NCBI RefSeq assembly: GCF_034092465.1
Contig: NZ_CP139303.1
Span: 62,001 to 126,000, forward strand
Reading direction: 5' to 3'
Length of the DNA stretch: 64,000 nt
Origin: Prochlorococcus sp. MIT 1223
Lineage (GTDB): Bacteria > Cyanobacteriota > Cyanobacteriia > PCC-6307 > Cyanobiaceae
Below are positions 1-64,000 of the stretch, piece after piece. Every line of letters begins with the position of its first letter. Positions within the stretch are counted from its first letter, which is position 1. The notes beneath the pieces are model-generated. The model was not told where the DNA came from, ran no database searches, and worked only from the letters and a program-made list of their open reading frames with translations. Position numbers and translations under genes: made by a program.

Positions 1-75
1 CAATCAGAGCATCGACAAAGGCTTGCATTCGCAATAGCTAAGGGCATACTCAATTATCTGAAGGGGGCCCGTTGA
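1..75 (+). CDS. C-terminus of N-acetylmuramoyl-L-alanine amidase-like protein (partial)
   Basis: Frame 1 is open from the window edge to a TGA at 73-75 and encodes 24 residues ending LAFAIAKGILNYLKGAR. This tail looks like the end of an AmiC-type cell-wall amidase, and an amidase gene commonly sits just before murI in picocyanobacteria. Both points rest on memory of the family, because no catalytic motif is inside the window. Its stop overlaps the TTG start of the next gene, which suggests translational coupling of two peptidoglycan genes. Confidence 0.6.
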   Translation, partial: QSEHRQRLAFAIAKGILNYLKGAR

Positions 76-875
76 CCATTCGTTTGGGACTTTTTGACAG
101 CGGAATTGGAGGTTTTACCGTCCTAAAGAGTCTTGTCGAAAGGCATGGGGATGTTTCTTGTGTTTACTTAGGTGATCTCGCCAGAGTCCCATACGGGTCT
201 AAAACCCCTAAGGAAATCAGATTAATTGCTAGTGAGGTAGTTCATTGGTTAAACAAGCAAGATTTGACAGCCGTTTTGGTTGCATGTAATACCACTAATT
301 CATTAGCTTTAGATGTCGTTGAGAAGTTTGCCGAAGTCCCAGTATTTGGCCTTATTGACTCTGCAGTTGAAATGATTTATGAGAAAAGAGTTGGAATATT
401 GGCAACTCCAGGAACAGTTTTTTCTAAAGCTTATTCCAAAAAAATATTAGAGAAAAGACCAGGTACTTTTGTAGTAGAGCAGGCTTGTCCAGCCTTTGTC
501 CCTATGATTGAAACTGGTCTAGTCAATAATGAAGAAATTTGTATGCTAGCTAAAAAATACTTAAAGCCTTTAATTGAATCCCAAGTAGAATCAATAATAC
601 TTGGCTGCAGTCATTACCCACTTCTGCTTCCAATCCTCAGACCTTTAGTACCTTCTCATGTGCGTTTGATAGATCCGGCTATAGGAATGGCAAAAAATTT
701 AGATAAATTACTTGTAAATGACAAATTTGTTGGTGTAACCATGCAAAATTCTTTAAATACAAAATTTTATGTAACCTCTGATCCCAATGGTTTTGCTGCG
801 AGAGCTAAGCATTGGTTGAAAATTTATCCAGAAGTTGAACTGATTTCTCTGCGTTCTAAGGCTTGTGTCTTTTAG
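72..875 (+). CDS. murI: Glutamate racemase
   Basis: Converts L-glutamate to D-glutamate for peptidoglycan in the cytoplasm. The 267-residue length is normal for the family. The N-terminal substrate motif DSGIGG is at residues 9-14. The two catalytic cysteines are in ACNTTNS (Cys72) and GCSHYP (Cys179). The start is a TTG that overlaps the stop codon of the upstream amidase-like gene; no later start would keep the DSGIGG motif. A polyprenyl diphosphate synthase follows 22 bp downstream on the same strand, so the three genes may form one transcript. Confidence 0.95.
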   Translation: MTIRLGLFDSGIGGFTVLKSLVERHGDVSCVYLGDLARVPYGSKTPKEIRLIASEVVHWLNKQDLTAVLVACNTTNSLALDVVEKFAEVPVFGLIDSAVEMIYEKRVGILATPGTVFSKAYSKKILEKRPGTFVVEQACPAFVPMIETGLVNNEEICMLAKKYLKPLIESQVESIILGCSHYPLLLPILRPLVPSHVRLIDPAIGMAKNLDKLLVNDKFVGVTMQNSLNTKFYVTSDPNGFAARAKHWLKIYPEVELISLRSKACVF

Positions 876-897
876 TATCAGATAACAGGAGAATTAC

Positions 898-1869
898 ATG
901 ATCACAGTTACGGAGATTCTTCAACCAGTTGAGAAGGATATAGAAATCCTGCTCAAGGATCTTCGTAGCCTAATAGGAGCTGGTCATCCAATACTTCAAG
1001 CGGCTGCGGAGCACTTATTTAGCGCAGGAGGAAAGAGGTTACGTCCTGGAATCGTTTTATTGATATCTAGAGCAATATCAAAAGATGGAAATTTAACAGA
1101 AAAGCATAGAAGGCTTGCAGAGATTACTGAAATGATCCATACCGCTTCGCTTGTTCACGATGATGTTGTTGATGATGCTTCGACGCGAAGAGGAGTGCCA
1201 ACGGTACATAGTCGTTTTAATCATAGGGTTGCTGTTCTTGCCGGTGATTTCCTTTTTGCTCAAGCAAGTTGGCATTTAGCAAATCTTGATAACTTGGAAG
1301 TTGTGAAGCTACTTAGTCGGGTCATTATGGATCTCGCCGATGGAGAAATAAAACAAGGACTTAATAGATACGAATCAGATCAATCTTTTGAGGCTTATCT
1401 AGAAAAAAGTTACTGTAAAACAGCCTCTTTAATGGCGAACAGTTGTAGAGCTGCGGGATCTTTATCGGGTCTTAATGACGATTATTTAAAGCTTCTGCAT
1501 CTTTTTGGCAAGAAATTAGGACTGGCTTTTCAGGTTGTTGATGACATTCTTGATTTCACTGGAAACGAAAAACAACTAGGAAAACCTGCAGCAAGTGATC
1601 TGGCAAGCGGATATTTAACTGCTCCAGTTTTATATGCACTTGAAGAAAAGCCTTCTTTGTCAGGATTGATTGAAAGAGAATTTTCACGCGAGGGTGATCT
1701 TGAAAATGCCTTGAATTTAGTTAGAGAATCAAATGCTATTAATAAATCTAGAGAATTAGCTGAAAAGTTTGCTGAAGAATCTCGTGAAGCGCTTAATTGG
1801 TTGCCTGAATCTCCTTCCAGGCGAGCTTTATTGGAATTGCCAGAATTTGTTCTAAGTAGATTATTTTAG
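898..1869 (+). CDS. sds: Long-chain polyprenyl diphosphate synthase (solanesyl type)
   Basis: Trans-prenyltransferase of 323 residues that extends allylic diphosphates with isopentenyl diphosphate. In cyanobacteria this enzyme makes the side chain of plastoquinone. The first aspartate-rich motif DDVVDD is at residues 88-93 and the second, DDILD, at 215-219; GGKRLRP near residue 45 is the usual diphosphate-binding segment. It starts with ATG after the near-consensus ribosome site AGGAG. Chain length cannot be read with certainty from the sequence, so the solanesyl call comes from the cyanobacterial context. Its end overlaps the convergent HAD gene by 4 bp. Confidence 0.9.
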   Translation: MITVTEILQPVEKDIEILLKDLRSLIGAGHPILQAAAEHLFSAGGKRLRPGIVLLISRAISKDGNLTEKHRRLAEITEMIHTASLVHDDVVDDASTRRGVPTVHSRFNHRVAVLAGDFLFAQASWHLANLDNLEVVKLLSRVIMDLADGEIKQGLNRYESDQSFEAYLEKSYCKTASLMANSCRAAGSLSGLNDDYLKLLHLFGKKLGLAFQVVDDILDFTGNEKQLGKPAASDLASGYLTAPVLYALEEKPSLSGLIEREFSREGDLENALNLVRESNAINKSRELAEKFAEESREALNWLPESPSRRALLELPEFVLSRLF

Positions 1870-2537
1870 ATGAATTCATTCAATTTTTTTAACTCTTTTA
1901 GGACTTCACTTAGATGGTTTATGTATTTAGGATTTGAGTCGCTTTGAGATTTAATTTGGACATCCAAGCTATTTTTAAGAATCCATACTTGGCATCCAGC
2001 AGCTAAAGCTGATTGAGACCCAGAAATGGAATCCTCTATGGCCCAACATTTTTTAGGGTTTGCTTCTAGTTTTCGAGCGCCTAATAAATATGGGTCAGGA
2101 AATGGTTTGCCTTCCCTAAGAGAAGGATCATCTCCTTCTACTCTTGCTAAGAAGCAATTTAGCCATGGATGTGGAGATATTTTATTCTTTACCGAAATCG
2201 AAGTGCTGCTTGTAACTAAAGCAATCGGACATTTGTTTTCAAAGCACCAATTAACAAGATCCCTAGCACCTGGCATGGCTTTTGCTTCTTTTAGAAGCCT
2301 TTTAGAAATAGGTTTATGCACCTCTAAAATTTCAGATGCATCTAGAGGTTTAGGAATCCAATTGAGAAGTTGAACCGCACAGTCAGTTCTTCTACGCCCT
2401 TGTAGAGAAAGTAGTTGCTTATTATTTAATTCTGTACCAAATGAAGAGGCTGTTTCCTTCCATGCTTTTCCATGAAGAGGCTCAGTATCAAGTAAAACTC
2501 CATCCAGATCAAAAAGAATAGCTTTAGGGAAGAACAT
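1866..2537 (-). CDS. HAD-superfamily hydrolase (CbbY / beta-phosphoglucomutase-like)
   Basis: A 223-residue haloacid-dehalogenase phosphatase. Motif I is LFDLDGVLLDTEP with nucleophile Asp10 and acid/base Asp12. The cap begins right after this motif, as in the beta-phosphoglucomutase/CbbY subgroup. Motif II is the VTSSTS segment near residue 110 and motif III/IV is AIEDSISGSQSALAAG near residue 166. The substrate is probably a small phosphorylated sugar, but the sequence does not say which. It converges with the polyprenyl synthase gene and overlaps it by 4 bp. Confidence 0.85.
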   Translation of the reverse strand: MFFPKAILFDLDGVLLDTEPLHGKAWKETASSFGTELNNKQLLSLQGRRRTDCAVQLLNWIPKPLDASEILEVHKPISKRLLKEAKAMPGARDLVNWCFENKCPIALVTSSTSISVKNKISPHPWLNCFLARVEGDDPSLREGKPFPDPYLLGARKLEANPKKCWAIEDSISGSQSALAAGCQVWILKNSLDVQIKSQSDSNPKYINHLSEVLKELKKLNEFI

Positions 2538-2633
2538 GAATAATTTTATGTTTGTTTTAAAAAGCGTTTCACTCTTTGCATAAATTGATCATGACAGCTT
2601 GAATGCGATTAATTAGCAAGTTGTTTTTAAGAT

Positions 2634-4610
2634 ATGTCTTCTGATCAATCCTCACAGATTGAGTCTGTTCTAGAAGAACAGCGAATTTTTTCACCTGATT
2701 CTCAGAAGGATGGGGAATGCCTTGTACCAAGCTTTGAGGCTTATCAAAATTTGGTTGATCAATGTAAAAACAATCCAGATAAATTTTGGGCAGATCTTGC
2801 AAATAAAGAATTAGATTGGTTTGAACCTTTCCAAAAAGTACTTGATTGGTCTAATCCACCATTTGCAAGATGGTTTGATGGTGGAAAAATTAACATCTCA
2901 TACAATTGTCTTGATCGACATCTAGGCACTTCAATTGCTGACAAAGATGCACTTGTTTGGGAGGGGGAAATAGGAGATATAAGGAGATTTACTTATAAGG
3001 AACTCCACTTAGAAGTATGCCGTACTGCTAATGCTCTTAAGGAACTTGGAATCAAGAAAGGAGATCTTGTTGCTTTATATATGCCTATGGTTCCAGAGGC
3101 AGCTATATCAATGCTCGCTTGTGCTCGCATTGGTGCTCCTCATTCAGTCGTTTTTGGAGGGTTTTCCTCCGAGGCTCTTCGTGATCGATTGATAGATGGT
3201 AATGCTAAAGCGGTAATAACTGCTGACGGTGGTTATCGAAAAGATAAGGTCATACCTCTTAAGGAAGCTGTTGATGCGGCTTTAGATGGAGGTGTTTGTC
3301 CAAGTGTCGAATCAGTTTTAGTTGTTCAAAGAACAAAAGAAGACATATTTATGGATGAAGGACGAGACCACTGGTGGCATGATCTCGTCTCAAGACAATC
3401 CGAGATTTGTCCCGCAGAAAGAATGGAAAGTGAAGACCGCCTTTTTGTTTTATATACTTCTGGTTCGACTGGAAAGCCAAAAGGAGTAGTTCACTCAACC
3501 GCTGGTTATAACCTTTGGGCACATTTGACTTTTAAGTGGATTTTCGACATAAGAGATGATGATATTTATTGGTGTACAGCCGATGTTGGTTGGATCACAG
3601 GTCATAGCTATATCGTTTATGGCCCCCTTTCTAATGGCGCTACTACAGTTATGTATGAAGGAGTTCCAAGACCTTCAAATCCTGGTGCATTTTGGGAACT
3701 TATTCAAAAACATAAAATCACTATCTTTTATACAGCTCCAACAGCAATAAGGGCCTTTATGAAATCAGGAAGAGATATTCCTGATAAATATGATTTAACA
3801 AGTCTTAGATTATTGGGAACAGTTGGTGAGCCTATAAACCCTGAAGCTTGGATGTGGTATCGAGAGATTATTGGAGGAAATCGCTGTCCAGTGATTGATA
3901 CATGGTGGCAAACTGAAACAGGGGGAGTAATGATTAGTCCATTACCTGGAGCGACCCCAACCAAGCCAGGTTCAGCAACTTTTCCTCTTCCTGGAATAGA
4001 AGCAGATGTTGTAAATACAAAGGGAGAGTCCGTTGAGGTTAATGAGGGAGGGTATTTGGTTGTTAGGCGTCCTTGGCCAGGGATGATGAGAACTGTGCAT
4101 GGAGACGCTAAGAGATTTCGAGAAAGTTATTGGGAGTTCATTAAACCTTCAAATGGATCTTATATTTATTTTGCTGGAGATGGAGCTAAAAAAGATAGTG
4201 ATGGCTATTTCTGGGTAATGGGAAGAGTTGATGATGTTATTAATGTCTCAGGCCATCGATTAGGGACTATGGAAATTGAATCAGCTTTAGTTAGTCATTA
4301 TTTGGTTTCTGAAGCGGCGGTCGTTGGAAGGCCAGATGATTTAAAGGGTGAATCAATTATGGCATTTGTTACTTTAGAAAGTGGCCACCAAGCTAATGAC
4401 GAATTAATTACAGAATTAAGAGCTCATGTTGGATCTGAAATTGGCCCGATTGCGAGACCTGATCAAATAAAATTTACTGATGCATTGCCCAAAACCCGAA
4501 GTGGAAAAATTATGCGTAGAATTCTCAGGGCTCTAGCTTCTGGACAGGAGATAAAGGGAGATACTAGTACTTTAGAAGATAGAACTGTATTAGATAAATT
4601 AAGAACCTAA
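2634..4610 (+). CDS. acs: Acetyl-CoA synthetase (AMP-forming)
   Basis: Activates acetate to acetyl-CoA through acetyl-AMP. The 658-residue length is typical. The adenylate-forming signature [11 protein letters not shown] lies near residue 275, the TWWQTETGG core motif near 425, and the C-terminal [11 protein letters not shown] motif, with the lysine that is acetylated in other bacteria, near residue 620. The family allows assimilation of acetate or recycling of acetyl groups. The ATG start is 96 bp from the divergent HAD gene. The 3' end overlaps the convergent DUF1350 gene by 12 bp. Confidence 0.96.
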
Positions 4611-5339
4611 AGCTTTGATTGAATATCTTTGAATAGTATTAATTAATTCATTTAGATTTTTAATTTTATAAGTTTCATCTGACCATTCACTAAATAAGTT
4701 TTTTCTTAAACCCGAACTAACAGGAGTTAGGTGATCTCCCTTAAGCTTTAATTCAGTTGTTGAATCTTTAGCTCTTGATTTTAGAGCATTAGTCAAAATA
4801 GGACTTTGATCAATTCTGTCATTTAGAAAGTTAATAATCAGATTATTTTGCTGGATATATTGGGATCTAATTAAGTCCAAAGTCTCTATTGGGCTAGGAC
4901 TAAATTCTGTTTTTAAATTAAGTTTGTTAGAAATTTTGCCTAGCATTGGTATAGATTTATTTGCATTAAAATTGTTAAAACTTAAAGAAATTAGAGCACA
5001 GTTGTTTCTACCTCTATCTGGAGAGAGTAAATGCAATTTGCAACCAAGACTATGACCAATTCTAATAACTTTTAAGGGTGCATTCACTCTTGACTCTATT
5101 TTTTTTCGACATAATCTAAAATTTCTCCATGCATCATTAGCTTGAGATTGATGGTCAAAAGAGGGTAGGTAGGTCCATGCATGAATAGCAAAACCTTTTT
5201 TTTTAAGACTCTCAAGAAAATATTTATAGCTTATGTTGGGGCTCGCTGAAAGGTAGCTCCCACCGATGAATTCAATTAAGCCAAGAGGCCTTGATGGCCA
5301 AATACACCAGATTTTGTTTAATAATCGCCACTTACACAT
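4599..5339 (-). CDS. DUF1350 family protein (alpha/beta-hydrolase-like)
   Basis: A 246-residue protein resembling the cyanobacterial and plastid DUF1350 family. It opens with [20 protein letters not shown] near residue 23, and has [14 protein letters not shown] near residue 92, which matches the GHSLG nucleophile elbow of alpha/beta hydrolases. No activity is established for the family that I can name. The start ATG lies just after a run of basic and aromatic residues; a later start is possible, since the conserved part begins near residue 17. It converges with acs with a 12-bp overlap. Confidence 0.75.
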
Positions 5340-5430
5340 TCCTTTGATTTCAATCTCTGTTTAAATTCTTAGAGATTTTAAATGGACTTGCCATCTACGG
5401 GAGAATAAGGACATATTTAATTCTTAACCG

Positions 5431-6282
5431 GTGAATCAAAAGGTTGAAAATCAAAGACAGAATACTCAAATGGAACTCCTGCATCACCTAGAAGTTCCAA
5501 GCGTCTTTTTAAATGATGCACAGGAATCTAAACAGATCTCTGTTCCTACCACCACAGTAGTTGAAGAATCTCATGGAAACTTATCTGGTAAGCCTAATAA
5601 TATTTTGATTTTAGATACAGAAACAACGGGACTTGATCCTAATAAGAGTCTCTGTATGGAAGTAGGCGTTATTTTATTTAATGTCTCCAATAGATCAGTT
5701 CTTTCTCAGCAATCATTCTTATTACCAGTGGAGACGAATGAAGCAGAGGATATAAACAATATTCCAGCTGAAATAACAAGATTGAATCAACCTTGGAAAG
5801 AAGGGATAAAATTTTTTGAAGCTTTGTTGGATCAATGTGATGCTGTAGTTGCTCATAATGCCTCTTTTGATCGCCAATGGTTTGGGAAAGGATTGTTGCC
5901 CGCAATTAATAAGCCGTGGATATGTACTATGGAAGATATTTCATGGCCTGCTAAGAAGAGACTAAGTAAAAGACCCTCTGTTAGAGATCTTGCTATTGCT
6001 TATGGGATACCCGTTTGGAATGCTCATCGCGCTTTGACTGATTGTATTTATCTTGCGGAAGTCCTTCTACGATGTGATGACTTAGAGGAATTATTAACTC
6101 TTGGGCTTGAGCCTAGACGACTCATGAAAGCAGAAGTTTCTTATGAAAGAAGGCATCTAGCAAAAGAAGCTGGCTTTAGATGGAATGATCCTATAAAAGG
6201 AGCTTGGACAAGGAGATTGAGTGAAAGAGAAGCTTTGGAGTTAGAATTCAAGGTAGCTTTAGTAGATTTAGATAAGCAATGA
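5431..6282 (+). CDS. DEDDh-type 3'-5' exonuclease (DnaQ-like)
   Basis: A 283-residue protein with a proofreading-exonuclease fold. Exo I is ILDTETTGL near residue 59, Exo II is AHNASFDRQWF near residue 145, and Exo III is the HRALTDC segment near residue 198, giving the DEDDh residue set. A roughly 55-residue N-terminal extension precedes the domain and about 60 residues follow it; the tail has a basic RRHLAKEAGFRW stretch. It is not fused to a polymerase, so it could be a stand-alone DNA or RNA exonuclease. The GTG start at 5431 is the most upstream one in frame. Confidence 0.85.
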   Translation: MNQKVENQRQNTQMELLHHLEVPSVFLNDAQESKQISVPTTTVVEESHGNLSGKPNNILILDTETTGLDPNKSLCMEVGVILFNVSNRSVLSQQSFLLPVETNEAEDINNIPAEITRLNQPWKEGIKFFEALLDQCDAVVAHNASFDRQWFGKGLLPAINKPWICTMEDISWPAKKRLSKRPSVRDLAIAYGIPVWNAHRALTDCIYLAEVLLRCDDLEELLTLGLEPRRLMKAEVSYERRHLAKEAGFRWNDPIKGAWTRRLSEREALELEFKVALVDLDKQ

Positions 6283-6464
6283 ATTGCTTCTAAATTGAAA
6301 AAGTCAATTCTTTGTTCTCCTAATCCAAAGCTTTTATTGCATCTTTAGTTCAAAACGATTTTATTATTTGCAGGTTTCAGGTCTATTGGAATAAGGTTCT
6401 ACTTATCTTTTTGAAGTTTTTCAATAAGGGAAATTCATTTCTAAATTAGAGGCCCCTTTGCAGG

Positions 6465-7748
6465 ATGCATAAGTTTCAGAGTTTACGAGGAATGGTTGAT
6501 TTACTACCTGCTCAGATAAGACTCTGGCAGATGGTTGAATCCAAAGCGCGTAAACATTTTCGAAGAGCAATAATTGATGAAATAAGAACGCCAATTCTTG
6601 AGTCAACTGAATTGTTTGCGCGTGGGATAGGAGAAGGAACAGATGTTGTGGGGAAAGAAATGTATACCTTTGTCGATAGAGGGGATCGCTCTTGCACTCT
6701 TCGTCCAGAAGGTACTGCATCAGTTGTTCGTGCAATTATCGAAAATGGATTAATTAATCAGGGCCCACAACGTCTTTGGTATTCAGGACCAATGTTTCGA
6801 TATGAGCGCCCACAGGCGGGGAGACAAAGGCAATTTCATCAAATAGGAGTTGAATTTTTTGGACTTGATTCAGTAAATGCTGATGCTGACTTGATCTCTA
6901 TTGCGTGGGACTTGCTCAATGATTTAGGCCTAAAAGGTTTAACTCTTGAACTTAATACTTTAGGAAGCCTTGATGATAGGAACAAATTTCGTGCTTTATT
7001 TGTGAAATGGTTAGAAGATCGTTTTGAGTTACTGGATCAAGACTCAAAAGAACGTGTACATAAAAACCCTTTGCGAATACTTGATACCAAAAACCCTCGA
7101 ACTAAGGAATTATTAATGGACGCACCTTCATTGAACAACACTCTCTGTAATGAGAGTCGGCAACGGTTTGAGTCTCTACAGGAAATACTGAATAACTTGG
7201 AAATCCCTTTTAAATTAAATTTTGGACTTGTAAGAGGTTTGGATTATTACTGTCATACAGCTTTTGAGATAACAAGCGATGATCTTGGAGCCCAAGCAAC
7301 TGTGTGTGGTGGAGGTAGATATGATGGCTTAGTTAAGCAACTAGGAGGTCCTGACGTATCATCTATAGGATGGGCAATAGGAGTTGAAAGATTAATTCTA
7401 TTATTAGAAAAGTCTAATTCGAATTCAATCTCTCCTTATATTTACCTAGTCAATAAAGGAAATAAAGCTTCATTAGTTGCATTGTCTATTGCAAGAAAAT
7501 TACGTTTAGCCAATTTTTCTATTGATATAGATTTTTCGGGTAGTGCCTTCTCCAAACAATTTAAGAGAGCCTCTCGTTCAGGAGCTAAATGGGCAATTAT
7601 TTTAGGAGATGATGAAGTTGATGAAGGGAGAATTAATGTTAAAAAGATGAGATCTGATAAAGATTTAGAAATGGATGATTTGTTATTTTCACTATATGAT
7701 CTTGAAGGATTAATCAGTTTTTTTGAAAATTCTTCTATAGAGAATTAA
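6465..7748 (+). CDS. hisS: Histidyl-tRNA synthetase
   Basis: Class II aminoacyl-tRNA synthetase of 427 residues that charges tRNA-His. The N-terminus LRGMVDLLP is the family's conserved opening. Motif 2 is [16 protein letters not shown] near residue 115, the histidine-A motif is [14 protein letters not shown] near residue 256, and motif 3 is the [11 protein letters not shown] segment near residue 305. A shortened anticodon-binding domain follows. The ATG is 2 bp upstream spaced from no strong ribosome site. The next gene, a UDP-sugar dehydrogenase, starts 2 bp after the stop, so the two may be co-transcribed. Confidence 0.96.
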
Positions 7749-7750
7749 TT

Positions 7751-9157
7751 ATGAAAATAAATTCAATAAGCCATATATGTTGTATAGGAGCTGGTTATGT
7801 AGGTGGCCCAACAATGTCTGTAATAGCAGATAGATGTCCAGATATTGAAGTAACTGTTATTGATATTAATAAGGACAGAATTGATGCCTGGAATGAAAAA
7901 GATTTAAGGAAAATCCCTGTATATGAACCAGGTCTTGATGAGGTCCTTAAGAGAGCAAGAGGTAGGAATCTTTTTTTTTCAACAGCAATCGAAGCTTCAA
8001 TAGCTAAGGCAGACATTGTTTTCATTTCAGTTAATACTCCCATAAAATCCAAAGGTGTCGGAGCAGGACAAGCAAGTGATATTCGTTGGGTTGAAGCTAG
8101 CGCTAGGCAAGTGGCTAAATATGCAAAAGGTAAAACAATAGTTGTTGAGAAAAGTACTTTGCCCGTAAGAACGGCAGCAGCAATTAAATCCATATTAGAA
8201 ACTCCAAATAAGAACATTTCAGAAGACGAATCTTGTCAACGGTTCTCAGTATTATCAAATCCAGAATTCTTGGCTGAAGGTACTGCAATTAAAGACTTAG
8301 AAGAACCTGACCGAGTTTTAATTGGAGGAGATGATTCAAGTGCAATAGAAGCTTTGAAAAGTATTTATTTAAGGTGGGTTCCTAAAGAACAAATACTTTG
8401 TACAAATCTTTGGAGCAGTGAATTATCTAAACTAATTTCAAATGCATTTTTGGCACAAAGAATAAGTTCTATAAATGCTGTTTCTGCTTTATGTGAGGTT
8501 ACTGGAGCAGATGTAAGAGAGGTTTCTAAGGCAATAGGAGCTGATCATAGAATAGGAAAAAAATTCCTTGAAGCCGGACCTGGATTTGGTGGCAGCTGTT
8601 TCAAGAAGGATATTCTTAATCTTGTTTATCTTTGCAATCACTTTGGACTCCCTGAAGTTGCTTCTTATTGGGAACAGGTTATTGAATTAAATGCGTGGCA
8701 ACAGCAGAGAATTTACAGAACTATATTGCATAAACTTTTTGGGACGGTAAATGGGAAAAAACTAGCAATATTAGGATTTGCTTTTAAAGCTGATACAAAT
8801 GATACGAGGGAATCACCTTCCTTACGAATTGCTTTGGATTTGCTAGAAGAGGGTGCATTGCTTTCTATTCATGATCCGAAAGTTAGTGAAGACAAAATAT
8901 TTGAAGACTTGAATAGGAATGAAGCTGCATGGGAAGGTAAATGGTCATATGTTAAAACCATTTCAGAGGCTGTAATAGAAGCTGATGCAGTCTTAATTCT
9001 TACTGACTGGAAAGAATATGCTGAGCTTGACTGGTTTGATCTTGCCAAAAAGATGAGGGCTCCGGCATGGGTTTTTGATACTCGTTCAATTGTGGAACCA
9101 AGCCAAATTAAAAGTGCAGGTTTGAATTTTTGGAGAGTGGGAGATGGTGTGAATTAA
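7751..9157 (+). CDS. ugd: UDP-glucose 6-dehydrogenase, eukaryote-like form
   Basis: Oxidises UDP-glucose to UDP-glucuronate with two NAD+, a precursor for surface and extracellular polysaccharides. The 468-residue length is close to that of animal enzymes. The NAD motif CCIGAGYVGG is at residues 10-19, and the catalytic cysteine is in GFGGSCFKKD near residue 283. Segments such as IYEPGL-type YEPGL, LFFST, FISVNTP, LSNPEFLAEGTAIKDL and SSELSKL match animal UGDH closely, far better than the usual bacterial Ugd. It starts 2 bp after hisS, far from the polysaccharide island at 42-51 kb. Confidence 0.94.
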   Translation: MKINSISHICCIGAGYVGGPTMSVIADRCPDIEVTVIDINKDRIDAWNEKDLRKIPVYEPGLDEVLKRARGRNLFFSTAIEASIAKADIVFISVNTPIKSKGVGAGQASDIRWVEASARQVAKYAKGKTIVVEKSTLPVRTAAAIKSILETPNKNISEDESCQRFSVLSNPEFLAEGTAIKDLEEPDRVLIGGDDSSAIEALKSIYLRWVPKEQILCTNLWSSELSKLISNAFLAQRISSINAVSALCEVTGADVREVSKAIGADHRIGKKFLEAGPGFGGSCFKKDILNLVYLCNHFGLPEVASYWEQVIELNAWQQQRIYRTILHKLFGTVNGKKLAILGFAFKADTNDTRESPSLRIALDLLEEGALLSIHDPKVSEDKIFEDLNRNEAAWEGKWSYVKTISEAVIEADAVLILTDWKEYAELDWFDLAKKMRAPAWVFDTRSIVEPSQIKSAGLNFWRVGDGVN

Positions 9158-9243
9158 AAAAGACTTTTGAACAATTGATACCACATAAATGTATTAGTAG
9201 TATGATCCTTTTGAATGATTACTAGTATTTAGAAAAAAAGGCA

Positions 9244-9483
9244 ATGCCCCATAAATTATTATTTATATCTCTATCTTTAATATCTATAATTTATCTAATT
9301 AAATATAAGTCAAAAAAACGAAGAAACCTTCAATTTAATAAGTTAAGTATGATTGAATGGATGCAAATGAGTAACTCAGATAGACAAAATAGTTACAATA
9401 GACAAAGGATAGATTCAATGAATAGGAAGAAGATGCTTTTGAAAGACATAAGGAAAGAGTATAATAAAATTAAGTCAAGATAG
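9244..9483 (+). CDS. Small basic membrane-anchored protein, function unknown
   Basis: A 79-residue protein that I do not recognise. Residues 4-20 form one hydrophobic N-terminal segment (LLFISLSLISIIYLIKY), followed by a very basic, hydrophilic tail with several KK and RR pairs and a Gln/Asn/Arg-rich middle. This looks like a small protein anchored in the membrane with the tail in the cytoplasm. Base composition is very AT-rich. It lies 86 bp after ugd. Coding is supported only by the ATG, the length and the sensible composition. Confidence 0.5.
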   Translation: MPHKLLFISLSLISIIYLIKYKSKKRRNLQFNKLSMIEWMQMSNSDRQNSYNRQRIDSMNRKKMLLKDIRKEYNKIKSR

Positions 9484-9588
9484 TTTATATATAAATTTAT
9501 CACAGCATTATTTCCTATAGATATTTTTAATAAGTCTTTCCTTAAAATTAATTACTAGAAAATTTAAAATTTTGGATTACAATCAATT

Positions 9589-9921
9589 ATGAAATGGCCA
9601 CCTGTAAAAGCTTGGACTAGCCACTATAAAATAAAAGAAAGAAGATACTTTGTCGCAATTAATTATGGAGGCAAAGGCAAAAATAGATGGGTTAATATGT
9701 TGTCAGTATTGGAAGGAGAAGTTTATATAAGAGTTCCTTGGGAGGAACTCGATGATATTAAATATTGGTCTCCAGGTTGGATTGATATCGAAGAGAAACG
9801 AAATATCGATTTAATTGAAATCCCAGTAAATTCTATGGATAATTCAATTTGCCTGCACCCCTCTGAGGATTCTGGCTTGCAAATACCTTCTCAAGCACAA
9901 AAACTTAGAAGTTGGAGTTGA
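9589..9921 (+). CDS. Tryptophan-rich TIGR02450-like protein
   Basis: A 110-residue protein. Its first 65 residues look like the tryptophan-rich conserved family TIGR02450: WTSHYKIKERRYFVAINY, then MLSVLEGEVYIRVPWEEL and KYWSPGW. The family is common in marine bacteria and cyanobacteria and has no assigned function that I know. The C-terminal 45 residues (from about residue 66) are not part of that domain and are Ser/Pro/Gln-rich. It starts with ATG after a purine-poor leader with no clear ribosome site. Confidence 0.65.
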   Translation: MKWPPVKAWTSHYKIKERRYFVAINYGGKGKNRWVNMLSVLEGEVYIRVPWEELDDIKYWSPGWIDIEEKRNIDLIEIPVNSMDNSICLHPSEDSGLQIPSQAQKLRSWS

Positions 9922-10078
9922 ACACCTTAAGTTCGTGCTTTTCATTGTTCTTAAAAATCCACTCCAAATCAAGTTTTTCTATATTTGTCATTAAAGGTTG
10001 TATTTTTACTCAATTGTTGTTGTCTTACTTACTTGTTTTGAGAAATTGCGTTATTAAGGGAAAACAAATGAATTTGTT

Positions 10079-10318
10079 ATGAATGAAAGTCCTTGGCTTA
10101 ATGAACTAGAGGCTAGTAAGAAGCTGGGAGTAACAAAAGATACCCTAAGGATATGGAGAGAAATTGGATATTTAAAACCAGGAACTCATTGGAGGAGTGC
10201 TCCTTCCCCTCAAGACAACCCATGGTCACCAAAGGTTATCTACCATGTTAGGTGGTGTAAGGAAATAATTGATTACTGGGCTAAAGAGGATGCACCAGTT
10301 TCTAGACAAGTAGCATAA
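10079..10318 (+). CDS. Small HTH / excisionase-like DNA-binding protein
   Basis: A 79-residue protein. Residues 6-35 (WLNELEASKKLGVTKDTLRIWREIGYL) fit a winged-helix, MerR/excisionase-type helix-turn-helix: a helix, a Gly-Val turn, a recognition helix, then the wing start GYLKPGTHW. The C-terminal half has a second Trp-rich helix (YHVRWCKEIIDYWAK). Similar small HTH proteins occur as phage excisionases and as chromosomal regulators. There is no integrase nearby, so a stand-alone regulator is more likely. The ATG follows AATTTGTT with no ribosome site. Confidence 0.6.
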   Translation: MNESPWLNELEASKKLGVTKDTLRIWREIGYLKPGTHWRSAPSPQDNPWSPKVIYHVRWCKEIIDYWAKEDAPVSRQVA

Positions 10319-10367
10319 ATATATTTTCAGTAAAAATAGACTATAAATTGATTCTCAATAATTTTGT

Positions 10368-10544
10368 TTATTGTACGAGAGCTTCATTTCTGCACTCTTG
10401 GATAGATGTTTGCAAGGCTGGGTATAGTCCAATCATATTCAAATATTCTTCTGAAGATCTATATCCTTGCGCAAGTTCTCTATAATGTTCAACTGTCTGC
10501 ATTTCAAGACTTAAATTCGCTTCGCCGATTTTTATGAATTCCAT
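10368..10544 (-). CDS. 58-residue protein, function unknown
   Basis: Open frame ATG to TAA, 58 residues, beginning MEFIKIGEANLSLEMQTVEH and ending CRNEALVQ. The composition is that of a folded soluble helical peptide, with acidic and amphipathic stretches. A purine-rich AAGGTTATAGG lies upstream of the ATG on this strand. It is on the strand opposite its neighbours, between the small HTH gene and another small frame that reads the same way. I do not recognise it. Confidence 0.5.
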   Translation of the reverse strand: MEFIKIGEANLSLEMQTVEHYRELAQGYRSSEEYLNMIGLYPALQTSIQECRNEALVQ

Positions 10545-10695
10545 TTCCTATAACCTTCTTTTTTGAAATTGCTTACTTACTGATAATTAGATTTATGCTA
10601 TGTAATTTGATTTTTTATGTTAATTAAATAATTGCCAGCTACTTTGTTAAGAAAAACTGACTTCTCTCCTGATTATTTATAGGGAGAACAAATTC

Positions 10696-10842
10696 TCAGA
10701 TTAATTCAGGAGGTAAATTTGGTATGAACTTTTTAAAGTAGTTTGCGAGAAACCAGAGGATGACAATATTACCTAGCATTGCTAGAGCGAATCTGAGCCT
10801 TAGGTCTTTGACTAACTCTAAAAGCTTTACAAGAGGTTCCAT
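10696..10842 (-). CDS. 48-residue single-pass membrane protein, function unknown
   Basis: Open frame ATG to TGA, 48 residues. An amphipathic start (MEPLVKLLELVKDLRLR) leads into one membrane-spanning segment (FALAMLGNIVILWFLANYF, about residues 18-36) and a short basic, proline-containing tail. The layout resembles the very small photosynthetic-membrane proteins of cyanobacteria, but I cannot match it to a named subunit. It reads away from the pcb gene downstream. Confidence 0.5.
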   Translation of the reverse strand: MEPLVKLLELVKDLRLRFALAMLGNIVILWFLANYFKKFIPNLPPELI

Positions 10843-11207
10843 GGGTTTTAAATAATCAAGAACTTATTATAAAAGAAAATGCCTTTGTTAATAAAACTCT
10901 CCTAATTATAGATGCATTAAGTTAAAACAGCTCTAGTTTTATGGATAATCTATGCGTTTTATTTAATATGCATTTTGCCTTGAATTTATTCAAATAGATA
11001 TCAAGAAACATTCTGAGGATTTTTCAAATCCCGAGGATTATAGAATTTAAAATTTACTTTATCGAATAGTCGAAAACCTATTTTTTAATCAAAAAATTAG
11101 GATTTTGATGATTTCAAGTATTTACAGAATATATAAATTCTTTATTTAAGATGAGTCTTAGCTCAAATTGAAGTAAGTTTGGTGCGTTTTGCAGCGTTAA
11201 ACCTCTA
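10843..11207. other. Gene-free leader region upstream of pcb
   Basis: About 365 bases without a convincing reading frame on either strand. It is strongly AT-rich and must hold the pcb promoter and 5' untranslated region. I see no strong ribosome site before the pcb ATG (the last bases are AAACCTCTA) and no clear sigma-70 pair that I would single out. Confidence 0.5.
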
Positions 11208-12263
11208 ATGCAGACCTATGGTAATCCAGATGTCACCTATGGATGGTGGGCTGGTAATTCTGGGGTCACCAACCGCTCAGGCAAATTTATTGCTGCTCAT
11301 GCCGCTCATACCGGCCTGATTGCATTCTGGGCAGGTGCCTTCACTTTATTTGAATTGGCTCGTTATGACCCTTCTATTCCAATGGGTCATCAGCCATTAA
11401 TAGCTTTACCTCACCTTGCGACCCTTGGTATTGGTTTTGATGAGGCAGGTGTAGCAATGGGCAATCCTACTCCAGTTATTGCAGTTGCTGTGGTTCACTT
11501 AGTTGCTTCCATGGTTTATGGAGCCGGTGGCCTTTTGCATTCACTTGCTTTTAGTAGTGATATGCAGGATTCAGATGTAGCCCAAGCTAGAAAGTTTAAA
11601 CTTGAATGGGATAACCCTGATAATCAAACTTTCATCCTTGGTCACCATTTAATTCTTTTTGGAATAGCCAATATCTGGTTTGTTGAATGGGCCAGAATAC
11701 ATGGAATTTATGATCCTGTTGTGGACTCAGTTCGCCAGGTCGAATACAACCTGAATTTAAGTACTGTTTGGAATCATCAGTTTGATTTCCTTTCTATTAA
11801 TAGTTTGGAAGATGTAATGGGAGGCCATGCTTTCTTGGCTTTCTTGCAGATAACTGGTGGTGCTTTCCATATAGCGACTAAACAAGTTGGTGAATACACC
11901 AAATTTAAAGGGGCTGGATTACTAGGAGCTGAAGCTATCCTTTCTTTCTCTTTAGCTGGAATTGGTTGGATGGCAATTGTTGCAGCTTTCTGGTGCGCAA
12001 CAAATACAACTGTTTACCCAGAGACTTTCTTTGGTGAAACTCTTTCACTTCAATTTGGCATCTCCCCTTACTGGATTGATACTGTTGACCTAGCTGATGG
12101 AGCACATACTTCACGAGCATGGTTGTCAAACGTTCACTATTACTTTGGTTTCTTCTTTATTCAAGGACACCTTTGGCATGCACTTCGTGCTATGGGTTTT
12201 GATTTTAAGCGTGTATCAAGCGCTATCTCTAACTTGGATAATGCAAGTGTGACTTTAAAGTAA
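11208..12263 (+). CDS. pcb: Divinyl-chlorophyll a/b-binding antenna protein Pcb
   Basis: Six-helix light-harvesting protein of 351 residues, related to CP43 and IsiA. It binds chlorophyll in the thylakoid membrane and feeds energy to the photosystems in Prochlorococcus. Visible features include the opening MQTYGNPDVTYGWWAGNSG, repeated histidine-bearing helices (FIAAHAAHTGLIAFWAGAF, VHLVASMVYGAGGLLHSLAF, LGHHLILFGIANIWFVEW, HAFLAFLQITGGAFHIAT) and the final HYYFGFFFIQGHLWHALRAMGF helix. It lacks the long lumenal loop E of CP43. Low-light Prochlorococcus carry several pcb copies; which one this is cannot be told here. A strong terminator follows. Confidence 0.96.
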   Translation: MQTYGNPDVTYGWWAGNSGVTNRSGKFIAAHAAHTGLIAFWAGAFTLFELARYDPSIPMGHQPLIALPHLATLGIGFDEAGVAMGNPTPVIAVAVVHLVASMVYGAGGLLHSLAFSSDMQDSDVAQARKFKLEWDNPDNQTFILGHHLILFGIANIWFVEWARIHGIYDPVVDSVRQVEYNLNLSTVWNHQFDFLSINSLEDVMGGHAFLAFLQITGGAFHIATKQVGEYTKFKGAGLLGAEAILSFSLAGIGWMAIVAAFWCATNTTVYPETFFGETLSLQFGISPYWIDTVDLADGAHTSRAWLSNVHYYFGFFFIQGHLWHALRAMGFDFKRVSSAISNLDNASVTLK

Positions 12264-12290
12264 TTAGTTAAGTCCATTTTAATAGTCAAT

Positions 12291-12325
12291 AAAAAGGCAT
12301 CATCCTTCTGGGTGATGCCTTTTTA
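12291..12325 (+). terminator. Rho-independent terminator of pcb
   Basis: A GC-rich hairpin 28 bp after the pcb stop: GGCATCATCC, loop TTCT, GGGTGATGCC, followed directly by TTTTT. A-rich sequence on the 5' side also makes it bidirectional in principle. It isolates pcb as a single-gene transcript. Confidence 0.9.
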
Positions 12326-12391
12326 TTATTAAATTAATCTTTGCAAGTTATAAATTCTGCGCTTAAGTGGTTTCAATGAACAATATCGTTA

Positions 12392-12535
12392 ATGGCTTAT
12401 CTATCTTCTCAAAAAACTTTGTATTCCTTAGAAAAACCTTTTCTATATAAGAATACTAGCAATTCAGATTTCTTATTAACTTTAGGTTTAGTTGAATTTG
12501 CTATTCAGGCTTTGTTCCTTCTTTTATTTCTCTAG
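12392..12535 (+). CDS. 47-residue protein with hydrophobic C-terminus, function unknown
   Basis: Open frame ATG to TAG, 47 residues. A polar, Ser/Lys/Tyr-rich N-terminal half is followed by a hydrophobic C-terminal half (TLGLVEFAIQALFLLLFL) that could span or anchor in a membrane. It sits just after the pcb terminator. Support is only the frame and the plausible tail-anchored layout. Confidence 0.35.
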   Translation: MAYLSSQKTLYSLEKPFLYKNTSNSDFLLTLGLVEFAIQALFLLLFL

Positions 12536-12699
12536 TTGAAATTTAGAGGAGGATATAACTCCTTTTTTTTGAGAAATGTTTTATACGTTTAAAATAAATT
12601 GTTTCAGAAGGATTCAGGTTAGTATGTATTTAATGCTTTCTTTCAAGTTGGAGAAGTTTTGTTAAAAGGATTTTATTTATCTTTTATCTAGCTTTATAA

Positions 12700-14073
12700 A
12701 TGAATGAAATATTTGAAATTATAAAAGACTTTATTCCTTTGAGTGCAATACCTTCATTCACAGTCTCCTTTGGCCTTCTTGTTTTAATAGGTTTTCTTTT
12801 GAGTCTTGGTAGAAGGTTGGAGTCTGCAATGAGATTAGAAAGATTTGGTATACCAATAGCTTTATTATTCGGACTTTTTGCTCTATGCGTTGGTCCTTAT
12901 GGACCCATTCCTGTATTGCCTGAATCTGTAACTGATATTTGGGTTAATTTGCCTAGCCCGCTTCTTACTTTGGTTTTTGCAACTCTTATGATTGGTAGAC
13001 CTATCCCTAACGGTAAAGGGATTTGGAAGCCTGTAGCTAATCAAGCATTATTGGGATTCCTTTTGGGTTTTGGTCAGTATTTGGTTGGAGGTTTAGCCGT
13101 ATTACTTTTTCTAACCCCTTATTTTAATGTAGACCCATTAATGGGATGTCTTATAGAGGTTGGTTTTGAGGGAGGGCATGGGGCCGCTGCAATTATGGGC
13201 CAAAGTTTTGAGAAACTTGGTTTTAATGGCGGATTAGATCTTGGACTTGCAATGGCCACTGTTGGATTACTTTCTTCAACATTAATTGGTAGTGTTTTAG
13301 TCGTAATTGCCCGTTCTAGAGGATGGGTTGTTTTTCAGGCTGCGAGTACCAAAGAAGATTCAATTTATTCAGAAAATCCAATATCTTTTTGGGAGCAAGT
13401 TAGACAACTTTTATGCAATCTTGGGTTAGCAGGATGTGCTGTTTTATTTGCTGTTTTGATGCTTTCGTTTATAAGGTTATTAGCACCTTATTTCGGTGGT
13501 GTTCTTACTGATGTTGCTAATGTCTTCCCAGTCTTCCCTTTAGCGTTAGTTGGCTCATTTCTTATAAGATTTATTTTAGAGAAAACTGGTAAAGAAAGAC
13601 TTGTCTCTTCCATCTTGCAGAGAGAGATTGGAATTCTTTCCACAGACCTTCTTATAACAATTGCTATGGCTGGACTGAACTTGCCGATTTTAAGAAATGA
13701 TTGGATTCCTCTATCTATTCTTGCTATTAGTGGACTGTGTTGGAACCTCGCTGGAATGTTTATATTTGCTAGAATTACTTTTAAGGAGGAATGGTTTGAA
13801 AGATCACTAACTGAATTTGGTAATGCAACTGGAGTTGCTGCTAGCGGTCTCCTTTTACTTAGGCTTGCTGACCCCATAGATTCGACCAAGACATTGCCAA
13901 TTTTCTCAATTAAGCAATTATTTCTTCAACCTCTACTTTCAGGAGGATTGATCACTGTTATAGCTCCTTTAGTTATAAACAAAATAGGCTTATTAGAGTG
14001 GACAGAAATTTGTGGATTGATAACTATTCTGATTATCTTATCAACATTTATATTTAAATTAAATAATGAGTAA
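12700..14073 (+). CDS. gltS: Sodium/glutamate symporter (GltS-like)
   Basis: A 457-residue polytopic membrane protein of the glutamate:Na+ symporter family. About ten to twelve hydrophobic segments are visible. Family signatures are the segment after residue 145 (CLIEVGFEGGHGAAAIMG), which holds the Gly-rich re-entrant-like loop, and its counterpart in the second half near residue 380 (TEFGNATGVAASGLLLLRL). The two-fold repeat of GltS is therefore seen. It would take up glutamate, or a related amino acid, with sodium. The specificity is inferred from the family. Confidence 0.85.
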   Translation: MNEIFEIIKDFIPLSAIPSFTVSFGLLVLIGFLLSLGRRLESAMRLERFGIPIALLFGLFALCVGPYGPIPVLPESVTDIWVNLPSPLLTLVFATLMIGRPIPNGKGIWKPVANQALLGFLLGFGQYLVGGLAVLLFLTPYFNVDPLMGCLIEVGFEGGHGAAAIMGQSFEKLGFNGGLDLGLAMATVGLLSSTLIGSVLVVIARSRGWVVFQAASTKEDSIYSENPISFWEQVRQLLCNLGLAGCAVLFAVLMLSFIRLLAPYFGGVLTDVANVFPVFPLALVGSFLIRFILEKTGKERLVSSILQREIGILSTDLLITIAMAGLNLPILRNDWIPLSILAISGLCWNLAGMFIFARITFKEEWFERSLTEFGNATGVAASGLLLLRLADPIDSTKTLPIFSIKQLFLQPLLSGGLITVIAPLVINKIGLLEWTEICGLITILIILSTFIFKLNNE

Positions 14074-14150
14074 TGAATATTTTAATATTTGATTTAATAA
14101 ACTTTGTCATTACGATTTAGAGTTCTATTAGTTTAATCCTTACAATCTAA

Positions 14151-14411
14151 ATGAATTGGAAACTCCAGGAAGAAATTCCCTCTCAGGAGGCAAGGGAGAA
14201 ATGGTTTAAGAGTCATCTTCTTGGCCGTGAAGTTGAATTGCGTGAACTTTATGAATTGCCTCAAAATGAATTAGACTTGATAATGGCTGAGACTGCAGAA
14301 TTAAGAAGTGAAGTAGGAAATAGAGATAGGAATTTGGGCAAATTCTGTACAGCAGGATATTTCCTGGAATTAGCTAGAATAATTGACAAGAGAAGGTCAA
14401 TTGAACAATAA
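14151..14411 (+). CDS. Small charged protein, function unknown
   Basis: An 86-residue soluble protein rich in Glu, Arg and Leu, with a strongly helical look throughout (REKWFKSHLLGREVELRELY, then a segment ending ELARIIDKRRSIEQ). I do not recognise a family. It follows the GltS-like gene by 77 bp on the same strand and converges with the GST gene. The ATG at 14151 has no clear ribosome site. Confidence 0.6.
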   Translation: MNWKLQEEIPSQEAREKWFKSHLLGREVELRELYELPQNELDLIMAETAELRSEVGNRDRNLGKFCTAGYFLELARIIDKRRSIEQ

Positions 14412-14423
14412 ATTTCTAGAAGT

Positions 14424-15098
14424 TTAAAGTTTTAGCCAAGTAGGCTCATCTTCCTTTTTCCATACTTTATTTTTAAACATCAATTTTCTAAAGTTACTTT
14501 GATTTAAATACTTATATATCCATTTATGTATATACTTAAGATCTGTATTTCTTTTAAATAGGTTAGGATCAGCAATATAGTATTGACGAACAAAAGGCCA
14601 TATTGACCAATCAGCGATAGTCTCTTTATTTGAAACAAGCCAAATTCGAGATCCGATTTGCTCTGATTTTGATAGTTTATCATTCCACTCAGAAAGAATC
14701 TTTATAGCTTCATTCTTATGTGAAATTGGATCACAATTAGTGAATCTAGAGGCATACTTAAATCTATCTAAGTGATACTTAAATTTATTATCATTTTGAA
14801 CAATAAGAGAGGAGACTTCGTCTTCATTCTTTTTACTATTATAAAAGATATCTTGGCAATAAGTGGAATTGCTAAGTGCCCATTTGATAATATCCAGACT
14901 TTCGTCTATTACGAATTCTTCTTTTGTTATAAGGACTGGTACGGTGGCCTTGTGAGATAATCTTACTAGTTCTATTGGCTTATCTTTTAAATCCACCTCT
15001 CTTATCATTACAGATTTTTTGCACCTTATTAATGCCCATCTTGCTCTCATTGCGTATGGACAACGCCTGAAACTGTATAAAACATTTTCCTGAGTCAT
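14424..15098 (-). CDS. Glutathione S-transferase-like protein
   Basis: A 224-residue protein with an N-terminal thioredoxin-fold GST domain. It carries RRCPYAMRARWAL (Cys13-Pro-Tyr), a cysteine-type active site as in the beta/omega and glutaredoxin-like classes. ATVPVLI with its cis-proline follows near residue 51 and DESLDI, the glutathione gamma-glutamyl contact, near residue 64. The rest is the all-helical C-terminal domain. It probably acts in thiol transfer or reductive detoxification; the substrate is not known. Confidence 0.85.
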   Translation of the reverse strand: MTQENVLYSFRRCPYAMRARWALIRCKKSVMIREVDLKDKPIELVRLSHKATVPVLITKEEFVIDESLDIIKWALSNSTYCQDIFYNSKKNEDEVSSLIVQNDNKFKYHLDRFKYASRFTNCDPISHKNEAIKILSEWNDKLSKSEQIGSRIWLVSNKETIADWSIWPFVRQYYIADPNLFKRNTDLKYIHKWIYKYLNQSNFRKLMFKNKVWKKEDEPTWLKL

Positions 15099-15275
15099 TT
15101 AGGATTTTTCATGAATTTTAGTAGGATTCATTTATAAATATAATTTAATTGCCCGAATATGAATTTTTAGTCTTTCTTTGCTAAGATACTAAGTTATCAC
15201 CTTGAGACAAAAGCTTATTATTTTATATCAGGATTGCCAACTTTTATTCATTCAGATCCATTAGAGGAGGATAGT

Positions 15276-15833
15276 ATGTCTGGTTATGTATATCTAGTAA
15301 GGAATGCTGATCTATATATGATTGGAAGGACCAATGAACTTGAGAAGAAAATAAAATCACTAAAACCCGATGAAATTATAAAGACCTTAAAAGTAGATGA
15401 TCCTAGGTATTTACAAGCAAGGCTTTTTAGAAGATATAAATCAAAAAGAATTCCTGACACAAATTATTTTCGACTTACGAACGATCAATTGGTTGACTGT
15501 TCTAATCATTTGAGCTCTAAAGGATATTTGCCATCTACTCTTGCGGCAGAAGTCACTATTGGCTTAACAGCCTCACTCCTTCTATTTGTAATTGCCTTTG
15601 TAATTGCGATGTGTCTTGGAAAAGGATTGGCAAATAGCTTTGCATTCTCTTTGCCTATAGGATCAATACCGATGTGGTCTTTGTTTTTTATTGGAAGTTT
15701 TGGTGGCTATGACATTAAAGACTTGCCGCTTTTTTCATCTTGGATAAATAGAGCTAAAGCATTGGTCTACGCCATAATTATAACTTCATTTTCATATTTC
15801 ACTTTCTCTTTCCTAACTAATATCAATACTTAA
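15276..15833 (+). CDS. Membrane protein with a degenerate GIY-YIG-like (T5orf172-type) domain
   Basis: I start this gene at ATG 15276 because GAGGAGG sits 5 bases upstream; an in-frame TTG lies 42 bp earlier. The product is 185 residues. Residues 3-70 look like the T5orf172/MUG113 branch of GIY-YIG nucleases: GYVYLVRNADLYMIGRT, then ARLFRRYKSKRI and NYFRLTNDQL. The catalytic arginine and glutamate positions hold other residues, so nuclease activity is doubtful. Residues 84-185 contain about three hydrophobic segments with a Gly-rich linker. It may be a membrane-bound binding module. Confidence 0.6.
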   Translation: MSGYVYLVRNADLYMIGRTNELEKKIKSLKPDEIIKTLKVDDPRYLQARLFRRYKSKRIPDTNYFRLTNDQLVDCSNHLSSKGYLPSTLAAEVTIGLTASLLLFVIAFVIAMCLGKGLANSFAFSLPIGSIPMWSLFFIGSFGGYDIKDLPLFSSWINRAKALVYAIIITSFSYFTFSFLTNINT

Positions 15834-15972
15834 ATATACGATATTGCTTAATTACTACTATGTTCTCTTGCTAAATAATATTAACTGCTATTGCTAGCGT
15901 TAAAAAAGCTGTTTAAATGCATTTAATCTCAGTCCTATTGGGTCGGGGGTTTAACCTTTCCTTTGAATTTAC

Positions 15973-16257
15973 ATGGAATTTTCAAGCCTTTTGGATCTAT
16001 TAGGACCTTACAAAGAAAATATCATTCAATTTTACTCAATTTCCTCGTTAGCTATTTCTATAATTGTGATTCTTTGGTTGTTCAATCTTGTTTCAACTTT
16101 TATTCGTCAAACCTTTCTGCTAGGAAAGTCAATAGGTTATTTCTATAGAAAATATATTCATTCATTTATTAAATTAATTATTTCTAAATTATCAAAGATA
16201 GGTAAGTTAGAGTCTAAATTAAATATTAATGTACAGAAGTTGCCCAACTATAATTAA
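15973..16257 (+). CDS. Small membrane protein with basic tail, function unknown
   Basis: A 94-residue protein. A hydrophobic stretch at about residues 24-47 (ISSLAISIIVILWLFNLVSTF) is followed by a lysine-rich helix (KYIHSFIKLIISKLSKIGKL). This fits one transmembrane segment with a cytoplasmic basic tail. I do not recognise a family. It is AT-rich and its end overlaps the convergent SDR gene by 4 bp. Confidence 0.5.
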   Translation: MEFSSLLDLLGPYKENIIQFYSISSLAISIIVILWLFNLVSTFIRQTFLLGKSIGYFYRKYIHSFIKLIISKLSKIGKLESKLNINVQKLPNYN

Positions 16258-16967
16258 TAGTTTTTTTCTAAGATACAATTAACTGGAACTTCAAAAGGAA
16301 TAGAGCTGTTAGGCAATTTGAGTAATGTAGAACTTATTAATGCAATATCTTCAACTTGAGTCATGTCTTCTTTCTTTATTGAGTTAATATTACTAGCCAT
16401 ATTGGTATTAACCCATCCTGGACAGATTGCAGTTACTCTTATACCTTTCTCCCACCCTTCATTTCGCATTGTTTGACATAAACCCATTAATCCGAATTTG
16501 CTTACTGTATAGCCTGCAAGATTTCCTTTTGATCTTTTCCCACTCATAGATACTAAAACTTGTATTCTTCCGCTCCCATCATTTTCTAAATCTTTCCAAA
16601 CCTCTTTTGTTAGCAGCCAAGGTCCCATTAAATTTACTCTCCAAAGCTTGTCTAATTCTTTTTCCTCTTCCTCTAAGAACAGTAGGCCAGTATTCTTAAA
16701 AATTCCAGCACAGTGAATAACAGTATTTATTGAGCCAAAGCTTTTATGAGTATTATTAATCCATTCTTTTATTGAAGGGTTATTTTCTGCATCATAATAA
16801 TTAACAATTAATTTATCTTTTGCAAATTTCTCAGGGTCTAACTCTGTTCCTTTTAAAAAACTTGGATTCCTTATTCCTAAACTTACTCTATGGCCGTCTT
16901 TTAAAGCCCTTAAAGCTATAGCACTTCCTATGCCACCTGAAGAACCTGTTATAAGTATTGTTCTCAA
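16254..16967 (-). CDS. Short-chain dehydrogenase/reductase (classical SDR)
   Basis: A 237-residue NAD(P)-dependent oxidoreductase. The nucleotide motif is TGSSGGIG at residues 7-14, the IHCAG motif lies near residue 85, a serine follows near 140, and the catalytic YTVSK is near residue 153. The C-terminal PGWVNTNMA segment is typical of classical SDRs. The substrate is unknown. It lies 8 bp downstream of crtL on the same strand, so they are probably co-transcribed, which hints at pigment or lipid metabolism without proving it. Confidence 0.82.
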   Translation of the reverse strand: MRTILITGSSGGIGSAIALRALKDGHRVSLGIRNPSFLKGTELDPEKFAKDKLIVNYYDAENNPSIKEWINNTHKSFGSINTVIHCAGIFKNTGLLFLEEEEKELDKLWRVNLMGPWLLTKEVWKDLENDGSGRIQVLVSMSGKRSKGNLAGYTVSKFGLMGLCQTMRNEGWEKGIRVTAICPGWVNTNMASNINSIKKEDMTQVEDIALISSTLLKLPNSSIPFEVPVNCILEKNY

Positions 16968-16975
16968 TTTATTTT

Positions 16976-18253
16976 TTAAGGTTTAATAAACTTCCAAAGC
17001 AATTTGAGTTCTTTCCCTTGCATTGCCATTAGCCCCCATTTGACACTCCAGGGTGCTTTCTTGAACATACTCCACATTGAATTAATCAGTTCGTTCAGAC
17101 TTAATGTGTTGGTTAAAAATCCATACCATTGATTATTTGGAAGTTTGAAAAATTGAATAAAGAATTCCCTTAGTTGAGACTCTTCAAAACGCATTAGTTT
17201 CTCAAGACCAAAAGTATAAAGAGCTTTTTTTTTAATAAGTTCCTTTGGCCAAAGGGCTTTCCAGCCTTCTTGTGCAATTTTCTCTGGTGAATTGGACTTC
17301 TCTTCCATTGACTTCGCAATAGCTTTCGCTAGCACTGGTGCTCTTCTAAGTAAACTTCCAACCAAGTAGCCAGATGCTGGATGAACCATTCCAGCCGCAC
17401 CTCCAAAACTTAGAATGGGTTGATCTAAAGACGGTATCGGCATATTCATTGGTAAATAAACCCCAAGTTCTTCGTATTCAAGTTTTGTAAGTTTTATTCC
17501 TCGGTATTCAAGTCTTTTATTCAGTCTAGATTTAAGTACTTCTAGTGATAATGGTGGTGCAAGCCCAAGTGAGGTTTCCTCTAAGAAGAATTTATTGCTT
17601 CCAAAATCCATAGCATATAAGAATGTTGGAGGTTCTAATTTTTCGTTTGAAGTAAGGTGATCACATCGATAATCCATTAAAACGAATTGCCCTTCGTCAA
17701 CAGGAGGTGAACTAAATTCACCCACTATTCCATAGCAAGTTTGGACAGCAATTGGCCCTTCATCAGGTATTTGTAGAAAAGCAGGCTTATATCCGGTTGC
17801 ATCAATTATCAACCTTGCTGTTAGTTCTAACCCTTTTGAAGTAGTAACAGTGCTTATATCAGTATCAACTTTCAGATCTATAGCCTTACCAATGTGCCAA
17901 GTTACTAGAAACTTTTTACATTGATTAATCCAATATTGTTGCAGCTTTACTTTGTCAAAAAGCCCATAATCTCTGGCGTGATTAGTTGGGAAATTTTTAT
18001 TGTTACCTTTGTGCTTTGAACCTTCACCAAAAAAACTGACTGTATTGCTCCATCTATGCTCAAGAAGATCAGACAATCCAAGCTGATCAACTTCTTCACC
18101 CCAAATACCATAGGTAAATGGCCAAGGTTTATGAGGCTCTGTTTCAGATAGTATTCCTACTTTTAGGTTTTCTTTGCCTAGAGCAGATGCAATAGATAAT
18201 GCACCTGGGCCGCAACCAAGCACTAATGCATCAATTCGTGCATTAGTGTCCAT
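16976..18253 (-). CDS. crtL: Lycopene beta-cyclase (CrtL type)
   Basis: Flavoprotein that forms the beta rings of beta-carotene from lycopene at the thylakoid or plasma membrane. I start at ATG 18253 because AGGAG lies 5 bases upstream; a frame-compatible ATG exists 48 bp earlier. The product has 425 residues. It shows the FAD motif VLGCGPGALS near the N-terminus, PFTYGIWGEE, the mid-chain FLYAMDFG and FFLEETSL, and the C-terminal FGLEKLMRF and WYGFLTNTLSL. These match the cyanobacterial beta-cyclase as I recall it. Prochlorococcus also has an epsilon-type paralog, so substrate range is not certain. Confidence 0.88.
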   Translation of the reverse strand: MDTNARIDALVLGCGPGALSIASALGKENLKVGILSETEPHKPWPFTYGIWGEEVDQLGLSDLLEHRWSNTVSFFGEGSKHKGNNKNFPTNHARDYGLFDKVKLQQYWINQCKKFLVTWHIGKAIDLKVDTDISTVTTSKGLELTARLIIDATGYKPAFLQIPDEGPIAVQTCYGIVGEFSSPPVDEGQFVLMDYRCDHLTSNEKLEPPTFLYAMDFGSNKFFLEETSLGLAPPLSLEVLKSRLNKRLEYRGIKLTKLEYEELGVYLPMNMPIPSLDQPILSFGGAAGMVHPASGYLVGSLLRRAPVLAKAIAKSMEEKSNSPEKIAQEGWKALWPKELIKKKALYTFGLEKLMRFEESQLREFFIQFFKLPNNQWYGFLTNTLSLNELINSMWSMFKKAPWSVKWGLMAMQGKELKLLWKFIKP

Positions 18254-18395
18254 TTCTTCTCCTAAAACTTCTTGCAGTACATTCTTGTACCCCTTTAACA
18301 AAAGTCATAGAGATAATTAGAGTTTTTTGGCACCATTGGCCAATCATTTTTGAAAACCCTCTTCTAATAAGTAGAGATTAACCTGGTCAGCACGT

Positions 18396-18420
18396 CTAAA
18401 ACTAAATAAATGTGTTTTAG
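18396..18420. promoter_or_regulatory. Inverted repeat in the crtL / SDR divergent intergenic region
   Basis: Perfect 7-bp arms CTAAAAC and GTTTTAG separated by 11 bases. It sits between the divergent crtL and LPOR-like genes, about 140 bp from each start, so it could bind a regulator or form an RNA hairpin. No matching known site is recognised. Confidence 0.25.
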
Positions 18421-18552
18421 TTACTAGATTTATTCATTATCTCAATAGAGCGACTGGAACAAGCACGTTAAAGAAGAAACATGTTCATATCAAATTAAAA
18501 TTTATCAGTTATATTTATAATCTAATGAATTAAACTATTTAAATTATTAGAA

Positions 18553-19554
18553 ATGTCTAACATTAGGAATATTTTAATTACTGGAGCTACTTCAGGCATA
18601 GGTTATCAAGCTGCAGTTAAATTAATTAATCTAGGTCACAGATTAATTATTTTATGCCGGGATCAAAATAAATTAAGTAAGACATTATCAAGTTTTTCTA
18701 GAGAACCTGAGTTTGAAAAAGATTTCTATAAACAAATTGATTTTAAAATAGCAGATTTATCTAACCTATCAACCTTAAATAAACTGATGGAAGAATTACT
18801 TTCAGAAGGTTATGAAATAGATACTCTTATTCTTAATGCGGGAATGCAATACACTGGATCAAAAGACCCTATGTGGTCAGTTGATGGTCACGAAATAACT
18901 TTTGCCGTAAATCATTTAAGTCATTATTACTTAACCAGAAAAATACTTCCATTGTTATTCAGATCAACTTCTCCAAGAATTATAATCACAGCTTCAGAAG
19001 TACATAATCCAAAGTCGCCAGGAGGTAGAGTTGGAAAAGTTGCAGATATTGGGAATTTAGAAGGACTTAGGTCTGGTAAGGGTTTTATGATGTTGGATGG
19101 TGATATTAATTTCAATGCGGATAAGGCCTATAAAGATAGTAAACTATGTAATATCTTATTTGCTCGAGAACTTTATCGGAGATTGTCTGATAAAGGTAAG
19201 GAAATTCCTATCATAGCTTGGGCGCCAGGATTGGTTATTCCTAAAGGTAATGATGGTTTCTTTCGTTATAGTAGGAAGTATAATGAGTTCGGTCAAAGAA
19301 TATTTGCTTTTATTGCTAGAGATCTATTAAGTATTACAGAGACACCAAAAAACGCAGGTGAATTACTCTCTAAATTATCAGTTGATTCAGAATATAACCA
19401 AAAAGGTTTTAGTTATATTAGTAATAAAATTTTGAGGCCAGGAACTAAATCATTTCAAGAAGAGAAAGTTAGTTTACAAGCCTCTAGCGATATTTTGGCT
19501 AGAGATTTATGGGAGCTTACTAGTGAAATACTTAAAATTAAATCAGAAATTTAA
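18553..19554 (+). CDS. Short-chain dehydrogenase, protochlorophyllide-reductase-like
   Basis: A 333-residue SDR. The cofactor motif TGATSGIG is at residues 10-17. NAG follows near residue 97, FAVNHLSHYYL near residue 117, and the catalytic YKDSK near residue 193. The HLSHYYLTRKILPLL block and the C-terminal region after YKDSK (LPII-like AWAPGLVIP, then an insert of about 100 residues) resemble the light-dependent protochlorophyllide reductase family. Sequence elsewhere differs from true LPOR, so I call it only a relative. It is divergent from the crtL operon across a 299-bp gap. Confidence 0.78.
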   Translation: MSNIRNILITGATSGIGYQAAVKLINLGHRLIILCRDQNKLSKTLSSFSREPEFEKDFYKQIDFKIADLSNLSTLNKLMEELLSEGYEIDTLILNAGMQYTGSKDPMWSVDGHEITFAVNHLSHYYLTRKILPLLFRSTSPRIIITASEVHNPKSPGGRVGKVADIGNLEGLRSGKGFMMLDGDINFNADKAYKDSKLCNILFARELYRRLSDKGKEIPIIAWAPGLVIPKGNDGFFRYSRKYNEFGQRIFAFIARDLLSITETPKNAGELLSKLSVDSEYNQKGFSYISNKILRPGTKSFQEEKVSLQASSDILARDLWELTSEILKIKSEI

Positions 19555-19570
19555 AATATATATTTAGAAC

Positions 19571-20587
19571 TTATCTATTTAAATTAAGAGTTTGAGTAGG
19601 GAAGGCAAATTCAATACCTTGCTCCTCAAACTTCTTCATAATTCCTAGATTTATATTTTGTTGTGCTGTCATTGCTTGAATGTAGTTACTAGTAGGAATG
19701 AAGTATACGAGTTCAAAATCAAGACTGAAGTCGCCAAATTTTATAAAATGGCATCTGTCAAAAATTGCATTTTCAGTATTCTCAACAATATCTTTAATAA
19801 CCTCAGGTATCTTAATCATATTTTGATGAGAAGTTTCATATACAACTCCTAATTTGTGTACTAATCTTCTATTATTCATTTCGGCATAATTTGAAATTAC
19901 TCCATTAGTTAGTCTGCTATTACTCATTACAATTATCTCTCCATTAATACTTCTTAGCCGTGTTGAACGTACCCCTACAGTTTCTACCTTTGCCCAGACA
20001 CCTTCAATATGAATGAATTGACCGTTTTGAAATGGTTTGTCTAAAAGAATAGTTATATATTCAAAAAATTCTTGAACAGGTTCTTTTAGAGCTAGGCCAG
20101 CACCTATTCCTCCAGCACTAAGTAGAGCCCAGACTGCCGTCATCTGAACACCCATATTTTGAAGATAGAAAACAATACCTATACACCATGTAATAGCCCT
20201 AATCATTGGACTAATAGAAGCAAGCATTGTACTGATAGATTTATCATCAACTTTTATCGACCATTCTTTTATGATTATCTGACTAATTTTATTGATTAAT
20301 CTAATTACTAGTATTAAACAAATAAATTTAATTAAGCCAAGAACTAAATTATCCAATGTTTCAGTAATTGGGATGCTTGCCCATGCAATAAAAAAACTTA
20401 TCAGAAATCCTAGTGGTTTAATTATTTCGATTAAAGACTTGGCGATGTAGTCATCTATTTTATTGTTTGTTCGAAGGGTGAACTTTCTTAAAATATTCTT
20501 CGATATAGCAGAAGAGACTAATGTTATTATGCTCCCAATGATAAATATCCCTATAGCTATTATCAACTCTTTAGTGAATGCATTCAT
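19571..20587 (-). CDS. Small-conductance mechanosensitive channel (MscS family)
   Basis: A 338-residue membrane protein. About four hydrophobic helices precede the pore region LLSAGGIGAGLALKEPVQEFF near residue 160, which is the Gly/Ala-rich pore-lining helix TM3 of MscS. The beta domain follows (GQFIHIEGVWAKVETVGVRS), then the NSRLTNGVISNY segment and the alpha/beta C-terminal domain. The family opens on membrane tension to release solutes after a drop in salinity. A stpA-like compatible-solute gene lies 2.4 kb away. It is convergent with the LPOR-like gene. Confidence 0.88.
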   Translation of the reverse strand: MNAFTKELIIAIGIFIIGSIITLVSSAISKNILRKFTLRTNNKIDDYIAKSLIEIIKPLGFLISFFIAWASIPITETLDNLVLGLIKFICLILVIRLINKISQIIIKEWSIKVDDKSISTMLASISPMIRAITWCIGIVFYLQNMGVQMTAVWALLSAGGIGAGLALKEPVQEFFEYITILLDKPFQNGQFIHIEGVWAKVETVGVRSTRLRSINGEIIVMSNSRLTNGVISNYAEMNNRRLVHKLGVVYETSHQNMIKIPEVIKDIVENTENAIFDRCHFIKFGDFSLDFELVYFIPTSNYIQAMTAQQNINLGIMKKFEEQGIEFAFPTQTLNLNR

Positions 20588-20718
20588 TTGATAAACTTCC
20601 TGATACCATCTACTTTGCCGTATTAATTAGATTTTGCTAGCTTATATTAAAGATTCAATAAAAGCCTAATCAACTCACTTCTTTATTAATAGAAAACGTT
20701 AAAATGGGCATATCTAAA

Positions 20719-21291
20719 TTATTTCTCTTGGAAAACCTCCTTAACAAGAGAGCTTATGATCTTAAATTCATTCCTTTTAGCAGTTCTACATAGTTCAAAT
20801 ATTGCTGCTTCTACTGTAGTTAATATAGCTCCGCAAGAATCTAATCTTTTTAGTGATGTTTCGTGGTCAATTGATTTTCTGCTGCTAACAGCATCAACTG
20901 CAATGAATGGTTTATATCCATTCTTTAAAAAATCAATACAAGTTTGTTGAACACATATATGCGTCTCTATCCCACATATAAGTATATTCTCATATTTAGT
21001 TAATTCTACACTCCTAATGATTTTGTTGTAGCAACTAAATTCCATCTTATGGATATTAGTATAATTTTCATTAGGAATAAGTCTTTTTACTGTAGAACCT
21101 AATCTTGTGGGATTTTGTTCACTATATATAGTATTTATATCAAGTATACTGCATACTTTTAATAGCTTATCTATATTCCATAATAACTTTTCTCGATTCA
21201 GAATACCCTCAATCAACTTCTCTTGAACATCCACTACTACTATCAATGTATTTGTTTCGTTCATTAGGATAGATTCGCTGGGTGAAATCAT
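20719..21291 (-). CDS. Isochorismatase-like cysteine hydrolase
   Basis: A 190-residue cysteine hydrolase. The catalytic triad is visible: Asp in VVVDVQEKL near residue 20, Lys in HKMEFSC near residue 83, and Cys in CGIETHICVQQTC, with a preceding cis-peptide, near residue 112. The family cleaves amide or ester bonds in small substrates such as isochorismate, nicotinamide or N-carbamoyl compounds. The substrate here is not indicated. A second in-frame ATG at residue 10 could be the true start. Confidence 0.82.
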   Translation of the reverse strand: MISPSESILMNETNTLIVVVDVQEKLIEGILNREKLLWNIDKLLKVCSILDINTIYSEQNPTRLGSTVKRLIPNENYTNIHKMEFSCYNKIIRSVELTKYENILICGIETHICVQQTCIDFLKNGYKPFIAVDAVSSRKSIDHETSLKRLDSCGAILTTVEAAIFELCRTAKRNEFKIISSLVKEVFQEK

Positions 21292-21479
21292 TTTAGGTAT
21301 TTTGGATGAGGAGGAATTTGAGAATCTTGCTTGTGAGAAACTTTAGTAAATAATATGAGAATTTAAGTGACTAATTACGTAAATGCTCAAGGAAACAAAG
21401 TATTCATTTCAAGACTCTTGTTTGATTCATCTAAATATCTTTCGGATCTCTCATTAGCAGCTAGTATTGAGAAAGAGAA

Positions 21480-21941
21480 ATGATTCTGTTGTCTGTAAAC
21501 ACCTCTTATGAAGCTTTCTCAACTCCTTTGGAGAGTGGTCTCCATCAGGATGGCAAGCGTTTAACTTCCCAAAGAAGAAAAATCTTAGACTTATTTGAGA
21601 GAATAGGTTCTGGGATACATTTAAGTGCTGAGGATGTGCATGGAGAACTTTTAAAATTAAATAAACGAGTTTCTTTGGCAACTATATATAGAACTCTTCG
21701 GTTATTGGTTCAAATGGGATTTTTAAATGAGCTCGAACTTAGTGAAGGTGGTCATCGGTTTGAGTTATTAAGTCATGATCATCCTGATCATCATCATTTG
21801 ATTTGTATTAGGTGTGGGAGGACTGAAGAATTTGAAAGTAACCAGGTTGTTCAAGCTGGAAGACTAGCGTCTGAAAAACTTGGTTTTAAATTAATTGAAT
21901 CGACACTTAATGTAAGAGCTATTTGTCCAAGCTGTATTTAG
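21480..21941 (+). CDS. Fur-family metal-responsive regulator
   Basis: A 153-residue dimeric repressor of the Fur/Zur/PerR family. An N-terminal winged helix (RLTSQRRKILDLFERIG, then VSLATIYRTLRLLVQMGFL near residues 60-80) is followed by the metal domain with the His-rich HDHPDHHHLICIRCG near residue 97 and a final CPSC, which together give the CxxC-CxxC structural zinc site. The family member (Fur, Zur or PerR) cannot be decided from sequence alone. It converges with the ArsS-like gene, 11 bp apart. Confidence 0.88.
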   Translation: MILLSVNTSYEAFSTPLESGLHQDGKRLTSQRRKILDLFERIGSGIHLSAEDVHGELLKLNKRVSLATIYRTLRLLVQMGFLNELELSEGGHRFELLSHDHPDHHHLICIRCGRTEEFESNQVVQAGRLASEKLGFKLIESTLNVRAICPSCI

Positions 21942-21952
21942 GTAATATTCTT

Positions 21953-22891
21953 TCAACTCAAAGCTCCTCCACAGCTTGAGCCACTTCCAGCTGTGCAACC
22001 AAAGCAATGATTGTCTACTGATATTGGATTACCTTCGAAAGTAAACTTTTTCTCAATAAGCTCTTGAATATTTATTGGCCCAGCTATTTGATTAAGTTTT
22101 AATTGTTGATTAAAGTCACAATCATAAATCTTACCATTCCAATCTATACTTATTGATTTCTTGCACATCACAGCACATAGATTATTTGGATTATAGTTAT
22201 CTTTTAGCAAGTTTTCGTAATCATTTAGTTTGTCGATTACTTTTAAGTAGTCTGCAAATCTATTTATTGGCATATTTGCCAAGGCTAATAATTTAGAGAA
22301 GGAGATTCCATATCTATTATGTAATTCTTTACGATAATCCTCTTCTAATCTTTTTTGGTCAGGTGGAAGACATGGGCCAATAGGATTGAATACTAAGTTT
22401 AATATTAGACCACTTCCCTCCTTCCCATAGCCTAGTGAATTTAACAGCTTTAAACCTTTTATACTTCTTTCAAAAACACCTCTCCCTCTTTGTTTGTCTA
22501 CATTCTCCTCTAGATAGCAAGGTAATGAAGCAGTTACTTCTACTCTATTTTTAGCAAGGAAACTTGCTAGGCTCTCTTGACCTGGCTCAGTCAGAATAGT
22601 TAAATTACATCTATCTATTATTTTAATATCTAGCTTATTAGCCTCTATAACTAATTGTTTAAATTTCGGGTGAAGTTCAGGGGCACCTCCCGTCATATCT
22701 AATACTTTAATACCATAAATCTTAATAACCTTTGGTATTATCGAAATTATATGATCATCCATCATCTCTGTTCTATTTGGACCTGCATTAACATGACAAT
22801 GTGAACATGCTTGGTTACACTTATAACCCATATTTATCTGGAGAGTTTCTAAACCTTCTCGACTTATTTGAGGAAATCTTTTTATTTGCAA
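21953..22891 (-). CDS. arsS: Radical SAM / Cys-rich protein (ArsS-like)
   Basis: A 312-residue radical SAM enzyme. The [4Fe-4S] motif CNQACSHC is at residues 25-32 (Cys25, Cys29, Cys32), followed by the GGAPELHP segment. The C-terminal half is the DUF3641 Cys-rich region with CAVMCKKS, DCDFNQQL and a final CFGCTAGSGSSCGG. Proteins of this architecture are named ArsS and are proposed to attach the 5'-deoxyadenosyl group in arsenosugar synthesis. No arsM is in the window, so the role here is inferred from the family. It is convergent with the Fur-like gene. Confidence 0.85.
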   Translation of the reverse strand: MQIKRFPQISREGLETLQINMGYKCNQACSHCHVNAGPNRTEMMDDHIISIIPKVIKIYGIKVLDMTGGAPELHPKFKQLVIEANKLDIKIIDRCNLTILTEPGQESLASFLAKNRVEVTASLPCYLEENVDKQRGRGVFERSIKGLKLLNSLGYGKEGSGLILNLVFNPIGPCLPPDQKRLEEDYRKELHNRYGISFSKLLALANMPINRFADYLKVIDKLNDYENLLKDNYNPNNLCAVMCKKSISIDWNGKIYDCDFNQQLKLNQIAGPINIQELIEKKFTFEGNPISVDNHCFGCTAGSGSSCGGALS

Positions 22892-22949
22892 AAGATTAAT
22901 TAAAATTCCAATATATTTTATATATACAATAAAACTAAAATTCTTAATT

Positions 22950-24206
22950 TTATCGAAATTTAATATTCTTGTCTAATTTTTTTGATCTCTCTCTTGCAAT
23001 TATATTAAACCATTTTATATATTCAGCAGGTCCGCCTGTTAGCACAGAGTTAAACCTAAGATTATCATTCTTATCAGTTACTCCTGTTAAATCTGTAGAG
23101 TTTACTTTGGGTCTTGGAACCTCATTATTCCCACTACTTACAAACAAAATCTTGTTTTCTTTATTGTACTTTCTACCTAATTCTTGAATTAATGACAGGA
23201 AACCCCTGTCACTTCCTCCTCTTTGCCACATATTTAACTCTTTATTCCAAGTTGAGGTTACAGTATCACCTACTCCAATTAACATAGGCATCTCATCTGG
23301 CTTGATTCTATTAAGACAAAGATTAATTAAATCCTCTTCTGATTTAGGCGCCTCTCTCACATTGAATGAACTCCCAAATGGATACCTACCACTTTTATTG
23401 AAAATGTACTGATTTAGCAGAACCAGTAACCCTGACTCTTTTACTGCTCCATTAATTATGAATTGTATATCAGTAGTCCCTATATCGTGAGTTTTGGCCC
23501 CCTTCATTATCTCTACATTATCAACCTTTCCTAGGTTTGGCATAAGATGAAGAGAAAAAGATTTCTCAAGTGAAGTACCCTTTGTTGAATTAATAATTTT
23601 TTCCATTATTCTTTTCATTAATTGCTGTAACTCTATTTGTAAGTTTAATTTTCCTTCAGCAATATTAAGTATCTCATTAAAGTTAATTGTTGGAGTGAAT
23701 CTTGTATCGCAGACCGCAACATCAATTAATTTTTTTATTTTGATTGGTTCTATATTAGGAAATATTTTGCTGAGTTCTTTTGTTAAATACTTTTTCATCT
23801 TTGAGGGGACATTTTTAAGAAAATCAATTTCTTCATTACTTATCCCAAGTAAGGAAATTTCGCCAAAATTATTTTGATATTCCACACCACATCCAGCCAG
23901 CCCTGGTAAATATAGACCCTTTTTTGTGGCTTCTGTCTTTGAACCTATTGATTTTTCTATGATTCTATTAACCCCTCTTTCTCCTTCATGCTCGCCACAG
24001 GTAAGGACATAAAACTCTCCTTTCAAATTAGAAACAGAGTAAATATATGAGTGATCTATTCTTCTATTAAGAGGATCTTTTACTAAAGGTATGCAGACAC
24101 CATCAATGTCTTGTATTATTAATATTTCATTTTCGTTGATTATACTTTCAACTGTATTTTTTATATTGATCAATTTTGACATAAAATCATCATCTGAAAG
24201 AACCAT
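22950..24206 (-). CDS. stpA: Glucosylglycerol-phosphate phosphatase-like protein (StpA/GgpP)
   Basis: A 418-residue HAD-type protein. Its N-terminal motif IIQDIDGVC (Asp33, Asp35) is followed by LVKDPLNRRID, FYVLTCGEHEGERGVNRI and later LIGVGDTVTS and RGGSDRGF. These match the cyanobacterial StpA family closely as I recall it. StpA removes phosphate from glucosylglycerol-3-phosphate to give the salt-protective solute glucosylglycerol. The synthase GgpS is not in the window. It is divergent from the 503-residue dehydrogenase-like gene across a 180-bp gap, a likely shared regulatory region. Confidence 0.85.
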   Translation of the reverse strand: MVLSDDDFMSKLINIKNTVESIINENEILIIQDIDGVCIPLVKDPLNRRIDHSYIYSVSNLKGEFYVLTCGEHEGERGVNRIIEKSIGSKTEATKKGLYLPGLAGCGVEYQNNFGEISLLGISNEEIDFLKNVPSKMKKYLTKELSKIFPNIEPIKIKKLIDVAVCDTRFTPTINFNEILNIAEGKLNLQIELQQLMKRIMEKIINSTKGTSLEKSFSLHLMPNLGKVDNVEIMKGAKTHDIGTTDIQFIINGAVKESGLLVLLNQYIFNKSGRYPFGSSFNVREAPKSEEDLINLCLNRIKPDEMPMLIGVGDTVTSTWNKELNMWQRGGSDRGFLSLIQELGRKYNKENKILFVSSGNNEVPRPKVNSTDLTGVTDKNDNLRFNSVLTGGPAEYIKWFNIIARERSKKLDKNIKFR

Positions 24207-24386
24207 TAAATGATTATATCAATCCTAGCATTAAGAGCATATTAACTTATTCATTTTCTAACTTGTACAATTAAATGATTTTTAATTCTAATTTTGTAGT
24301 AAAGTAAGGATTATTAACCTTCCTATGTTAAAAAGACTCTCATTAGGAAGAGTTTATTTGCTTATAGTCACTTTAGGCATAATTCT

Positions 24387-25898
24387 ATGCAAAACAGTTT
24401 TTTTAAGGAACCCTATACAGAGACTTCTCTTTCAGAACGTATAAGAGAACTCAATAAAAGTAAGGTAGGTTTTTACAGTATTGGTTTATATCCCGCATCA
24501 CTAGCTTATAACTGTGTTATGCAAACTGAAGTTGAAAACTTGTTACTTGCACCTAGACCAGGTAGGGAAATCTTAGGAGCTTTCTCGAAGGAATCGCTAG
24601 AAGGAATGAACGAAATATACTTAAATAAGATTGAAAGAATATCCAATCATTTTAGTAATGGTGTTTATACTAAAAATACACTTTCCTACCTTATCTTAAA
24701 TTGTGAACTTGTAATCCTAAGTTCTAATAGCAATCATATTGAATCGGACCTTAGAGATACTTTAGAACTAAGAAAAAAGTTAAATCGTGATCAGGTTGTA
24801 ATAGCTTGCCTGGTTGGTTCATTCTGTAACGATAGTCATTTAAATAAGTCATATGTTCTTTGTGAGAAAGAGTCTAATCTTGGTTTCTTTTCGGGTTTTC
24901 ATAGACATGGAGCACTACTTAATGAATTTGATAGCTTTACGGCTAATTTCTGTCACCCGGATGCATTAACTGCAATGTTAGGAGCAAAAATGCTTGACTC
25001 TTTGTCACCAAATATTCAAGTCTCATCTGGTGTTCATAATTTAGAGGGACAATATATAAAAGCTTCTAAGAACATATCCTCTATCTTTGCAGGTTTTGCA
25101 CATACTTATCATCAAGATAACCCAGGACTTTTGCCCACAATATTGACTTTACTTTTAGATCAATGTTTAGATCAAGCTGCAACAGTATCAATGTGTCGTA
25201 AAGATATTGACAAATTATATAAAGATCAATATTTTCCTATTACAGAACTTGGCTATGGAGTACAACATATTGAAGCTTCTTTATTAAAAGATGGAGACTT
25301 AAAACAGGTAAGAGATCATACTTTCTCGCAATTAACAGCGATGGTAGCGGATGTAAGAGGTAGCATGATGCTTCCAGTCTCAGGTAAACCAACAAGAAAC
25401 TTCCAGGCTGGTCAAGTACTTGCTGAAAAGATGAATGAGCTTAAACGATGTCCATTAGATATAAACGAATTTATAGTTTGGTGTGAGAATTCTAGTTTAA
25501 AAATAGGTGGTTTAGAAGGTATTAAATCATTAAAGTATTGGCCTCAAATAAAGAAAAGCTATTTGATTGAGTTTCATGACTCATCAATGATAAATCTTTT
25601 ATATATGTGCATTCTCGGCTCTGATTATGTTAAAGATATTTTTTATAAAGTTATGACTGAGAGCAGGCAACTTTCTAATTTTTGCCAGGAATCTGTTAGA
25701 CCTTCTCATAGCAGGAAATATGCAAATGCTATTTCAAATCTTGAGAATGATGAAGCTATAAAATTAATAGTTAAATCAATTATTTCTAAAAATAACTCTT
25801 TAACTAATAATAATACTTATACTTCATTCAATATTCCTAATAACTCAAATAGTCAACCCTACTTTAAAGCTATGAACATTATTGAGCAACATCTTTGA
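24387..25898 (+). CDS. Dehydrogenase-like protein, divergent partner of stpA
   Basis: A 503-residue protein that I recognise only in outline. Residues 24-110 look like a Rossmann-type nucleotide-binding half: KVGFYSIGLYPASLAYNCV, then a strand CELVILSSNSNHIE and VVIACLVGSF. The rest has the helical, highly conserved look of a 6-phosphogluconate or glycerol-3-phosphate dehydrogenase C-terminal domain (DSFTANFCHPDALTAMLGA, IFAGFAHTYHQDNPGLLPTI, GKPTRNFQAGQVLAEKM). Supply of glycerol-3-phosphate for glucosylglycerol would fit its neighbour, but that is inference. A Ser/Asn-rich C-terminal tail is less conserved in look. Confidence 0.7.
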   Translation: MQNSFFKEPYTETSLSERIRELNKSKVGFYSIGLYPASLAYNCVMQTEVENLLLAPRPGREILGAFSKESLEGMNEIYLNKIERISNHFSNGVYTKNTLSYLILNCELVILSSNSNHIESDLRDTLELRKKLNRDQVVIACLVGSFCNDSHLNKSYVLCEKESNLGFFSGFHRHGALLNEFDSFTANFCHPDALTAMLGAKMLDSLSPNIQVSSGVHNLEGQYIKASKNISSIFAGFAHTYHQDNPGLLPTILTLLLDQCLDQAATVSMCRKDIDKLYKDQYFPITELGYGVQHIEASLLKDGDLKQVRDHTFSQLTAMVADVRGSMMLPVSGKPTRNFQAGQVLAEKMNELKRCPLDINEFIVWCENSSLKIGGLEGIKSLKYWPQIKKSYLIEFHDSSMINLLYMCILGSDYVKDIFYKVMTESRQLSNFCQESVRPSHSRKYANAISNLENDEAIKLIVKSIISKNNSLTNNNTYTSFNIPNNSNSQPYFKAMNIIEQHL

Positions 25899-26023
25899 AT
25901 TTTTGAAATTTTTATGTTTTTGGTGCTTTTAAGAGTTTTTATGGGATTGCTAATCTAAAAGCTTTGTCGATTCCCATACTGTACAAATGCCGACTACGAT
26001 TTGATGTATACGTAATTTTTGAT

Positions 26024-28095
<2,072 letters not shown>

Positions 28096-28113
28096 TTCTA
28101 AAAATAACTTTTT

Positions 28114-29007
28114 ATGGCTCTAATTCTTCCTAGGAGTTATCACAAGATTCCTTCGGTTGAAAGGAATCACATTTCTTGGATTGAGCCGGAATTAGCAGAG
28201 AGACAAGATATAAGACCCTTGAGAATTGGGATCTTAAACATAATGCCTTTGGGGAAGCAGTATGAATTCAACCTTCTTCATCCGCTTGGCCTTTCCCCTC
28301 TACAGATAGAGCCAATCTGGATAAAACTGCAATCTCATTCTTATAAAACTTGGGATCAATCTCATTTGGAGAATCTTTATGTTGGATGGGAAGAAGCAAT
28401 GTCTCCGAAGCCTTTGGATGGCTTAATAATTACTGGCGCTCCAGTTGAACATATACCTTTTGAGTCCGTAAATTATTGGCCTGAGTTGGTTAAGTTAATA
28501 GAAGAAGCTAGGTATTGTTGCGCTAGTACTCTTGGGCTTTGTTGGGCAGGCTTTGCCCTCGCATATTTGGCAGGCGTTGATAAAGAGAATTTTAAGAAAA
28601 AGCTCTTTGGAGTTTTTCCTATGAGAAGTTTAGTACCAGGTCACCCTTTGATGGGCAATCAGGACGATGAGTTCTTGTGTCCACAAAGTAGGTATGCAGG
28701 CTTGCCTGATCTTGCAATGGAAGAGGCTCAAAGACAAGGACGTTTAAGACTTCTTTCTTATGGAGAGAAAGTTGGATATACAATTTTCGAGACGACTGAC
28801 CAAAGGCAATTAATGCATCTTGGGCATCCAGAATATAACGTTGCAAGGTTGTTATCAGAGATGGAAAGAGATAAAGCAAGAGGAGATGTACCTCCACCTG
28901 AAAATTTTGATTCTGAACATACTCATACTTTATGGCGATCACATAGAAACTTACTTTTTCAACAATGGCTCTGGTTCTGCTATCAGCGTGTAAGTTTTAA
29001 TATTTAA
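28114..29007 (+). CDS. metA: Homoserine O-acetyltransferase, MetA family
   Basis: A 297-residue class-I-glutamine-amidotransferase-like acyltransferase. The catalytic cysteine is Cys143 in LGLCWAGFALAYL; the His of HLGHPEYN and a following Glu complete the active site. In the acyl-CoA pocket segment TGAPVEHIPF, position 112 is Glu. Structural work on this family links glutamate here with acetyl-CoA use and glycine with succinyl-CoA use. MetY beside it needs O-acetylhomoserine, which agrees. Older annotations usually call this gene a succinyltransferase. Confidence 0.92.
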   Translation: MALILPRSYHKIPSVERNHISWIEPELAERQDIRPLRIGILNIMPLGKQYEFNLLHPLGLSPLQIEPIWIKLQSHSYKTWDQSHLENLYVGWEEAMSPKPLDGLIITGAPVEHIPFESVNYWPELVKLIEEARYCCASTLGLCWAGFALAYLAGVDKENFKKKLFGVFPMRSLVPGHPLMGNQDDEFLCPQSRYAGLPDLAMEEAQRQGRLRLLSYGEKVGYTIFETTDQRQLMHLGHPEYNVARLLSEMERDKARGDVPPPENFDSEHTHTLWRSHRNLLFQQWLWFCYQRVSFNI

Positions 29008-29044
29008 TTAAAAATATAATAAAAAGTAAGTTGCACGAAGTTAA

Positions 29045-29614
29045 ATGTTAAATAAAAAAGAATATCCTTGGAATTTAATTAAAGGTTGGATGAATTTTGA
29101 AGAATCTAAGAAATGGGAGAAAGAAATCTTTTCCAAATTAGATTGGTCTCAACCTAAAATAAAGGTTTATGGGAAAGAATATTTAGTTCCAAGAAAAACA
29201 GCCTTTATTGGACAAGAAAACATTAAATATCGTTATAGCGGTTTGCTTCATATATCCGATGGCTGGCCTAAGTGGTTCCTTCCACTTCTGAAAAATGTTT
29301 GTTTAGCTAGTAAGAGTGACTTTAATGGATGCCTAGTGAATTTATATAGAAATGGAAACGATAAAATGGGTTGGCATTCAGATGATGAAAAAGAACTTAA
29401 TCCAACTATGCCTATTTCTTCGCTTTCTTTGGGAACATCAAGAGACTTCTTTCTTAAGCACCGGTATATCAAAGAGAAACATCAGATAAAGCTTGAGGGA
29501 GGAGATCTTTTTATTATGTACCCTGACTGCCAGAAAGAATGGCTTCATTCAATACCTCTAAGAAGAAAGGTTATTAGTTCTAGAATAAACCTTACTTTTC
29601 GATGCTATAAATAA
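29045..29614 (+). CDS. AlkB-like 2-oxoglutarate/Fe(II) dioxygenase
   Basis: A 189-residue oxygenase of the AlkB family, which removes alkyl groups from DNA or RNA bases. The iron ligands HxD are His111 and Asp113 in MGWHSDDE, and a second histidine is in EWLHSIPLR near residue 166. SLSLGTSRDFFLKHR and GGDLFIMYP match the core strands, and the trailing Arg residues (SSRINLTFR) bind 2-oxoglutarate. The substrate, repair or RNA, is not decided by sequence. It follows metA by 37 bp. Confidence 0.88.
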   Translation: MLNKKEYPWNLIKGWMNFEESKKWEKEIFSKLDWSQPKIKVYGKEYLVPRKTAFIGQENIKYRYSGLLHISDGWPKWFLPLLKNVCLASKSDFNGCLVNLYRNGNDKMGWHSDDEKELNPTMPISSLSLGTSRDFFLKHRYIKEKHQIKLEGGDLFIMYPDCQKEWLHSIPLRRKVISSRINLTFRCYK

Positions 29615-29622
29615 ACAAATAA

Positions 29623-31206
29623 TTAAAAATGAGATTGCTCTTGTCCACCTAATCTTTGAAATAAATCAAGACTTTCTTTGTTGAGCCCAACAACCTCTAC
29701 TTCAGAACCTCCTTGACTGATTTTTCTTATAATTTGATCTAAAGCAGTTACTCCACTTTGATCCCAAATATGTGCATTAGTCATATTTATTGTTACCTTT
29801 GAAGGGTGTTCATGAACATTAAATCCCTGTAGAAAATATATTTTACTTACAAAGAATAATTGACCAGTAACCTCATAAATCAGCTCTTCATTGCTCGATG
29901 CTTTTACGCTTACATTTATAACTTTAGCTACTTTCCTGCTAAATAATATTCCTGCAAGTGCAACTCCAGCAATAACTCCAAGAGCAAGATTATGAGGTTT
30001 TGTTAGCATCGTTACAGCAAATGTCATTAACATCACAGCGGTATCACTTCTAGGGATCTTTCTAATATTTTTTAGACCATTTGTATCGGCTGTACTTATT
30101 GCAATTGTAATCATTACTGCAACCAATGCGGCCATTGGGATTTGTTCAAGCCATGGTTTGCAGAGCAATATCATTGCAAGCAAGCAAATGCCTGAGGACA
30201 AAGTAGAAAGTCTTGTCTTTCCTCCGTTTTCAGTATTCATTACAGACTGCCCAACTAGTGCGCATCCAGCCATACCTCCAAATAGTGAAGAAATGAAATT
30301 AGCTATTCCTTGTCCCCTAGCTTCTTTGTTTTTGTCTGAGTTGGTATCTGTCATATCATCGAGTATGTCTTGAGTGAGAAAGGTCTCCATAAGACCAACA
30401 AGGGAAATGGCCAGAGCTGTTGGCAATATGATTCCAAAAGTTTGAAGGTTAAAAGGAACCTTTCCTTCTCCAAAGGAACCAAATGGAAGACTTAGATTTG
30501 GAAGTCCATTTGGTAATTTTCCAAGGTCACTTACAGTTGGAATATCAAGATTAAACCCTATAGAAATTATTGTTAATGCAATTATTGCAACTAATTGAGA
30601 AGGAATTGATTTCGTCAACTTAGGAAGGCCATAAATAATTATTAGCCCTAGAGCAACTAAAAGCCACACTTCAACTATTTGCTCTTTTACTGGTCCAAGA
30701 AACTTTCCATAGTGATCTTGTATTCCAAGTTGTTCAAATTGCGCTTGAAAAATTAATAATGCAAGAGCATTTACAAATCCACTTAAGACCCCTTGCGGAA
30801 CGAAACGCATTTGATAAGCGAGTCTTAAGTATCCCCATAGAATTTGAAAAACTCCAGTAAGTAATCCTGCCGCAATTAAATAAGAGAGACCTAATGCTTG
30901 AGAAGTTAATTCGTCTAATCCCATTGCTTGCCCAGTATTTACCCCGGTAACAACTACACCTGTCATTAAAAGAGCTGTAGAACCAGTCGCTGAGGTGATC
31001 ATTCCCATTCGACCACCTACAAGCGCAATAGTTATTGATAGACAGAAAGCACCAAAAAGGCCTACTTGTGGATCCACTCCTGCAATGCCAGAGAAAGCAA
31101 TCGCTTCAGGAATCATTGCAAAAGCAACAACCAGTCCAGATAAAACATCTTTACTTGGGTTACCAATCCATTGGTTAAGGTTGTTTGTTTTTGATCTTGC
31201 GAGCAT
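29623..31206 (-). CDS. SulP-family anion transporter (bicarbonate or sulfate)
   Basis: A 527-residue membrane protein with the SulP opening ([32 protein letters not shown]), many hydrophobic helices, and a C-terminal STAS domain ([22 protein letters not shown]... [13 protein letters not shown]). BicA, the low-affinity Na+-dependent bicarbonate transporter of marine cyanobacteria, belongs to this family, and that role is likely for an alpha-cyanobacterium. Sulfate transport cannot be excluded. It is convergent with the AlkB-like gene and 30 bp downstream of the glcE-like gene on the same strand. Confidence 0.85.
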
Positions 31207-31236
31207 TTTTAATTTTCTTCTATTAACGACCGTATA

Positions 31237-32526
31237 TCAAAGAGGAGGCAGTAGTCCTTGAGGGTCGTATTTAGATTTTAGATTTTGCAACCCTGGAAGC
31301 CAATCTAGAAAAGCTAATTTCAATTCTTTTTCATGCCAAGGTAGATGTGGATGCATTTGCGCAAGATGGATACCAGGGCATACACATTCAAGTGTTTTCC
31401 AGACTTCTTCCATCCAATGAAGGCTTTTGCTTCTACCTTTTATGTCACCAGCAATCCATGCGCCTGAAATCCATGGCTTCCAAATAGCATTCCTATGCAT
31501 AAATGAGCTGGCAGATTTGTTTATAAAAGTTGTAGCTCCACCTAATTGTTGAGAAGCTAAATAACACTCTGGGGAAGGCCTGTGTGCCATTAACCTATTA
31601 AGTGAATTTATTAACTTATCGGAATTTTTATTCCAATTACCACCAAGCAAACCTATTACTTCATTATGGAACTTTATAGATTGATGTGAAATATTGCTGC
31701 TAAGGGCAAAATCAGGTTTATCTTTAAGACCATTTTTAATTACAGTTTTGCATTGTTTTGAAAAAGGTAACTTTTCTATTATTTCTTTAGCCCTTTCAAC
31801 TTCTTTAATTCTCTCAATTTCTATAACAATATAAACTTTTATTCTTTCTTTCCAAATCCAGTTAAAACTGGCATTGTTTGGCCATGACTCAGCTTGATAG
31901 ATGCCTTCTGCTAATTGATCTGAATTAATAATAGCTTCAGTAATAAATAGCGGTTTCATCTTATCTGTTTGAAGTTGGATATTAGTAATTATTCCTAAGA
32001 AAGGTGCTGCTCCAAGCAAACCTCTCCATATTAATCTTTCTTCAAAAGTTGATAATTCATTTGGTTTGGAGATATTTATTTTTTCGCCTGTCCCCCATAT
32101 TCCTGTCATTTTAGTAATTCGATCAATTGCCAATCCTTTATTCCTACTAATTGGACTTATTCCTCCTGTTAGTAAATACCCTGAACCTGTTTGCCCGGAT
32201 AAACCTGTTGGGAAACTTCTTCCATATTTGCTTAACTCGTTTAAAAGAGAACCCATCTTTACACCTGCTCCAATATCAACATAATTATCAGTTTTATTAA
32301 AAATTATTTGCTGATAGTTTTCTCTCAGATCTAGGGTCCATAAATTATCAGCAGCACATCGACTACTTGTACCACCACTGCAGATTAAAAGAGGTTTTGG
32401 ATTGAGTTGATTTGTACTTATATTCTTAATTAATTTTGGGTCAATTTTTTTTAATACTCCAAAATTAGAGCTATCTGAAGCCAATTGGTTTGGAACTTTG
32501 AAGTCACTTTTATTAGAAGTTCTCAC
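31237..32526 (-). CDS. FAD-binding oxidoreductase, glycolate oxidase GlcE-like
   Basis: A 429-residue FAD-linked oxidase of the PCMH type. The flavin-binding region spans about residues 40-190 with [41 protein letters not shown]-like [19 protein letters not shown], and [15 protein letters not shown]. The C-terminal part carries the [16 protein letters not shown] end, in line with the GlcD/GlcE family. GlcE is the subunit of the photorespiratory glycolate dehydrogenase, but no glcD or glcF is adjacent, so the exact substrate is unproven. Confidence 0.75.
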
Positions 32527-32608
32527 GTCTTTTCAGAAAATGGATAACACTTGGCTTGCCCTTGGATTATCTTTAATAGTTATAAGGTATTGCTAAACCC
32601 TCCTTACT

Positions 32609-33655
32609 GTGAAATCTGCTTTACTACAAAGTAACAACTCTAGAATAGGTGTTTTGATATGTGGTCATGGAAGCAGACATGATTCTGCAATAAAGGAATT
32701 TGCCTTTTTAGTCAGTAAAATAAAATTAAATTTGCCTGGTATACCTGTCGAATATGGCTATTTAGAATTTGCAAAACCTGTTTTAACTGAAGCCCTAGAT
32801 AAACTTCTTAACCAATCAGTAGAAAGAGTAATAGCTATACCTGCCATGCTTTTTGCGGCTGGACATGCGAAAAATGATATACCTGCATTGTTGAAGAAAT
32901 ACTCAGAAAAAACAGGACTTAAGATTGACTATGGAAGAGAACTAGGTATTAATAGCTTAATGATTGGAGCTGCGGGAGCAAGAATAAAAGAAGCAAGTGA
33001 CTTAAACCCAGGATTAGCAGTAGATCAAACCTTACTAGTTGTTGTTGGCAGAGGTTCTTCTGATCCTGATGCAAATTCTAATGTTTCTAAAATAACAAGA
33101 ATGTTGGTTGAAGGGTTAGGCCTGGGATGGGGAGAGACTGTTTTCTCTGGAGTAACCTTTCCTCTTGTAGAGCCTGGCTTAAGACACTTAATCCGACTGG
33201 GCTACAAGAGAATAATAGTTTTTCCATATTTTCTTTTTTCAGGAGTGCTAGTTAATAGAATCTTAAAATATACGAAAAAAGTGGCAGATGATAATCCCGA
33301 AATTCAGTTTATAAATGCAAGCTATTTGTCCAGTCATAATCTTGTTGTAGAGACTTTCATAGAAAGGCTTGAGGAAGTCTTAATTGGAAATAATTTAATG
33401 AATTGCTCTCTTTGCAAATATAGATCTGACCTGTTGGGTTTTGAAAGTGAAGTTGGGACCGTTCAAGAAAGCCATCATCATCATGTAGAAGGACTTAATT
33501 CATATTGTGAGATTTGTGGAACTCGCTCGGGATGCAAATGCGATAAAGCACTTGATGATCATACGGAGGGAGCAGGATTAATGCCTGGACATAGTCATCA
33601 TCCTCCTTATCCAAATGCAGAGCATCCTTTAGGCCCTGTCACGCTTCGCTATTAA
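32609..33655 (+). CDS. cbiX: Sirohydrochlorin chelatase-like protein (CbiX) with His/Cys-rich tail
   Basis: A 348-residue tetrapyrrole chelatase. GHGSRH at residues 19-24 holds the metal-binding histidine of the CbiX/SirB family; the domain is duplicated, since the second half repeats the core with VVVGRGSSDPDANSN. The last 90 residues add SHHHHVEG, CEICGTRSGCKCDKA and GHSHHPPYP, a His- and Cys-rich region fit for metal storage or delivery. The substrate metal could be cobalt (for B12, needed by the nrdJ gene here) or iron (siroheme). The start is GTG. Confidence 0.85.
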   Translation: MKSALLQSNNSRIGVLICGHGSRHDSAIKEFAFLVSKIKLNLPGIPVEYGYLEFAKPVLTEALDKLLNQSVERVIAIPAMLFAAGHAKNDIPALLKKYSEKTGLKIDYGRELGINSLMIGAAGARIKEASDLNPGLAVDQTLLVVVGRGSSDPDANSNVSKITRMLVEGLGLGWGETVFSGVTFPLVEPGLRHLIRLGYKRIIVFPYFLFSGVLVNRILKYTKKVADDNPEIQFINASYLSSHNLVVETFIERLEEVLIGNNLMNCSLCKYRSDLLGFESEVGTVQESHHHHVEGLNSYCEICGTRSGCKCDKALDDHTEGAGLMPGHSHHPPYPNAEHPLGPVTLRY

Positions 33656-34064
33656 ATAACTGCAAAAAATAAAAAAAGATGGAAAGATCATCAAACTCAG
33701 CAGTCTCTTTCTCAATGAGTCCTAAGAGACTCTTTAATGATAAGAATTACTTATCGTTTGAGCTGAATGAGTTTTCCCCAGCTTTTTTCACAGATACAGG
33801 ATTGTTTTCCACTTAAAGCTTGTATTTAGATAAGCAATCTCTTTAATACTGTGGTTTTTAAGTTTTCCTAAGTCTTTTGAGTTGAAGTTGATATCAGCAA
33901 GGCTTGATTGTTAGTTATTTTTTCATTTAGATTGAATACCTTTAATAAATCATTGGTAATAGGCGAGTCTTATTCCGTCTCAAAATTCTTGTCCAGATTT
34001 TCTTTATCTTTGACTCTTTAGTGAATTTTTAGGAAGCTTACCTCTATAGATAAGTATTAATTGA
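33656..34064. other. Intergenic region after cbiX
   Basis: About 409 bases without a credible frame. It contains a terminator-like inverted repeat at 33702-33731 and, further on, TTTTCCCCA and TTTTCCACT, which look like single DnaA-box words but are too sparse to mean an origin. The rest is AT-rich leader sequence for the DUF2811 gene. Confidence 0.45.
33702..33731 (+). terminator. Possible terminator hairpin of cbiX
   Basis: AGTCTCTT and AAGAGACT form an 8-bp perfect stem with a 14-base loop, about 47 bases after the cbiX stop. The downstream CTTTAATGA tail is a weak T-run, so function is uncertain. Confidence 0.4.
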
Positions 34065-34328
34065 ATGAATTACTTTGAAGCCTCAAGCTCTGAAACGTCT
34101 TCCCATAAACTTTCCTTAGAAGCAAATAGAGAATATATGAGCCTAGAAACCGAAATACCAGAGTCACTCTATAACGGAATGAATGACTTTATAGAGTCTC
34201 ACCCTAACTATGATCAATGTGGACTAATGAGTTCGGCTTTGGCTAATTTCTTATATCAAAATGGATGTTCCGATAGGGCTGTGACAGAAAAATATTTAAA
34301 TGATTTGTTCGCTCAATCTAGTTCTTAG
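34065..34328 (+). CDS. DUF2811 family protein
   Basis: An 87-residue protein. From residue 27 it has SLETEIPESLYNGMNDFIESHPNYDQ, NYDQCGLMSSALANFLYQNGC and DRAVTEKYLNDLF, the conserved body of the cyanobacterial DUF2811 family. The 26-residue N-terminal extension is Ser-rich and not part of the domain; a shorter start is possible. The family has no known role. It overlaps the end of the convergent GMC oxidoreductase gene by 11 bp. Confidence 0.75.
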   Translation: MNYFEASSSETSSHKLSLEANREYMSLETEIPESLYNGMNDFIESHPNYDQCGLMSSALANFLYQNGCSDRAVTEKYLNDLFAQSSS

Positions 34329-35955
34329 TTGCTTTTAAGCAGGCCCTTCTTGTGATTGCCATCATTGTCAGGGTTGGACTTTGCCATGAGGAGCTAGGCC
34401 AGCACGCTCCATCAACCACTAAAACGTTTTTACATCTCCAAAGTCTGTTCCATTTGTCAACAACACTTTTATCCTCAGAAGAACCCATTGGCGCTCCTCC
34501 TACTTCATGGATGTAATAGCCTGGAGGAGGCGCATTCTGTTGGGTAGCAAGGGCATTATTCAGAATTAAATTTGAAAAAGGAAAATTAATAATTTTGTTT
34601 AATGGAAGCATCTTTCCACCAGAGCTAACAATTATTTTTTCAATAGTTTTAGACATGTGATCTACCATATTATTTTCATTCTCTCTCCACTTGATATCAA
34701 TATTTGGAATATACCCACCCCAAATATCCTTTTTATTTGAAAGAGTTACTTTATTACTTTTGTTAGGGAGCACCTCTCCATGCCCAATAAGAAATCCAAT
34801 TTTTGAATATTTATCATACTTTAAAAATGAAGGTGGTTCAAATCTATCAATACCTCCCCATATCCCATACCCCCTATTAAAACCCTTATGTTCATAAATA
34901 TTTGGTTTATTACCAAATGGTATAAAAAAGCTTCCAGCTCCAGACAATGTTTCGCCAGAATTTTCAAGAGGATCGATTCCTTGACCTGAAAGATTAAAGA
35001 ATCTACATATTGATACATGATCCATTAAATTGCATCCAAGGCTTTGAGAAGTGTCTTCGAAGCCTTCTTCATTATGAGCCTTTTCAGAATTTAAAAGGAA
35101 TTTTAATGTTTGAATTGTTGAGGCACAAAGTACTATTAATTTAGCTTCTAACTTAATTCGACTACTATTCTCCTTGTTTATTACTATTATTCCTTTTGCT
35201 TTATCTTCACTGCCGTTCATTATTAATCTCTCAGCAATATGATTGCTGAGTAATTGAACTTTACCAGTAGCAATTGCTATCTTTAAAGTACTACCTAGGC
35301 TGCTCGACCTTGGCCAATCTTTATTAGTCTTTGAATTATTACTTTCAAACCCTCTTGAATGTATTACAGGATAACCAAGTTTATTAATAGTTCTTCCAGC
35401 AAATACTTTTTCACTTTTTGTGAAAGGCTTTTTACCTACATATTCTCCATCAGGCAATTGATCGAGTCCATCCTTATTTCCATAAATTCGAAGTAGATTT
35501 TCTATATTTGAATAATGAGAAGATAGGTCTGAATATTGAATAGGCCAAGACTCGCCTACACCATCATGATTGGCTGCTTTGAAATCATAGTCAGAAAGTC
35601 TTAATGTGATACCTCCCCAGGTGAGGCTTTTCCCTCCTACTTGCCGACCTTGCGTCCAAATAAAAGGACGATCTTTTGGATGTTCATAGATATTTTCTTT
35701 CTCATTGGCATATAGCAAAGGATTTGTTTTCCAGAAGCCAGGATGCTGAGATTGTTTTCTATGTTCTCCACTTATTAGACCGTATAGCCTTTTGAACGTA
35801 TTTTGGGGCTCTGATCCAAAAGCTTGTTTAAGAGATAACTGAGGTCCTGCCTCAATAACTAATACTCTTATTCCAGCTTTTGCAAGGGTTAATGCTGCTA
35901 TCCCTCCAGTAGCTCCTGAGCCTATAACAATAACTTCAAATGGCTTCAAGTGCAC
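34318..35955 (-). CDS. GMC-family FAD oxidoreductase
   Basis: A 545-residue flavoprotein of the glucose-methanol-choline oxidoreductase superfamily. The FAD motif VIVIGSGATGGIAALTLAKAG is near residue 8, RQVGGKSLTWGGI near 105 is the second family signature, and the C-terminal part has EVGGAPMGSSEDKSVVDKWNRLW and DGACWPSSSWQSPTLTMMAI, which hold the catalytic His/Asn pair region. Oxidation of an alcohol or sugar is likely; no substrate is shown. It is convergent with DUF2811. Confidence 0.85.
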   Translation of the reverse strand: MHLKPFEVIVIGSGATGGIAALTLAKAGIRVLVIEAGPQLSLKQAFGSEPQNTFKRLYGLISGEHRKQSQHPGFWKTNPLLYANEKENIYEHPKDRPFIWTQGRQVGGKSLTWGGITLRLSDYDFKAANHDGVGESWPIQYSDLSSHYSNIENLLRIYGNKDGLDQLPDGEYVGKKPFTKSEKVFAGRTINKLGYPVIHSRGFESNNSKTNKDWPRSSSLGSTLKIAIATGKVQLLSNHIAERLIMNGSEDKAKGIIVINKENSSRIKLEAKLIVLCASTIQTLKFLLNSEKAHNEEGFEDTSQSLGCNLMDHVSICRFFNLSGQGIDPLENSGETLSGAGSFFIPFGNKPNIYEHKGFNRGYGIWGGIDRFEPPSFLKYDKYSKIGFLIGHGEVLPNKSNKVTLSNKKDIWGGYIPNIDIKWRENENNMVDHMSKTIEKIIVSSGGKMLPLNKIINFPFSNLILNNALATQQNAPPPGYYIHEVGGAPMGSSEDKSVVDKWNRLWRCKNVLVVDGACWPSSSWQSPTLTMMAITRRACLKATKN

Positions 35956-36518
35956 AGGCCTATTTTATATTTTTTTCTACTTTAAAATCCATTTAATTAA
36001 ATATCACTAATTAAATTTTCAATGTAATTAACTTTTGTCCTATTTTAATTAGCTTCTACTAATCTTTCAAGTCGCAGAGGAAAACTAATCTTCGAGACCT
36101 TCTTGATCAGGTTGAAATACCTCCTCTTGACCTGAATTACCTATCCCTGGATCATTTATAAGAACACCAATAGAATCAAAAGAACTTTTAACTTCTCTTC
36201 GCTACCTAGCTTTTTTATTCCAGGTAAATACTGATCGATCTCTATAAACAAACTTTTTTATGTAAATTCTTTCTTAAAGAGATATTTCTTTTTAGTAGCA
36301 AGTCTATTCAAAATTCTCTTAATTCTCAGACAGCATCTAGTTGAAAGCATAACTATATAGATCTCATAACTGTTTTTATCGACAATTTTATTCTGGTAAA
36401 TAATGTGCTAAAAACTTTCCAACTTCTTTGATACTCTCAAGAAGTAAGATTTTAATAAATATTCTGCTTCTCATTAGCATCACTCGTTTCTAAAATTCTT
36501 CTGAAGGAGATTTTGATT
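35956..36518. other. Gene-free AT-rich region
   Basis: About 560 bases between the divergent GMC gene and the pentapeptide gene. I see no start-to-stop frame that looks coded. A stretch on the minus strand near 36060-36220 stays open for about 38 codons with an acidic, sensible composition but has no start codon and a stop just before it; it may be decayed sequence. A good ribosome site AAGGAG lies at 36504-36509. Confidence 0.4.
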
Positions 36519-36989
36519 ATGATTACTCGTTTTCTTGTATTGTTTTTTGTTTTACTCTTGGTACCTTTTACCCCTTCCTATGGTGCTTTGGATTACGGTA
36601 AACAATCTCTTATTGGTGCAGATTTTTCCAATGCTGACCTTAAAGGTGCCACTTTTTACCTTGCAGATTTACAAAATGCAAATTTCTCGGGGGCCGATCT
36701 AGAAGGAGCAAGTTTATTTGGAGCTAAGCTTGAAAAGGCAGATTTAAGTAATTCTAATTTAAGAGATGTAACTTTAGATTCTGCGGTATTAGATGGCACT
36801 GATCTTACTAACTCTGTTCTTGAAAATGCGTTTGCTTTCAATGCGCGTTTTAATGATGTAAATATTGAAGGTGCGGACTTTACGAATGTACCATTCCGTA
36901 AAAATGAAATAAGCCAACTTTGTCAATCAGCAAAAGGCTTTAATCCTATAACTAAAAGAAACACCAGAGAAACATTGGGATGTGAATAA
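36519..36989 (+). CDS. Secreted/lumenal pentapeptide-repeat protein
   Basis: I start at ATG 36519, 9 bases after AAGGAG; an in-frame TTG 6 bp earlier lies too close to it. The product is 156 residues. The first 22 residues (ITRFLVLFFVLLLVPFTPSYGA) are a signal peptide ending SYGA-like before ALDYG. Then come A(D/N)LXX repeats from about residue 33 to 118, such as ADFSNADLKGATFYLADLQ. Such proteins are common in the thylakoid lumen or periplasm of cyanobacteria. The final Cys pair (LCQS and LGCE) may form a disulfide, as in lumenal members. Confidence 0.82.
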   Translation: MITRFLVLFFVLLLVPFTPSYGALDYGKQSLIGADFSNADLKGATFYLADLQNANFSGADLEGASLFGAKLEKADLSNSNLRDVTLDSAVLDGTDLTNSVLENAFAFNARFNDVNIEGADFTNVPFRKNEISQLCQSAKGFNPITKRNTRETLGCE

Positions 36990-36994
36990 AATTT

Positions 36995-37408
36995 TCAACT
37001 ATTTTTCATCATACGCTTATATATCTTCTTTGTATTGTCTTTATCCCCAATAGGCCAACCTAGTAAAGCAAGTTTATGCATTAAATTTTTTGATAAGAAA
37101 TAACTATCGATGTAACTATCTTGTAGGTAACCTTGTAAATTTAAAGAGTGTTTTAAAAGTCTAAACTCAGATTGAATACCTGGCCGTTTATCAATTAAGT
37201 TGTAGCCAACCAACTCTTTCTTTGTCTCTAGATCAATTAAACTTTTTGCATAACCTATTATAATAGTATTATCATTACTTTTATAATAAGTATATAAAAA
37301 TCCACTAGGGTTTTGTCTTCCATTAAATTTACTTGTATCTATTCCAAGCATTCTCTTTGTTGAAATAGATTTGACATTTATTTTATATTTCTTCTGATTA
37401 ATATCCAT
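36995..37408 (-). CDS. Protein of unknown function, downstream partner of an RHH gene
   Basis: A 137-residue protein. The section FLYTYYKSNDNTIIIGYAKSL near residue 37 has the strand-turn-strand with a YAK ending seen in T5orf172/GIY-YIG-like domains; EFRLLKHSL then FLSKNLMHKLALL follows at the usual spacing. The match is weak and catalytic residues are not convincing. It starts 1 bp after the stop of the RHH gene, so it is its second cistron. I do not assign a function. Confidence 0.5.
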   Translation of the reverse strand: MDINQKKYKINVKSISTKRMLGIDTSKFNGRQNPSGFLYTYYKSNDNTIIIGYAKSLIDLETKKELVGYNLIDKRPGIQSEFRLLKHSLNLQGYLQDSYIDSYFLSKNLMHKLALLGWPIGDKDNTKKIYKRMMKNS

Positions 37409-37409
37409 A

Positions 37410-37943
37410 CTAATTTCCCCAACTTAAACTTGATCCTTCATATTTTTCCCATAGATTATTAGCCTCTGCTAAAGCTATTCTCTGCTCACAGGCTTTGTCA
37501 TACCTTTGAATAGCTGGGGTTGGAATTGATCCTTTGCTTTTCATTGTACGTAATCCTGTCTCAAGACATTGAAGCGCTACGCTTGAGAGGTCCCTTCCTT
37601 CTGCTGCCGCCCAAGCTTTCATCAAATAATTCAGGTTCTGAGGAACTGAAATCTGTAGTTTTGATGAATTAGGGGAGTTAAGGGAGAGATTGTCTAAGCT
37701 TTTTTCTTTAGTAGAGAAATTATTTTTTATAGATTGCCTAATACTTTTTATCGTTTTTATTCTCTTATCAGATTTTCTTTCTGCGGATATGTTTTCCTCT
37801 GGGATGTTTTCATATTCAAGAATTAGCTGTTCTGTTTTTTCAATAGAATCAATAGCCCATTTAGAGACCTCTTTTTCTAAGGAGGTATGTTTTAGCCATG
37901 AATCTTTTTCTTTAGACCAGTTATTCACTTCAATAAGGGCCAT
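37410..37943 (-). CDS. Ribbon-helix-helix-like DNA-binding protein
   Basis: A 177-residue protein. The region LQISVPQNLNYLMKAWAAAEGRDLSSVALQCLETGLR, about residues 96-132, fits the ribbon-helix-helix (CopG/Arc) layout: a polar strand with alternating residues, then two helices with a glycine turn. The preceding 90 residues are charged and probably helical, longer than in a bare CopG protein. It begins 31 bp left of a tandem 19-bp repeat and may bind it. The second gene of the operon follows 1 bp later. It could be plasmid- or phage-derived. Confidence 0.6.
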   Translation of the reverse strand: MALIEVNNWSKEKDSWLKHTSLEKEVSKWAIDSIEKTEQLILEYENIPEENISAERKSDKRIKTIKSIRQSIKNNFSTKEKSLDNLSLNSPNSSKLQISVPQNLNYLMKAWAAAEGRDLSSVALQCLETGLRTMKSKGSIPTPAIQRYDKACEQRIALAEANNLWEKYEGSSLSWGN

Positions 37944-37973
37944 TGCTCGAAGTCTACTATATCTGTGGTCATT

Positions 37974-38025
37974 GTCTATAGATTGTATACAGATCTTTCA
38001 CAGAGTGTGTATAGATTGAGTATAG
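37974..38025. promoter_or_regulatory. Tandem 19-bp direct repeat, candidate operator of the RHH operon
   Basis: Copy 1 is 37974-37992 and copy 2 is 38007-38025; 16 of 19 bases agree, with the shared core TATAGATTG and a TATA(C/G)AG-type end. Their starts are 33 bp apart, about three DNA turns, so a protein would see both on one face. A TATAGT box for the leftward RHH gene is at 37956-37961 (minus strand), and TTCACA...TATAGT (37997-38002 and 38021-38026, 18-bp spacer) faces right. The layout suits an autoregulated, divergent control region. Confidence 0.5.
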
Positions 38026-38032
38026 TAATGTT

Positions 38033-38128
38033 GCTGTCTTGATTGGATTCTCAACCCTTCCCTTGGGGCTTCCGCCCTTTGTGGGTAGTCCCTGCTTTCC
38101 CTGTCAGTTAAAGAGCCTCTGACTTTTT
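38033..38128 (+). ncRNA. Candidate structured small RNA, GC-rich
   Basis: A TTCACA-18-TATAGT promoter ends at 38026, so a transcript could start near 38033. Bases 38049-38107 are about 59% G+C by count, against AT-rich surroundings. They fold as GGGC-TTCC-GCCC (38066-38077) enclosed by ACCC/GGGT (38054-38057 with 38083-38086). A final stem GTCAG/CTGAC (38103-38123) is followed by TTTTT. Total length is about 96 bases. A 22-residue TTG frame (38043-38111) covers the same bases and is an alternative reading. No known cyanobacterial RNA family matches by eye. Confidence 0.4.
38103..38128 (+). terminator. Terminator-like hairpin of the candidate small RNA
   Basis: GTCAG at 38103-38107 pairs with CTGAC at 38119-38123 around an 11-base loop, with TTTTT at 38124-38128. 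The stem is short, so it is a weak terminator by itself. Confidence 0.4.
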
Positions 38129-38152
38129 CGAGAGTTACAGGCGTGTGTGTTT

Positions 38153-38314
38153 CTAATAATGATCAATTGGACAAATAAATATACGTTCATTTCTTCTTAC
38201 TAGAAATAAATTAATAGGTTGATCTGAACTTTTTGCTAATCTCAGAACATCAATTTCGTGAGAATCAAATTTGAAATAGTTAATCGTGTAACTCTTAATT
38301 GTTCTTTCTGTCAC
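38153..38314 (-). CDS. 53-residue protein, function unknown
   Basis: Open frame GTG to TAG, 53 residues, beginning MTERTIKSYTINYFKFDSHE and ending RIFICPIDHY. The composition and alternating strand-like pattern (INLFLVRRNERIFICPI) look like a small folded protein. A TATAGA box lies about 10 bases upstream of the start on this strand. It reads toward the candidate small RNA, whose terminator is 25 bp beyond this gene's stop. Confidence 0.45.
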   Translation of the reverse strand: MTERTIKSYTINYFKFDSHEIDVLRLAKSSDQPINLFLVRRNERIFICPIDHY

Positions 38315-38415
38315 TTTTCTCTATACAACCTAAAAAAAATTCAGTAGCTTTGTATTAAGTAGTTGATTTCAATGACTTTTGCCAAGACGGCATAAATTCA
38401 ACTTTCTCTCTGACC

Positions 38416-38592
38416 ATGAATCTTTTAAGACTTCCCAAATCTACTTCCTTTGGAATTGCTTTCTTTAGCATTATTGTTTTAGTCTCTTTTTTGAAAAATC
38501 TTTTACCACTTATCGCTTTATCTTTAATTCTTGCTTTTATCTGGAGGCAGGCAAGTAAGATTGATCTTAATGAAAGGCAAATGTCTAGTTAA
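38416..38592 (+). CDS. 58-residue membrane protein, function unknown
   Basis: Open frame ATG to TAA, 58 residues, with one long or two short hydrophobic stretches (FGIAFFSIIVLVSFL and LLPLIALSLILAFIW) and a polar C-terminal tail. Its last 23 bases overlap the start of the large glycosyltransferase gene in another frame, which suggests translational coupling between the two. I do not recognise a family. Confidence 0.5.
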   Translation: MNLLRLPKSTSFGIAFFSIIVLVSFLKNLLPLIALSLILAFIWRQASKIDLNERQMSS

Positions 38593-41068
38593 GGCTTCAA
38601 CTAACTCCCTTTTAAAAAGGTCTATAGATCAATTGTGTTTTAACAGGTCTTTGCTGAAAGGAAGGGTAGATTATATCTGTTTATTTGCTATTTGGTGTGC
38701 TTGCTTTTTATTTGATGCCATTTGGATTCATCAGAATAATTTGCCACCAGCTTGGGATCAAGGGAGCCATTTATCTAAGGCCTTTGAAATAAACGAATAT
38801 CTAAATCACGTTAATTTGTTTGAAACAAGTTGGTGGAATGATCTTTGGGCTAAATTCCCTAGTTATAGAGGACCCTTTACGTATTTAGTGTCTTCTCCGA
38901 TTTTTAGACTATTTGGAACCACATATAAGAATGCAATTCTAACTAATCAAATTTTTAATGGCATATTAATTTTTAGCACATATTTTTTGGGACGGTTAAT
39001 TCATAGTAGAAACGCAGGTTTATGGGCAGCATTTCTTTGCGCAATATCTCCTGTTTTTATTCAACAAAGAACTGATTATTTAATTGACTTAAGTCTCGCT
39101 TCTATAATTAATTTGACTTGGCTCTGCTTGTCTCTTTGGAGGTTCAAAATATTTCTAAGTAAATGGGTCTCATCTATTTTATCAGGTATCTTTATTGGAA
39201 TTAGTTTCTTAACAAGGCCTACTGGTCTGATTTTCTTTTGGCTATCTAGCATATTATTTTTACTTCAATTCATTCACTCTTTAATTAGATTCAAGACTAA
39301 AAGCATATTACAATCACTTGTTATTATTTTAAGCTCACTAATTGTTGCTTGGCCTTGGTTTTCAGAAAATTGGCTAACGATAATAACTTCAATCAATAAG
39401 GCTAGAAGATGGGGCATACTTTATCAAGATGGATTAGAGGCTAATTCATTAGATGGCTGGCTCTTTTATCCAAAGATGGTGCCTACAATAACCGGATCAC
39501 TTTTTATAGGATTATTAGCTGCTGGTTCTCTAATAGCTATTTATTCTAGGTTATTTATTAGATCTAACTCTATAAATTTTTCTATTGATACATCAAAATT
39601 AATATGGTGGATTAGTTTTCCCTTAGGAGCTATTCTCCTTTGCATTTTTATGAGCACAAAAGAGATAAGATTTGTTTTACCTATTCTTCCACAGTTCTTT
39701 ATTCTAATTGGTATTATTATTACTTCTATCCAAACTAACTGGAGCACTATTTGGAAGAAAGCCCTTATAATTATCTCCATTTCAGGTGTCTTCTGGACTT
39801 ATTTTGGTATTGGTATAAATACAACTGGTTTATCTCCAAACCTTCCTGCTAAATCTGTTAATTGGCCTTTAGATCAAATAGTTGAAACTATTATCATTAA
39901 TAGCCCATACCAGCTATCTACATTAGCAGTGCTTTCAGATTCAAAATATTTAAATGCCTTTAATCTAGATGCAGAAGGTAAAAAACAAGATAATCTTGTT
40001 GCAGCAAGACAGACTTATTATCAATCAGAATCCTTTAGTGATGAGTTAAGTAATTTTGACTGGTTTCTTTTTAAGACTGGTGATCAAGGGATCATGAGTG
40101 GCGAAAATGAGAGAAAAATAGCAGAAATTGTTAAAGATTCAATCTTTTTTTCTGAAGAGAGAAAATGGTTTTTGCCTGATGGAAGTTATGCGTATTTATT
40201 TCGACGTAAGCCACTTAGTATTGAGGTTGCTAGATCTAGTTGCTCAAGAAATAATCCTATCTTAAATTTTCAAAATATTCCCGGTGGTTTCCAACTAGAT
40301 ATAACAGACAAGGCAAGAAATTTAATTAAAAGCCATATACTAATCGATTTGAAAGATAGTAAAAGACAATATAATTTTGATCAGTCAGTTGCTCAAGGAA
40401 TGCTTAGATTTGATCTGAAGAATTCTAATGATTGTTTTAAAATAACCCAAAGGTTCAATTCGAATTCAATTATTCTAGAAAATGATAACTTTTTCGGGTC
40501 TAGAATATCACTTTTAAATCCAGATATATATCCTGTCTCTAAACTATTATCGGAAGGCTCAGTTGAAATTAAAGCTACTAATTATTCTCAGCAAAGATTA
40601 GCTTTAAATAGAATAGAATTAGTTACAAATATGGGGAGTTTATTGAGGAATGGAGAACTAGACTTATTATTTGCGAAAGCAGGCCAACTAAATCAAGGGG
40701 ATCCAGAACAGGTATATTTGGAAAACTCTGAAGCGATTTTTAATGAGAGATTAAGACTCGATGAAAATAACTTAGATTATCTGTATGGTCTCGCTATTTC
40801 ACAGATATTACAGAAAAAAGTTTCCCTTGCTTCTAAGAGCCTAGATTTGATTTCTGAGATTGATATAGATAACCAATACGTATTTTTAGCAAAAGCTTTT
40901 CTTGATATTTATCAATTCAATCCTAAATTAGCTCTAATTTCAATTGACCGTGCAGAAGATATTAATAATGATCCAAATATAATAGATGTATTAAAAACTA
41001 TGAGGATCTTGGCTAAAATTCAAAGCACGAAATTTCTTGAAGCAATAGCTTTAATTAAAAAGACATAA
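38570..41068 (+). CDS. GT39-like membrane glycosyltransferase
   Basis: An 832-residue protein if started at ATG 38570; a TTG 39 bp earlier is also in frame. Near residue 55 comes PPAWDQGSHLSKAFEINEYL, the conserved Asp-bearing first loop of the dolichyl-phosphate-mannose (GT39/ArnT-like) transferases. About ten hydrophobic helices follow to residue ~430 (for example GLWAAFLCAISPVFIQQRTDY). The soluble C-terminal half, residues ~440-832, is not a known domain to me; its last part has helical repeats in TPR-like style. It would move a sugar from a lipid carrier outside the membrane. The acceptor is unknown. Confidence 0.78.
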   Translation: MKGKCLVKASTNSLLKRSIDQLCFNRSLLKGRVDYICLFAIWCACFLFDAIWIHQNNLPPAWDQGSHLSKAFEINEYLNHVNLFETSWWNDLWAKFPSYRGPFTYLVSSPIFRLFGTTYKNAILTNQIFNGILIFSTYFLGRLIHSRNAGLWAAFLCAISPVFIQQRTDYLIDLSLASIINLTWLCLSLWRFKIFLSKWVSSILSGIFIGISFLTRPTGLIFFWLSSILFLLQFIHSLIRFKTKSILQSLVIILSSLIVAWPWFSENWLTIITSINKARRWGILYQDGLEANSLDGWLFYPKMVPTITGSLFIGLLAAGSLIAIYSRLFIRSNSINFSIDTSKLIWWISFPLGAILLCIFMSTKEIRFVLPILPQFFILIGIIITSIQTNWSTIWKKALIIISISGVFWTYFGIGINTTGLSPNLPAKSVNWPLDQIVETIIINSPYQLSTLAVLSDSKYLNAFNLDAEGKKQDNLVAARQTYYQSESFSDELSNFDWFLFKTGDQGIMSGENERKIAEIVKDSIFFSEERKWFLPDGSYAYLFRRKPLSIEVARSSCSRNNPILNFQNIPGGFQLDITDKARNLIKSHILIDLKDSKRQYNFDQSVAQGMLRFDLKNSNDCFKITQRFNSNSIILENDNFFGSRISLLNPDIYPVSKLLSEGSVEIKATNYSQQRLALNRIELVTNMGSLLRNGELDLLFAKAGQLNQGDPEQVYLENSEAIFNERLRLDENNLDYLYGLAISQILQKKVSLASKSLDLISEIDIDNQYVFLAKAFLDIYQFNPKLALISIDRAEDINNDPNIIDVLKTMRILAKIQSTKFLEAIALIKKT

Positions 41069-41326
41069 TTACTTTATTAAACTAAAAGCAAAAAGCTTTA
41101 AGAATTATTTTTTAAGAGTTGAATTTAATCTAAATCATAAGTCTCAGGCGCCTCTCCAGTATCACTCTACAAATGTTGTAGCTATTGTAATAGTATTATC
41201 ATCTGTCAGACTTGATTTAATAATTTTCCTAGAAATAGTTTCAGCATTAGCCAATCACTAGGAGTTAAATCAGCGTTTTTTTTTATTTTTTAAATTCGTT
41301 TTATATGCACAAATAGTTCATGCCTT
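41069..41326. other. Intergenic region with two adjacent dyads
   Basis: No frame is seen. CTACAA-ATG-TTGTAG (41167-41181) is followed immediately by CTATT-GT-AATAG (41182-41193), two perfect inverted repeats back to back. They could be operator sites or the remains of a hairpin; no neighbouring gene clearly uses them. Confidence 0.35.
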
Positions 41327-41527
41327 TTAATCTCCATCTGTGTACTCCACGGACCCGTCTGGCTTCCTTTGTGGCTTTGAATGTAAAACTCTGAGAAGTC
41401 CTTTTGTATCCATATTTGGAGTTGTGATAGCAAATGAAAGGAGGAAAAAACCACCAAATATTGCAATCAGAATAATTATTAATGGCGAAATGCCTATCTC
41501 GTACAAGGTGAATGCTATATGATTCAT
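41327..41527 (-). CDS. Small single-pass membrane protein, function unknown
   Basis: A 66-residue protein: a short N-terminus, one hydrophobic helix (ISPLIIILIAIFGGFFLLSFAI, residues 13-34), then a charged tail (LLRVLHSKPQRKPDGSVEYTDGD). The minus-strand reading has normal protein composition, while the plus-strand frame over the same bases looks like its shadow. No family is recognised. Confidence 0.55.
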   Translation of the reverse strand: MNHIAFTLYEIGISPLIIILIAIFGGFFLLSFAITTPNMDTKGLLRVLHSKPQRKPDGSVEYTDGD

Positions 41528-41648
41528 ATTAAAAATTTTTGTGGTTTTTAATTACCAATGGGTTAATTTAATAAATTATTTGATAAATTCTAACCATCTT
41601 TTTTATTTGTATAGGCTATTTGGTACATATTTAAATAAATCATATCTT

Positions 41649-42005
41649 TTACCACATATCATCATTGATTTTATCTTTTTCTTTCTTTCGTTTCTCAAGT
41701 AAATCAAGTCTTCTTTCTAATTCTATTTTTTCAGGATCCACATCTTCACCTTTTGTGTCCATATTTATAACCTCTTTTATTTGAAGTTCAAATGAATCTT
41801 TAAAATGTTCTTTCATTTCTTTCCAGGCTTCTCTTTCCTCTGCATTTCCAACAGTTCCTGTTATTTGGTCACTAACAATTGATCTTACAAATTTCCTTAG
41901 ATCATCTTCTGTCATTGACTCTATTCTACTGTCAATGTATCTTTCTTTAAGATTCTCAAGTTGTTTCTTTGATAGATCTTTGTAACTAATCTGTTCAGTT
42001 GACAT
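41649..42005 (-). CDS. Charged helical protein, function unknown
   Basis: A 118-residue, very acidic and basic protein with coiled-coil-like stretches (LSKKQLENLKERYIDSRIESMTEDDLRKFV, and the C-terminal IELERRLDLLEKRKKEKDKI). It has no membrane segment and no catalytic motif. It is divergent from nothing close; the tRNA-Ser gene lies 228 bp upstream on the same strand. Coding is supported by the length and composition. Confidence 0.6.
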   Translation of the reverse strand: MSTEQISYKDLSKKQLENLKERYIDSRIESMTEDDLRKFVRSIVSDQITGTVGNAEEREAWKEMKEHFKDSFELQIKEVINMDTKGEDVDPEKIELERRLDLLEKRKKEKDKINDDMW

Positions 42006-42232
42006 AATTTTCTTTTTTGATCACCCTTTTTACGTTAACAAGTTAACGAGAGATTGTGTTTATCTATTCGCCATGTTACTTGTTTTCGAGAAACATGTTC
42101 TGAGTTGAAAACCTTCCAACATCTTAAGTACTTAATGAGGGAAATTATTTGACTTATAGAAAAAACTTTAGAGCAAAAGCTTGAATAAATAGTTTTTTCA
42201 ACCTTAGATAAAATAAATGAATTAGCTGGTAA

Positions 42233-42319
42233 CGGAGGGGGTGGGATTCGAACCCACGGTGCCCTTGCAGACACGCTAGTTTTCAAGACTAGAGCCTTAA
42301 ACCACTCGACCACCCCTCC
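42233..42319 (-). tRNA. tRNA-Ser (anticodon TGA)
   Basis: The reverse strand folds as an 87-base class-II tRNA. The acceptor arms GGAGGGG and CCCCTCC pair perfectly, with G as discriminator. The anticodon stem-loop has CTAGT / ACTAG stems around the loop CTTGAAA, giving TGA. A long variable arm (GTGTCTGCAAGGGCAC region) and the T arm GGGTTCGAATCCC are clear. No CCA is encoded. It lies just before the surface-polysaccharide island. Confidence 0.97.
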
Positions 42320-42519
42320 TAGCTTGTCGACTGATCGCCGACAATTACACTTTAGCAACAAGCAGTACAAGATTTACCATGAGCAAGACTTCGCTGGAAC
42401 AAAAACACTAAAAATTCTTTTGTTTCATCGTTTTAATGTCTTTTGAGGCTTTGGGGCTAAGAAGCATCCAAATACTTAAAAATTCAACTATAGTCCTATT
42501 GATGAAATTATGCCTGCTA

Positions 42520-42696
42520 ATGATAAACAAATATCGTATAACTAGAATAGATGGAGAAGAGGATAAACTTACATCTCAATCTTTTGATAGTTACGATGAA
42601 GCATATGATTTACTTGAGGAGATCTATGGAGATATTTGCTGCTCAGATGCAGATTATGAAGATCGTCCTTACTATCAAATTATAAAAATGTCTTAG
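42520..42696 (+). CDS. Small conserved-type acidic protein, function unknown
   Basis: A 58-residue protein from ATG 42520; an earlier in-frame start at 42436 would add 28 residues of unlike composition. The sequence (YRITRIDGEEDKLTSQSFDSYDEAYDLLEEIYGDICCSDADY) is acidic, with a CC pair and an RPYYQI ending. It resembles short picocyanobacterial proteins that I cannot name. It converges with the polysaccharide island. Confidence 0.55.
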   Translation: MINKYRITRIDGEEDKLTSQSFDSYDEAYDLLEEIYGDICCSDADYEDRPYYQIIKMS

Positions 42697-42796
42697 TCAA
42701 TAAATTATTAGATCTATCTTTAAAGTATAAATTAATCTTCTAAGATATAATACTAATTTCTTATTTAAAACGAGCTTTTATTTTAATATACATAAT

Positions 42797-44077
42797 TTAA
42801 AATATATCACCATGGTTAATTAAAGATTCTGATAGAACCTTAAAATAGTTTTCTGAGTTATGATATCTCTTCCAATCAATAGATCTTCTCTGCGAATCTT
42901 CAGATAATTTGCACTTGTTTTTTATAGCTCTACTTAGTGCTGCTTCTATTGACTCCGAGGTGTGAGAATTAAATATATAACCACCACCAAACTCTTCGAT
43001 CTCATCTGACATCCATGTACCATTAGGGACAACAAAACACTTGCCGAGAGACCTTGCTTCACAAAATATACCTGAGGTTTGACTATGATATCGATTCCTA
43101 CTGTATGGAAGAAGGAAAATATCAATTGAATTCAATAAATTCTCATAATCAATAGGAGAAAGAGAGTTTCTAAATAAAGTTACATTAGGTTTTGAATCTA
43201 ATAGATTGATAGCCTCTAAAACCTTATTCTCCATTCTTACCCTAATTGAACATTGTAGAAGAAACTGTATATCAAAACCTTGATTCCTATTGCTGTAAAT
43301 TTCGATAACATCGGGCAACAAGTCAAACCCTTTAGAGGTCCTTGCATCTCCCATATATCCAACTCTTATGCTTTTATTATTTTGTGTCTCTTCTTTATCT
43401 TTTTGACTTATTACATGTGGTATTGGTAAGACCTCAATTTTTTTAGAAGTGTAAACAGAAAATTCATCAGACAGTTTATTGGTATCAGAAAAAAGATAAA
43501 TTCTTTTGGATATAATACTATTATTAATTTGATTATATAAAAATTTATGTAAGTTATCAGGAAATTTGCTTAATTGATAATTTGGTCTAGAAGTAAAATG
43601 ATTAACGAAACCAACCTTAAAGTGGAATTTATGCGCAATAGATTCCAAATACTTTATTATCGCGAAGATGTTAACTATTGTCATCGTAGGAAAGAAGATA
43701 ATATTTTTTTTGGACTTTTCAAGATATTTATCTATTTGCTTAAGGTCATAGTAGGTGAAAATATTATGCAGCAAGAAATTCCATGATAGATAAATAAACT
43801 TATATATTTTCTTTGGAAGGAATCTTTTTATTAGTGGAACATTAAATCTTCTGCCTAAATCAACTTTGTAAAAAGGAATTGCTCCTAATTCGTTTACTAT
43901 TTCTTGACTCAAGTGCTTATTAGCTAGTATTAGAACTTTCCAACCTTTTGCTTTTGCTTCTTGTTGAAGTGATTTGCAATAATTATAATCATGACCTTGG
44001 AATGAGATTAGTGTCCTACACGATATTATAAAATTTATATCCTGATCTGATTTTTTCATATTTAAGAGTTTACTCAT
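42797..44077 (-). CDS. Family-1/4 glycosyltransferase
   Basis: A 426-residue GT-B glycosyltransferase. The C-terminal half has the GT4 hallmarks: VGYMGDARTSKGFDLLPDVI near residue 237, VTLFRNSLSPIDYENLLNSIDIFLLPYSRNRYHSQTSGIFCEARSLGK near residue 298, in which the ExSxS-like region binds the nucleotide sugar. The N-terminal half is the acceptor-binding domain. It is the last gene of the leftward part of the island and should add a sugar, perhaps heptose-derived, to a cell-surface glycan. Confidence 0.83.
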   Translation of the reverse strand: MSKLLNMKKSDQDINFIISCRTLISFQGHDYNYCKSLQQEAKAKGWKVLILANKHLSQEIVNELGAIPFYKVDLGRRFNVPLIKRFLPKKIYKFIYLSWNFLLHNIFTYYDLKQIDKYLEKSKKNIIFFPTMTIVNIFAIIKYLESIAHKFHFKVGFVNHFTSRPNYQLSKFPDNLHKFLYNQINNSIISKRIYLFSDTNKLSDEFSVYTSKKIEVLPIPHVISQKDKEETQNNKSIRVGYMGDARTSKGFDLLPDVIEIYSNRNQGFDIQFLLQCSIRVRMENKVLEAINLLDSKPNVTLFRNSLSPIDYENLLNSIDIFLLPYSRNRYHSQTSGIFCEARSLGKCFVVPNGTWMSDEIEEFGGGYIFNSHTSESIEAALSRAIKNKCKLSEDSQRRSIDWKRYHNSENYFKVLSESLINHGDIF

Positions 44078-44118
44078 TATTATACATCAGTTAATTTACT
44101 CAACTCATAATAATCATA

Positions 44119-45039
44119 CTATTTATTGCTTTTACTATTTTTGTACCAATCAATTGAATCTTTTAGCCCTTCTTTTAGAGACCTTGGTGAATACTCCTTA
44201 TACATATTTTTAAGTTTATTTATATCTAAAAGTTTGCTTTTTGCACCGACATATCTTGATGTATCATAGTCTATTAGTTCTTCTGGACATTCTAAATATT
44301 CACATATACTCTGAGCAAATTCTTGTATCGAGTAATCCATACCGGCTCCTATATTTAGTAAGTCATTATTTACTTTGTCAGCAGTATTATACATAGCATT
44401 TAAGAAGTCATCTACATGAACTAATTCACGTCTTTGACTTCCATCTCCCCACAATAATGCCTTTTCTTTAGTTACTTTAGAATTATATATTTTCCTTATT
44501 AAATCAAAAATGAAGTGCATCTGCCTTCCATCATTATGATAATCCCCACCATAAAGAGTTGAAGGAATATAGCAAGAGTAGTTCATATTATATTGAAGGT
44601 GAAGAGCATTAGCTCCAGCGAGTAGCATTCTTTTTGTTAGAGCATATGTATATAAGCTTGTGGTTGGGATCCCTTTCATATAATTCTCTTCTTTTAATTC
44701 CAATAGTGGATCATATGAGCAACTAGTTCCCATAAATATTAACTTTGCTTGTGGTTGTTTTTGCTTCCACCAATCCAGAACATGTGTATTTATTAATTGA
44801 TTAATTAACCATTGTTCCCCTGGATGTTTTAAGCAGAAATCTCCAGCTTGAGTCCATGCAGCCAAGTGATATATTCTATCGTATTTTATAAAACTGTAGT
44901 CATTTAATGAATCCTTAATCGTTAGATTACATTCGGAACTATTTGGACTAGTTATTTGGTTATCCCCTTGCTCTCTTTTTAGGGAACGTATTAGGTGCCT
45001 TCCTAAAAATCCTGAACCACCTGTAATAAATATATTCAC
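44119..45039 (-). CDS. NAD-dependent sugar epimerase/reductase (GDP-fucose-synthase-like)
   Basis: A 306-residue extended SDR. TGGSGFLGRHL at residues 6-16 binds NAD(P); the YxxxK-type YTYALTK is near residue 134, with SCSYDP before it. It is the class that converts GDP-sugars, for example to GDP-L-fucose, and could act on a GDP-heptose made by the neighbouring genes. The start overlaps the end of the methyltransferase gene by 4 bp (ATGA-type overlap), so the two are translated together. Confidence 0.82.
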   Translation of the reverse strand: MNIFITGGSGFLGRHLIRSLKREQGDNQITSPNSSECNLTIKDSLNDYSFIKYDRIYHLAAWTQAGDFCLKHPGEQWLINQLINTHVLDWWKQKQPQAKLIFMGTSCSYDPLLELKEENYMKGIPTTSLYTYALTKRMLLAGANALHLQYNMNYSCYIPSTLYGGDYHNDGRQMHFIFDLIRKIYNSKVTKEKALLWGDGSQRRELVHVDDFLNAMYNTADKVNNDLLNIGAGMDYSIQEFAQSICEYLECPEELIDYDTSRYVGAKSKLLDINKLKNMYKEYSPRSLKEGLKDSIDWYKNSKSNK

Positions 45040-46250
45040 TTAAAAATACTTGGATTAATTGGAAAGTAGAATTCTATTCCAGAATCGATGAGACTTGAAT
45101 TACGTTCAAGTATTTCTTTTTTAAAATTCCAGGCTAATACATAATAAATATCTGGTAAATCCTCTAACTCATCTTCTATTACAATTGGTATATGCATACC
45201 GGGACTATAGAGTCCCTTACGTAATTTGTTCTTCTCGACAAGACATTGCAACGTCTCAGTTCCAAGGTTGAAATAATTTAGCAGTGTATTGCCTTTTACG
45301 GGTGCTCCAAATCCATAGATCTTCTTACCTTGCTCTATTGCTTTCCCAAGGTATTCAAGATCACGAACCCTAAGATCCGATATCTTTCTAGAGAAATCCA
45401 AATAGGTGCTTTTCTTATTTATATTACTTTCCTCTTCTTGTTTTATTAACTTCATTAATCTATAAGTCTTTTCCTTTGTATTCTTATGTGTAACAAAAGC
45501 TATCATCGACCCCCCGTGAATTGGGGAAAGAAATGCGTCAAATATTTCCAGTCCATGTAATTCAAGAAGGTAGGAAATCGACTTGAGATTATAATATAGA
45601 AGATGTTCGTGATAAATCTGATCAAATGCAATATTATCTACGATAGATTTCATATATAAGAATTGAACTATGAAAATTCCTTCTTCAGACAAAAGATGTT
45701 TTATACCTTCAGTAACTGAATGGAGTTCTTCTAAATGGAAGAATACACCAGCTGCATTTATAATCTCGAATTTTCCGTCAATTGATTCAGCTAATTCCTT
45801 ATTGAAGAATTTATTTATCGTTGGTATGCCATTTGATTTAGCAATTTCAGAGGTTGTTTTAGAGGACTCTACTCCCAGCACATTGCATCCTATATCCATG
45901 AAGTGCTTTAATTGTGTTCCATCATTAGAGCCAATATCTAGAACATTAATGGCACTTTTATTAGCTGAATCAAAGTAATTATTTATTGTGATATTTGCGA
46001 TATTTTTAAAGTGTGATGAAAGTGATTTTGTTATTCCTGATAGATATGTATGATCACCAAACATTATTTCCTTCTTCACCGTATAGTCTAATTGAGTAGT
46101 GCTACATTTATTGCAATAAAATACCCTTAGAGGATACTTTGGCTCGGAACCAATTTCTTCTCTCTTTAAAAAGTTATTGCACCAAGGCTGTAATCCTAGA
46201 TCTATGCATAGATCTAAATCATTACCACCACATACTCTACATGAAAGCAT
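45036..46250 (-). CDS. Sugar C-methyltransferase-like SAM protein
   Basis: A 404-residue protein in three parts. The N-terminal zinc-binding region has CRVCGGNDL and CNKCSTTQ. The SAM Rossmann domain has VLDIGSNDGTQLKHFM near residue 104. The C-terminal domain, with IYGFGAPVKGNTLLNYFNL near residue 315, is the C-methyltransferase partner domain of TylC3/NovU-type enzymes. These methylate deoxysugars at carbon. It sits upstream of the epimerase gene with a 4-bp overlap. The sugar is presumably NDP-linked, but unproven. Confidence 0.85.
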   Translation of the reverse strand: MLSCRVCGGNDLDLCIDLGLQPWCNNFLKREEIGSEPKYPLRVFYCNKCSTTQLDYTVKKEIMFGDHTYLSGITKSLSSHFKNIANITINNYFDSANKSAINVLDIGSNDGTQLKHFMDIGCNVLGVESSKTTSEIAKSNGIPTINKFFNKELAESIDGKFEIINAAGVFFHLEELHSVTEGIKHLLSEEGIFIVQFLYMKSIVDNIAFDQIYHEHLLYYNLKSISYLLELHGLEIFDAFLSPIHGGSMIAFVTHKNTKEKTYRLMKLIKQEEESNINKKSTYLDFSRKISDLRVRDLEYLGKAIEQGKKIYGFGAPVKGNTLLNYFNLGTETLQCLVEKNKLRKGLYSPGMHIPIVIEDELEDLPDIYYVLAWNFKKEILERNSSLIDSGIEFYFPINPSIFK

Positions 46251-46403
46251 AAAAGAGGTTTCTTTTGTTTAATTTAACATGTAATTGGCTTGATTAACAA
46301 GCTATATATTTTAAGTTAAATAAAATCGATTATTTTAGTCTTATAATTAAACTTAAAACATAATCAATATGTGCTAGAATTGCTTTAATTATTATTAATT
46401 AGC

Positions 46404-47650
46404 TTGATGTTATCATTTAGTGAGTTGAATGATAAAGTATTGATAATTGGAGCAGGAATGGTAGGTTTGTCGATTGCTAATCAGCTTGTAGATAGAAAAA
46501 TTTCCAGCAATATTGTCTTAATAGAAAAAGAAGATTTACTTGGTCTCCACAGTTCTGGAAGAAATAGCGGTGTTTTACATGCGGGTATTTATTACAAGCC
46601 AGGATCGTTAAAGGCGAAGGTTTGTATCAGTGGAGCTAAGCGATTAAAAAAATGGATCGTTCAGCGAGGCTTGCCAATATCAAATTGTGGGAAATTAATC
46701 GTTCCACAAAAAAAGAGTTAGACTATATGATCGATGTACTTTATGAAAGAGGTTTAGAGAATGGTGCAGATGTAAGTATTTTAGGGAAATCAGCAATAAG
46801 TCAAATAGCACCAATAGCTAGATCTTCAACTGGTAGAGGTTTATGGAGCCCAGGGACATCTGTTACTCAGCCAAAGATTGTCATAAAAAAGCTAGAGGAA
46901 GAATTATCTTGTAAGGGTGTAAAAGTAATTAAGGGTGCAAATATCATTAATGTCGATGAGGATAATAAATTTTTAGATATAATGTCTAAAGGAGAATTAT
47001 TTAGAATTAGATATATACATTTATATAATTGTACTGGATTGCATTCCGATAGAATCGCAAAATTATTTAACGTAGGCAAAGAATACCTTTTACTACCATT
47101 TAAAGGACTATATTGGAGAGTTAAAAAATCATCAAATATTTCTCTTTCAACTAACCTTTACCCAGTCCCTGATTTAAATGTACCTTTCTTGGGTGTGCAT
47201 TTTACTCCCAGTGCAGAATTGGATCCAACTATACATATAGGTCCAACTGCAATTCCAGCGTTAGGTAGGGAAAATTATGAAAAATTCAAAGGAATCGAGC
47301 CTTTTATGACCTTTAGGAATTTTACTATTCTTGCCAATCAATATATAAATAATAAAAATGGCTTTAGAAATTATGCACGAGATCAAGCTTTTCTATCACT
47401 ACGCCCACTATTAATGGAACAAATTAAGCTTATCATTCCTGAAATAGATATTAATGATATAGAAAAAAGTAACAAGGTAGGAATCAGAGCACAATTATTT
47501 AACAAGAAGAAAAATGAAATTGTGGATGATTTTCTCTATGTCAATTCTGGTTCAAGTACACATATATTAAATGCAATTTCTCCTGCTTTTACAGCTAGTT
47601 TTTCTTTAGCTGATTTGATTATTGATGAGACAATTAACATCTATACTTAG
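46404..47650 (+). pseudogene. Split L-2-hydroxyglutarate oxidase-like FAD protein (frameshift at a slippery site)
   Basis: Two overlapping frames, 46404-46721 (105 residues) and 46652-47650 (up to 332 residues), together give one FAD-dependent oxidase resembling LhgO. The first holds VLIIGAGMVGLSIANQL and HSSGRNSGVLHAGIYYKPGSLKA; the second continues with ELDYMIDVLYERG to the C-terminus. The break lies at a run of seven A (46708-46714). In the upstream frame this reads CAA AAA AAG AGT TAG, so 46709-46715 is an in-phase A_AAA_AAG heptamer and a -1 shift joins the frames exactly. It may be a true pseudogene, a homopolymer error or a shifted gene. Confidence 0.75.
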
Positions 47651-47741
47651 CCTTGATTAATTTAAGTCAAACTTACCTTATAACTATCTATCTGTACTAA
47701 CTATAAAACTATTATTAAAATATGTTAGGAAGTCAAATAAT

Positions 47742-48725
47742 CTATTCTTCGCAATAAATTATTTGACTTCCTAAGGAATCAAATTCAAATGGTACATGTA
47801 CGTATTCTTTTAAAGCAGAGCGTATTTGTAAGTGCTTTTCAGGATTTGCTACAAGAAGTATAAATCCTCCTGATCCAGCCCCAAGGAGTTTACCTCCCGA
47901 AGCTCCGGCATCAATGGCCTTCTGATAAATAAGATCAATATGATCATTACTAATTTTTTCAGATAGTTGTTTCTTTATTTTCCATGATTCATCTAATAGA
48001 GATCCAAAATCGGTTATAGGTAGGTTAGAAAATAGAATATCTTCTGCCTCTTTTACAAAATCTTGTAATTTAAATAAGTAGTCTTTCTTTAGTTTGAAAT
48101 TCTCAACTAATGACTTAGATATATAACTAGATGTTCTAGATATACCGGTAAAGAATAAAAGTAAATGTGATTGGAGGTCTTCCTTTCTTTTTTTTGAAAT
48201 ACATACTGGCTTGATTTCTATGGAAGAGTCTTTTGGAAAGTTGATTATATTGAGCCCACCGTATGAGGTGGCATATTGGTCTTGATATCCGCCTACTTCA
48301 TTAAGAACATTTATTTCTAGATCTATTGCATCTAAGGCTAGTTTTGACTTACTTATTTTTACATTCTTATATGCGTATATAGCATTTAACAACCCTACTA
48401 CGAAAGATGAGCTACTCCCTATCCCAGACCTGGCTGGTAGGTCAGAGTCGCAATGTATTTCTAGACCTTCTTTTATCTTTGATTCTTTAATGAGAGCTTT
48501 TACAGCTGTGTGTTTCAGATCTTCTATATCTTTCACATTTTCAACAATAGAATATGCAACTCTATATTTGAAATCAAAAAATGGAGGTAGTTTCCTAAGT
48601 GATATATAGCAATATTTATCGATAGTAGTTGAAATTACAGTACCAGAGTGCTCTTTAAACCAAGAAGGATAATCCGTTCCTCCTCCGAAAAATGACATTC
48701 TAAATGGAGTTCTTGTGATAATCAT
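47742..48725 (-). CDS. hddA: GHMP sugar kinase, D-glycero-D-manno-heptose-7-phosphate kinase-like
   Basis: A 327-residue GHMP kinase. Residues 1-20 (IITRTPFRMSFFGGGTDYPSWF) match the HddA/FucK-type opening. The ATP motif DLPARSGIGSSSSFVVGLL is near residue 94, and GASGGKLLGAGSGGFILL near residue 275 is motif 3. HddA phosphorylates heptose-7-phosphate at C1 to give the 1,7-bisphosphate, which GmhB, next upstream on this strand, then dephosphorylates. A 3' TTCGCAATAAATTATTTG tail is not a clear terminator. Confidence 0.85.
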   Translation of the reverse strand: MIITRTPFRMSFFGGGTDYPSWFKEHSGTVISTTIDKYCYISLRKLPPFFDFKYRVAYSIVENVKDIEDLKHTAVKALIKESKIKEGLEIHCDSDLPARSGIGSSSSFVVGLLNAIYAYKNVKISKSKLALDAIDLEINVLNEVGGYQDQYATSYGGLNIINFPKDSSIEIKPVCISKKRKEDLQSHLLLFFTGISRTSSYISKSLVENFKLKKDYLFKLQDFVKEAEDILFSNLPITDFGSLLDESWKIKKQLSEKISNDHIDLIYQKAIDAGASGGKLLGAGSGGFILLVANPEKHLQIRSALKEYVHVPFEFDSLGSQIIYCEE

Positions 48726-48735
48726 ATATTTTGAA

Positions 48736-49320
48736 CTATATATCCTTTGACAATATAAAATCTATTGCTGATTTTATATTGCTCTTTCTGTAATTTGAAA
48801 AATTTTCATTTGTGAACTGATTACAATTAGTGCTATCAGGTAATAAGATAGTTTGTAAACCTGCTTTACTACCTGCTTCTACATCGCTAGCTTTATCTCC
48901 TATTAGCCAGGACTGATTTAAATCTATATTCAGATCTCTCGCTGCTTCAAGAATCATTCCAGTACCAGGTTTCCTACATTGACAATCTTTTATGTATCCA
49001 TAATCTGGATGATGAGGACAAAAGTAAACTGCATCCAGCCTACCTAAATTCATTGATATTTGTTTGTGTAACCATGTGTGTAAGTAAAATACTTCTTTTT
49101 TTGAGTAATAACCTCTAGCTATACCTGCTTGATTAGTTATTACTACTATTTTATATCGTGACTTGCTTATCGAAACTATACTTTCAAGAGCACCTTCGCA
49201 CCATTCCCAATCACTTATCTTGTGCAAGTATCCTATTTCTTCATTAATAGTTCCATCTCTGTCTAGGTATATAGCTGGAGCCTTTGTGAGATTATTATTA
49301 GAGAAAATTTGTTTATGCAA
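48736..49320 (-). CDS. gmhB: D,D-heptose 1,7-bisphosphate phosphatase
   Basis: A 194-residue HAD phosphatase. The nucleophile motif YLDRDGTINEE has Asp20 and Asp22. The zinc knuckle CPHHPDYGYIKDCQCRKP near residue 100 is diagnostic of GmhB and histidinol phosphatases. WLIGDKASDVEAG near residue 140 holds the Mg-binding acids. It removes the C7 phosphate of heptose bisphosphate. The gene is 10 bp from the kinase and 12 bp from the epimerase, so they form an operon. Confidence 0.9.
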   Translation of the reverse strand: MHKQIFSNNNLTKAPAIYLDRDGTINEEIGYLHKISDWEWCEGALESIVSISKSRYKIVVITNQAGIARGYYSKKEVFYLHTWLHKQISMNLGRLDAVYFCPHHPDYGYIKDCQCRKPGTGMILEAARDLNIDLNQSWLIGDKASDVEAGSKAGLQTILLPDSTNCNQFTNENFSNYRKSNIKSAIDFILSKDI

Positions 49321-49332
49321 TTTATATTGTTA

Positions 49333-50268
49333 TTAAACATTTTTATACTCAGAAACTTTTATCATCTGATATCCCTTAATAAGTTCTTCAATTCCTTCCT
49401 CAAGTGAATGAACAGGTAAATAACCTGTAGATTCTATTTTTTCATTGCTTACAATATAATTTCTTTGATCTGGATCCTTACCAATTTTTGCTTCAATAAT
49501 TTCAAACTCAGTAACCTTTTCTTTAATTCTTTTGCAAAGCTCCAACTTTGATAGATTAGCTTCAGATAAACCGACATTGTATATTTGCCCTTTCATTTTA
49601 GAGATATTTTCAAGTCCATGAAGAAAGACTCTACTTACATCTCTTATATGAATATAATTTCTTTTAAATGAACTTTCAAATAAAACAACCGCTCTATCAT
49701 TAACGGCTCTATATACAAAGTCATTTACTAATAAATCAATTCTCATTCTAGGAGACATGCCAAATACTGTGGCTAACCTAAAACTAATTGAATTTTCATG
49801 CTCTAGAAGCTTTTCTTCGATCTTCACTTTATCTATGGCATATTTAGAAATCGGACGGAGCTTAGATTCTTCTGTGCAGAAATTATTTTCATCACCTGTG
49901 CCATATGCACTATTTGTAGTAGGCATAATAATAATTTGACTCTCATGAACATTCTTAAATAAATTAAGAATAGAATCATGATTAACACTTTCGGCGTTAT
50001 AAGGATCTTGTGCACAAATAGGAGCTCCAACTAAAGCAGCAAGAGGAAATATCACGTCATGTTCTCTTATTAGTTTATTAATTAGGCCTTCATCCCTAAC
50101 ATCACCTCTAATTATATGTAGATTTTTGTTGGTACATAGATGAGCCAAGCCAGATTGACGGTACATGAAATTATCTAAAACAGTGACTTTGTACCCTTTG
50201 CTTAATAGATCAGGTACAACTATTGAACCAAGGTAACCTGCACCACCTGTTACTAGAATATTAATCAT
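49333..50268 (-). CDS. NAD-dependent nucleotide-sugar epimerase/dehydratase
   Basis: A 311-residue extended SDR. ILVTGGAGYLGSIVVPDLL at residues 4-22 is the NAD motif, TTNSAYGTG near residue 116 carries the Ser/Thr and the following tyrosine, and YAIDKVKIE near residue 143 is the YxxxK. It belongs with GDP- or dTDP-sugar modifying enzymes. Being upstream of gmhB in the same run, it may modify the heptose nucleotide. No more precise substrate can be read. Confidence 0.82.
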   Translation of the reverse strand: MINILVTGGAGYLGSIVVPDLLSKGYKVTVLDNFMYRQSGLAHLCTNKNLHIIRGDVRDEGLINKLIREHDVIFPLAALVGAPICAQDPYNAESVNHDSILNLFKNVHESQIIIMPTTNSAYGTGDENNFCTEESKLRPISKYAIDKVKIEEKLLEHENSISFRLATVFGMSPRMRIDLLVNDFVYRAVNDRAVVLFESSFKRNYIHIRDVSRVFLHGLENISKMKGQIYNVGLSEANLSKLELCKRIKEKVTEFEIIEAKIGKDPDQRNYIVSNEKIESTGYLPVHSLEEGIEELIKGYQMIKVSEYKNV

Positions 50269-50489
50269 TTGATGATTTCATGGGTAAAAACTCATTAGTA
50301 CCAACCTCTTTAAGGAAAAAAATGAGATAATACTACTTTTTCTTGATCTCTAAATATACATCATTAATGGGAAGATCGAAAATCATGTTACTTGATGAGA
50401 ATTGATTTCGGCTTAATACTATAAGTTATTTAATTATATTGAGTTATTAACTTATAGATTTAGCCTTAAAAGGAAGCTATATTAATTTC

Positions 50490-51185
50490 TCATTTTATAA
50501 ATCTATCTAAATCTTTAATAAATCTATAATAATCACTAGGGATTCCAATATCAATAAAGTCATGATCTTGCCAACTAGCACTTAGCATTTTCTTTTCGGC
50601 TAAAATGGGAAGGAAATCTTTCTCAAAGGAAAACTTACCATTGAATAAAATAAGATTTTCTAAAATCTTAGACTTGCTTATTAAATAACATCCTGTATTA
50701 ATAATCCTTCCACCTTCTTCTTCATCAAATTCAATGATATTTCTATTATTATCCAATCTTATTGATCCATAACGATTATTTATTACAATTTCTTTTATAG
50801 AAACAGTTATTGATTTATTGGATTTACAGAAATCAGAGTAGAGCTTTTGAAGATCAATATTATTCCATGTATCTCCATTAAGGATAATTATATTTTCTGA
50901 TTTGAACTTGAATGATTCGAGTGATTTCTTGATCGCCCCACCAGTTCCGAGTGGTTCATCTTCTTCTACATATTTGATTACTGCCCCTTGGTAATTATCC
51001 CCAAAGTAATCTTTGATTCTCTTAGACAAGTAACCCGTCGATAGGACGAATGTGCCAACACCTTTGTCTATCCAAGAGCTAATTAAATAAGACAAAAAAG
51101 GCTTGCCACCCACCTTTGCCATAGGCTTGGGAACATCGTATACGACTTCCCTTAGGCGTTTTCCTAGCCCTCCACAAAGAATCAT
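50490..51185 (-). CDS. hddC: D-glycero-D-manno-heptose 1-phosphate guanylyltransferase-like
   Basis: A 231-residue nucleotidyltransferase. ILCGGLGKRLREVVYDVPKPMAKVGGKPFL at the start is the NTP-transferase signature, EPLGTGGAIKKSL near residue 79 is typical of HddC, and LNGDTWNNID near residue 100 holds the metal-binding Asp. HddC transfers GMP to heptose-1-phosphate to form GDP-heptose. The first residue is not certain, because the reading frame stays open upstream and homologs usually begin a few residues earlier. A 221-bp gap separates it from the epimerase gene. Confidence 0.85.
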   Translation of the reverse strand: MILCGGLGKRLREVVYDVPKPMAKVGGKPFLSYLISSWIDKGVGTFVLSTGYLSKRIKDYFGDNYQGAVIKYVEEDEPLGTGGAIKKSLESFKFKSENIIILNGDTWNNIDLQKLYSDFCKSNKSITVSIKEIVINNRYGSIRLDNNRNIIEFDEEEGGRIINTGCYLISKSKILENLILFNGKFSFEKDFLPILAEKKMLSASWQDHDFIDIGIPSDYYRFIKDLDRFIK

Positions 51186-51523
51186 TGCCTCACTTGGGAT
51201 TTTGGTTGATGAATTCAGAGTCGCTAAAAGATACTTCTTATATATTAATAAATTTTTGTTTGAGCGATGACTTTTGTAGCTTCTAGTATAAAATCATTAT
51301 AATAATCTATTTTCGTTTTTTTAATATATTTTTCTGCTTTTGTTGTCTTATATAGAGACTAAATTTTACTAATTAAACTAGTTTTATTATCATTCTTAAT
51401 AATTCTCAAATAGTCTAATACATAAAGTTTACCTTTATATCAACAGGATTATATTTAATTCTCTAATCATAAAAGAAAGCAATTATTTTTATAATAGTTA
51501 CCCTAAGAGTAGTAAACAAAATA
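51186..51523. other. Gene-free region between the island and the DUF218 gene
   Basis: About 338 bases, very AT-rich. It must contain divergent promoters for the leftward hddC gene and the rightward DUF218 gene. I see no other convincing frame. Confidence 0.4.
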
Positions 51524-52297
51524 ATGCTTGTGATGAGTTACTTCTTTAGCAAATTTCTTCCTCTTTTCCTTTTGCCTTTAGGTCTAGCTCTTTTGCTTTT
51601 GCTACTTTCTAATCGAAGGAAAAATTCATTTAAAATATATACGGCAATATTAATTTTATGGACTTTTAGCACAGGTGTTGTTGCTAATGGATTGTGGATA
51701 CTCCTTGAATTTCCATGGCAAAGATTAAATGCTAATCAAGTCCCCTCTTCAGACGCTATTGTCGTTTTAAGTGGTTCTGGAATAAATCAATCGCCTGGTA
51801 GTAATAAAATTATTGAATGGGCAGATCCAGATAGATTCTTTGCCGGAATAGATCTTTTTAAGGAGCGTAAAGCTTCAAAGTTACTTTTTACAGGGGGATT
51901 ATCGCCTTTCAGGAGAAATCTTCCAACCGAAGGGGCTTTTTATCGTAAAAAAGCCATTGAACTTGGAATCCCTGCTAGCGATATATGGGTTTCACCAATT
52001 GTTAGTAATACAGTTCAGGAAGCTCTCGCAATAGCCAATTTGCTTAATCCTCAAGACAGGGAATATCAACCGCAAATATTATTGGTGACAAGTGCTTATC
52101 ATATGAATCGAGCAAAATGGATATTTGAGCGTCAAGGGCTAAAAGTCAATGCTTTTCCAGTTGATTTTCAATCTAGAAAGCTTTCTAGAATCCTTGGAAA
52201 TCCTTTAAATTGGGCCCCTAATGCTTCAATGCTTGGAAAAAGTTCTTCTGCTCTTCGTGAAATTATGGGGAGGATCATTTATCAGATCTTTTATTGA
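51524..52297 (+). CDS. DUF218 (YdcF/SanA/ElyC-like) membrane protein
   Basis: A 257-residue protein. Two N-terminal hydrophobic segments (FLPLFLLPLGLALLLLLLS and FKIYTAILILWTFSTGVVANGLWILL) precede the DUF218 domain: SDAIVVLSGSG near residue 83, LLFTGGLSPF, ASDIWVSPIVSNTVQEALAIANLL, and ILLVTSAYHMNRAKWIFERQGL near residue 185. Family members act in cell-envelope integrity in other bacteria. The start is the first ATG; one 9 bp later is also in frame. Confidence 0.85.
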   Translation: MLVMSYFFSKFLPLFLLPLGLALLLLLLSNRRKNSFKIYTAILILWTFSTGVVANGLWILLEFPWQRLNANQVPSSDAIVVLSGSGINQSPGSNKIIEWADPDRFFAGIDLFKERKASKLLFTGGLSPFRRNLPTEGAFYRKKAIELGIPASDIWVSPIVSNTVQEALAIANLLNPQDREYQPQILLVTSAYHMNRAKWIFERQGLKVNAFPVDFQSRKLSRILGNPLNWAPNASMLGKSSSALREIMGRIIYQIFY

Positions 52298-52542
52298 AAT
52301 TCAGTTTTTCATAGCTCTAAATACAAACATAATGTATTACAGCTAACTTCTGATGCTTTGTCTGATCTGCCTGGTTGATTTAAAAAGCATACATTTAACA
52401 ATTTAAACGAACGATTAGCTGTCAAAAATAGAATTGAATAAGGATTTGAATCATTTTTTTAAGAAGCTTTAATTTCTGAGAAGGATTCTGCTTAACGACT
52501 ATTTGAAACAGGTAAAATAAAGACCTAACAATTTTCAGCTAA

Positions 52543-52713
52543 ATGCAGCAACTCATATTTTTTGCAGAACGCATGCCTTCTGACTTATCTAAGGTGGATT
52601 TCTCTTCTGGGTTTAATCTCCAGGGCCCTGACTTGGCTGGCATTTCTCTTCTGCTAGTTACTTTTGCAGGTGTTCTAGCCTTGAGATTGGGTACATCCCT
52701 TAGAGATACCTAG
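52543..52713 (+). CDS. 56-residue membrane protein, possibly a photosystem small subunit
   Basis: Open frame ATG to TAG, 56 residues. A soluble N-terminal half (FFAERMPSDLSKVDFSSGF) leads to one helix LAGISLLLVTFAGVLALRLG and a short tail TSLRDT. The end of the helix, LALRLGTSL, has the same look as the PsaM tail, but the resemblance covers few residues and could be chance. The preceding leader is T-rich without a ribosome site. Confidence 0.45.
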   Translation: MQQLIFFAERMPSDLSKVDFSSGFNLQGPDLAGISLLLVTFAGVLALRLGTSLRDT

Positions 52714-53234
52714 AGTTTTGTCAATTAAAGCTCATTCTGAATATGTCCATATTGAGAATTAAAGATTATTTGTAGAAAAAGTAAAAAAAACGAATTGTAA
52801 AACAATCAATAGAATTCTCTGCAATCAGTTTATTTATATTTGAGAAAATGAGAAACAGATATATATTTTTATTATGCTTATGCTCTCAAAAACTACTACT
52901 AGTTTCCCTATTATAACTGCTTCTAAGCCCAAATTCTTTATTTTCAAAAGTACTTATTCGGATTCAAGATTGAACAATTTAATTTAGTTCTTATTGCTTT
53001 TTCTGCTGCGTTCTTTAGAAAGCTTTTGTCCCATTTTTGGTCCAGATAGAGATTAGACTATTAGAAGATAAACTTATCTTTACGCGCTTATCTAGGTCTT
53101 GACCTAGTGATCGATCAATATCAAAAAAGCTAAATTTGATTTAAAACTAAAGAAATAATATAAATCCTGAATTTTTAGCCACAGAAATGAGAAAAATTAA
53201 TTAGCTTCATCAGACCTGTGAGTACAAGGTCCAA
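52714..53234. other. Non-coding stretch with two adjacent palindromes
   Basis: About 520 bases, AT-rich, no frame that I would annotate. A 16-bp dyad CTAGGTC-TT-GACCTAG (53092-53107) is followed immediately by the palindrome TGATCGATCA (53108-53117). They sit about 120 bp before the 38-residue gene and could be operator sites. Confidence 0.45.
53092..53117. promoter_or_regulatory. Two back-to-back palindromes
   Basis: CTAGGTC-TT-GACCTAG has perfect 7-bp arms with a 2-base spacer, and TGATCGATCA, 10 bp, follows with no gap. In an AT-rich intergenic region this pairing is unusual. A dimeric regulator site is the simplest reading. Confidence 0.35.
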
Positions 53235-53351
53235 ATGGCTCAACGAATATCCGTTGCCTTAAATAAAATACCCTCTAGTAGTAGAGACCTTTTAGAATTT
53301 GCATTTTTTTGCGTAGTAGGTTTTACTGCCGGTTCTTTGGGGATGATTTAG
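53235..53351 (+). CDS. 38-residue protein with hydrophobic tail, function unknown
   Basis: Open frame ATG to TAG, 38 residues. A basic N-terminal half (MAQRISVALNKIPSSSRDLL) leads into one hydrophobic segment, EFAFFCVVGFTAGSLGMI. This fits a tiny single-pass thylakoid or plasma-membrane protein. No family is recognised. Confidence 0.4.
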   Translation: MAQRISVALNKIPSSSRDLLEFAFFCVVGFTAGSLGMI

Positions 53352-53552
53352 AGGCTTATCAAATAATCAAAGGCTTTCTATAAAGGCTTGTTTTAAAATT
53401 TATTTTCTAATTAAAGTTGAATTTTATTTGAACAAGTATTTATCTTTCAGAATTTAATTTGATAATACGCTTAACGGTAAAAAGCTTTGCTATATCAGCG
53501 TAATTGCATCAATGGCGAAAAACATAGAAAGAAGGCTTTACAAAACGTAATA

Positions 53553-53567
53553 AAATGTGTTACATTT
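53553..53567. promoter_or_regulatory. Inverted repeat upstream of the HLIP pair
   Basis: AAATGT-GTT-ACATTT: perfect 6-bp arms with a 3-base spacer, ending 37 bp before the first HLIP ATG. It could be the binding site of a light- or stress-responsive regulator, or overlap the promoter. It does not fit the NtcA consensus GTA-N8-TAC. Confidence 0.35.
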
Positions 53568-53604
53568 CTTAGTAAGCCATAAGTGGTTATTTACCAATTT
53601 TAAG

Positions 53605-53829
53605 ATGACAACTTCCACCCCAACTGCCGACCGTACAGATGGTTCTGTTATTAGCGAATACGGCAAGCAAAATATGTTCGCGACAGAAGTTCAGATGCAA
53701 ATGGAAGACTCTTATTCCAATTACCCAGAAGAGGCCGAGAAGGCAAATGGTCGCTGGGCAATGATTGGGTTTATTGCATTATTAGGAGCATATGTTTCCA
53801 CTGGTCAAGTTATACCAGGTATCTTTTAA
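53605..53829 (+). CDS. hli: High-light-inducible protein (HLIP)
   Basis: A 74-residue one-helix chlorophyll-binding protein. I use the ATG at 53605, giving MTTSTPTADRTDG; an upstream in-frame start would add 16 residues of different composition. The LHC-type helix is EKANGRWAMIGFIALLGAYVSTGQ near residue 44 with the ExxNGRxAMIGF motif. It binds chlorophyll and carotenoid and protects photosystems from excess light. A second HLIP gene follows with a TAATG overlap. Confidence 0.94.
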   Translation: MTTSTPTADRTDGSVISEYGKQNMFATEVQMQMEDSYSNYPEEAEKANGRWAMIGFIALLGAYVSTGQVIPGIF

Positions 53830-53948
53830 TGGAAAATAATTATTGGAAAAAAGCTGAGCAAACAAATGGCAGACTTGCCATGATAGGACTTTTTGCTGCT
53901 GTTATTAATTATGGTTTTTTTGGTTGGATTGTACCTGGATTCTTTTAA
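53829..53948 (+). CDS. hli: Short high-light-inducible protein (HLIP)
   Basis: A 39-residue HLIP, below the length many gene finders keep. AEQTNGRLAMIGLFAAVINYGFFGWIVPGFF holds the NGRxAMIG chlorophyll-binding helix. The ATG overlaps the stop of the preceding HLIP gene by one base (TAATG), so the two are translated as a pair. It lacks the long N-terminal region of its neighbour and may form a dimer with it. Confidence 0.93.
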   Translation: MENNYWKKAEQTNGRLAMIGLFAAVINYGFFGWIVPGFF

Positions 53949-54073
53949 TACTTCTGTTACTTTACTTAATTGAAATCATAGGTTTTAATTACCTTATTAA
54001 TAAGAAGTAAATCAAGTATCAAAAAAATTAAATATAGCTAAGTTGCCTAATGAATCAAGTGTTTTGATACAAT

Positions 54074-54295
54074 TTATTTTAAACTTAGCTTAATAATTTG
54101 AATATTAGTTATTTGGGCATGATTTTCTTTCTTCTGGCAGAAGGTCACGAATGCTATAACCAAACTAATAACTATAAAGAAGGAAAAAACTTCCCTCAAA
54201 TTTCGACATCCCTTTCGAATTTTCATATTTAAACCTTTTATTGGATTATCAGAGGCGTTTGACCTTTTGCTGTATAGGGGGAGGGTAACTTTCAT
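54074..54295 (-). CDS. Possible small membrane protein
   Basis: A 73-residue frame with one hydrophobic segment (REVFSFFIVISLVIAFVTFC), basic on the N side. An internal ATG at residue 24 would give a 50-residue protein. The amino-acid composition is less convincing than that of neighbouring small genes, so this may be a chance frame. Confidence 0.25.
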   Translation of the reverse strand: MKVTLPLYSKRSNASDNPIKGLNMKIRKGCRNLREVFSFFIVISLVIAFVTFCQKKENHAQITNIQIIKLSLK

Positions 54296-54475
54296 CTAAA
54301 TATATGTCCTGATTAATCAGATGTTCTCTCGTTTTTGTTGTTTATCAATTCCTTAATTCTAGCAAGGCCTTTCAGTGTTTTACAAAATTCCTCAATTGAT
54401 GATGCATTAGACCAATTCTTAAAAATTCTGTGGTAATTTTGATAATAACAATCAATTATCAGAGAAATTAATCGC

Positions 54476-54673
54476 ATGAGCCCTTCTAAGAGTGAGCAGT
54501 CTAGGTTTCTTGGTGACCTACCAATGGAAGGAGATATAAGTGAAAAAGAGCGTATTCGCTATATCTCTCACTTGATGTTCTTCGGAGGATGTGGCTTGCT
54601 ATCTTTTGGTGTTTGGGCCCTGTCTGGCTTTAATGCAGCTTCAGGCTCTGGAGGACCATTCCCCTTAGGCTAG
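54476..54673 (+). CDS. Small membrane protein, function unknown
   Basis: A 65-residue protein. A charged N-terminal half (SEQSRFLGDLPMEGDISEKERIRY) is followed by a hydrophobic segment with small residues (ISHLMFFGGCGLLSFGVWALSG) and an end rich in Gly and Pro (NAASGSGGPFPLG). It looks like a thylakoid-associated small protein, but I cannot name it. It lies in the same run as the HLIP genes. Confidence 0.55.
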   Translation: MSPSKSEQSRFLGDLPMEGDISEKERIRYISHLMFFGGCGLLSFGVWALSGFNAASGSGGPFPLG

Positions 54674-54738
54674 AAAATTAAATCAAATGTAAAAACAATT
54701 AATTTTTATTAGATATATTTATTGTTGTCTTATAGGTT

Positions 54739-54996
54739 TTAGTTGGATTTGCTTAACTGCTCTTCTTTGTCGTTTATCAGAGTAGATAGCCATTTAGCAG
54801 CTAGGACTCTTGAGATAGACCTGTTTCTTAGTAGCTCACAAATTAATTCATGCAAAGGGATACTACTTACTTTTGAATTAAACCAGTTTTCAAATTTTAG
54901 AATTTCTTCTTTAGAGCTGGATGCCCTGAGTTGATCTATTAAAGCGTCATGGGCACTGTCACTTATTATTTGATCTGGCTTTTGGAGAGTTGTCAT
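54739..54996 (-). CDS. Small helical protein, function unknown
   Basis: An 85-residue protein with amphipathic helices (SSKEEILKFENWFNSKVSSIPLHELICELLRNRSISRVLAAKWL). It has no membrane segment. The regular charged pattern supports a coded, folded protein. It is downstream of nrdJ in the same direction but separated from it by a clear terminator hairpin. Confidence 0.6.
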   Translation of the reverse strand: MTTLQKPDQIISDSAHDALIDQLRASSSKEEILKFENWFNSKVSSIPLHELICELLRNRSISRVLAAKWLSTLINDKEEQLSKSN

Positions 54997-55130
54997 TTTT
55001 TCTTTAGAGGTATGAGGATTCCTCTTCCTATACCATTAGCTAATAAGTAGTCACTTGTGCAATGAGTTATTTATCTATAATAGTGTTTTGACAAATTTGT
55101 TATAACGTCGACTCTTTAAGGAAATTCAAA

Positions 55131-55173
55131 AAAACCAGATATGAAGCCTGTCTAGGCCTTTTTATCTGGTTTT
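55131..55173 (-). terminator. Terminator overlapping the end of nrdJ
   Basis: Perfect 11-bp arms TATCTGGTTTT and AAAACCAGATA flank a 21-base loop that contains the near-palindrome AAGCCTGTCTAGGCCTT. In the nrdJ direction the stem is followed by a run of seven T. The 5' arm lies inside the last codons of nrdJ and the stop codon is inside the hairpin. Confidence 0.75.
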
Positions 55174-57497
55174 GCTAGGGGGAGCAGGCATTTATCAGAA
55201 TCGCATCCAGCAGGACCAGCTTCTGTTAGCTCTCCTTTGTCATAACGAGTCAGCGCAACAAAAAAATCATCGCTTACTCTTCTTTCAATGACTTCAGATT
55301 GAAGTTTTTCATATGTTTGCGCATCTATTGGTTCAAAAGGTAAGCGAGGAAATGTTGCATTGGCATCAAATCTAGCTAAAAGTGCTGCTGATATATATCC
55401 CTCACTATTATTTATGGCATTGTGAATGGCTTTTGATAATGGTTGAATCTCATCTTCACGAAATTCAATTGTGGCTGATGTGTTGTGATCAGTGTAGTTA
55501 CTTTGTACTTGCATATAAAAGTCAAATTGAGCAAGCGCCGTGAAGTTATTAATGTCTATTTGGTCTGCTCCAGGTAGATTTGCCCAACTAACTTCTGTTG
55601 GAATTTCTACTAACCATTCTGTACATCTTGGGTCAAATGGATTGTCTAGCAAGCGCCCGTTTTCATCTTTATCAGATTGTGAGGGTACAACTGTATATCC
55701 ATAATCCATGCATGCCATAGCAACTGGATCATTCTTTCTAAATGTAATTCTTCTAATGAAACGTTGAGCTTTAGGTGGATGCCAACCAGGAGAGGCTCCT
55801 GTAAGAAGACTTTTTGTTCCTGCTGGCTGAACTGTTGTGCAACGTGAGGGTCTGCGAAGATTATGTTTATCGCAATACTCCCAAACTGTTTGATTAACTA
55901 CTTCTTTCCAATGGTTTAGGTATTCTGCTTCTTTGGCCTTGAGTTTTTTACCTTCTTCTGAATTTGGTCTACCTTCTTCCCACCATTTTAGCCAATTTGT
56001 TCCAAATGCATGAACAAAAAAATCAAATAACCCAGTGAAACTTACTCCGACAATTGGGTCCCACTCTCTACTTTGCCGATACCGTTCAATTTCAAATCTA
56101 TGGTTTAGGAGGCAAGCTACAGAAAGAGCAGCAGCTTTAAAGGAATCATCTTGTTCTTTAATATTTGCAGGGTCAATTTGATTAAGGTGAACTTCTGCAA
56201 GATTGCAGTGAAAATCGGCCCCTAGAATTTCTCCGCAAGGATTCAAGCCGTATCTACCAAGTCTATGTTCTAGTTCATCCTTGCTGATGGGACCATAATT
56301 TTGTTCTAACCAAAAACCAGCTTCTTCTTTCCCTTGATCACAATATATTTCTATAAACTCTTTCCTAAGTTCGGTAGTAGTTAAAAGGTCAGCATTTGAA
56401 CGTGCAATTGCCTCTGGTGCGAATTGAATAGCACCTTCTCCTGATTGAAATTGCTTTGTCACGGCACTTGTAACAACATCAAGGGATGGCTTTGTGTGGT
56501 AAACAAGAGTGTGATTAGCCATTCTTAGAGCATCTTTCTCTGGGTCTATGCTCCAATTCCCCTCAGAATCTTGTTGCCATAGATTTTCTTTTACTCCAGA
56601 AGCCTTTAAATCTTTAGCTGAAAACTGTCGCATTCCAGCGCTACGGCGTATATTCCCAGCAACAATAGTCACAGCTGCTTCATCTATAAGTAGGCAGCAT
56701 TCAATAGAAGTAAGCCTTCTTCCTATAGCTTTATTTGTAAGGTTTGTTATGCGTCCATAAAGATCTTTTAACTTTACAGGGTTTGCCATGCCTCCAAATC
56801 CTTTTAAGGATTCTCCAGCAGGCCTTATATCTTTTAAGTCAATAGAAACATTGATTTCCCCTCCACTGAAGGATTCATTACTGCTTAGCTCTAGAAGCTT
56901 TCTGTAACTTTCTACCCAACCTCTCCTACTATCTCCAACCTTTATTAATACCTCTTCTCCTGTAGTTATGGAAGATGTTTTTTCTTGCCGATTACTTGGT
57001 GAAGTTATTCCAATATCTGTTACTTCTTTTATTTTAATAATGTTTTTAATCTTAGGAAGTTTACTAATTAAGTGTTCTTCAATGATTGCGCCTGTGCCGC
57101 ATCCCATCATTGCAAGATCCATCATTAGGCTAAAAGCTTCCCAATCAACAAGATTTGTAGAAGTGCAGTTATAGGCACCTGAAAAGTTCTTATTGTTTTC
57201 TATCCAAGGAGTGCCTCCTATCCATAACCACCGACCAGAAGGAAGAGCTTTCTTCTCTTTTTGCATTCTTGCCATTAACTCAACTTCTTCATTGCTCAAG
57301 TTGCCTAAGATAGTTAGTCCTTTGAGGTTTCTTTTGCTTACTTGATCCCAGCTTTCTCTACCCTGGTCAGTTTTTCGACTGTAAGTTCTATAAAATACTG
57401 GGTTAGCAGCGGGAGCTGTTAAAGGAAAATCTTGGTGAGAAATACCTTTTTGTGAGGTCTGTAACCCAATTTCGGATCGGCTGGCTGAGATTGTCAA
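55152..57497 (-). CDS. nrdJ: Ribonucleotide reductase, class II (B12-dependent), monomeric
   Basis: Reduces ribonucleotides to deoxyribonucleotides with adenosylcobalamin as radical source. The 781-residue length fits the monomeric Lactobacillus-type enzyme. PCGEIL near residue 421 holds the active-site cysteine, and PAGTKSLLTGASPGWHPP is the conserved finger-loop region. The C-terminal redox pair is Cys765 and Cys770 in CDSDKC. The need for cobalamin links it to cbiX in this window. Its transcript ends in a terminator that begins inside the coding region. Confidence 0.95.
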   Translation of the reverse strand: MTISASRSEIGLQTSQKGISHQDFPLTAPAANPVFYRTYSRKTDQGRESWDQVSKRNLKGLTILGNLSNEEVELMARMQKEKKALPSGRWLWIGGTPWIENNKNFSGAYNCTSTNLVDWEAFSLMMDLAMMGCGTGAIIEEHLISKLPKIKNIIKIKEVTDIGITSPSNRQEKTSSITTGEEVLIKVGDSRRGWVESYRKLLELSSNESFSGGEINVSIDLKDIRPAGESLKGFGGMANPVKLKDLYGRITNLTNKAIGRRLTSIECCLLIDEAAVTIVAGNIRRSAGMRQFSAKDLKASGVKENLWQQDSEGNWSIDPEKDALRMANHTLVYHTKPSLDVVTSAVTKQFQSGEGAIQFAPEAIARSNADLLTTTELRKEFIEIYCDQGKEEAGFWLEQNYGPISKDELEHRLGRYGLNPCGEILGADFHCNLAEVHLNQIDPANIKEQDDSFKAAALSVACLLNHRFEIERYRQSREWDPIVGVSFTGLFDFFVHAFGTNWLKWWEEGRPNSEEGKKLKAKEAEYLNHWKEVVNQTVWEYCDKHNLRRPSRCTTVQPAGTKSLLTGASPGWHPPKAQRFIRRITFRKNDPVAMACMDYGYTVVPSQSDKDENGRLLDNPFDPRCTEWLVEIPTEVSWANLPGADQIDINNFTALAQFDFYMQVQSNYTDHNTSATIEFREDEIQPLSKAIHNAINNSEGYISAALLARFDANATFPRLPFEPIDAQTYEKLQSEVIERRVSDDFFVALTRYDKGELTEAGPAGCDSDKCLLPLAKPDKKA

Positions 57498-57561
57498 GAC
57501 TTTTCCTGGTCATTACGTCCTTGCACCCTAACGCCACTAATGGGGTCTGCAAGTAATTTTT

Positions 57562-57577
57562 ACACCATCTGCAGTGT
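57562..57577. promoter_or_regulatory. Candidate NrdR-type box upstream of nrdJ
   Basis: The 16-bp sequence ACACCATCTGCAGTGT, about 65 bp upstream of the nrdJ start, has ACAC and GTGT ends, which is the outer frame of NrdR boxes. NrdR boxes usually come in pairs, and only one is evident here, so support is limited. It also lies about 40 bp before the divergent methyltransferase gene. Confidence 0.3.
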
Positions 57578-57617
57578 ATGGAAGAGAATATAAAAATGTT
57601 CTATTTTTTTTATTATT

Positions 57618-58310
57618 GTGCATCGGATTCCAGAACCAGAATTAATGACCGGTTTTGAGCAAGTCAAAGCTTACTCAGAATCTGACTTCTCATCATCTGA
57701 TGCGGATTTGGTTGAGAGAATTGAGGAATATATTTTTAGATTTGACACCCCTTTAATGAATGATGGAGTAATTATTGATATGGGTTGTGGGCCAGGAAAT
57801 ATTACTGAGAGGCTTGCCTCTAAGTGGCCAAAGTCAAAAATATATGGCATTGATGGTTCGCAAGAAATGTTGAATATTGCCAGAGCAAGGAAGATAAGCT
57901 CTGAAAATCCTAAATTGAAGGGTATTTCATATTTAAACTCTTCGTTCTCATTGCTTTTAAGAACTAGGCCAGAGATGATTAATAGTGCTGACCTTATTGT
58001 TAGCAATAGCGTTCTGCATCATATACATCACCCAATTGATTTTTGGAGGACTCTTAAGAAAATAGGAAAAGAAGGATGCTTGATTTTTCAGAGAGACCTA
58101 AGAAGACCTTGCTCAGCTGAAAAGGCAATTGATTTGCAACGAAAATATCAGTCTGATTCACCAGAGGTTTTAAAAAAAGATTATTTAGCATCTTTGTATG
58201 CTGCTTTTACTATTAATGAGGTCAAAGAACAGCTAGTTGAAGCAGGACTGTTTCAATTAAAAGTATTTGAAGTAGATGATCGTTATCTTGAGATAGTTGG
58301 AGTTATTTAA
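57618..58310 (+). CDS. SAM-dependent methyltransferase (class I)
   Basis: A 230-residue methyltransferase. VIIDMGCGPGNITERLA near residue 52 is SAM motif I; GIDGSQEMLNIARA follows as motif Post-I, and SNSVLHHIHHP near residue 130 is the region around motif IV. The substrate is unknown. It begins with GTG; a second start, MTGFEQ, lies 9 codons in. It is divergent from nrdJ and 36 bp ahead of prfC. Confidence 0.85.
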   Translation: MHRIPEPELMTGFEQVKAYSESDFSSSDADLVERIEEYIFRFDTPLMNDGVIIDMGCGPGNITERLASKWPKSKIYGIDGSQEMLNIARARKISSENPKLKGISYLNSSFSLLLRTRPEMINSADLIVSNSVLHHIHHPIDFWRTLKKIGKEGCLIFQRDLRRPCSAEKAIDLQRKYQSDSPEVLKKDYLASLYAAFTINEVKEQLVEAGLFQLKVFEVDDRYLEIVGVI

Positions 58311-58346
58311 GATAACTTTGAAGAAAATTAGTATGAAATTCTTTTA

Positions 58347-60014
58347 ATGAACATTTTGTCGCTTGATAGCAGCGAATCATTACCTGAAATAGAAGAAACT
58401 TCTAAAGAAACCATTGCTAGAGCTGTTGCTAAGAGGAAAAATTTTGCAATTATTTCTCACCCAGACGCTGGTAAAACTACTCTTACAGAACAATTGCTTT
58501 TGTATGGAGGAGCAATTCAACAAGCAGGTGCTGTAAAAGCTCGAGGAGAACAGAGAAAAGTTACATCAGACTGGATGGAGTTAGAAAAACAAAGGGGAAT
58601 ATCAATTACTTCAACTGTTTTGCAATTTGAATACAACCAAAAAACTATTAATCTTCTTGATACCCCTGGTCACCAGGATTTTTCTGAAGACACATATCGC
58701 ACCCTCGCTGCTGCTGATAATGCAGTAATGCTTGAAGACGCTGCTAAAGGACTTGAGCCTCAAACAAGGAAATTATTTGAAGTGTGCAGGATGAGACGTA
58801 TCCCTATATTCACTTTCATAAATAAAATGGACAGACCAGGTCAAGAACCTTTAGCACTGCTAGATGAGATTGAATCTGAGCTAGATTTGTTAACTTGGGC
58901 CGTTAATTGGCCTATAGGAAGTGGCGAAAATTTTCGAGGAATTATTGATCGCTTGTCTAAAGAAGTTATTTTATTTACTCGTACTCAAAGAGGAAAACAG
59001 TCAATAGAGAAAAAACATAAGTTGAACGATCCGGAGTTATTCGACTTAGTTGAGCAAGATCTTTTAAATAAGGCTTTGGAAGAAATCGAACTGCTTGAAG
59101 AGGCAGGCTCTTCGATGGATTTAGATCTTATTAGGGGCGGTGAATTAACCCCTGTATTTTTCGGATCTGCAATGACAAATTTCGGCGTTAGATCCTTCCT
59201 TGATAATTTTCTGGACATGGCCCAAGGTCCAGTCGCGAGAAATAGTAGTAATGGACCTATTGATCCAATGAGAGATGGATTTAGTGGATTCGTTTTTAAA
59301 TTACAGGCAAATATGGATCCAAGACATAGAGATCGAATTGCTTTTGTTCGAGTATGTAGTGGTAAGTTTGAAAAAGACATGACAGTTCGTCATGCCCGAA
59401 CAGGCAAAAACATAAGACTATCAAGACCACAAAAGATTTTTGGCAAAGATCGTTCCTCTGTTATGGATGCCTTCCCAGGAGACGTTATTGGTTTAAATAA
59501 TCCGGGCATGTTTTCAATTGGCGATACTTTATATGTAGGTAAACATCTTGAGTATGAAGGTATACCGTGTTTTAGTCCTGAGATTTTTAGTTGGTTACGC
59601 AATCCCAATCCTTCTGCATTTAAAAATTTCAAAAAAGGAGTAAATCAGTTACGAGAAGAAGGAGCTGTTCAGATCCTTTACGATAAAGATGAGAGCAAAA
59701 GAGATCCTATTTTAGCGGCGGTTGGTCAGCTTCAATTAGAAGTTGTTCAACATCGCCTTGAAAATGAATATGGAGTCTTGACAAGACTTGAACCTATGGG
59801 ATTTCAAGTAGCAAGATGGGTTAATGCAGGTTGGCCAGCTTTGAATGAGATCGGACGTGTTTTCAACTGTAAAATAGTTCAGGATTCGTGGATGAGGCCT
59901 GTTCTTCTTTTTAAAAATGAATGGAATCTGAATCAATTACGAGAAGATCACCCTGACTTGGATTTAAGAAATGTCGCTCCAGTTGTAAGTGGTGTAGACC
60001 CTATTAGTCTTTAA
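58347..60014 (+). CDS. prfC: Peptide chain release factor 3
   Basis: A 555-residue GTPase that recycles RF1/RF2 from the ribosome. The P-loop HPDAGKTT is near residues 38-45, the switch-[18 protein letters not shown] near residue 100, and NKMD near residue 155. The QRGISITST segment is the RF3 signature. The N-terminal 30 residues are an extension. It is in the same direction as, and just downstream of, the methyltransferase gene. Confidence 0.96.
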
Positions 60015-60070
60015 CTTGATTGCCTTTATAATTTGTATATTAGAGTTTCAGGAAAAGACCTGACTTATTG

Positions 60071-60760
60071 ATGGTTGATGATCAAAATTCCAGTTTTAAT
60101 TCAGGGTCGAAAGATCCTTATGAGTTGCTTGGGGTAAGTCCTGGCACAAATTTTGATGATATAAAGCTAGCTAGAGAGAAAAAAATTTCTCAAGCAGGAG
60201 ACGACTTGATTCAAAAAGCAAAAATTGAAGCAGCTTATGACACTTTGCTTATGAATAGCCTTAAAGCAAGGCAGTTAGGCAAAGTTAGCAATGAAGCGAT
60301 TAATGCATCTGAAAAGGAAAAATTCACTAATAGTGAAATTGGTGGTGTTGCAAGCTCCCTGCTTACACGCTTAAAGGGGGCTAACCCTAATCTCAGTGAA
60401 ATAAATAGCCAAGGTTTTTTATCTTCCTTTTCTATCTCTGGTGGTCAAGGGGTAATACTAAGATGTTCTATTGGTTTCCTAGCACTTGTACTGCTTTTAA
60501 TTTCACCAGATAACACTATCGAACTTATTCTTTCATTATCAACCATCGGATTATTTATTAGTCAGGTTAAAAGAGGGAGAAATCTAATAAGTTCTTTAGG
60601 TTGGAGCGTGGTCCTTTTATCTGTAGGCTTGATTTTAGGAGGTTTCCTTTCAAGTCAGACAGGACTAAGTCATGAAAACCTATATTCTCTATCAGAACAA
60701 AAGTTAGAATCATTGCCTGCCTTATTTTTAATTTTCCTAGGGACTATAATTTTGGATTAG
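60071..60760 (+). CDS. CPP1-like (DUF3353) membrane protein with a J-like domain
   Basis: A 229-residue protein from ATG 60071; an adjacent TTG is also possible. Residues 15-60 (DPYELLGVSPGTNFDDIKLAREKKISQAGDD... AAYDTLLMNSL) match the J-like domain of the CPP1/DUF3353 family, which lacks the HPD motif. The C-terminal half has about three transmembrane segments. In plants CPP1 stabilises protochlorophyllide reductase; a similar chaperone role here is a family-based guess. It follows prfC by 56 bp. Confidence 0.82.
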   Translation: MVDDQNSSFNSGSKDPYELLGVSPGTNFDDIKLAREKKISQAGDDLIQKAKIEAAYDTLLMNSLKARQLGKVSNEAINASEKEKFTNSEIGGVASSLLTRLKGANPNLSEINSQGFLSSFSISGGQGVILRCSIGFLALVLLLISPDNTIELILSLSTIGLFISQVKRGRNLISSLGWSVVLLSVGLILGGFLSSQTGLSHENLYSLSEQKLESLPALFLIFLGTIILD

Positions 60761-60791
60761 TTGTTATATTTGAATTACTATTTCTTATCGT

Positions 60792-61694
60792 TCATTTTTC
60801 TATAAGTTTGCGAATTTCATCTTCTTGTACTAAATATATACTTTTACAAAATTGACAAACTAGCTCTGCCTCTTTTTCTTTATTTAGAATCTCCTTTAAT
60901 TCTTTTGCTCCTAATATCTTAAGAGCTGATACACTTCTTTCTCTAGAACAACGACATTTAAACTGAATATTTTGTCTAGTACTTATTTCTTGAGTTTGAA
61001 AACTATCGAGATTTGGGAAAATCCCCTCGATTAGTTGAATTAGATTGCTTTGAGAATTAGCAAGTATTTGACTAAAAGATAAGATTTTTTGGCACCTTTC
61101 TTCCAGAAAAGCAACTAATTCCGGATCATTCTCAGCTTTTGGCAATACCTGAACTAAAAGTCCGCCAGAGCAAATTAAATTACTATTTTTGATGCTTTCT
61201 CCAACAAATACAGCTGAAGGTGTTTGTTCAGAATGAAGAAGGTATGAAGCAATATCTTCACCGATCTCTCCATTCACTAATTCAACAGTGCTACTAAAAG
61301 GATCGCCTTTCCCTTCATCTCTTAAAACATGTAGATATCCTGTCCCAGTAGCAGCAGCGAAATTAAATGAATAATTACTATTCTTATCTTTTATTAAGTC
61401 TAATTCTAGGTTGGGGTTGCCGACATATCCCCTAACTGTTCCATCTCTTCCTGCATCAACCATTAATCCTTTAAGTGGTCCATCAGAGTTGACTTTTATA
61501 GTCACTCTTCCGTGGTTAACTTTCATAGAACTTGCGAGAAGTAACCCTGCACTCATAGTTCTTCCTAAAATTGCAGTGGTTAAAAATGAGAGATTATGTT
61601 TTTGCTGTGCGGTTTTAGTGATATCTGTTGTTAAGACTGCTACTAGACGAATTCCACCATTGGCAGCAGTTGCTCTTATTAAATGATCGCTCAT
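60792..61694 (-). CDS. hslO: Redox-regulated chaperone Hsp33
   Basis: A 300-residue Hsp33. The N-terminal substrate-binding domain ([20 protein letters not shown]) leads to the C-terminal zinc/redox domain: CxC at Cys247/Cys249 and CxxC at Cys280/Cys283. Oxidation of these cysteines switches the chaperone on. It is convergent with the CPP1-like gene and is followed, on the same strand, by the ABC ATPase gene upstream. Confidence 0.95.
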
Positions 61695-61725
61695 ATTAAT
61701 TTTTTAAATGAAGTGAACCTAGACA

Positions 61726-62346
61726 TTAAATTAATTTTCCTTGGTTGAGTTGATAGGAATACATCGATGAGGCTTTAAATAACTCAATTTCATGGGTAAC
61801 AACTATTAGAAGTTGATCTTTCGCTAAATTCATTAATAATTCCATGATTTCAGAACGAACAGACCAATCTAATCCAGCGGTTGGTTCGTCAAGAAGAAGA
61901 ATTCTCGGTTTTTTAAGCAATTGAACAGCAATTGCTAGCCGTCGCTGTTGGCCTCCACTAAGTTCCTCAGGCGATTTGCGAAGATTAATGCCATTAAGCC
62001 CAACTCTATTTAGGACTTTAATTTGTTCTTCATTTCCAAGTCGAAGTTGCCCTAAGCGTAATTCTTGAGAAATTGTTAAGCCGAGGAAATGGCGTTCAGG
62101 GAATTGAAAAACAATTCCACACATCCATTTTCTTTGTCTTGAGTTAATAGGTTCTTCATCCCATTTGATAATCCCTGAATTAGGTGTCGAATGTCCACTT
62201 ATGATTTCAATAAGAGTAGTTTTGCCACTTCCACTATTGCCTTTTATTACTGTTGGAATACCAGGATATGCGCGCAGGTTAATCCCTTTTAAAATAGGTT
62301 TCTCTGAAGTTGCAGGATGAAAATGAATCCCTTTAAGTTCAAGCAT
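61726..62346 (-). CDS. ABC transporter ATP-binding protein
   Basis: A 206-residue ATPase. Walker A is GNSGSGKTTLIE near residue 38, the Q-loop is in VFQFPERHFL, the ABC signature LSGGQQRRL is near residue 130 and Walker B ILLLDEPTAGLDW near 150. The Q-loop and FPERH segment resemble the energy-coupling (ECF/CbiO) type. No permease is adjacent in the window, so the substrate is unknown. Confidence 0.88.
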   Translation of the reverse strand: MLELKGIHFHPATSEKPILKGINLRAYPGIPTVIKGNSGSGKTTLIEIISGHSTPNSGIIKWDEEPINSRQRKWMCGIVFQFPERHFLGLTISQELRLGQLRLGNEEQIKVLNRVGLNGINLRKSPEELSGGQQRRLAIAVQLLKKPRILLLDEPTAGLDWSVRSEIMELLMNLAKDQLLIVVTHEIELFKASSMYSYQLNQGKLI

Positions 62347-62462
62347 TAATCCCCCTTAGGTTCTTATTTTAATGAGAAAATGTCCAACCCTAAGCAATTG
62401 GTATTTGTTTAGATAGATTTTTATTATTGTATATAAATCCATTTTAAAAATATGTACTTCAG

Positions 62463-62924
62463 ATGAAGGTTAACTTTCGTGAGATAGATCCATTTAATTC
62501 GTGGATTTGGATCCGTTTTGCAAACGTTCCTGGACAAGGTGAAAAGAATTATATTGATGGTGTTTTTGATAGTTGGTATGTAATAGGACGACTTGGTGGG
62601 TTTAATTCAGCAAATCTCCAGGCACATGATTATGGCTCGGACTTAAGCTGGATGTCCTACGAAAATGCAGAGTCTGGCTCTGTATTGCCTTCATTAATGC
62701 ACAATATTGGACAATTGGAATATCAAGGTGACTGGGCAAGGTGTTGGGTTGATTTGGGGACTTGTGATGCCTTGGCTATTGACGTTTTGATTAATTCATT
62801 GAAGCAAGTAGATGTAGATATTGTTGAACTTAATGAAGTAGTAATTGGAGGAGTTAATGATGATTGGCCAGTTGAAGATCACCCAGACTCTATTTTTCCC
62901 TCACAAGGTGAACGAAGAGTTTGA
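62463..62924 (+). CDS. DUF3531 family protein
   Basis: A 153-residue protein conserved in cyanobacteria and plastid-bearing eukaryotes, as far as I recall. It opens FREIDPFNSWIWIRFANVPGQGEKNYIDGVFDSWYVIGRLGGFN, with a second block DLSWMSYENAESGSVLPSLMHNIGQLEYQGDWARCWVDLGT. No catalytic motif is evident. Its TGA overlaps the TTG start of rsmE by 4 bp. Confidence 0.8.
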   Translation: MKVNFREIDPFNSWIWIRFANVPGQGEKNYIDGVFDSWYVIGRLGGFNSANLQAHDYGSDLSWMSYENAESGSVLPSLMHNIGQLEYQGDWARCWVDLGTCDALAIDVLINSLKQVDVDIVELNEVVIGGVNDDWPVEDHPDSIFPSQGERRV

Positions 62925-63679
62925 AAGAATTTAGGCGACTACTCATATCTCAAAAACGACTTGCAGATAGCAATAGTGATGCCGGCATCATTTCTTTGAA
63001 CAATGCAGAAGCTCATTATTTGTATCGAGTCCTCAGGTTACAAAAAGGTGATTGCGTGAATGTTGTTAATGGTAAAGGTTGTTTGTGGGATGCAGTTCTT
63101 AATACTCCTGCTTCTATACAACTTACCTCAACAGTTAACCAACCATTGGTTGATCAACTCCCTCCTAGGACCATGACTTGCTTGGCGATTGTAGTTCCTA
63201 AAAAAGGCTTTGAAGATGTTCTCAGAATGGGTTGTGAACTAGGAGTGGATGTTTTTCAACCATTGACTTCTGATTTTTATGTTCCTCATGCTACAACTAA
63301 AGGAAAGACGATGAGATGGCAAACTATTTTGCATGAGAGTCTTGAACAATCAGAGAGACTCTGGATACCTGAATTACGGGAAATTACTTCACTGAACACT
63401 TGGTTTAAAACTATTCCAAATTCCTCTGCTCTTTCGATAGCGACAGCAAGAACTCCAGGTTCTAAGGAAATCAATAAATGGATGAAATCTTTAGATAAAT
63501 CAATTAAACAAATATGGGTGTTAATTGGACCTGAGGGAGGATGGTCAAGGAGCGAAATATTTTTATCCAGTGAACTTGGTTTTGAGCAAGTTAAACTTGG
63601 AGATAATATTTTAAGAACATCTACTGCTGCTATTGTCGCTTCACATTCTATGGTTACATGGAGAAGACTCTCTTGTTAA
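62921..63679 (+). CDS. rsmE: 16S rRNA (uracil1498-N3)-methyltransferase
   Basis: A 252-residue SPOUT methyltransferase. The N-terminal PUA-like part (NAEAHYLYRVLRLQKGDCVNVVNGKG) precedes the knot domain with LIGPEGGWSRSE near residue 203 and LGDNILRTSTAAIVA near residue 228, the RsmE signatures. It modifies U1498 of 16S rRNA. It begins with TTG, overlapping the DUF3531 stop, which indicates coupling. Confidence 0.93.
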   Translation: MKEFRRLLISQKRLADSNSDAGIISLNNAEAHYLYRVLRLQKGDCVNVVNGKGCLWDAVLNTPASIQLTSTVNQPLVDQLPPRTMTCLAIVVPKKGFEDVLRMGCELGVDVFQPLTSDFYVPHATTKGKTMRWQTILHESLEQSERLWIPELREITSLNTWFKTIPNSSALSIATARTPGSKEINKWMKSLDKSIKQIWVLIGPEGGWSRSEIFLSSELGFEQVKLGDNILRTSTAAIVASHSMVTWRRLSC

Positions 63680-63758
63680 ATTGAGAAAAGATTCCTTTTT
63701 ATGTCTATAGATGTCTATAGAATTTATAGTAAATATTTAATTTGCTATTTCATATCGC

Positions 63759-64000
63759 ATGATTTCTTTTACCTTAATTGATACTCAATGGCTCATTGCA
63801 TTTATCTTAAACTTTATCTTAATTTTTATCGGTCAAGGTACTAAGCTCTTAACGCCAAAAGGATGGTTTCATGCTGGAATCCTTGGAACGCTACTTTGGG
63901 GCTGCTTAGGATGGGAAGGGTGGTGTTCAGTTGTTGTCTATCTTGTTCTTGGAACCTATGTCACAAAGATTGGATTTAAGTACAAGGAATCACTTGGTAT
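63759..64000 (+). CDS. DUF92 family membrane protein (partial)
   Basis: The first 80 residues of a gene that runs out of the window. It opens ISFTLIDTQWLIAFILNFILIFIG and continues LTPKGWFHAGILGTLLWGCLGWEGW, the family's early Trp/Gly-rich loop between two membrane helices. DUF92 includes the plastid phytyl-phosphate kinase VTE6. A 10-bp tandem duplication (ATGTCTATAG, 63701-63720) lies upstream. Confidence 0.75.
   Translation, partial: MISFTLIDTQWLIAFILNFILIFIGQGTKLLTPKGWFHAGILGTLLWGCLGWEGWCSVVVYLVLGTYVTKIGFKYKESLG

Follow-up and report, generated by a model that had tools for sequence, protein, structure and literature searches.

Split LhgO-like oxidase gene of Prochlorococcus sp. MIT 1223 as a probable homopolymer frame lesion

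The window, meaning the whole stretch of 64,000 nucleotides analysed here, corresponds to positions 62001-126000 of a single-contig genome of 1,795,922 bases with 36% GC. The whole genome was covered in stretches, each analysed as a separate piece. The window carries a gene for an LhgO-like FAD oxidase whose nearest named relatives belong to Prochlorococcus, and its coding sequence is divided between two reading frames. The features of the locus are as follows.

46404..46721, plus strand: 5' part of the LhgO-like FAD oxidase, the dinucleotide-binding part of DAO (ORF list; Pfam DAO profile 1-93, 70 bits)
46652..47650 from the first ATG, plus strand: 3' part of the oxidase, in the -1 frame; the homologous part starts near 46709 (ORF list; Pfam DAO profile 103-337)
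46685..46709, plus strand: 8-bp hairpin adjoining the A-run (46685-46692 pairs with 46702-46709), on conserved C-G...P-Q codons
46708..46714, plus strand: A7 run where the frame is lost (sequence; homologue spacing implies A8 when intact)
46709..46715, plus strand: in-phase A_AAA_AAG heptamer, an automatic by-product of A8-to-A7 loss
Left of the oxidase, minus strand: C-methyltransferase, epimerase and glycosyltransferase genes
Right of the oxidase: heptose-pathway genes for a HddA-like GHMP kinase, a GmhB-like phosphatase, an SDR epimerase and a HddC-like nucleotidyltransferase

The oxidase gene stands alone on the plus strand. The cluster at 47742-51185 (minus strand) resembles a D-glycero-D-manno-heptose nucleotide pathway in which the HddC-like member is a guanylyltransferase, with most members scoring below curated cut-offs. 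Just beyond where the convergently oriented oxidase and kinase genes end, there is a strong 20-bp inverted repeat (47726-47773), which a scan finds to be terminator-like on the minus strand. On the other side of the oxidase, a 111-codon ORF at 42035-42370 (minus strand) is spurious and overlaps tRNA-Ser(TGA) at 42233-42319. Of the 400 genomes sampled in the family, about 35 have an oxidase copy of this type (identity of about 48% or higher), and a neighbourhood comparison indicates that the genes flanking the window's copy are not common to the homologues in relatives. This patchy presence and unshared neighbourhood fit an accessory gene, which the oxidase probably is. The genome has no other intact paralogue at a similar level of identity.

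The split is real in the analysed sequence. The upstream ORF (46404-46721) comprises 105 codons and ends CCA CAA AAA AAG AGT TAG, with the TAG at 46719-46721. The seven A residues at 46708-46714 are directly followed by G46715, and in the -1 frame the break reads AAA AAA GAG TTA GAC and stays open up to the stop at 47650. The first-pass annotation had described an oxidase split at an in-phase A_AAA_AAG, where a -1 step on 46709-46715 restores the frame exactly, and its coordinates and sequence proved correct; moreover, the two halves match consecutive stretches of the Pfam DAO profile. The gene has another A7 run at 46646-46652; it precedes the break by 62 bases, in the portion whose frame has yet to be lost.

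When the two frames are joined, and only then, the protein passes the curated cut-off of the NCBIfam profile for L-2-hydroxyglutarate oxidase (NF008726), which it matches end to end with 301.2 bits against a cut-off of 299. L-2-hydroxyglutarate oxidase is thus the predicted class, and because the score lies barely above the cut-off the substrate is uncertain.

Homologues were taken from collections that contain one genome per species, three of them from the genus. None of the 33 non-redundant homologues at 45-59% identity is interrupted, and the homologues align without gaps and with identical spacing through the break site, at which the window lacks one base. Thus, the intact reading would be CAA AAA AAA GAG, with a run of eight A residues. 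The nearest relative (59% identity) has VPQKNELD at this position, coded CCT CAA AAA AAC GAA TTA GAC. There are no instances of AAAAAAG at the site among 108 homologues, and none of the homologues has an A-run there like that of the window. The first-pass annotation had proposed that intact homologues lacking the slippery heptamer would mark the split as an error or a recent mutation, and this is the pattern found. Three copies in relatives were considered as possibly decayed: one (G275) was first flagged with stops and became an ordinary open copy on realignment, and two (G119 and G039) yield only uninformative fragments.

Since the homologues are intact, equally spaced and free of AAAAAAG, the split is explained by loss of one A from an A8 run. 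We give a probability of roughly 55% to a recent A8-to-A7 deletion that arose through replication slippage and left a null or nearly null allele of a solitary, accessory LhgO-type oxidase gene within a surface-polysaccharide and heptose region. Replication slippage would have removed one A from the oxidase gene, and most translation would then stop after about 105 residues, ahead of the remaining FAD oxidase. Such an early stop would make the allele null or nearly so. Perhaps some full-length oxidase arises nevertheless, because the lesion sits in an A-run where unprogrammed slippage by the ribosome or by RNA polymerase might yield a little enzyme; we infer that its level is low. A starting run of eight is not rare in this genome: its long ORFs (200 aa or more) contain 153 of them, besides 387 A7 runs.

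The state of the rest of the gene can be read in more than one way. Among columns with at least 95% conservation across the homologues, all 31 that precede the break are retained in the window, as are 71 of the 72 that follow it (102 of 103 in total), the same retention as in intact copies. The lesion would therefore be very recent, or not present in the cell, or bypassed. A gene that appears otherwise pristine fits a very recent lesion, although it is equally compatible with a functional gene whose break is bypassed, and this counts against the deletion. A further weak point of the deletion reading is that the closest homologue is merely 59% identical.

The second explanation is a sequencing or assembly error, in which case the oxidase would be intact in the cell, with eight A residues, and the read of the homopolymer would have missed one. 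This is a distinct possibility, though a less probable one than deletion. The near-complete conserved columns agree with it, as does the position of the lesion exactly within a homopolymer. Isolated frameshifts with intact homologues and BLASTp or Pfam support have been attributed to indel mutations or sequencing errors, with BLASTp-validated singletons expected to be mostly errors (PMC3711429), and for a singleton of this kind the latter expectation weighs against deletion. However, a screen for other frameshifts gives a different impression of the assembly. The comparison set 600 ORFs, drawn from a 0.8-Mb portion of a relative's genome, against this genome, and none of the 496 with good homologues is split across frames, a count that applies to well-conserved genes and leaves the A-runs inside them uncounted. 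In the same search, LhgO homologues do show the two-frame HSP pattern by which the screen would recognize a split gene. The assembly thus seems clean on the whole, which tips the balance slightly towards a real mutation, and the clean result in a genome with so many A7 and A8 runs suggests that homopolymers are generally well read. We therefore infer a deletion rather than an error.

Another explanation is that the allele is phase-variable, with the run toggling between A7 and A8 so that the oxidase is on or off within the population. The gene does lie in a surface-polysaccharide region, a usual setting of phase variation, and A-runs are prone to indels (PMC3812077). However, a run of seven or eight A residues is not unusual in this genome, and the gene encodes a metabolic oxidase rather than a glycosyltransferase. 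There is also no homologue with such a run at the site, and thus no contingency tract has been kept. A switchable allele is for these reasons improbable.

The arrangement could also reflect programmed recoding on A_AAA_AAG/A7, either as a -1 ribosomal frameshift or as slippage during transcription, with the full enzyme made alongside a product of 105 residues. The in-phase heptamer is identical to the E. coli dnaX site (PMC5009743), a hairpin adjoins the A-run on its 5' side, and conserved residues are kept in the 3' part. The heptamer itself is nevertheless of little value as evidence. Removing one A from CAA AAA AAA GAG gives CAA AAA AAG AG, so that an in-phase A_AAA_AAG must result and a -1 step must repair the frame; the motif is thus produced by the lesion. 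Nor is it beyond chance, as there are 105 in-phase copies in 101 of the 1,086 ORFs of at least 200 aa genome-wide. The usual stimulators are not apparent either. Downstream sequence folds no better than shuffled versions (z of +1.31 for 80 nt and +0.26 for 50 nt), and by eye there is no AGGAG-like stretch, as a Shine-Dalgarno-like stimulator about 10 nt upstream would need, in the 18 nt before the heptamer (GAAATTAATCGTTCCACA), with a GTGGGA present farther upstream. There is no evident role for a 105-residue fragment of an FAD domain, and the site is not conserved. Candidate dnaX-type recoding was rejected on the absence of conservation and of stimulators.

A hairpin on the 5' side of a slippery run can influence slippage during transcription, and the 8-bp stem was considered in this role. 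Stems of at least 8 pairs are found at 20 of the 902 A7 sites in the genome (about 2%). The same conserved codons, which partly force the structure, give stems of 6-7 bp in several intact homologues. The hairpin was rejected as a stimulator and is judged incidental. Known functional cases of transcript slippage use 9-11 A residues, and the programmed form is recognized by a conserved run of roughly eight A/T or longer, whereas the run here is A7 and the homologues have no such run. Nothing points to evolved or regulated slippage at the oxidase A-run, and programmed recoding is very unlikely. We consider it just as doubtful that the allele is maintained, with -1 slippage on A_AAA_AAG, helped by the 5' hairpin, giving enough oxidase for selection in the lineage.

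The split is most likely an ordinary homopolymer frame lesion, with deletion the leading cause, a read error second, and a switchable allele or recoding unlikely. The first-pass annotation had left programmed shifting, transcript slippage, a switchable allele and a plain error side by side; a recent indel or a sequencing error is the part that stands as likely, and a programmed shift finds no support. The finding mainly carries a caution for AT-rich genomes, where the loss of one A from A8 can automatically yield an in-phase "dnaX heptamer" with exact -1 repair. The heptamer and exact repair alone are no evidence of recoding, and conservation of the site must be checked first.

Among known systems, the programmed -1 frameshift of E. 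coli dnaX, to which the first-pass annotation had likened the locus, shares with it the in-phase heptamer alone. The oxidase lacks the downstream stimulatory hairpin and a well-placed Shine-Dalgarno stimulator, its site is unconserved, and a -1 shift would yield the full enzyme, whereas the dnaX shift yields a shorter product. The genome's own dnaX was rejected as an internal precedent, as it is one unsplit frame of 580 codons that lacks an in-phase A_AAA_AAG; of its two long A-runs, one is CAA AAA AAC and the other GAA AAA AAA GAA.

Another likeness is to A-run frame lesions where slippage could leak full-length protein. Indels in an A8 run of M.HaeIII are bypassed in E. coli without a programmed element (PMC3812077), and transcripts slip on an A11 run in tssM (PMC4256274). 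The oxidase run is shorter, at seven, and bypass of it would be hypothetical. Genome-wide RNA data indicate that single-base insertions increase with the length of A/T runs, with no frame-restoring transcription error found (PMC5574713). By analogy with the unprogrammed bypass in M.HaeIII, some full-length oxidase is conceivable, and weak, non-programmed bypass of the lesion is possible. The joined protein resembles LhgO (NF008726; Pfam DAO, PF01266) in its end-to-end profile match, and the gene differs in a frame that is broken after residue 104.
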